DNA of 23,511 nt from a virus. The notes beneath the pieces were generated by a model. That model worked only from the letters and a program-made list of their open reading frames with translations. It did not search any database and was not told the DNA's origin. The position numbers were made by a program, and so were the translations under genes. Positions within the stretch are counted from its first letter, which is position 1. Every line of letters starts with the position of its first letter. The stretch is taken from positions 1-23,511 of the IMG/VR virus record IMGVR_UViG_3300025138_000368; one strand, given 5' to 3'. This document shows, piece after piece, positions 1 through 23,511 of this stretch.

Positions 1-223
1 ATACTCCACTTGCTGATATTGACATACTTCTAATTCCACCACCTTGTAATAAATCTCTTGCTTTATCATTTCCACTTGTAACGAATGCGTTTGAATCTTT
101 AGTTGTAACATCAACCATTTCTCCATTTATACTCATAGATGTACTTCTTAGTCCACCTATAGTTGCTGGAGTGCCTGTGCTATTATCTTTTAATAAAAAG
201 CTACTTCCTTTTTGTACTGCCAT
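1..223 (-). CDS. Major tail tube protein, N-terminal part (cut by window edge)
   Basis: Only the first 74 residues are inside the window; the gene continues beyond position 1. The protein begins MAVQKGSSFLLKDNSTGTPA and continues with a stretch resembling TP901-1/HK97-type major tail proteins: an early glycine-rich strand (TIGGLRSTSMSING), then VDVTTKDSN and a charged segment, LLQGGGIRSMSISASG. Tail tube subunits of siphoviruses assemble into the hollow tube that conducts DNA. A strong ribosome site (AAGGAG) lies just upstream of the ATG at 223. It follows the tail terminator gene in the leftward late block, the usual order. Family assignment rests on N-terminal pattern and position, because the rest of the protein is not visible. 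Confidence 0.75.
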   Translation of the reverse strand, partial: MAVQKGSSFLLKDNSTGTPATIGGLRSTSMSINGEMVDVTTKDSNAFVTSGNDKARDLLQGGGIRSMSISASGV

Positions 224-249
224 TTTATTTCTCCTTATTTATTTTTATC

Positions 250-654
250 TTAATTATCATAAACTACTGCTCTAAATCTCTGTAATCCGTGTGATGTTAA
301 TCCATCATTTTCCTTTATCACATCAGAAAATTCAAATCTTAAATTGACAAGACTTGCTCCTGAAACAGATAAAGAGGATTCGTGCAACAGAGCGTAAATT
401 CTACTCATAATCTCTTTTATTTGCTTACTTCCTCTATACCTTGAAAATGAGTGAATGACAAGAGTATGTTCATTACCTTGTAAACTTTTTGTTCCATTAT
501 CTAGAGCTGTTTCCTCACCTAGCTTTACATAAGGAAAAGATGAAGAATCAGGTACATAATCATATACTGTAGCACCTAATGTGCTTGTAAGGTTATTATC
601 ACCACTTAAACTATCAAAAATTGTTTTCTGTAATTGTATGCTATGATCACTCAT
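250..654 (-). CDS. Tail terminator / tail completion protein (DUF3168-like)
   Basis: This 134-residue protein fits the DUF3168 family, small proteins that cap the head-proximal end of the siphophage tail tube. Features seen are an N-terminal helix (SIQLQKTIFDSLSGDNNLTS), the VYDYVPDSSSFPYVKLGEE segment in which a proline precedes the FPYV strand, and the HSFSRYRGSKQIKEIMSRIYALLH segment, where a beta strand leads into the long helix typical of this fold. Its length is normal for the family. Its ATG shares one base with the stop of the gp10-like gene (TAATG at 652-656), suggesting coupled translation. The tail tube gene follows immediately, which supports the assignment. Confidence 0.8.
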   Translation of the reverse strand: MSDHSIQLQKTIFDSLSGDNNLTSTLGATVYDYVPDSSSFPYVKLGEETALDNGTKSLQGNEHTLVIHSFSRYRGSKQIKEIMSRIYALLHESSLSVSGASLVNLRFEFSDVIKENDGLTSHGLQRFRAVVYDN

Positions 655-1100
655 TATTTACCAAACTTTTCTAGACTTTGTTTAATCTTTTGAAACAATA
701 CCTCTGCTATCTTAGGTTTGCTTTTTTCTGACGCTGGAAACATAAATGGTCTAGGTAACATTTTACTTGTTCCATATTCTAAGAATTTACTATACGATGC
801 CTCACTTCTAACTTCTACAAAATCTTTTTGTGCTTTAACTCTTATATTACTTACTAAGAACCCTGTATCACTAGCTGGTGCTTCTCCAGGTGCTGATGCT
901 TTATGTGTTCTAGTTGGATTATATTTCTTGTATGTTTTACCTGTTTTAGCACCCTGTTGAATACTTCTAATAGCTTCAGTTCTTATTAATTGACCGCCAC
1001 CCAATAAAACATTTTGCATTTCTTTTTCTAAATCTTCTTTCACTTTATCAAGAGCTTCAATTGCTTTTTCTACTCCTGTAAATTTTACTGTAAATTTCAT
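654..1100 (-). CDS. HK97 gp10-like head-tail/tail component
   Basis: The 148-residue protein resembles the HK97 gp10 family of minor head-tail connection proteins. It begins with a strand and long amphipathic helix (FTVKFTGVEKAIEALDKVKE), then a basic middle (RSIQQGAKTGKTYKKYNPTR), the characteristic region SAPGEAPASDTGFLVSNIRV, and near the C-terminus EYGTSKMLPRPFMFPASEK. The APG(E)xPA...G.L..SI and EfGT....RPF.. patterns are hallmarks of the family. Start and stop codons overlap both neighbours by one base (TAATG at 654 and at 1100). It sits between head closure and tail terminator genes, as in HK97-like phages. Confidence 0.87.
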   Translation of the reverse strand: MKFTVKFTGVEKAIEALDKVKEDLEKEMQNVLLGGGQLIRTEAIRSIQQGAKTGKTYKKYNPTRTHKASAPGEAPASDTGFLVSNIRVKAQKDFVEVRSEASYSKFLEYGTSKMLPRPFMFPASEKSKPKIAEVLFQKIKQSLEKFGK

Positions 1101-1444
1101 TATGTACCTACGTTTTCTGTTGCTACTAATTTGATATATTTATCATACAAGTTATCATTTTCTATACTTTTTATATCAAATGTTCTTGAACCAAATAATA
1201 TTCTCATTGATGTTAGTATTCCTGATCTAAATCTTATTATAAACTCAAAATCTTGTGGGTTACTTATTTGTTCACCTGATTGTTCGTTAAATACTTGTTT
1301 ACCTGATTTTGCTTTTATTTGTGCAAAAGCTGTAATAAATGTAGTTCTACCTGTAGTATAACCACCAAAAGTATCACTAGATAATGCTGTGTTTTGAATT
1401 GTTATTTTGTTTCTTAATTTACCGACTGGTGAAACACTTCCCAT
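1100..1444 (-). CDS. Head closure protein (SPP1 gp16-like head-tail adaptor)
   Basis: A 114-residue protein matching the small head closure/adaptor family. It opens with GKLRNKITIQNTALSSDTFG, the usual 'G.LR.+I.IQ' start, followed by a charged-small strand, FAQIKAKSGKQVF, a central strand FEFIIRFRSGILTSMRILFG, and the closing YDKYIKLVATENVG. Head closure proteins form a ring under the connector that retains packaged DNA and presents the tail docking surface. Length is normal. The start at 1444 lies two bases from the stop of the connector gene, so the pair is very tightly spaced. Confidence 0.83.
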   Translation of the reverse strand: MGSVSPVGKLRNKITIQNTALSSDTFGGYTTGRTTFITAFAQIKAKSGKQVFNEQSGEQISNPQDFEFIIRFRSGILTSMRILFGSRTFDIKSIENDNLYDKYIKLVATENVGT

Positions 1445-1445
1445 A

Positions 1446-2108
1446 TCAACCTCCCAGTATTGAGTTAATTCTTTCTACTTTGTATGGTTGAAAGTTTGCT
1501 CCAATTGTATAAGGGATTGAATTGACAGATAAGCTTGTTACTGCATCTCTGTTTTCATAAAGATGACCAGCTAACATTGTGATTCCATGTTTAATAGGTG
1601 CAGGTACATCTGATGCCCCACCATAACCTGCTACATATTTTATTTCATAAGCATTAGCATTTCTTGTTTCTGATACTGTAGGCCAACTAGAACCTGTTTT
1701 TAAAACAATTCTACCTTGTTGACTAATAGTATCTACATAATAATTTGATGATGCAAAAGTAGAAGCATTATTATCATTATCGTAATATTTAACGTGTGTT
1801 ACAGATGCTACTGGTGCTTTGGGTAATACTATAAAATTTGAATTGTATTCTAAATCAGGAGCTGTGTATATTCCCTCTTGTAATTTTATATCGCTGTAAA
1901 ATGGAAGTCTGTCTAAAAAAAGACTTAATGTTTGAGTTGTGATAGCTCTATTAAGATATACTTCTGCTATATCTTGTGCTGAGTTAATTAAAGTTCCAAT
2001 ATAAGTATCATCATCACTAAAGCCACTATCTATTCTTAAATGTGTCTTAACCTCAGTTGTTGAAACTGCTTTTGTACTCCACGCTGTATCAATTTTAAGA
2101 CCTGACAT
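1446..2108 (-). CDS. Head-tail connector protein (phiE125 gp8 / HK97 gp6-like)
   Basis: A 220-residue protein of the connector family that binds beneath the portal. Seen are the N-terminal helical region VSTTEVKTHLRIDSGFSDDDTYIGTLINSA with the family's 'lk.hLRid...dD.yi..li..A' pattern, the following helix AQDIAEVYLNRAITTQTL, a beta-rich insertion, and a C-terminal part with YVAGYGGASDVPAPIKHGIT and LAGHLYENRD, both classic for gp6/gp8-like connectors. Size agrees with the longer phiE125 gp8 type. It has a good ribosome site (GAGG, about 6 bases before the ATG). It precedes the head closure gene in the expected order. Confidence 0.88.
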   Translation of the reverse strand: MSGLKIDTAWSTKAVSTTEVKTHLRIDSGFSDDDTYIGTLINSAQDIAEVYLNRAITTQTLSLFLDRLPFYSDIKLQEGIYTAPDLEYNSNFIVLPKAPVASVTHVKYYDNDNNASTFASSNYYVDTISQQGRIVLKTGSSWPTVSETRNANAYEIKYVAGYGGASDVPAPIKHGITMLAGHLYENRDAVTSLSVNSIPYTIGANFQPYKVERINSILGG

Positions 2109-2123
2109 TTTTTACCTCAATTA

Positions 2124-2447
2124 TTATAAGCTATTTAATAAACCAGTTATTTCTATAACTCCGTGTGTTCCATTAACAGTAGATATGATAGCTATTTTAT
2201 GTCCTGTTGGTATATTTACATATAAAACTTCACTTCCTACTAAAGCACAAGATGTTGCTTGTGCGGCAGTTGGGTTTGAACCTATTGCAAAAGAGAGTCT
2301 ATTAGCTGTTCTATTATGTAATCTATACAACTGATTAACATTAGCTGTTGGTGTTATTTGTGCTGATGTATTTGTTGATGTTGATACTTGACAGGCGGCA
2401 AACTCTAATCCTGTTGGAAATAAATTTTGTCCTACATTTCTTATCAT
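2124..2447 (-). CDS. Uncharacterised small virion-associated protein
   Basis: A 107-residue protein that I do not recognise. It is rich in Ala, Thr, Ser and Asn and looks all-beta: LEFAACQVSTSTNTSAQ, LYRLHNRTANRLSFAIG, EVLYVNIPTGHKIAIIS and HGVIEITGLL read as successive strands. No transmembrane segment or signal peptide is visible. It has a clear ribosome site (GAGGAT) before the ATG at 2447. It lies between the major capsid region and the connector, so a minor capsid, decoration or head-fibre role is possible. That role is inferred from position and composition only. Confidence 0.7.
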   Translation of the reverse strand: MIRNVGQNLFPTGLEFAACQVSTSTNTSAQITPTANVNQLYRLHNRTANRLSFAIGSNPTAAQATSCALVGSEVLYVNIPTGHKIAIISTVNGTHGVIEITGLLNSL

Positions 2448-2459
2448 TGTTTTTATCCT

Positions 2460-2693
2460 CTATTTTTTTTTCTTTTTTAATATTTTTTTAATTTTTGTTT
2501 CTGTTGGTTTTACTATTTTCTTTTCTGTAATTACTAATGATTTTTCTGCTTTTCCTCTATCAATCATTGTAGCACCTAGTTTAACTTGCCATCCAGCTTT
2601 AAAATTATATTCTTTATCTTTCTCGTATAGCATAGTGCTTCCACCATTTGGATCAGCTTGTGCTACATAGTTTTCTTTCATTTTAATTTTCAT
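2460..2693 (-). CDS. Small lysine-rich protein of unknown function
   Basis: A 77-residue protein. The first part (KMKENYVAQADPNGGSTMLY, then EKDKEYNFKAGWQVKLGATMIDRGKAEK) reads as a small beta domain; the last 22 residues are almost a lysine tail, ending KIKKILKKKKK. The gene has a strong ribosome site (AAGGAG). Its neighbours are head genes, so binding to DNA or to a negatively charged capsid surface is conceivable, but the sequence shows no named domain. The lysine tail is encoded by runs of A (T on the plus strand, 2461-2500), which are prone to slippage, so the exact C-terminus should be treated with some caution. Confidence 0.65.
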   Translation of the reverse strand: MKIKMKENYVAQADPNGGSTMLYEKDKEYNFKAGWQVKLGATMIDRGKAEKSLVITEKKIVKPTETKIKKILKKKKK

Positions 2694-2707
2694 ATTTTAC
2701 TCCTTTT

Positions 2708-2760
2708 AAATTTTTGCATTTAAGGGGGAAATACCTCTCGGCAGGATCCCCCAAAAATTT
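2708..2760 (-). promoter_or_regulatory. Intercistronic RNA hairpin with GNRA-type loop
   Basis: In the gap between the capsid accessory gene and the lysine-rich gene, the minus-strand transcript can form a nested hairpin. Six outer pairs form from GGGGGA (2752-2747) and TCCCCC (2729-2724). A small internal loop follows, then four inner pairs from TGCC (2743-2740) and GGTA (2735-2732, one G-U), closed by GAGA (2739-2736). A further outer inverted repeat, AAATTTTTG/CAAAAATTT, sits at 2708-2716 and 2752-2760. There is no clean U-tract after the stem, so a full terminator is doubtful. RNA stabilisation, processing or partial attenuation downstream of the capsid genes is more likely. Confidence 0.55.
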
Positions 2761-2771
2761 AGTTTATTAAA

Positions 2772-3224
2772 CTATACACCGCTATTAGTGTCAGTCGAAA
2801 CTGGCGCTGATAATGGTATTCCTTTAATAAAGTCCACACCCATAATCGTTCCATTAGAGTGTGTGCCAGTTTTAGTTACTGTGCATTTTAAGTATCTTTT
2901 TCCACCTACATAACCAATACCATATACGTTACTAGCATCTCCAGGTGCGTCTAGTAATAACCATCCGCCTCCTGACGCTAAAGTACCGCCTGTTACATCT
3001 GTATTAGAAGTAACAGTAGTATAAGTTGCATCATCATCACTATGTGAAAGTGTTACTGTGAACAACACAGTTGATGATAATGTATCACCACTAGCTCCAA
3101 CGGGCATTATAACCATAGCACCTGAAAAACCTTGTAGGTCACAGGCTTGTGTAGTTATATCCGCTGTTCTAGTTTGTGGAGAAAATCCTTTAAAGACTTT
3201 CAAGTTGTTTTTTATATCAAACAT
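2772..3224 (-). CDS. Putative capsid accessory/decoration protein
   Basis: A 150-residue, cysteine-poor, beta-rich protein immediately downstream of the major capsid gene. It starts MFDIKNNLKVFKGFSPQTRT, has many Ser/Thr/Gly strands (SSTVLFTVTLSHSDDDATYT, GGWLLLDAPGD), and closes with GKRYLKCTVTKTGTHSNGTI and KGIPLSAPVST. Proteins of this size and composition next to the major capsid gene in marine siphophages are commonly virion components, often capsid decoration. No catalytic motif or membrane segment is visible. A good ribosome site (AAAGGAGAT) precedes the ATG at 3224. The decoration role is inference from location and composition. Confidence 0.72.
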   Translation of the reverse strand: MFDIKNNLKVFKGFSPQTRTADITTQACDLQGFSGAMVIMPVGASGDTLSSTVLFTVTLSHSDDDATYTTVTSNTDVTGGTLASGGGWLLLDAPGDASNVYGIGYVGGKRYLKCTVTKTGTHSNGTIMGVDFIKGIPLSAPVSTDTNSGV

Positions 3225-3247
3225 TTTATATCTCCTTTAATTTATTA

Positions 3248-4459
3248 CTATTGAATAGTAATTGTTGATATTGCTTCAGGTAAGATAACCTGTCCACCAA
3301 CACGTCTTCTAGCAATGTATCTTACATTACCAGCAGATGCTTGTGTGAAAGGGTCTCTCATGATTGATAAAGCTACTCTATCAACGATCATATAACCTCT
3401 TCTAAAATCACCAAATAATACTGGTTTAGTACCATTGCCGATGTTAGCTAAGTCAGATGCTTCTACAATTGGATGTCCAAGTAAACTTGAACCTACGCCC
3501 ATTTGGTAAAGACCTGGTTGGAAGATGTATTGGTTAGCACCATCTTTTAACTTCCTGATTGCAGAAAGTGTTGATCTGTTAAACATCCAAGTAGCATTTC
3601 TCATGTACTCTGATTTAACATTGTGTGCCGCACCAATTAAGTCATCTGCACCAAGTGCATCATTAACTGCTGTAGTTATATTGTTACCTGCGTTATTTAT
3701 TAGACCTTGTGGTTTACCAACAGAGTCGCCTGAAATAAATGCGTTTCCTTCAGCTTTTGCAAATTGCTCTACAAACTCTGCATTCATTTCTGCTTCTAAA
3801 TTGAAAACTGAATCTTCAAGTTCTTGTTCAGAAATATCTACTAAAGCATATACTTCGTGAGCTGGAATTTCTTCCAAACCAACAGAATATCCTGTAGTTT
3901 CTGATCTTGAACCTTGTTCAGCTACCCATTGTGCAGAGAAAGTACCTGTTCTTTTTGGAACCTGTATGCTTCTTTGCGCAGTTGATCTAACTCTAGCTAC
4001 TGATCTTACTGGACTAAATTCAATAATACCTTTGATTATTTCTCTCACGTACTCAGGTGGAGCTAAATAACCTGCTGTATTATCATTAGACACAGTTAAA
4101 ACTTTAACTTCGTCAGGTGATAGATTTTCTTTTCCTTGTCTCATCCATTTATCAAATACTTTCTTTTGCATTGATTCAACTTGTGAACCTTTTCCAAAAT
4201 CCGGTCTTGATACAATAGTTTCTAGTCTTGCTAGTTGTTCTTGGCTTTGTTTTTGAAAATCAGCATTTGATTTAATTGCTTTTTCTACGTCTGCGAATTT
4301 ATCTAAATCAGCTTCTAGCTTATTTACTTTATCAGCAGTAATAGGATCAACTGAACCTTTTGCTTCTATTTCTTTGATTCTTTCATCGTTTGCTTTTTTG
4401 AAAGTTTCAAATGTTTTGCCAAGAGTTTCAACTGCAGATTTTACTTCGTTATTATCCAT
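3248..4459 (-). CDS. Major capsid protein (HK97 fold)
   Basis: This 403-residue protein forms the icosahedral shell. Residues 1 to about 90 are a charged coiled-coil delta domain that acts as an internal scaffold and would be removed by the upstream protease. The mature part begins around residue 95-110. Typical HK97-fold signatures follow: LTVSNDNTAGYLAPPEYVRE (residues 121-140), then IIEFSPVRSVARVRST, AQWVAEQGSRSETTGYSVG, AFISGDSVGKPQGLINNAG, and a C-terminal GDFRRGYMIVDRVALSIMRD. A ribosome site (GAGGAT) lies before the ATG. Gene order protease, capsid, accessory supports the call fully. Confidence 0.96.
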   Translation of the reverse strand: MDNNEVKSAVETLGKTFETFKKANDERIKEIEAKGSVDPITADKVNKLEADLDKFADVEKAIKSNADFQKQSQEQLARLETIVSRPDFGKGSQVESMQKKVFDKWMRQGKENLSPDEVKVLTVSNDNTAGYLAPPEYVREIIKGIIEFSPVRSVARVRSTAQRSIQVPKRTGTFSAQWVAEQGSRSETTGYSVGLEEIPAHEVYALVDISEQELEDSVFNLEAEMNAEFVEQFAKAEGNAFISGDSVGKPQGLINNAGNNITTAVNDALGADDLIGAAHNVKSEYMRNATWMFNRSTLSAIRKLKDGANQYIFQPGLYQMGVGSSLLGHPIVEASDLANIGNGTKPVLFGDFRRGYMIVDRVALSIMRDPFTQASAGNVRYIARRRVGGQVILPEAISTITIQ

Positions 4460-4475
4460 AATTTATCCTCTATGT

Positions 4476-5618
4476 TTATTGTTTAAGAATGTTAGCTACT
4501 TTATTAATTAAAGTTGCTAACTGTTTATTGTCATCACCAGCATCTCGCTGAGATAAAGATTCAGATAATGCTTTTGCACCCATCTTAGCCTCTGTCCGAG
4601 AAAGACCTCCTGCATCACGCAAGATTTTTTCCCACTCTCGAATACTTTTAGAATTAGCTTTAACATTTTCAATTAAAGCTCTTTCGTTCATTGGAAACGT
4701 AACTAAACTAATTTCCATAAGGTCAACTTCTTTAAGAGTTCTAGTGCCTCTTTTGTTTTCGTTATAACCTTGTTTTTCAGGGTCTGCTCTAAATCCTATA
4801 GACATACCATCTAAAGCTCCCATTTTTAATAATTCATATGATTCTCTACCCTTTTGAGTTCCCATAGCTAATCTACCTTTAACAAATAAACCTTTTTCAT
4901 CTTCATACATACTTTCAAATATACCGATAGGTTCATCTGTTTTATGTTGATATAATAATTTTACTTTACCTGCTGGTCTTTCTTCTAATGATTTTGTAAA
5001 TGCACCTTTTTGCATTATATCGCTACCTTGATCTTCATTACCGAATATAGAACCATAACCTGTGAATGTACCTTTATCATCACTAGCTTTTACTTCCGAA
5101 TGAAAGGTTAATTTTTTAATCTCTGTATCGCATTGGCATACTCCATCATCTTGACATACACAAATGCTTTTCATTGGTTTTTTCTTTTTAGGTTTTTTGT
5201 GATATTTATCTTCTTCTTCTTCTGATCCATATCCTTTACTGATTGCTTCTTCATAAGCATCGTGTGTTTTACAAGGCATAAAAATTGTTTTGCCATCTTT
5301 ATCCATTGAGTGTGTTCCCACACATCCAATTTCTTTTGCTTTATCTAGTGCATCTTCTTCATTATTAAATTGATCTTCAGCTCTAGATACTTTTTCTTCT
5401 GTTTGACTTATTACATCTGTAAGGGTTTTAATTGCATCACCCATTTTTTCAATATCACTCATAGTGTATTTCTCCTTTTTACCATTTTCAAATTGCTTAC
5501 TGCAAACTGCTAATCTTTGTGTTGCATCAGGATACTCTGATTTAGACTTGTCATCAGACATACATCTACTCATAAAATCCTCTCTCTTTTCTTTATTATT
5601 TGGTTTAACTAATGGCAT
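4476..5618 (-). CDS. Prohead maturation protease (HK97 family) with long N-terminal extension
   Basis: The 380-residue protein carries the HK97 prohead serine protease at about residues 170-320. Visible catalytic candidates are His225 (LLYQHK), Ser273 (DGMSIGF) and the acidic Glu302 (VDLMEISLVTFP). Residues 1-48 carry a motif frequent in marine phage proteins (RCMSDDKSKSEYPDATQRLA). Residues 53-150 are a charged helical spacer, followed by a cysteine cluster CVCQDDGVCQC at 153-163. The protease cleaves scaffold from the capsid during assembly. The ATG at 5618 overlaps the stop of the preceding small gene (TAATG) but has no clear ribosome site. A second in-frame ATG at 5462 (residue 53) has a strong one, so two products are possible. 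Confidence 0.94.
   Translation of the reverse strand: MPLVKPNNKEKREDFMSRCMSDDKSKSEYPDATQRLAVCSKQFENGKKEKYTMSDIEKMGDAIKTLTDVISQTEEKVSRAEDQFNNEEDALDKAKEIGCVGTHSMDKDGKTIFMPCKTHDAYEEAISKGYGSEEEEDKYHKKPKKKKPMKSICVCQDDGVCQCDTEIKKLTFHSEVKASDDKGTFTGYGSIFGNEDQGSDIMQKGAFTKSLEERPAGKVKLLYQHKTDEPIGIFESMYEDEKGLFVKGRLAMGTQKGRESYELLKMGALDGMSIGFRADPEKQGYNENKRGTRTLKEVDLMEISLVTFPMNERALIENVKANSKSIREWEKILRDAGGLSRTEAKMGAKALSESLSQRDAGDDNKQLATLINKVANILKQ
5460..5480 (-). promoter_or_regulatory. Internal ribosome binding site and start within the protease gene
   Basis: Inside the protease gene the minus strand reads AAAAAGGAGAAATACACTATG, giving a strong Shine-Dalgarno match (AAGGAG) nine bases before an in-frame ATG at 5462. 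It is better than anything preceding the 5618 start. Starting here would give a 328-residue protease lacking the first 52 residues. I infer either a dual-start gene or a mis-extended annotation in relatives; the conserved-looking N-terminal motif argues that the long form is also made. Confidence 0.6.
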
Positions 5619-5752
5619 TATTTTTCAAATTTACTTATTACGTGTTTGTCAATATTTTGCCATAATGTTTTACCTAGCTTTTGTATTCCGTATTTCTTTT
5701 GAATTACAACTCCAGCTATTAAACCTATTAAAAACATAATTATTAATTCCAT
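5618..5752 (-). CDS. 44-residue single-pass membrane protein
   Basis: A short gene between the minor head protein and the protease. It encodes MELIIMFLIGLIAGVVIQKK, then YGIQKLGKTLWQNIDKHVISKFEK: one hydrophobic helix at residues 2-17 and a basic cytoplasmic-type tail. A ribosome site (AGAGG) lies before the ATG at 5752, and its TAA stop shares a base with the ATG of the protease gene at 5618 (TAATG). These signals make it a convincing gene in spite of its length. Function is unknown; a membrane role in lysis or in head assembly at the membrane cannot be decided from the sequence. Confidence 0.68.
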   Translation of the reverse strand: MELIIMFLIGLIAGVVIQKKYGIQKLGKTLWQNIDKHVISKFEK

Positions 5753-5762
5753 ATTACTACCT

Positions 5763-6536
5763 CTACAAGAAATCAGGCGTTGTGTAAATAGATACACACC
5801 GACAATTTATAGTTTCTCCTGGAGAACCTGCTGGATCTCCTGGATAATTTAATCTATCACCACCTACAATAAAAGGTTCTTCCAAACCTACTTGCTGACC
5901 ACTTGCTAATGCGTGACTAATTCTTGTTCTTCCGTCATTAACAGAAACCCATTCTTTTCTAGTTCCTGCAATTCCCATAGATTCAGCTACAATTTCATTA
6001 GCAAAACTTGCTGTTCTATGTACTTCAGTTCTAGCAATCAAATTAGCTCTTGCAATACCCATACCAACAATTGCGTTTCTCAAAGCATTACCAGTTTGAT
6101 TAACTGATTGACCATTACCGAAACTATCGTTTATCACATTTTGTATTTTATTTCTAGTATTATCGTTAATTCCTACAACTAATGTTGCAACATTGTCATC
6201 TATGTATCTTTCTAATTCTAAATCAAAATCACTATCTAAATCTTTTACGTTCTGTTCCCTGTTTAAAATGTTGTTTTTAAAGGCATATCCAACAATTCTG
6301 TACTGTATTTTAAATATATTAATTAACTGCTCAAAAGCATTTCTTTGTCTTATATCTAACATTATTGTAGAACCAAAACGAAAATCATCACCTAGTTCAT
6401 TACCTAATATTTTAAAATAGTTCTTTAATCTGCCTGTAAACTGTTTGATGTATGGTTCTCTTAATCTATTTTGTCTAAACCATTCACGTCTTTTTACGTT
6501 TTTGAATATCTTTAGTTGTCTTGCATTAAATATCAT
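5763..6536 (-). CDS. Minor head protein (phage Mu protein F / SPP1 gp7-like)
   Basis: A 257-residue protein with a basic N-terminus and helical middle. The C-terminal domain is diagnostic of the Mu F-like family: ARTEVHRTASFANEIVAESM, then KEWVSVNDGRTRISHALASG, and finally GDPAGSPGETINCRCVSIYT, which contains the 'D.RTR..H' and 'P...iNCRC' motifs. These proteins bind the portal or packaged DNA and are needed for production of infectious heads. Position directly downstream of portal and one small gene is typical. The ATG at 6536 overlaps the stop of the previous gene by one base (TAATG). Confidence 0.92.
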   Translation of the reverse strand: MIFNARQLKIFKNVKRREWFRQNRLREPYIKQFTGRLKNYFKILGNELGDDFRFGSTIMLDIRQRNAFEQLINIFKIQYRIVGYAFKNNILNREQNVKDLDSDFDLELERYIDDNVATLVVGINDNTRNKIQNVINDSFGNGQSVNQTGNALRNAIVGMGIARANLIARTEVHRTASFANEIVAESMGIAGTRKEWVSVNDGRTRISHALASGQQVGLEEPFIVGGDRLNYPGDPAGSPGETINCRCVSIYTTPDFL

Positions 6537-6721
6537 TAGTGTATTGTTTCACCCATTGGTATTATTGAATCAGTTATATCTATTTGCTGTGTAGCATAAA
6601 TATATGATGCACTATGAACAGCATCATTCTCATTTGTGAATGGTCCTATTCTTATAACAATTTCGTGATTGTCTTTCCTATCTCTTTCTATAAATAGTTT
6701 TGAGATTATTTTTTTATCCAT
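6536..6721 (-). CDS. Small uncharacterised protein between portal and minor head genes
   Basis: A 61-residue protein starting MDKKIISKLFIERDRKDNHE, followed by VIRIGPFTNENDAVHSASYI and ending in IDITDSIIPMGETIH. I do not recognise the family. The IGPF.NENDAV.SA.YI stretch reads as a strand-helix unit as in small alpha/beta domains. A ribosome site (AGAGG) overlaps the end of the portal gene, and the stop overlaps the next ATG (TAATG), so it is a genuine member of the late operon. Probably cotranslated with the minor head protein; any function is open. Confidence 0.72.
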   Translation of the reverse strand: MDKKIISKLFIERDRKDNHEIVIRIGPFTNENDAVHSASYIYATQQIDITDSIIPMGETIH

Positions 6722-6729
6722 TAAAACCT

Positions 6730-8778
6730 CTACGTTGCTAGTGGATGTCCACTAGGTAATAAATCTAAATCAAATTTACCACCTCTAAACCTACCTGATC
6801 TTACTGCATATAAAAAAGCATTAACTCTAGCATAAGCCCATTGTTCTTCTGATGTTACACTAGGTCTTACACTTCCTGGATTAGTTCTATAAGCACCTAT
6901 ACCTCTTTTGAATACAGCAGTAAGCATTCTTAATGTAACTCTTTTACCTGCTTTATCTCCATGCTTCTCATTGTGCTTATCAACTTTATTTTGTAATCCT
7001 TTTTTAACTGCGGCTGTAACTTGTTTTTCTTCTATAACACCCTCTTCTAAAAACTTTCCTCTTTCTCTATCTAGTTGTGCTGATTTCTTTTTAGACCAAC
7101 TTTGACCAGCATCACCACCCCACAAAGACCAAGCTATTCTACCATTTGACGGATAACCTTTTTCTCCTGGTCTAAATCCATCTGCTCTTTTATCTACTTC
7201 GTGTCTTGCAAAAAAACTATTCATACGTCTAACTGTTCTTGGTGATAATTTTTCTTTAGCAACTATTTGACTTGCTCTAGTTGCACCTATTCTTGTACCA
7301 CCTCTATTAAATTCTTTTCTCCACTCTATACCTCTTTTAGCTTCTGTTACCATACCATCTGTTGGTACTGTATCAATATCACCCTCAGCTTTTACAACCT
7401 CATCTAATTCTTCATCAACACTTTCCATATCGTTTTCAATTTGCACTTGTTCTTGTTCATCTTGTTGTGCTTCTTCTTCCTCTTGTTCTTCTTCCATTGG
7501 ATTAGTGTCAGGTTCATCTTTTGGTGAATCTTCTTCACCTGCTATATTTAAAGGCATTAAGTTTGCTGGTACTAATAAACTATCTGCACCATCAATTGGT
7601 TCATAACCTAATTGCTCTCTAGCTTCATTACGAGTTAAAATTCCATCTCTAACACCTGTGCTTACAGATTCAAAAACTCTTTTTCTTTGTTCTGCCATAG
7701 CTGGTATTGAATCTATATTATATCTTAATTCTAAATCTTCACCAAACATTGGTGTCAACCACTCGTTCATATCAGCTTGAACCTTATCTAATAAAGGAAT
7801 AATTGTTTCGTTGTATAGAGCTAATTTAGCTTCTGCAAAGTTTGAATAAGTTTGTGAATCAGGAATACCAATAAGCTGACTAGGTACACCATAAACTAAT
7901 GCTATATCTTTTGCTGACATATGTTTTAAACTCGCAAAGTCCATATCCTTAGGAGATAGACCCATTTCTTTCCAATCAAAATCACCCTCTAATAACATTG
8001 GCTTTCCTGCATTACCTGTACCACCAAATCTTTGATTGATGTCATTTACTAATTGACTTCTTTGTACTTCAGATAATTGCATCGCCGCACCTGTTTCATC
8101 TTTAGGTTTAAATATAACTGCACCACTTGGTCTAGCACCATTCTGTAAAAGATTTACGTTATGTTTATTTGCTAAGTTGTGTTGATCAATATCTATACTT
8201 GCTGATGTAATTGGGGACATGCCATAAAAATCATCTAATGGATTAAACATTTTCATATGCTTAACTTTTGAAAGACCTGTTGATTGATCTACTAAATAAC
8301 TTTCTACAACTTGACCACCTACTATATAATCATAAGAGTTTGGAGTAGCTCTAGTACCTGCATTAATTTTTATTCTATCAGGTCTTAAATTGTACAGTTC
8401 TGTAGGAGGTGCTCTATCACTACCAACTGATAACATATAACTGTTTCCTGAAATTAATAAGTAAGCATATACTGCCTGGAAATATTCTACGTTAGATACC
8501 ATTGGACTAGGGTTATAAAGTAAATCTAATAATGGGTGGTTATCTATTTCTTGATCACCTCTAAATAAATTTATTTCTACTCTACTTGCGCTATTTGCAA
8601 TTTCATTAACACATCTATACACTATTGCGTTTTGTTGATAGCCTTCTTCTGCTAATTGATCGTATCTAGCTTTATAACTTACGTCTGTGCCTAAGCTGTT
8701 ATAGTAAACTACTGGTGCTTCTTTCTTTTGTGGTTTTTCTTCTTTTCTTCCTAAAATCTTATCAAATATACTTGCCAT
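6730..8778 (-). CDS. Portal protein (HK97 family) fused to C-terminal accessory domains
   Basis: The portal ring is the DNA gate of the head and the docking site for terminase. The start chosen is the ATG at 8778 (MASIFDKILG), which shares a base with the terminase stop (TAATG) and has GGAG upstream; the upstream in-frame codon at 8793 is TTG and overlaps that ribosome site. Numbering from 8778, residues 1-410 form a normal HK97-type portal (YRCVNEIANSASRVEINLF, NLLQNGARPSGAVIF, DIALVYGVPSQLIGIPDSQT). About 415-470 is a strongly acidic Glu/Gln linker. About 480-565 (TRASQIVAKEKLSPRTVRRM, FFARHEVDK, GFRPGEKGYPS, IAWSLWGGDAG) and about 595-682 (DUF5872-like: GKRVTLRMLTAVFKRGIGAY, RTNPGSVRPSVTSEEQW, FRGGKFDLDLLPSGHPL) are extra domains absent from standard portals. 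Confidence 0.94.
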   Translation of the reverse strand: MASIFDKILGRKEEKPQKKEAPVVYYNSLGTDVSYKARYDQLAEEGYQQNAIVYRCVNEIANSASRVEINLFRGDQEIDNHPLLDLLYNPSPMVSNVEYFQAVYAYLLISGNSYMLSVGSDRAPPTELYNLRPDRIKINAGTRATPNSYDYIVGGQVVESYLVDQSTGLSKVKHMKMFNPLDDFYGMSPITSASIDIDQHNLANKHNVNLLQNGARPSGAVIFKPKDETGAAMQLSEVQRSQLVNDINQRFGGTGNAGKPMLLEGDFDWKEMGLSPKDMDFASLKHMSAKDIALVYGVPSQLIGIPDSQTYSNFAEAKLALYNETIIPLLDKVQADMNEWLTPMFGEDLELRYNIDSIPAMAEQRKRVFESVSTGVRDGILTRNEAREQLGYEPIDGADSLLVPANLMPLNIAGEEDSPKDEPDTNPMEEEQEEEEAQQDEQEQVQIENDMESVDEELDEVVKAEGDIDTVPTDGMVTEAKRGIEWRKEFNRGGTRIGATRASQIVAKEKLSPRTVRRMNSFFARHEVDKRADGFRPGEKGYPSNGRIAWSLWGGDAGQSWSKKKSAQLDRERGKFLEEGVIEEKQVTAAVKKGLQNKVDKHNEKHGDKAGKRVTLRMLTAVFKRGIGAYRTNPGSVRPSVTSEEQWAYARVNAFLYAVRSGRFRGGKFDLDLLPSGHPLAT

Positions 8779-10178
8779 TAACTTACTCTCCAAAGTGGTT
8801 TATTAGTTGTCTGTAAACAATCATAAATAGTTGATAACACATCTACTTGGTCATCATTTAAATCACTTACTCCAGTAAAGCTCATAATCTCTTGAAGTAA
8901 AACATTTACCCATTTATTTTCTTTAGGCAATACTATTCTACCACTATTCCATGCAGATGCAACAGGTTGAGCTCTAACAAACTTATCGTTTCTAGCAGGT
9001 CTTGATATAATATTCAAGTTATGTTCTTTTCTCATAAAATCAACGATACCTTTTTCCGTACCTCCAATGTAAGCATATATAGGTGATTGATACTTTTCTT
9101 GATATTGTTTAATTATAGTTGCAAATTTTGTTGCTTCTACTTGACCTCTCCAAAAATCCATTAAATAAACTTTACCATCATACATCTTACCAACACCACA
9201 AACTGAGTAATCAGAATAAGTTTTTGTAGAATAAGCAAAATCAACTGCAATAACTGTTTTACCTCCTGGAGGTAGTTGTTCATAAAATTCAGGGTCTTTA
9301 AATACTCTACCACCTTTTAGATAAGGTGATTGCTGATACATAGCTGACCACCAAAACTCACCTACTTGTCTTTTTCTTTCTTGTAATATTTCTTTTGAAT
9401 ATCTGTTTTCCCACAATGCCTCTCCTACCTCTCTACCTAATATGTCATTGGCTTCTGCTATTGCTGGCATACTAATTACTTCCCATTTATCGCCATCTAA
9501 TTCTGCTTGTTTTAATAATCTACCTGCTAAGTCATCAACGTGCCATCTAGTCATAATGATGATTACGCAGGACTCAGGGGATAATCTTGTTGATGCTACT
9601 GATTGATACCAATCTAAAGTTTTATCTCTATAAACTGGACTCATAGCTTGTTCGTTATTTTTTACTGGGTCATCAATTATAAATATGTTTGCACCTCTAC
9701 CTGTGATACCACCACCTACACCAACGCAGTACATAGAACCACCTTGTTCTGTTTCCCAGTTACCTTGAATATTTATATCAGGGTTTCTTTTTACGCCATA
9801 ATATTTAGCTACTGATTCATCAAATACCTCTTTACTCTTTCTGCCCCAACTTACAGCAAAATTAGTTTCATAACTAGCTAAAATTAATTTATTCTGAGGA
9901 TGGGTTGCTAAGTACCATGCAGGAAAATATTTAGAAGTAAACTCTGACTTACCATGTTGAGGTGGCATATTAATTAATAATCTTTTTATCTTACCACTAG
10001 CAACTTGTAATAGTTTAGAGTTAAGATACTGCAGATGTTTTGGAAACTGCCAGGTGAAATTGCTATTTATCATAGCAAGTCCTGCTGGTTGACTAGTTGC
10101 TATCTTTAATTTTTGATAGTAGTCGAGTTGCAAGTTCTGCTGACTCTTGGTCTTGTCCGATTCGTTTAATAAAGTCAT
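8778..10178 (-). CDS. terL: Terminase large subunit
   Basis: The packaging motor, 466 residues. The N-terminal ATPase shows a Walker A-like LLINMPPQHGKSEF (residues 67-80), Walker B IFIIDD (165-170) and the coupling segment MTRWHVDDLAGR (209-220). The C-terminal RNase H-like nuclease begins VIAVDFAYS with Asp313; further acidic residues lie at NDDQVDV (about 442-447). It hydrolyses ATP to pump DNA through the portal and cuts concatemers. The start at 10178 gives an 86-base overlap with the small subunit gene; a later ATG at 10073 would also keep all motifs, so the exact start is uncertain. Confidence 0.96.
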   Translation of the reverse strand: MTLLNESDKTKSQQNLQLDYYQKLKIATSQPAGLAMINSNFTWQFPKHLQYLNSKLLQVASGKIKRLLINMPPQHGKSEFTSKYFPAWYLATHPQNKLILASYETNFAVSWGRKSKEVFDESVAKYYGVKRNPDINIQGNWETEQGGSMYCVGVGGGITGRGANIFIIDDPVKNNEQAMSPVYRDKTLDWYQSVASTRLSPESCVIIIMTRWHVDDLAGRLLKQAELDGDKWEVISMPAIAEANDILGREVGEALWENRYSKEILQERKRQVGEFWWSAMYQQSPYLKGGRVFKDPEFYEQLPPGGKTVIAVDFAYSTKTYSDYSVCGVGKMYDGKVYLMDFWRGQVEATKFATIIKQYQEKYQSPIYAYIGGTEKGIVDFMRKEHNLNIISRPARNDKFVRAQPVASAWNSGRIVLPKENKWVNVLLQEIMSFTGVSDLNDDQVDVLSTIYDCLQTTNKPLWRVS

Positions 10179-10647
10179 CTTCTATATTAGTTGATTGATC
10201 TATGTTGTCTTTTGTTATTTGACCTTTAGCTACCCTTTCTACTTCTGTTAATAGCTTAAATGGATGTGCAATTTTACTGACTATAGCAACTAAATCTACA
10301 TCTGACAAATTAGAAAAGTCTAGTTCCTTTTTTTCTTTTAATCTTTTTAACAGCTCTTGTGCTGGTGTTATTAGTGAGTATGTCATTTGTAAGGCATGAC
10401 TTCCCTGTCTTTTACCCATTTCTTGAATCTCAGTCTTCATAGCATTGTATCTAATCTGTGCCTGTTGCTTATCAAACTTATCTACCCTTGATACCCAACC
10501 ATATCTTGATGATACCTTTTCTATTTCTCTTACTGATAGTTCTACTTCTTCTGCTGTTTTCTTTAGGGTGCGTTTATACCCCATATTCTGATACACTAGA
10601 TAATACTCATAGTGCTTATTGGATTCTTCTATATCTTTAGTAATCAT
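10093..10647 (-). CDS. terS: Terminase small subunit (putative)
   Basis: A 184-residue protein directly upstream of and overlapping the large terminase gene. Near the N-terminus, TLKKTAEEVELSVREIEKVS followed by SRYGWVSRVDKFDKQQAQI resembles the helix-turn-helix and 'W..Ra..yd..' segment of small terminases that recognise phage DNA. A helical oligomerisation region (QMTYSLITPAQELLKRLKEK) follows, with an acidic C-terminus. The ATG at 10647 has only a weak A-rich ribosome site. The assignment depends on position and this N-terminal pattern. Confidence 0.83.
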   Translation of the reverse strand: MITKDIEESNKHYEYYLVYQNMGYKRTLKKTAEEVELSVREIEKVSSRYGWVSRVDKFDKQQAQIRYNAMKTEIQEMGKRQGSHALQMTYSLITPAQELLKRLKEKKELDFSNLSDVDLVAIVSKIAHPFKLLTEVERVAKGQITKDNIDQSTNIEDDFIKRIGQDQESAELATRLLSKIKDSN

Positions 10648-10726
10648 TATTTTTTTCTATTAGAAACTGTTAAACCGAACATACACCGAATTATTACATC
10701 ACTAATGGCTAATTATCAAACACGCA

Positions 10727-10897
10727 TTACTTGTGCTGTCTTTCATCATCAGCTTTCATGCAAGAATAATGTGCATATTCTTTAGTAGCAAATACCACGA
10801 ATGATTCCTGTGAGTAGATAAGTTTTTTACAATACTTACATTCGCCAACTACCCTATCTAAGTCTGCTAATTTTACTTTTTTAGCTTTTCTTCTCAT
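10727..10897 (-). CDS. 56-residue zinc-ribbon-like protein
   Basis: This short gene encodes MRRKAKKVKLADLDRVVGEC, then KYCKKLIYSQESFVVFATKE and YAHYSCMKADDERQHK. The pairs ECKYC (C-x2-C) and HYSC (H-x2-C), separated by 22 residues, are a probable zinc-binding knuckle set. The N-terminus is very basic, so nucleic-acid binding is plausible. It is the first gene of the leftward late block, preceding small terminase. The upstream frame is closed by a stop and offers no earlier ATG, which fixes the start, although there is no strong ribosome site. Codon-level continuity of the motif argues for a real gene. Confidence 0.68.
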   Translation of the reverse strand: MRRKAKKVKLADLDRVVGECKYCKKLIYSQESFVVFATKEYAHYSCMKADDERQHK

Positions 10898-10922
10898 ATT
10901 CGCATTTTGTTCTAATTGTGTT

Positions 10923-10962
10923 CCCTTTTTGTCCTAAAATAACCCATTTTGACCTAAAATAA
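10923..10962. repeat. Tandem pair of 20-base direct repeats in the divergent promoter region
   Basis: Two adjacent 20-base units, 10923-10942 and 10943-10962, differ at only two positions; the consensus on the plus strand is CCC(T/A)TTTTG(T/A)CCTAAAATAA. They lie between the first leftward late gene and the first rightward operon, about 35 bases upstream of the rightward promoter. Spacing of exactly two DNA turns suggests cooperative binding of a phage regulator. The binding role is inference. Confidence 0.65.
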
Positions 10963-10997
10963 CAGTAATAATTGTTAATAAAAAGTATTAAAAAGTA

Positions 10998-11030
10998 TTG
11001 ACTACCAGCACAGATTTGGTAAGTTTAGAT
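10998..11030 (+). promoter_or_regulatory. Rightward promoter, copy 1 of a shared phage promoter
   Basis: TTGACT at 10998-11003, CAGATTTGGTA at 11011-11021 and TTAGAT at 11025-11030 occur with the same spacing at 20283-20315. The middle block contains TGG immediately before the hexamer position (TAAGTT at 11020-11025, 16 bases after the -35), like an extended -10 element. It drives the operon starting at 11052, and both copies are followed by an A-rich leader, AACAAAAAA(A)CGGAG, that contains the first ribosome site. Confidence 0.72.
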
Positions 11031-11051
11031 AACAAAAAACGGAGATAAAAA

Positions 11052-11213
11052 ATGATGATATTTATACTAATAGGACTTGCATTACCAACGTGGTTTTTAC
11101 TTCTTGGATTTGCAGAAACAGGTGCTTTGCCTAAGGGTAAGCTGACAAAGTATCTTGGTATTAATAGAGTTAGAGGTGTTGAGGAGTATAGAGTGGAGGA
11201 CTACTATGGGTAA
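11052..11213 (+). CDS. 53-residue membrane protein, first gene of rightward operon 1
   Basis: Encodes MMIFILIGLALPTWFLLLGF, then AETGALPKGKLTKYLGINRV and RGVEEYRVEDYYG: one strongly hydrophobic N-terminal helix (residues 2-20) followed by a charged tail of about 30 residues. GGAG lies 7 bases before the ATG, in the same A-rich leader that follows the second copy of the promoter at 20283. Its end overlaps the next gene, which also looks like a membrane protein. No family is recognised. The topology could suit a host-membrane effector or a holin-like protein, but nothing visible decides. Confidence 0.65.
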   Translation: MMIFILIGLALPTWFLLLGFAETGALPKGKLTKYLGINRVRGVEEYRVEDYYG

Positions 11214-11298
11214 ATTCTATACCAAAGCAGAAATAGTGCAACTTGTTGTTGTATTTATTTTCTTATTACTAATGTTAAAAAATGGAGGGATAATATAA
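11206..11298 (+). CDS. 30-residue membrane micro-protein
   Basis: The reading frame MGKFYTKAEIVQLVVVFIFL, then LLMLKNGGII consists of a short amphipathic start and one hydrophobic helix. GGAGG stands eight bases upstream of the ATG at 11206, the start overlaps the end of the previous gene, and the stop shares one base with the next ATG (TAATG at 11296-11300). These translation signals support a gene although it is tiny. Function is unknown; with its neighbour it makes a pair of single-pass membrane proteins at the head of the operon. Confidence 0.55.
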   Translation: MGKFYTKAEIVQLVVVFIFLLLMLKNGGII

Positions 11299-11543
11299 TG
11301 GCACATATTACAGAAGTAAGAAAAGGAATAGATATTCTGTATGCAACTCATAAAGATGCAGAATTTAAGATGGTTGAGCAGAGAGATGAAGCTGGAGGAG
11401 GATTTTCAATATTTTATTGGATTAAAGGTCCAGCAGATTTTCTTGGTAGATATACTGAGGGGCATTGGAGATTGATGGCAGTTCAAGATAATATTGATAA
11501 TGCTATTAAGTATATAGAAGATAACGAACAACATTGGATATAG
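11298..11543 (+). CDS. Uncharacterised 81-residue protein
   Basis: A soluble-looking, mixed-charge protein: MAHITEVRKGIDILYATHKD, then a glycine run (DEAGGGFSIFYWIKGPADFL) and a C-terminal helix, MAVQDNIDNAIKYIEDNEQH. Tryptophan and tyrosine are frequent. No known motif is seen. Translation is coupled to the preceding micro-protein by TAATG, and a GGAGG lies in the end of that gene. It belongs to the rightward operon starting at the twin promoter, so early expression is likely; function is not predictable. Confidence 0.7.
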   Translation: MAHITEVRKGIDILYATHKDAEFKMVEQRDEAGGGFSIFYWIKGPADFLGRYTEGHWRLMAVQDNIDNAIKYIEDNEQHWI

Positions 11544-11555
11544 AAAGGAGGCAAT

Positions 11556-11891
11556 ATGAGTACATACGATGCAAAAAAAGACTACAAAGATATAATGATT
11601 ACAAATCCTGATATTTATATCAAGAAAATGACTTCAGGAGAAATGTATGCCTATGTGAAAAAGCAATATAAAAATGAGCAACATCTTACTCGAAATATGT
11701 TAGATGATTGTATCACAGTTGGGATGGTAGAAACTAAGTATGAAATAGATGTAGCATATGAAGATCTATGTGGACTGAATGACTGGCCTGAGGGTGAGGG
11801 TTTTGGTTCTAGCGATAGATTTCATTATTTAAAACGTGCTAGAAAATCAGTTGAGAGTGCAAGAAAGCATAATAACGAAGTCTTGAAATAA
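11556..11891 (+). CDS. Uncharacterised 111-residue protein
   Basis: Begins MSTYDAKKDYKDIMITNPDI after a strong AGGAGG ribosome site. It is a charged, mainly helical protein with YIKKMTSGEMYAYVKKQYKN in the first half, an acidic patch around YEDLCGLNDWPEGEGFG, and a basic C-terminal helix ending HYLKRARKSVESARKHNNEV. No membrane segment or recognised domain is visible. It sits between another unknown and the SET-domain gene, all in one transcript. It could be a partner of the SET protein, but only proximity supports that. Confidence 0.7.
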   Translation: MSTYDAKKDYKDIMITNPDIYIKKMTSGEMYAYVKKQYKNEQHLTRNMLDDCITVGMVETKYEIDVAYEDLCGLNDWPEGEGFGSSDRFHYLKRARKSVESARKHNNEVLK

Positions 11892-11926
11892 CTTTAAATT
11901 TTCCCTCGTAAGTGGTAGAGGTCTGT

Positions 11927-12217
11927 ATGAAAAAACATTACAGACCTTTGCCCAGTTATCTGACTATTAAGCCATCTAAAATTGAGGGTTTAGGATTATA
12001 TGCAGTAAAAGATATAGAATCTAATTTTGTTATGGGTGTATCGCATTATCTTATTAATAAAAGATATATTAGAACGCCATTAGGAGGATTTATAAATCAT
12101 TTAGATGAATCTAACTGCAAGAAGATATTAATTAAGAACGCATTTTTTTTATGCTCTAGAAGAAAAATACTATCAGGAGAGGAATTAACTCTTACTTATA
12201 CCTTTTATAATGTTTAG
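11927..12217 (+). CDS. SET-domain protein (putative lysine methyltransferase)
   Basis: A minimal 96-residue SET domain. Seen in order: GLGLYAVKDI (residues 21-30), the usual 'G.Glfa..dI' opening; GFINHLDESNC (54-64), the 'fiNH...pNc' cofactor and active-site knot; and GEELTLTYTF (84-93), the 'GEElt.dY' closing motif. The family transfers methyl groups from S-adenosylmethionine to lysines, in bacteria mostly on ribosomal or regulatory proteins. The start is set at the ATG at 11927, which has AGAGG in front; an in-frame GTG at 11912 overlaps that site. It ends the rightward operon and overlaps the end of the opposing PP-loop gene by four bases. The target is unknown. Confidence 0.82.
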   Translation: MKKHYRPLPSYLTIKPSKIEGLGLYAVKDIESNFVMGVSHYLINKRYIRTPLGGFINHLDESNCKKILIKNAFFLCSRRKILSGEELTLTYTFYNV

Positions 12218-12882
12218 TTTTCTAAAAATTTTCTAGGAATCGTATCATCAATTTTTAAACAAATATCCCAGCATTTTTCTATATTTCCTACATCCTTTTC
12301 TCTTAAAGTATAAAAGGGTGCATTTCCCTCACTTTTTCCAAAGTCTGTTGAGTATATGTATGGAATTTCTAAGTTGTAGAATTTAAAGTATTCCCAAATA
12401 TCATCTTCTTTCCAATTGTATAGGGGATGACAACTTAATCCGTGTTTATTAAAATAAATAGGAGCTTTAACAGAATTTTCATCGTTTCTTCTTCCTGTTA
12501 TTACTCCATCAAAATTGTTTTCTTTCATAAATTTATGAATTGTTTTTTGATGTCTTTGTGCAAATGACCAACTTCTCAATTTTGAATCATTAGAAAATAT
12601 AATTTTTTTATTTTTTTTTAACCATTCCCACGAAAGTGAATTTTTGAAAGTTACATTTAGATTTAATTTTTTTGATATTTTAAAAATATGTTCTCTTTGT
12701 TTTTTAAATGTAAAAGATGTTTCGCATATTTGATCGTTTATTCCTAAATTGTATGCAATATGTGTAGCTACATAACCATCCTTGCCACCTGAAAAAGCAA
12801 CTAATGGTTTTTTTGTTTTCTCTAAAAATTTGTAAATTGTATTTTTTGCTGAAAAAATTAGATTTTTAATATTATTTTTCAT
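12214..12882 (-). CDS. PP-loop ATP pyrophosphatase, PAPS reductase-like (second copy in cassette)
   Basis: A 222-residue adenine-nucleotide alpha-hydrolase-type enzyme. SGGKDG (residues 31-36) is the PP-loop, with Gly replacing the usual final Ser. VITGRRNDE (127-135) and HPLYNWKEDDIWEYF (152-166) are hallmark segments of the phosphoadenylylsulfate reductase family. The C-terminal ECGLH redox motif of true PAPS reductases is absent, so it probably adenylates another substrate or transfers sulfur. The ATG at 12882 is preferred over that at 12912, since it gives a normal N-terminus and an 11-base overlap with the ParB-like gene. Lys, Asn and Phe are markedly more frequent than in the neighbours, hinting at separate acquisition. 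Confidence 0.85.
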   Translation of the reverse strand: MKNNIKNLIFSAKNTIYKFLEKTKKPLVAFSGGKDGYVATHIAYNLGINDQICETSFTFKKQREHIFKISKKLNLNVTFKNSLSWEWLKKNKKIIFSNDSKLRSWSFAQRHQKTIHKFMKENNFDGVITGRRNDENSVKAPIYFNKHGLSCHPLYNWKEDDIWEYFKFYNLEIPYIYSTDFGKSEGNAPFYTLREKDVGNIEKCWDICLKIDDTIPRKFLEN

Positions 12883-13390
12883 CAGTAGGAACCCACGACT
12901 TTCCAAAACCATCTATTTGTTTTGTGCCTCTAATAGTCATTCCTGAATTATCTAATAATCTTTCTAATTCTTCTTCTTCCATACTTAGTCTTTCCATAAT
13001 TTCTTTATTTGAAAGATTATCTTCTTTCATTTTTCTAACTATAGAAGCCATTTCTAATACTGCGTGTGTACCCCTTGCACGATTGTGTCTTATTGTTGAC
13101 ATCATTCGGTGATCTTTATCAAAATCTACAGTAACTACTGGAACCTTTCCATCTGTCATAGCACTTACTTCAGGATCGCTTGATAGTGTCCATCTATGAA
13201 AACCATCTACAATTGTTTTATCTGATAGTATTACTATAGGTTGAGTCCATCCATCCTCTATTATAGAAGTTTTTAATAATTCTAACTCAGGTGGTGCTAC
13301 GTGATTTGGATTATAATCATTAGCATTTAATTCGTTTCTATCTATCCATTCAACCTTATTTACAGGTTGCTTATCAATACCTTGTTTCAT
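12872..13390 (-). CDS. IbrB-like ParB/Srx-fold protein
   Basis: A 172-residue protein with a ParB N-terminal (ParB/sulfiredoxin) fold: NANDYNPNHVAPPELELLKT (residues 22-41), GWTQPIVI (47-54), VDGFHRWTL (61-69), then HNRARGTHAVLEMASIV (102-118), with a C-terminal helical part. The DGFHR box aligns with the nucleotide-binding box of the fold, in which members act as CTPases, nucleases or small-molecule kinases. Pairing directly after an IbrA-like gene recalls E. coli IbrA/IbrB, described as regulators of immunoglobulin-binding proteins and otherwise poorly understood. GAGG lies 7 bases before the ATG, and the start overlaps the IbrA-like gene by 17 bases. The exact biochemical role is unknown. 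Confidence 0.83.
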   Translation of the reverse strand: MKQGIDKQPVNKVEWIDRNELNANDYNPNHVAPPELELLKTSIIEDGWTQPIVILSDKTIVDGFHRWTLSSDPEVSAMTDGKVPVVTVDFDKDHRMMSTIRHNRARGTHAVLEMASIVRKMKEDNLSNKEIMERLSMEEEELERLLDNSGMTIRGTKQIDGFGKSWVPTDEK

Positions 13391-14540
13391 CTTTTAACCT
13401 CATTTCATCTATTATTTTTTTCTTCTCAGGGTCTGCGTGACTAGACATAGTTCTTAATCTTCTGCCTTTCATATCACCCCTTAAAGCTATCATACATAAA
13501 CCTTTCCAGGATAAACCAGTTGTGTCATCAGGCTTTGTATCAGGTACAGGTCTTTTAACTAGACTTAAATGATTACCTACTGCATTTTTAACATTATTTA
13601 AAATGAATTTTTGTTGCGTTGGATCATATAAAGCTACATTGTCATAAAACCAATCTTTCCACGTTTTACCTTTTGGAAGTTTTATACCTCCAAAACCATA
13701 TAATTGTGTTCTAGAATATTTTTCTGAAGTTGAAGCTCCAGGAACTCTATCACACATTTGCGCCCAAAGTTTAGGCCACCCTGTTTTATATTGCCATAAA
13801 CCCCTCATTGGTTCTTCACCAAAAGGAACACAAACTCTTTGTTCGTTTTTTCCTACACCCATCTTATCTAGAACATCATAAACTTTATTATAATCCCAAT
13901 TATAAATCTTAGGTGCTAACCAAACATCTGAAGAAGTCCAATCATAAATAGGTGATACTCCGTGAGAATATCCACTTCTTGCCGCAGTAATCCAGTTATC
14001 TTTTGTTCTATGTGATACTGCTCTAAACCTAGTTAAACTTTCTTGTGCCCTTAAACCTCTTACATCTGCAATTTTTCCGTGAGTATGATCATAAACTCTA
14101 TGCGAAACATCAGGCACTGTGTGTTCAGGATATTTAAAACCATCTACTTCTGTAACTGCAAAATCTGGAATTTGTCTAACCCATTTATCTTTACAAGCAG
14201 GGTCAAATGGATACCACCAAGGGCTACGTCTTGAACCTCCGTTTCTATGTTTAATGGGAACACATAACCATTTTAATCTTATGTCAGGATCATTTTTTAC
14301 CCTCATCATATATTCAACTGTTTCAGGCATTATGACTTCCTCATCCCAAAAATATACATCTAAAGGAAGTTTGTTTTTCTCTCTAGCTACTTTTAAACCT
14401 AAATTTAAACAGACAGTAGAGTCTTTGCCTCCACTAAATGAGATAACTACTTTATCAAAGGCATCAAATAAATATCTAAATCTATCTAATGCCGATTGAT
14501 ATACGTTAGTTTCAATTTCTTTTTTCTTTAAGACGACCAT
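13374..14540 (-). CDS. IbrA-like PP-loop enzyme (PAPS reductase superfamily, DUF3440-like)
   Basis: A 388-residue ATP-pyrophosphatase-fold protein. After the helical start NVYQSALDRFRYLFDAFDK comes the PP-loop VVISFSGGKDSTVCLNLGL (residues 31-49), then DVYFWDEEVIMPETVEY (61-77), RGLRAQESLTR (161-171) and SPIYDWTSSDVW (196-207), which match IbrA and the wider PAPS reductase family. The C-terminal half contains VCVPFGEEP, GWPKLWAQM and a basic end typical of the IbrA branch rather than assimilatory reductases. The reaction probably begins with adenylation of a substrate; the product is unknown. It overlaps the symporter gene by 29 bases and the IbrB-like gene by 17, so the three are translationally linked. 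Confidence 0.87.
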   Translation of the reverse strand: MVVLKKKEIETNVYQSALDRFRYLFDAFDKVVISFSGGKDSTVCLNLGLKVAREKNKLPLDVYFWDEEVIMPETVEYMMRVKNDPDIRLKWLCVPIKHRNGGSRRSPWWYPFDPACKDKWVRQIPDFAVTEVDGFKYPEHTVPDVSHRVYDHTHGKIADVRGLRAQESLTRFRAVSHRTKDNWITAARSGYSHGVSPIYDWTSSDVWLAPKIYNWDYNKVYDVLDKMGVGKNEQRVCVPFGEEPMRGLWQYKTGWPKLWAQMCDRVPGASTSEKYSRTQLYGFGGIKLPKGKTWKDWFYDNVALYDPTQQKFILNNVKNAVGNHLSLVKRPVPDTKPDDTTGLSWKGLCMIALRGDMKGRRLRTMSSHADPEKKKIIDEMRLKDETRY

Positions 14541-15918
14541 ATTTTGTAAATAGTATAACTATGATACCACTTGCAAGAACAGTAAATAATGATGCGAAGA
14601 CTTTTAAGTCTGTCAAACCATTAAATCCAGCTACTGCAAATAAAGGAACACCAAAACATAAAGATGTAAGTATTCCATAAAACATTCCTCTTTCAGAAAG
14701 TTTTTTGTAAATGATAGTTAAGATTGTTGGAATTAAAGTTGATGCTCTTAATGTTCCATAAAATATAAATAGATATAATATTTTTAAGTCAGGAATATTA
14801 GCAATTAATGTTCCCCCAATTGCAAGTGCAACCATTCCGTATTTTGCTGTAAGTAGTTTGTCTTTTGATTTTCTCATAATATCTGTACTTACTATAGATG
14901 ATATAGAACATAATCCTGAATCTAATGTAGAAACAAGACCTGATAGCAACATCCATACAAAGGGTATTAATATTATTTTAGGCAGTAATTCATTTACTGT
15001 AATTATATTAATTAATTGAGCATTACTTCCTGCTTCTAATCCCATACCTGCCGCCATAAAACCAATTACAGAAGTAAATATTGGAACAACACCAAAAACT
15101 AATGCAGAAAATAAAAATGCTTTCTTGACTTCGCTTCGTTTAGTCGTGAATGCTCTTTGCCAAAAAGATTGATCACCAAATGGTCCAGCAAGTAATCCGA
15201 TAGTTACAACTATTCCAAATGAATAAGCAACAGTTGGGTCAAAGACATTAGAAAAGTCACCTGATATACCTCCAAAACCTTTAGACAGCACTTCATAGCC
15301 ACCACCTTTTACATAGACTAATGGCACTACTGCAAATACTACTACAAGAATAATAATCATCTGCCATACGTCTGTCATAATTGATGCTCTAATTCCTGAA
15401 ACCAAACTATAAGATAGTGCAATCATTGTTAAAATAATAGTTACTACTGTAAAATCAATTCCAGTTAAATATGTAACTACTGCACCTCCAGCTAATAATT
15501 GAACAGCGAATTGACAAATAGATAATGCTGATAAACTAATTATATATAATACTTGTACTCTTCTAGAATATCTTACATTCATATATTCAGCTAAGGTGTA
15601 TCCGTTTTTAAATTTCTTTCTTAAATAATGCGCAAAATAAGCAAAGATACAAAGACATAAAATATTTGGTACTGTGAACCAAAATACTCCAGGAAGTCCT
15701 TGTTGATATGCTTTCTGTGATGCTATGAATAGAGCTGGAGCCCATATCCAAGTTGCGGCAGTAGAAAAACCTGATTTCATAAATCCAACTTTTCTGTCTG
15801 CTACTAAAAAATTAGTATGAGTTTTTGATTTCTTTAAATAGAAATATGAAAGACCATACATAAAAAGACCATAGCTAATCAATAAGACATAGCCAGTCAT
15901 AGGTGTTAGTGAGTTCAT
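14512..15918 (-). CDS. Sodium:solute symporter (SSS family)
   Basis: A 468-residue integral membrane protein with about 12-13 hydrophobic helices, the normal SSS length and architecture. Family signatures include NGYTLAEYMNVRYSRR (residues 105-120), SGIRASIMTDVWQMIII (174-190), GDQSFWQRAF (248-257) and the hydroxyl-rich TM8-type segment SGLVSTLDSGLCSISSIVST (326-345), which in relatives helps bind sodium. SSS members import urea, proline, pantothenate, sugars or other solutes with Na+; the GDQ(S)FWQRA form is common in urea/amino-acid-like branches, but substrate cannot be deduced. It is intact and embedded in an operon of ParB-like and PP-loop genes: TAA of the upstream gene is followed directly by this ATG, with GGAGAT in front. 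Confidence 0.92.
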   Translation of the reverse strand: MNSLTPMTGYVLLISYGLFMYGLSYFYLKKSKTHTNFLVADRKVGFMKSGFSTAATWIWAPALFIASQKAYQQGLPGVFWFTVPNILCLCIFAYFAHYLRKKFKNGYTLAEYMNVRYSRRVQVLYIISLSALSICQFAVQLLAGGAVVTYLTGIDFTVVTIILTMIALSYSLVSGIRASIMTDVWQMIIILVVVFAVVPLVYVKGGGYEVLSKGFGGISGDFSNVFDPTVAYSFGIVVTIGLLAGPFGDQSFWQRAFTTKRSEVKKAFLFSALVFGVVPIFTSVIGFMAAGMGLEAGSNAQLINIITVNELLPKIILIPFVWMLLSGLVSTLDSGLCSISSIVSTDIMRKSKDKLLTAKYGMVALAIGGTLIANIPDLKILYLFIFYGTLRASTLIPTILTIIYKKLSERGMFYGILTSLCFGVPLFAVAGFNGLTDLKVFASLFTVLASGIIVILFTKYGRLKEKRN

Positions 15919-16560
15919 TTATCTCCTGACTAAAAACATAATCGCTTCTGAAAATGTTTTTAAATTGTTATTAGTTTTTATTTCATTAAGTATCTTGTAA
16001 AGTTCTTTTCTATCATCTTCTGTAAGTAATAGAGAAAACTCAACAAACTTATTATTTTCATCTGACGGATTAGTAAATGTATTTTGTGTTTTGACTGATT
16101 CATCACCACCATTTTCCTCATTGTCTTTTGAAATTTGTTTATCTGTTTCCATTTCTTGAAAACGTAATTTTATATAATCAAACTCACCCTCATCAAATCC
16201 GAGTAAGCCCTCATCAATTTTATTACCATCTAATAATTCTGATATTTCTTTAACTGCTTTATCCCAATCCCAAGAAGATTCCTCGTGACTTCTATTATCC
16301 ATAAACCTATAAGCTCTGACTTTCTCATCAGATAAACCTACTGCTCTGAGTATTGGTACTTCTCTAAATCCTAATTTTTCTGCCGCCCTGTGTCTTGTGT
16401 GTCCTGCAACTATGACATTTTTTTCATCAACTACTATAGGTTGTTGCCACCCAAATTCTTTTAAAGATAATGCAACTTTATCAACTGCTTTATCAGAAAT
16501 TTTTCGTGGATTATCAGGGTAAGGTTTGACTTGCGTAATTTCTACTGTTTCTATTTTCAT
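15919..16560 (-). CDS. ParB-like N-terminal domain protein
   Basis: A 213-residue protein. Residues 1-90 are a canonical ParB N-terminal domain: PYPDNPRKISDKAVDKVALS (13-32), GWQQPIVVDEKNVIVAGHTR (37-56), HRAAEKLGFREVPI (57-70), LSDEKVRAYRFMDNRSHE (76-93). LLGFDEGEFDYI (119-130) is the motif that in many phage proteins joins this domain to a DNA methyltransferase. Here the methyltransferase is missing; instead there is an acidic linker and a short C-terminal helical segment (LLLTEDDRKELYKILNEIKT). It is the first gene of the cassette with the symporter and IbrA/IbrB-like genes. No clear ribosome site precedes the ATG. Confidence 0.87.
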   Translation of the reverse strand: MKIETVEITQVKPYPDNPRKISDKAVDKVALSLKEFGWQQPIVVDEKNVIVAGHTRHRAAEKLGFREVPILRAVGLSDEKVRAYRFMDNRSHEESSWDWDKAVKEISELLDGNKIDEGLLGFDEGEFDYIKLRFQEMETDKQISKDNEENGGDESVKTQNTFTNPSDENNKFVEFSLLLTEDDRKELYKILNEIKTNNNLKTFSEAIMFLVRR

Positions 16561-16598
16561 AAATTAGTTAAATCGCTTTCTGTCTAATTATCGTTGTA

Positions 16599-17213
16599 CT
16601 ATACTTTTTTTTTATGATTGTAAAATACTAACTTATGGTACTTTATTCTTTTCAAAAAGTCTTCCCATTTATCAGGGTGTTTATCAAAACCATCAACCAG
16701 CATTTCTCTCTTATACTTATCCATTTCGCCTATAAGTTGCCACGCTTTTTTCTCTAATAATGCACGTGGGGATTGTGACTTGTTCTTTTGAACCTTAGAC
16801 TTGTAAAAAATGTTAGTTCTTTTTTGAACATTCATTAATGTTTGATTAACAATATTTATATTCACATATTTCTTTTCTTCTTTTTTCTCATTAGTAGTAT
16901 TATTATTATATGTATTTATTAGGGAGCAATTTTTGCTCGTGGTTTTACCTCCTTTTGCTATGTGAACAGTATAGAGGTTTGAGTTATTAGACCTTTTTAC
17001 CCAACTTATAAACCCATATTTCTTAAATTTCATAACAATACTTTGTACTGTTCTTTTTGATAAATCTAAATGCCTGGAAACATAATCAATAGAAAAAAAT
17101 AATTTATCATACATATTATTATATTTAATAAAAAAACATAAAACCTTAATTTGATTACCAGTTAATTTATAATCAAAAATATATTTCTCAGGTAGTACAA
17201 TAAATTTCTCCAT
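16599..17213 (-). CDS. Winged-helix DNA-binding protein, possible replication initiator
   Basis: A 204-residue basic protein. Residues 1-90 look like a winged helix of the type found in phage replication O/DnaD-like proteins: KLTGNQIKVLCFFIKYNN-like helices, then the recognition segment VSRHLDLSKRTVQSIVMKFK and the wing KYGFISWVKRSNNSNLYTVH. The middle is low-complexity Lys/Asn/Thr, and the last 60 residues are helical and basic (ALLEKKAWQLIGEMDKYKRE). Its place beside a VRR-NUC nuclease and HNH-like protein fits a replication or recombination group. The C-terminal HKKKV is encoded by a nine-A run, a possible slippage point. The initiator role is inference. Confidence 0.66.
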   Translation of the reverse strand: MEKFIVLPEKYIFDYKLTGNQIKVLCFFIKYNNMYDKLFFSIDYVSRHLDLSKRTVQSIVMKFKKYGFISWVKRSNNSNLYTVHIAKGGKTTSKNCSLINTYNNNTTNEKKEEKKYVNINIVNQTLMNVQKRTNIFYKSKVQKNKSQSPRALLEKKAWQLIGEMDKYKREMLVDGFDKHPDKWEDFLKRIKYHKLVFYNHKKKV

Positions 17214-17247
17214 AACTTCAGTTAATGATTTTATAAACTAATTGTGT

Positions 17248-17634
17248 CTATTTTACAACTTCGCTTTTAGGTTGTGTTTCTATAAATTTACCATATTTAC
17301 GGACTATTGAATATAGGTCATCTTTAATATCTGAGAAGTCGCCTTTCAATATGTAGTGTGGTGTTCTAAGTTTAGCACTATTTTCATACCACGTTAGCTG
17401 TGTATTTGATAATCTACCTGACTTTGATTTTAATTCTATATAAACTATTCTACCTGCTGGAAACTCTATTATTAAATCAGGACATCCAGGTTTCATTCCC
17501 ATTTTAATTAATAGCATCTTATTGCTAATACTTCTTATGCCTTGATTGGGAACGTGGAAATATCTAAATTGATATTTATCTTGCAAGTAAAATAAGAATT
17601 TACATACTTCAATTTGTATTTTGTATTCTTTCAT
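17248..17634 (-). CDS. VRR-NUC domain nuclease
   Basis: A 128-residue, stand-alone VRR-NUC domain of the PD-(D/E)xK superfamily. The N-terminal helix (YKIQIEVCKFLFYLQDK) and RYFHVPNQGIRS lead to the catalytic core: GMKPGCPDLIIEFPAGRIVY (residues 46-65) with Asp53, and IELKSKSGRLSNTQ (66-79) with Glu67 and Lys69. Phage VRR-NUC proteins are structure-specific nucleases, often resolving branched DNA during replication or packaging. It starts within the end of the endolysin gene (26-base overlap). All expected catalytic residues are present and length is normal for this class. Confidence 0.93.
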   Translation of the reverse strand: MKEYKIQIEVCKFLFYLQDKYQFRYFHVPNQGIRSISNKMLLIKMGMKPGCPDLIIEFPAGRIVYIELKSKSGRLSNTQLTWYENSAKLRTPHYILKGDFSDIKDDLYSIVRKYGKFIETQPKSEVVK

Positions 17635-18262
17635 CTCTTAAATTTAATATTGTTGATTTTACTTTAGATACATATTCAACATCTGTGGCAAACTTAGTTA
17701 ATTTTTCAGCAAGTTTTAAAGTATCTATATTATTATTTAAAAGCATTGTGGTTCTTGTTCTTCTAAAATCTAGAAATGCTGGGTGATTATTTAATATTTT
17801 TATATAGTATTTTACACAATCGCATTTTGTTTTAAATACTTTTACTCCAAATGTAGAGTCCTTGTTATTAAATGGCTTAATATGATCTTCTGTTAAATCC
17901 CAGGTTCTAATACCAAATAAATTATTGCCCTGTACTGCAAATCTTGATGTTCCATAATAAGATTCCAATACTGCTTGTGCAATTATAATTTCTTTTGGTA
18001 TTCTTTCTTCTTGGTGTAGTGAAAAGTTTAAGTAGTTAATGCAAGTTTCTAATGATTCAATAAATTGTTTTTTATTTTGATATATAAATTCAGGTTGATA
18101 TATACCTATATTCTTAGCTTCATTTATGTATTTAGTTTCTATCTTATGTTCTATTTTATCTATTGTAAAAAAGTTAGGATTAAATGTTCCAGTAATAAAA
18201 GAAACAATAATTAAAACCAATAATAATAGTTTACCAGTCAAAATGGATTTTAAATTTTTCAT
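17609..18262 (-). CDS. Membrane-anchored endolysin (Bax/FlgJ-type glucosaminidase)
   Basis: A 217-residue protein with an N-terminal hydrophobic segment (LTGKLLLLVLIIVSFITGTF, residues 8-27), preceded by lysines and without an evident signal-peptidase site, as in signal-anchor or SAR endolysins. The catalytic domain has IPKEIIIAQAVLESYYGTSR (88-107), with Glu100 in the place of the catalytic acid, then GNNLFGIRTW (112-121). These match beta-N-acetylglucosaminidases of the Bax/FlgJ type that cut peptidoglycan glycan strands. It overlaps both neighbours (26 and 32 bases). No holin is evident beside it, consistent with Sec-dependent export of the lysin itself. Confidence 0.87.
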   Translation of the reverse strand: MKNLKSILTGKLLLLVLIIVSFITGTFNPNFFTIDKIEHKIETKYINEAKNIGIYQPEFIYQNKKQFIESLETCINYLNFSLHQEERIPKEIIIAQAVLESYYGTSRFAVQGNNLFGIRTWDLTEDHIKPFNNKDSTFGVKVFKTKCDCVKYYIKILNNHPAFLDFRRTRTTMLLNNNIDTLKLAEKLTKFATDVEYVSKVKSTILNLRDERIQNTN

Positions 18263-18560
18263 ATATTGCTTTCCTTATTTTAGAGTCAGGACTTTCTGCA
18301 CAAAGTGCTAGAGCTTTTGCTACTGGATTAATTTGATATAATGTCCAAAACATTCGTTCATTCATACGATGTTGTTCTGAGTGATGCTCTATGCAAAGAG
18401 GTACAACAAAACTATCGCAGGGTTTCATTCCCATTCCTGCACCTGTAAATCTTAGATGTGCTGATTGAACATCAGTTCTCCTGCATATGACACAGGGTTG
18501 TTCTGATACATATACTAAATGTTTTCTACTTTTTATTATCTGTAGTTTCTGATAAACCAT
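18231..18560 (-). CDS. HNH-like zinc-binding nuclease (DUF968/Ref-like)
   Basis: A 109-residue protein with the motif order of small HNH-type phage proteins: CVIC (C23, C26), AHLRFTGAGMGMKPCD (H35, with the GMGxKP loop of the DUF968/Ref type), VVPLCIEHHSEQHR (C56, H59, H60, H64). Cys and His residues would hold zinc, and the HH..Q..H segment forms the nuclease core. Related proteins act in phage recombination. The start at 18560 overlaps the upstream gene by 35 bases and has no clear ribosome site, so translation probably relies on coupling. The end overlaps the endolysin start. Confidence 0.84.
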   Translation of the reverse strand: MVYQKLQIIKSRKHLVYVSEQPCVICRRTDVQSAHLRFTGAGMGMKPCDSFVVPLCIEHHSEQHRMNERMFWTLYQINPVAKALALCAESPDSKIRKAIYEKFKIHFDW

Positions 18561-18888
18561 AAATATCTATAACATCTAATGCTCTTAATTTATAGATTAT
18601 TTCAGGTTTACCTCCCTCATTTTTTCTAGTTTCTTCTGTATCTATTATTAGATTTTGTAATTTTAACTCTGTAGTTCTTGGTCTTATAGTAAGTAAATTT
18701 CTATTACATCTATTAGCTAGTTCAGAAGTTGTAAGTCCTTTTGGAAATACTTTTTCAAGCTCTAGTAGAACCATTTTCTGTAATCTACCTAGTTGCTTAT
18801 TAATATCATCAGCCGCCATTACAGAAGTTCTTACTTTTCTGTGTCCAGCTTTATAAGGATATTTATTAAAATCAAATTCACCCTGCAT
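18526..18888 (-). CDS. Winged-helix DNA-binding protein
   Basis: A 120-residue protein with a probable winged-helix domain in its C-terminal two thirds: LGRLQKMVLLELEKVFPKGL, TTSELANRCNRNLLTIRPRT (helix-turn-helix) and ELKLQNLIIDTEETRKNEGG (wing). The first 25 residues are basic with KAGHRKVRTS. The same layout ('GLT..E.a.....~tvRPR..eL...glI') is frequent in small phage regulators that accompany replication genes. The start overlaps the previous small gene by 11 bases, with a weak AGG ribosome site. Which promoter it regulates, if any, is not visible. Confidence 0.75.
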   Translation of the reverse strand: MQGEFDFNKYPYKAGHRKVRTSVMAADDINKQLGRLQKMVLLELEKVFPKGLTTSELANRCNRNLLTIRPRTTELKLQNLIIDTEETRKNEGGKPEIIYKLRALDVIDIYGLSETTDNKK

Positions 18889-19057
18889 TAATTTTACCTA
18901 TATATTTTAAAGCATCTTTTTCATTACAAAAAAATTGATCAGAAAAACCCCAATTAGATTCATTTAAAACTTTTAAAAGTTTTTTTACTTTTAATTTTTT
19001 AGGTTGTTTAGAACCAGTTTTTAAAACATATATATATAAATCAGCTTTATCTGTCAT
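18878..19057 (-). CDS. 59-residue uncharacterised basic protein
   Basis: Encodes MTDKADLYIYVLKTGSKQPK, then KLKVKKLLKVLNESNWGFSD and QFFCNEKDALKYIGKINAG. It looks like a small alpha/beta unit with a basic centre. The ATG at 19057 overlaps the stop of the previous gene in an ATGA arrangement, and its own stop lies 11 bases inside the next gene. Gap-free coupling on both sides makes it a credible gene. No family is recognised. Confidence 0.66.
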   Translation of the reverse strand: MTDKADLYIYVLKTGSKQPKKLKVKKLLKVLNESNWGFSDQFFCNEKDALKYIGKINAG

Positions 19058-19257
19058 TTTATTTTCTCCAAAGTTTTTTCTATTTCTTTAACTAAGTAAG
19101 GTATTCTTTCCTCTTCTTTTTCAGGCAACATTACAAAAATATCTCTTTGAGTAATAAAGCATAATTTATCTAGCACGTCTTCCAGTATCGTTTGTCTAAA
19201 TTGTTCACTTTGTGTTGGGTCTTTCATAATAGGTTTTTCTTTTTTATTATTATCCAT
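19054..19257 (-). CDS. 67-residue uncharacterised protein
   Basis: A charged, helical protein: MDNNKKEKPIMKDPTQSEQF, then RQTILEDVLDKLCFITQRDI and a C-terminal FVMLPEKEEERIPYLVKEIE. GAGG lies nine bases upstream of the ATG at 19257, and the start overlaps the stop of the preceding gene by eight bases. An alternative ATG at residue 11 exists but has no ribosome site. No domain is recognised; the acidic C-terminal helix would suit a protein-protein contact. Confidence 0.68.
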   Translation of the reverse strand: MDNNKKEKPIMKDPTQSEQFRQTILEDVLDKLCFITQRDIFVMLPEKEEERIPYLVKEIEKTLEKIK

Positions 19258-19483
19258 TTTTCCTCATTTCATTAAAGCTGGGAGATTTACCTCTACAGGC
19301 AATCTTATATCCCTTGATTATAACTGATTGACCAACTAACAGATTATTTACTTTTCTCATCTGCATAGTTGAAACATTACCAATGATACTCATCAAACCT
19401 AATCTACCAGCATTAAAGTCTTTGCTGATAGTTAGGTTCTGAACAGTTCCGTTTTTGAGTATATTGTATTTTGCAATACTCAC
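19250..19483 (-). CDS. Uncharacterised beta-rich protein, GTG start
   Basis: The product, 77 residues, begins MSIAKYNILKNGTVQNLTIS and continues with GLMSIIGNVSTMQMRKVNNL, LVGQSVIIKGYKIACRGKSP. I prefer the GTG at 19483: it overlaps the previous stop as GTGA and has GGAG eight bases upstream. The alternative ATG at 19519 would sit 40 bases inside the previous gene with no ribosome site. The 'LLVGQSVIIKGYKI' strand pattern suggests a small barrel. Function is unknown. Confidence 0.67.
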   Translation of the reverse strand: MSIAKYNILKNGTVQNLTISKDFNAGRLGLMSIIGNVSTMQMRKVNNLLVGQSVIIKGYKIACRGKSPSFNEMRKNG

Positions 19484-19746
19484 TTTACTAACTCCATCAT
19501 TCCAAACGGAACATTCCATTTTTGACCTGCAACATTTATTACTGCTTTTTTTACGTTCATCTTTTCTACTTTGCCAGTTCTTTTCTGTCCATTTCTTCTT
19601 CCAAACTGAACAATAACTCCAACTCTAAATTTAGCACCAGCTTCTGTGTGCAGTTGGTTTCTTCTTTGCTTGATAGTTTCTATTAATTCGTTGATAGAAT
19701 TGCTATCCATTGACATTATTTTTGTGTGTATATCATCTATTTTCAT
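19480..19746 (-). CDS. KOW/SH3-like small phage protein
   Basis: An 88-residue protein. A helical N-terminus (INELIETIKQRRNQLHTE) is followed by a compact barrel pattern: AKFRVGVIVQFGRRNGQKRT (residues 37-56), GKVEKMNVKKAVINVAGQKW (57-76), NVPFGMMELVK. The 'F+vGd.V.F.g..g..+.G.V.+v....v.V...w.VP' arrangement is common in small phage proteins, possibly nucleic-acid or ribosome binding like KOW domains. AAAGGGG precedes the ATG. It is second in the leftward operon, so early expression is likely; role inferred from fold pattern only. Confidence 0.76.
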   Translation of the reverse strand: MKIDDIHTKIMSMDSNSINELIETIKQRRNQLHTEAGAKFRVGVIVQFGRRNGQKRTGKVEKMNVKKAVINVAGQKWNVPFGMMELVK

Positions 19747-19755
19747 ATGTCCCCT

Positions 19756-20133
19756 TTAAGTTATTATTTGATTTTGTTCTGCAAGTATTACTCTATTATG
19801 ATTATTTTTAACAATCTCACCTTGTTCTTCAATCATAATTGCATCTTTTTTTATCCATACTCTTTTAAATGGATAACTAGTCATACAAGAATGATTTTGA
19901 AACTTATTCAAAACTTGTAATCCATCATCACAATTAAAAACATAGTAAATGTCACCATTACTTACATCAACCATATAAGGAAGATCATTACCCTTAGAAG
20001 TATCCATTGATAATTCAATTTTATCTCTTACGAATCCACTATAGTAATATCTACCAGCTACAGATTTTTGAAACTCTAACGCATCTTTTTGAGTGTCAAA
20101 TTTTTTAACATTTATTTTATTTAGTTTGTTCAT
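19756..20133 (-). CDS. Uncharacterised first gene of the leftward operon
   Basis: A 125-residue protein starting MNKLNKINVKKFDTQKDALE after a strong AAGGAG site. It has alternating strands and charged turns (VAGRYYYSGFVRDKIELSMD, DVSNGDIYYVFNCDDGLQVL, YPFKRVWIKKDAIMIEEQGE). No signal peptide, membrane segment or known motif is visible. Being first behind the leftward promoter at 20158-20185, it is probably among the earliest products and could be a host-takeover protein; this is position-based inference only. Confidence 0.72.
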   Translation of the reverse strand: MNKLNKINVKKFDTQKDALEFQKSVAGRYYYSGFVRDKIELSMDTSKGNDLPYMVDVSNGDIYYVFNCDDGLQVLNKFQNHSCMTSYPFKRVWIKKDAIMIEEQGEIVKNNHNRVILAEQNQIIT

Positions 20134-20157
20134 ATATCTCCTTTTCTAGTTAAGGAA

Positions 20158-20185
20158 ACGATACTCTATCTATTCCCTGTGTCAA
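20158..20185 (-). promoter_or_regulatory. Leftward promoter for the 20133-12214 operon
   Basis: On the minus strand TTGACA (20185-20180), a perfect -35, is followed after 16 bases by TATCGT (20163-20158), a moderate -10. The first gene starts 25 bases downstream with AAGGAG in between. It lacks the CAGATTTGGTA block of the two rightward promoters, so the leftward operon may be regulated separately. Confidence 0.6.
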
Positions 20186-20208
20186 TAGTTATTATTACTT
20201 ATTATTAG

Positions 20209-20220
20209 CTATATATATAG
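20209..20220. repeat. 12-base AT palindrome in the divergent intergenic region
   Basis: CTATATATATAG is a perfect palindrome in the 209-base gap (20134-20342) between the divergent leftward and rightward operons. The gap also contains TTATTATTACTTATTATTAG, two GGAGG boxes not followed by a usable gene, and an AT-only run up to the rightward promoter. Such easily melted, repeat-rich DNA could be a regulator site or a replication origin; no iteron set is visible. Confidence 0.4.
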
Positions 20221-20282
20221 GAGGAACAAAACAAGTACAACTGGAGGTGGTAATAAATAATAATATTTTTTAATAATATATA

Positions 20283-20315
20283 TTGACTGGCATATCAGAT
20301 TTGGTACGATTAGAT
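20283..20315 (+). promoter_or_regulatory. Rightward promoter, copy 2 of the shared phage promoter
   Basis: TTGACT (20283-20288), CAGATTTGGTA (20296-20306) and TTAGAT (20310-20315) match copy 1 at 10998-11030 in sequence and spacing, while the bases between them differ. TGG-TACGAT at 20302-20310 reads as an extended -10, 16 bases after the -35. The leader AACAAAAAAACGGAG and the first gene follow at once. Confidence 0.75.
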
Positions 20316-20342
20316 ATGATTAACAAAAAAACGGAGGCAAAA

Positions 20343-20627
20343 ATGAGCAAGGCAAAAACAGTAACAGATGTAGAAGTACAAATCTACGATAAGAAATCAG
20401 CGTTAATAAAAGATATGTTTCAAACTGCATTAAAAATGCAAAAAGAAATATCTTTCACAAAACCTGAAAGTGCAACTGATACAGATGCTTTAGGGATTAT
20501 GATCTCTCAGCAGTTAAAATGGGATGGTGATAAGATTTTTCAAACTGCATACAGTGCGTTTGAAGACTCTAACTTTCACAGCTTTAACAAAAAGTTCGGT
20601 GTTCTTTGGACAGAGGAGGTAAAATAA
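20343..20627 (+). CDS. Uncharacterised first gene of rightward operon 2
   Basis: A 94-residue soluble protein, MSKAKTVTDVEVQIYDKKSA, mostly helical (LIKDMFQTALKMQKEISFTK, QQLKWDGDKIFQTAYSAFED), ending KKFGVLWTEEVK. The start is the ATG at 20343 with CGGAGG eight bases upstream; a longer frame from 20283 would run through the promoter and is not credible. Its stop shares a base with the next ATG (TAATG). No family is recognised. Its leading place behind a strong promoter suggests a highly expressed early protein. Confidence 0.74.
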   Translation: MSKAKTVTDVEVQIYDKKSALIKDMFQTALKMQKEISFTKPESATDTDALGIMISQQLKWDGDKIFQTAYSAFEDSNFHSFNKKFGVLWTEEVK

Positions 20628-20947
20628 TGAAATTATTTACTAAATCAATAGAAGACAGACTTGTTAAAAATTACGAGATAGCTAAACAAGGCGATGAAAA
20701 GAAAGAAGAAAAACTTAAAGTAGTTGTTAAACTTTTTAATCCTACAGGAATAGGCACTTGGTATCTAACTTATATGAATCCTGAAAGTAATGTAGCTTGG
20801 GGATTAGCACACTTACACGAAAAAGAACAAGGATTTATAAATGTTGCTGAGTTAAAAGAGTTTAAAGGTAGATTTGGACTTGGTATAGAAAGAGATAGAA
20901 TGTTTGAGTCTAACAAGAAAACATTAAAAGAATGTGAGGCACTATGA
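20627..20947 (+). CDS. Uncharacterised 106-residue protein
   Basis: Starts MKLFTKSIEDRLVKNYEIAK at the ATG at 20627, with GAGGAGG upstream and TAATG coupling to the previous gene. The core VVVKLFNPTGIGTWYLTYMN, followed by PESNVAWGLAHLHEKEQGFI and LKEFKGRFGLGIERD, resembles the DUF2958 type of small proteins found in plasmids and phages ('k.f.p...~tWy..E..p....~fG.v.~...E.gyfsl.EL......gl.iERD'). The function of that family is not known. The similarity is by pattern memory and should be checked by profile search. Confidence 0.74.
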   Translation: MKLFTKSIEDRLVKNYEIAKQGDEKKEEKLKVVVKLFNPTGIGTWYLTYMNPESNVAWGLAHLHEKEQGFINVAELKEFKGRFGLGIERDRMFESNKKTLKECEAL

Positions 20948-21135
20948 GTATAAATATAGTACCTCTTATCTATGATGGGTTTGAGGTTAAGATAAAAATG
21001 AGTGATGGTAACAATTTAAAATTACATCAAAGTGATTTGCCTGATAAATTAAGATTAGACCTGGAGAAAAAATGTATAGAGGTATTTGAACTTCACTATG
21101 ATGAAATGATAATTAAACATAAAGGGGAGGCATAA
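20944..21135 (+). CDS. 63-residue uncharacterised protein
   Basis: A small mixed alpha/beta protein beginning MSINIVPLIYDGFEVKIKMS, then DGNNLKLHQSDLPDKLRLDL and a C-terminal helix with CIEVFELHYDEMIIKHKG. ATGA overlap with the previous gene and GAGG seven bases upstream support the start; the stop is coupled to the next gene as TAATG. No recognised domain. Confidence 0.68.
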   Translation: MSINIVPLIYDGFEVKIKMSDGNNLKLHQSDLPDKLRLDLEKKCIEVFELHYDEMIIKHKGEA

Positions 21136-21296
21136 TGAGTTTTTTAAAAAGTAAAGAGTTTAGAAAATTAGAAGAAGTAACAAAACTAAGTGCAGAAATT
21201 AAATCAATAGATGTAATGGTTAAATTTCTAAAAAAAAGAAAATTAAGACTATTAAAAAAAATGGGAATAGATACAAATGGAAATAATGTTAATTGA
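21135..21296 (+). CDS. 53-residue basic helical protein
   Basis: Encodes MSFLKSKEFRKLEEVTKLSA, then EIKSIDVMVKFLKKRKLRLL and KKMGIDTNGNNVN. It is predicted as one long amphipathic helix or helical hairpin with many lysines. GGGGAGG lies seven bases before the ATG, which shares a base with the previous stop (TAATG). No family is recognised; a coiled-coil or nucleic-acid-binding role is possible. Confidence 0.66.
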   Translation: MSFLKSKEFRKLEEVTKLSAEIKSIDVMVKFLKKRKLRLLKKMGIDTNGNNVN

Positions 21297-21348
21297 TTAT
21301 ATCATTATGGCTCTAGCCAGTATAATAGTTTTTATAATAATAACTTAA
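21286..21348 (+). CDS. Possible 20-residue membrane peptide
   Basis: The frame MLIDYIIMALASIIVFIIIT is one hydrophobic helix. Its start overlaps the previous gene by 11 bases and has a weak GGA upstream. Comparable hydrophobic micro-proteins at 11206 and 5618 make it plausible, but at this length and AT content chance is a real alternative. Confidence 0.35.
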   Translation: MLIDYIIMALASIIVFIIIT

Positions 21349-21361
21349 ACAGGAGGCAAAT

Positions 21362-21706
21362 ATGGGATGGGATAACGTAAAAATAGATGACTATAGAGAT
21401 AAACCAACAATTGATGAAAATGATGTTGGTAAACAAGAGTATGAAGTAGAAGTAGATGTTCACTTCACAGTTAAATACAAGGTACTTGCTAAAGATAAAA
21501 CTGATCTAATTGATAAGACTATATATGTTGGTGGTGCTGATTTAACTTTTAAAGATGATAAATTAGATAATATTTATGATCTTAAAGTTAAAAACTGGGG
21601 AACTGACAATGAAAAAGAAAGTGTTACTTATAGAGCAGTAATAGCTAAAAAAATAGATAAAGATGAACCTGATAGTAAAGATAACACAGAATATGAATTA
21701 GAATAA
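21362..21706 (+). CDS. Acidic uncharacterised protein
   Basis: A 114-residue protein beginning MGWDNVKIDDYRDKPTIDEN after a strong AGGAGG site. The middle reads as a beta sheet (QEYEVEVDVHFTVKYKVLAK, TIYVGGADLTFKDDKLDNIY, ESVTYRAVIAKKI), with an acidic C-terminal tail. It carries a high excess of Asp and Glu. Acidic early phage proteins sometimes mimic DNA or bind host enzymes, but no sequence motif supports that here. It is the last gene before the structured non-coding segment. Confidence 0.7.
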   Translation: MGWDNVKIDDYRDKPTIDENDVGKQEYEVEVDVHFTVKYKVLAKDKTDLIDKTIYVGGADLTFKDDKLDNIYDLKVKNWGTDNEKESVTYRAVIAKKIDKDEPDSKDNTEYELE

Positions 21707-21708
21707 AC

Positions 21709-21738
21709 TTGACAAAAGGGGTATTATGGATTTATTAA
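21709..21738 (+). promoter_or_regulatory. Possible promoter in front of the structured RNA
   Basis: TTGACA (21709-21714), a perfect -35, is followed after 18 bases by TATTAA (21733-21738), a moderate -10. Transcription would begin near 21745, exactly where the structured segment starts. A GGGG before the ATG at 21726 could instead be a ribosome site for a spurious-looking frame. Confidence 0.42.
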
Positions 21739-21745
21739 TTGTATT

Positions 21746-21862
21746 GAGAGAGCCAAATTCCTCTCGCTTTTTTGGGTGGGATTTGAGTATCAGTAATGAC
21801 TCAGAAGTTTTACACATCAGCCTTTCTTGGCTCTGTCTCCAAACTTTGTTAAATCCCACTCA
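21746..21862 (+). ncRNA. Putative structured RNA with pseudoknot potential
   Basis: This segment lies in a 228-base stretch (21707-21934) without a convincing gene. Helix B pairs 21773-21786 with 21849-21862, 14 pairs including two G-U, with a perfect nine-pair core GTGGGATTT/AAATCCCAC (21776-21784 and 21851-21859). Helix A pairs AGAGCCAA (21749-21756) with TTGGCTCT (21827-21834), eight perfect pairs, interleaved with helix B as in an H-type pseudoknot. Local hairpins GAGT/ACTC (21785-21788, 21799-21802) and AGCC/GGCT (21819-21822, 21829-21832) offer alternatives. A T-run follows at 21867-21874. No known RNA family is recognised. Base composition differs from the coding neighbours. Confidence 0.5.
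21748..21773 (+). terminator. Intrinsic terminator-like hairpin
   Basis: GAGAG (21748-21752) can pair with CTCTC (21761-21765) around an eight-base loop, and GC plus six T follow (21766-21773). The stem is short, so it may be partial. The same GAGAGCC bases can alternatively pair with GGCTC downstream at 21829-21833, which would dissolve this hairpin; an attenuator arrangement is therefore possible. Confidence 0.45.
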
Positions 21863-21934
21863 CTATTATTTTTTATTGACTTTTATTATAAATTCAAGTA
21901 ATGTTCCACAAGCAAAACAGAAAGAGGAGGCACT

Positions 21935-22081
21935 ATGATAACAATGAGAATAAATGGTAAGTTGATAACAGCTAAGTCTGTTCATCAATGTTTTATTAAA
22001 TACTATAAAAAGTTTTTTATTATGGATAAGAAACTTTGTATATTTGATTTAGAAAAAAAGGAAAGGAAACAATATGTCTAA
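21935..22081 (+). CDS. 48-residue basic protein
   Basis: Encodes MITMRINGKLITAKSVHQCF, then IKYYKKFFIMDKKLCIFDLE and KKERKQYV. GAGGAGG stands six bases before the ATG, making the start certain. The protein is rich in Lys, Tyr and Phe, with two cysteines; no family is recognised. It reopens the rightward operon after the non-coding segment and overlaps the ribbon-helix-helix gene by eight bases. Confidence 0.65.
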   Translation: MITMRINGKLITAKSVHQCFIKYYKKFFIMDKKLCIFDLEKKERKQYV

Positions 22082-22214
22082 AGCATACAAGATGCTACAG
22101 ATACCTGTAAGTAAAGAAGAATACGAAAAGATAGAAGAACTAGCAAAGAAAGAAAATAGAAGTATTCCAGCACAAATCAAAGTGTTCTTGAAAACTCTAT
22201 TTGGTAAAAAATGA
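22074..22214 (+). CDS. Ribbon-helix-helix protein (Arc/CopG-like)
   Basis: A 46-residue protein, MSKAYKMLQIPVSKEEYEKI, then EELAKKENRSIPAQIKVFLK, with the pattern of a minimal ribbon-helix-helix: a strand with alternating residues (YKMLQIPV), helix 1 (SKEEYEKIEELAKKEN), the turn RS, and helix 2 (IPAQIKVFLKTLFG). These dimers bind operator DNA through the strand. A GGA-rich ribosome site (AAAGGAAAGGAAA) precedes the ATG, and the stop overlaps the next start (ATGA). It may control one of the phage promoters in this window; no operator was proven. Confidence 0.75.
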   Translation: MSKAYKMLQIPVSKEEYEKIEELAKKENRSIPAQIKVFLKTLFGKK

Positions 22215-22480
22215 TAGCTGAATTAATAGTAATATTAATTGGATTTCTTTTTTTGTTTTACCTTGTGAAAGAAGTAGGTAAAAAAATTAGTCTAGTAAAT
22301 GAATATGAGTTAAATTTATTTAGAAAAGAATATCAATTGATATTAAGATCAGCTAAAGACGACAAGCAACAGTTAAAAGACCTAACTAAGCATATGCAGA
22401 TGTTAGAAAGACAAGTAACAGAAATAAAAAAAATAAAAGAAGATAGGAAAAACGTATTTTCTTTAAACAAAAAAAAATAG
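22211..22480 (+). CDS. Membrane-anchored coiled-coil protein
   Basis: An 89-residue protein with an N-terminal membrane helix (MIAELIVILIGFLFLFYLVK) followed by a long charged coiled coil (FRKEYQLILRSAKDDKQQLK, DLTKHMQMLERQVTEIKKIK) and a lysine-rich end. The architecture resembles inner-membrane spanins (Rz-type) and other phage membrane scaffolds. A small lipoprotein gene lies nearby at 22950, which would be the natural outer-membrane partner, though two genes intervene. The spanin reading is inference; the topology is clearly visible. ATGA coupling with the ribbon-helix-helix gene. Confidence 0.7.
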   Translation: MIAELIVILIGFLFLFYLVKEVGKKISLVNEYELNLFRKEYQLILRSAKDDKQQLKDLTKHMQMLERQVTEIKKIKEDRKNVFSLNKKK

Positions 22481-22488
22481 GAGATAAG

Positions 22489-22785
22489 ATGAGTAATACA
22501 ATGTTTGATAAAAATGTAGGTGCTTACATAAGATTTAAAAGATTAGAAAGAAATCTAACTCAATCTAAAGTAGCACAATGGATAAACGTCACATTCCAAC
22601 AAATACAAAAATACGAGAAGGGAAATAATGCAATATCTTTATGGAAGTTTGCTGAACTTGTAAAAAAGTTTGGTGATAATGAAGCTGTTATTATTTCTAA
22701 TTGTAGGGATAACCTATATCTTCCTGACAAGTTGATAGAAGATGGTTCAATTACAGTAACAGAAGTACAAAATAAATATGAATAA
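22489..22785 (+). CDS. XRE/Cro-CI family helix-turn-helix regulator
   Basis: A 98-residue protein with a classic lambda-repressor-like fold at residues 8-66: VGAYIRFKRLERNLTQSKVA (helix 1-2, containing 'R..r...q..vA'), QWINVTFQQIQKYEKGNNAI (recognition helix and 'i..yEkG...is' signature), LWKFAELVKKFG (helix 5). AGGAGAT precedes the ATG. Such proteins repress or switch phage promoters. The remaining 30 residues have no named domain. Lysogeny is not implied: no integrase or divergent repressor pair is visible in this window. Confidence 0.9.
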   Translation: MSNTMFDKNVGAYIRFKRLERNLTQSKVAQWINVTFQQIQKYEKGNNAISLWKFAELVKKFGDNEAVIISNCRDNLYLPDKLIEDGSITVTEVQNKYE

Positions 22786-22996
22786 CTTAATAAAAAAACT
22801 TAGATGGGCTATTAGAGAGTCTAGAAAAATCGGACACCCTTATATCTCTAGTGGTAAGCTAGAAGAATATATCCAGGAATATGAAGTTGCGACTGGCAAT
22901 ATATCTTCTGATATGGTAAATAAGGATAACAAAAAAAATGGAGATAAATATGATAAAAAAAATAGCGTTGTTGATTTCGTTCTTGATATTAACTAA
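22778..22996 (+). CDS. 72-residue uncharacterised protein
   Basis: Starts MNNLIKKLRWAIRESRKIGH, then PYISSGKLEEYIQEYEVATG. The ATG lies eight bases before the end of the XRE regulator gene; no strong ribosome site, but coupling is likely. The last 40 residues (NKDNKKNGDKYDKKNSVVDF) are low-complexity and overlap the lipoprotein gene by 47 bases in another frame, so the C-terminal part is weakly constrained. A small helical domain in the first 40 residues is probable; function unknown. Confidence 0.58.
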   Translation: MNNLIKKLRWAIRESRKIGHPYISSGKLEEYIQEYEVATGNISSDMVNKDNKKNGDKYDKKNSVVDFVLDIN

Positions 22997-23204
22997 CTGT
23001 GCATACAAACCTAAGATAAACCCTGAGGCTAGTAGAGATCCTCATACAGGTAAAAATTTAGCTGGTAAATACTACTATCACTTAGCTACTTGTGAGGATA
23101 TGTGGGAAAAAAATCCACCTTTTTCTTTGATAAAAAGACAAGGTGCTTTTACTAGAAAATGTATGCAAGATTTTGGTTATAAATTATTGTTTTATAAAGG
23201 TTAA
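22950..23204 (+). CDS. Small lipoprotein
   Basis: The 84-residue product begins MIKKIALLISFLILTNCAYK: a basic start, hydrophobic core and lipobox-like LTNC, so Cys17 would be lipidated after cleavage by signal peptidase II (Asn at -1 is less usual). The mature part contains SRDPHTGKNLAGKYYYHLAT and two further cysteines (ATCEDMW and TRKCMQD) that could form a disulfide in the periplasm. The ATG at 22950 with GGAGAT is preferred over the ATG at 22938, which overlaps that site. A spanin or superinfection-exclusion role is possible. Confidence 0.77.
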   Translation: MIKKIALLISFLILTNCAYKPKINPEASRDPHTGKNLAGKYYYHLATCEDMWEKNPPFSLIKRQGAFTRKCMQDFGYKLLFYKG

Positions 23205-23207
23205 TGT

Positions 23208-23511
23208 ATGTCAAATAGAACTACATTATCTGATGTAAGAGATAATTTTTTAGAAGTAACTAAATACTTTTCTACTCAGGAGGTTGCTAAGTACCATAAG
23301 CAAAGTGCAAAGGTACTGAAACTTATGGAACAATTAGAAAAAACTAATCCTGAACTTATTAAAGAACATAATGAGGTCTTAAAAGTATTAATGAATAATT
23401 ACGATCAACAAGTACAAAATATTAATGCACAACTTAAAATTACAAATAATTTTTTAGATTGTGTTGCAATATTACAAGTAAAACCTGATGATAAAAATGC
23501 AAGAGAAACTA
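23208..23511 (+). CDS. Uncharacterised helical protein, cut by window edge
   Basis: 101 residues are visible from MSNRTTLSDVRDNFLEVTKY; the frame is open to the window end. It is charged and strongly helical (YHKQSAKVLKLMEQLEKTNP, NEVLKVLMNNYDQQVQNINA, QLKITNNFLDCVAILQVKPD), probably with coiled-coil sections. AAAGG lies upstream of the ATG. No family is recognised from this N-terminal part. Confidence 0.7.
   Translation, partial: MSNRTTLSDVRDNFLEVTKYFSTQEVAKYHKQSAKVLKLMEQLEKTNPELIKEHNEVLKVLMNNYDQQVQNINAQLKITNNFLDCVAILQVKPDDKNARET

Follow-up and report, generated by a model that had tools for sequence, protein, structure and literature searches.

A conserved folded RNA in an operon of uncultured phages, with a likeness to the C4 and c4-2 RNAs

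The stretch of DNA analyzed here (the window, IMGVR_UViG_3300025138_000368 positions 1 to 23,511, which is the whole 23.5-kb virus record) contains a conserved folded RNA whose nested fold is under selection. We judge it somewhat likelier than even that this is a noncoding RNA distantly related to the C4 and c4-2 RNAs which represses the next gene through antisense pairing. The RNA element is about 116 bases long and is common to at least 20 distinct related phage sequences, with exactly one copy per record in the 16 virus records searched. In the window, the minus strand carries structural and replication genes and the plus strand, from about position 20283 on, carries a packed operon of small genes. 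The RNA element is flanked by genes for proteins of 114 aa (21362-21706) and 48 aa (21935-22081, plus strand), the latter with no family assignment. The gene that follows (22074-22214, plus strand) encodes a 46-aa Arc/CopG-like ribbon-helix-helix protein, which matched the Arc-like phrog_3431 at 1.2e-5 and RHH_1 at 20.0 bits, slightly below the cut-off. The product of 21362-21706 belongs to a fast-diverging family (GKKxFxVE...VKYKVxAKD) with no PHROG match. Many relatives encode a member of this family upstream of the RNA, at a distance of one to three genes, and some of these relatives have differing downstream genes.

Relatives were gathered mostly via neighboring genes, independently of the RNA, and some via motif patterns. 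In all, 20 distinct members were read, 14 of which are covered by a MAFFT alignment; the members are related to one another, so that member counts overstate independence. Of the loci retrieved via the Arc-like neighbor, 15 were searched with a second covariance model and 14 proved to carry the RNA; the E-values from our home-made covariance models are rough. BLASTN searches of named phages with the RNA-bearing regions retrieved nothing relevant, the phage HTVC026P does not have the RNA, and a pattern scan of bacterial genomes gave a single match, by chance. The identity of the gene downstream differs among the relatives carrying the RNA: in group A it encodes a small protein or an Arc/CopG-like regulator, and in group B a pyrimidine dimer glycosylase-like protein (L100) or an unassigned protein (L005).

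From its 5' end, the RNA folds into a hairpin, P1, and then a three-way junction made up of an outer stem, P2, two hairpins, P3 and P4, and the joining strand GUUA. Across the alignment of 14 distinct members, compensatory changes are seen in 18 of 25 pairs. The proportion of paired cells is 93.7%, versus 70.5% in shuffles and 35-42% with the partner strand slid, and the covariation score is 0.676, versus 0.225 in shuffles and at most 0.13 with the strand slid, placing the covariation far above chance level. The fold energy by itself is mildly unusual (z -2.6). The stems contain many G.U pairs and almost no A.C mismatches, which indicates a functional RNA on the plus strand.

P1 (21746-21765, plus strand) consists of 5 bp, GAGAG/CTCTC, around a loop at 21751-21760, with the pattern NGNNNANUC in relatives. 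Each of its pairs is canonical in 13 or 14 of the 14 members, four of the five show two or three Watson-Crick types, and a hand alignment agrees with the MAFFT result for this hairpin. The outer stem P2 (21774-21783 paired with 21852-21861, plus strand) has 99.3% of its cells paired and both sides changed at 7 of 10 pairs. P3 (21784-21803, plus strand; TGAG-TA bulge-TCA-GTAA-TGA-CTCA) is built from 4 bp, a 2-nt bulge, 3 bp, and a GNRA tetraloop, with 96.9% of cells paired and both sides changed at 5 of 7 pairs; its loop is GUAA, or GCAA in L005 and L156, and its middle pair changes from C-G to U-A in L151-L155. P4 (21804-21847, plus strand) has a basal stem (21804-21809 with 21842-21847) in which 88.6% of cells are paired and three of five pairs covary, a variable apex, and a conserved CUCC on its 3' side (21837-21840). 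The joining strand J4/2 (GTTA, 21848-21851, plus strand) is identical in all relatives, and GUUA, the CUCC of P4, the GNRA loop, and the position of the bulge are all invariant or almost so. Kissing of the P1 loop with the P4 loop was also considered and rejected, the complementarity of 10 seen in L097 and L117 not being general.

The nearest relative, L001, at 97% identity, has five substitutions inside the element, four of which make up two complete compensatory pairs (21809-21842, T-A to A-T; 21820-21831, G-C to A-T). Both sit in the hairpin nested within the long helix, outside the pseudoknot that the original prediction had drawn by interleaving an eight-pair helix (21749-21756 with 21827-21834) with a helix of up to 14 pairs (21773-21786 with 21849-21862). 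The eight-pair helix is perfect in the window and has two G.U pairs in L001, and it is lost in distant relatives; the pseudoknot is therefore rejected. The core of the 14-pair helix survives as P2, with nearly all pairs canonical in 14 relatives, and its full length is P2 extended. Similarly, a hairpin described as terminator-like, with six T, is real as P1, but the T run is not conserved, and we dropped P1 and the T run as a terminator for that reason. With neither the eight-pair helix nor the T run conserved, the data fit a single nested fold rather than the switchable attenuator that had been suggested. The other suggestion, a small phage RNA, is supported by compensatory changes throughout, a predicted promoter immediately upstream, and one copy per phage record. 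A lack of compensatory changes in homologues had been named as counter-evidence, and such changes proved abundant.

The -35/-10 pair reported upstream of the element is present as a predicted sigma-70-like promoter (21709-21738, plus strand), with TTGACA at 21709-21714, a spacer of 18 nt, TATTAA at 21733-21738, and a predicted start at about 21744-21746. A TTGACA-like box is found upstream of the RNA in nearly all relatives, and in 8 of 14 (window included) a comparable promoter gives a predicted start at most 3 nt from P1. Past the RNA lies a second, putative promoter-like pair (21876-21904, plus strand; TTGACT ... TAATGT), and a TTGACA- or TTTACT-like box is located 14-31 nt past P2 in the 14 relatives listed. 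As a separate observation, L097 and L117 have terminator-like hairpins (GGGTGGG...CCCACCCTTTT and AAGTGG...CCACTTTAT, respectively) just 5' of the RNA promoter, as if insulating the RNA from upstream transcription.

No Rfam family was found at the RNA at its gathering score, either in the window or in permissive scans. Among 4227 Rfam families, the best match for L005 was c4-2 (RF02944), at 29.0 bits against a gathering score of 41; the window scores 14.1 bits with this model, and no record reaches the gathering score. When the c4-2 model alone was run on 20 whole records, all four matches with E <= 1 fell on the RNA and on the right strand (5.7e-6, 0.020, 0.027, and 0.2), and the same model gave no match in 14 control genomes. 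Comparison of the cmscan alignments with the covariation-supported fold shows the c4-2 consensus fold in L005, L100, and the window: the outer stem, the bulged GNRA hairpin, the second hairpin, and the 4-nt joining strand. The hairpin of 4 bp, 2-nt bulge, 3 bp, and GNRA loop is in the same register as in c4-2, a family of the C4 clan (CL00128). In contrast, c4-2 is 79 nt long and has an internal loop in its outer stem that is missing here, and the new RNA adds the 5' hairpin P1, a longer P4, and the CUCC. The C4 RNA of phages P1 and P7 (RF01695) shares the three-way junction and the location just upstream of its target on the same strand, but the first hairpin of P1 C4 has a UUCG loop and no bulge. 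The C4 model gave no match at E <= 1 in the 20 records, although it scores P1 C4 at 68.8 bits, and P1 C4 is not recognized by the family's own covariance model. With sub-threshold c4-2 matches and shared anatomy on one side and these two blanks on the other, we regard the RNA as distantly related to c4-2 and C4 but as a member of neither; the kinship is supported by its anatomy and by a profile similarity that is weak. The original statement that it belongs to no known class thus holds at Rfam thresholds, but the sub-threshold matches and the anatomy put it beside C4 and c4-2.

The C4 antisense RNA represses antirepressor synthesis. Phage P1 uses it to block the translation of a neighboring gene. 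In the P1 record, the target sites a2 and b2 come no more than 40 nt after C4, with b2 at the ribosome-binding site of icd; no icd or ant gene was recognized downstream of the new RNA. Within P1 C4, the junction strand on the 3' side serves as a' and the second hairpin's loop as b', in agreement with published work, in which b' partly occludes the ribosome-binding site, a' confers specificity, and RNase P makes the 5' end (PMC5320573). The GUUA and CUCC of the new RNA occupy the places of a' and b'. The sar RNA of phage P22 lies in a locus with an Arc-type repressor (arc-ant), and its likeness to the system described here is one of layout only. As in the proposed system, sar is an antisense RNA against a ribosome-binding site (PMC12197685).

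From the sequence comparisons, we infer antisense action and repression of the next gene. The RNA would be transcribed from the promoter at 21709-21738 and fold into the 5' hairpin and three-way junction, after which the unpaired or weakly paired CUCC of P4 and the GUUA of the junction would pair with the ribosome-binding site of the next gene on the same strand, so repressing this gene, along with the regulator genes that are co-translated with it, at the level of translation. Moderate evidence points to a putative target at 21926-21937 (plus strand), containing a GGAG Shine-Dalgarno sequence (21926-21929) and an ATG (21935-21937). The next start codon is 62-92 nt past the RNA in all 14 relatives listed, an agreement of position only, with the same strand and operon arrangement as in C4. 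In the window and L001, GGAGGCA can pair with UGUCUCC (21834-21840) in a 7-bp duplex, and wherever the next gene of a member has a GGAG, CUCC can pair with it. In 17 of the 19 members with GGAG, the base after CUCC also pairs with the base before GGAG, as A-U or U-A; the window and L001 are without this flanking pair. Other ribosome-binding sites seldom have a U before GGAG (20/119), and a Fisher test of the flank gives p 0.016, a value that ignores the relatedness of the members. RNAduplex rated the natural target above shuffled sequences in the majority of 14 members. Many other GGAG ribosome-binding sites in the same phages pair with CUCC equally well, and an upstream a-like block is weak (combined p 0.011). 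TTGACA boxes were rejected as a-type targets (by analogy with TTGACAG in P1), as the match is not kept where the box is TTTACT. Taken together, these comparisons support antisense pairing that represses the next gene better than any other mechanism, with moderate confidence.

Two lineages have a further element that folds strongly, immediately 5' of the RNA (L029, about 3195-3270; L119, about 505-575), in the form AGGGGCGA...TCGCCCTT around AACCTCCCTxGGTTxGTCTTT...TTGACAAGGTT. Here UUGACAAGG could pair over nine positions with CCUUGUUAG of the L029 RNA, which recalls the a1-b1 target upstream of P1 C4.

The RNA might instead be another kind of compact RNA, an aptamer for a metabolite or a protein, or an element that acts on RNA polymerase to cause antitermination, sharing merely its three-way junction with c4-2; we regard this as possible, though well short of an even prospect. 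The GUUA and the GNRA loop would then form the binding site and the CUCC would be structural, in keeping with nearly all positions being structured or invariant and with the lack of specificity in the CUCC pairing. Put-type antitermination RNAs sit at the transcript 5' end just after the promoter, and the RNA is placed likewise, at the 5' end of the predicted transcript and directly past the promoter. However, such a reading does not account well for c4-2 matches falling on exactly the RNA loci or for the A/U covariation between the RNA and the ribosome-binding site of the next gene. The second promoter-like pair also means that the downstream genes need not depend on the RNA in cis, and a downstream gene that varies would be unusual for a riboswitch.

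Further readings turn on an ORF (21726-21938, plus strand) that covers part of the promoter, the RNA, and the target, ends in the ATGA of the next gene, and thereby spans the entire element in what had been called a coding-poor gap. The frame passes through the RNA in 11 group-A relatives and reaches or overlaps the next start codon in 10 of the 11, with a chance of 0.03-0.16 per relative for such an open gap. The omega of the ORF is 0.55-1.26, versus mostly 0-0.5 in the neighboring genes (some small neighbors also have 0.65-0.80). The reading frame across P3 varies between relatives while the RNA is conserved, and L100, L101, and L005, in which no frame is free of stops, keep the RNA. On these three grounds, the peptide is not the conserved thing; the frame is conserved as an open one, with little sign of amino-acid selection. 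Conservation of this ORF with synonymous bias had been named as evidence against an RNA; the frame is indeed kept open, but the bias is absent and the RNA reading stands. One idea for why the frame stays open is the avoidance of polarity in read-through transcripts. The element could also, though in our view this is unlikely, represent a new phage RNA family that differs from C4 in function and is kept folded inside the ORF, in which ribosomes translate read-through transcripts and transcripts from the RNA's own promoter, starting past the start codon, yield the folded RNA; with selection keeping the frame and not the peptide, translation itself would then decide RNA formation.

Less likely still is a cis-acting leader, where the folded RNA within the mRNA would control access to the next ribosome-binding site, hiding or exposing it, and ribosomes translating the ORF would reset the switch. 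In favor of such a leader are the frame that stays open as far as the next start, as in 10 of the 11 group-A relatives, and the occurrence of one RNA with one gene on the same strand, but the three relatives with no such ORF keep the RNA, and the predicted transcription start in the window is past the ATG of the ORF. That the element is no more than the gene of a small protein, with a coding sequence that folds by chance, is very improbable, since the complete ORF, its plausible ribosome-binding sites, and its overlaps with neighbors are outweighed by the omega values, the differing P3 frame, the three relatives with stops in all frames, and the covariation of the RNA pairs.

Phages P1 and P7, proteobacterial genomes, and prophages are the main known sources of C4-type RNAs. 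If our preferred reading of an antisense RNA related to C4 is true, a sister family in uncultured phages would show that the C4-type RNA switch predates the P1 immunity system and extends beyond it. The switch would possibly also be used outside lysogeny; no tyrosine integrase was found in the 16 records searched, which are fragments and so give no proof of a lytic lifestyle. A frame kept open without a conserved peptide raises the question of how RNA genes are accommodated in phage operons that are translated throughout.

Elsewhere in the window, 22938-23204 encodes a small conserved protein resembling a lipoprotein (LTNCAYKPxINPEASRD...), with identities of about 30-100% among these phages and no PHROG match. 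In the phage's minus-strand operon, 12214-16560 groups together genes for a sodium:solute symporter (SSF; 14512-15918), two ParB-N proteins, and two proteins with a PAPS-reductase domain, of which one also has DUF3440. The reductase/ParB pairs are reminiscent of IbrA/IbrB, and a transporter gene is unusual cargo for a phage.
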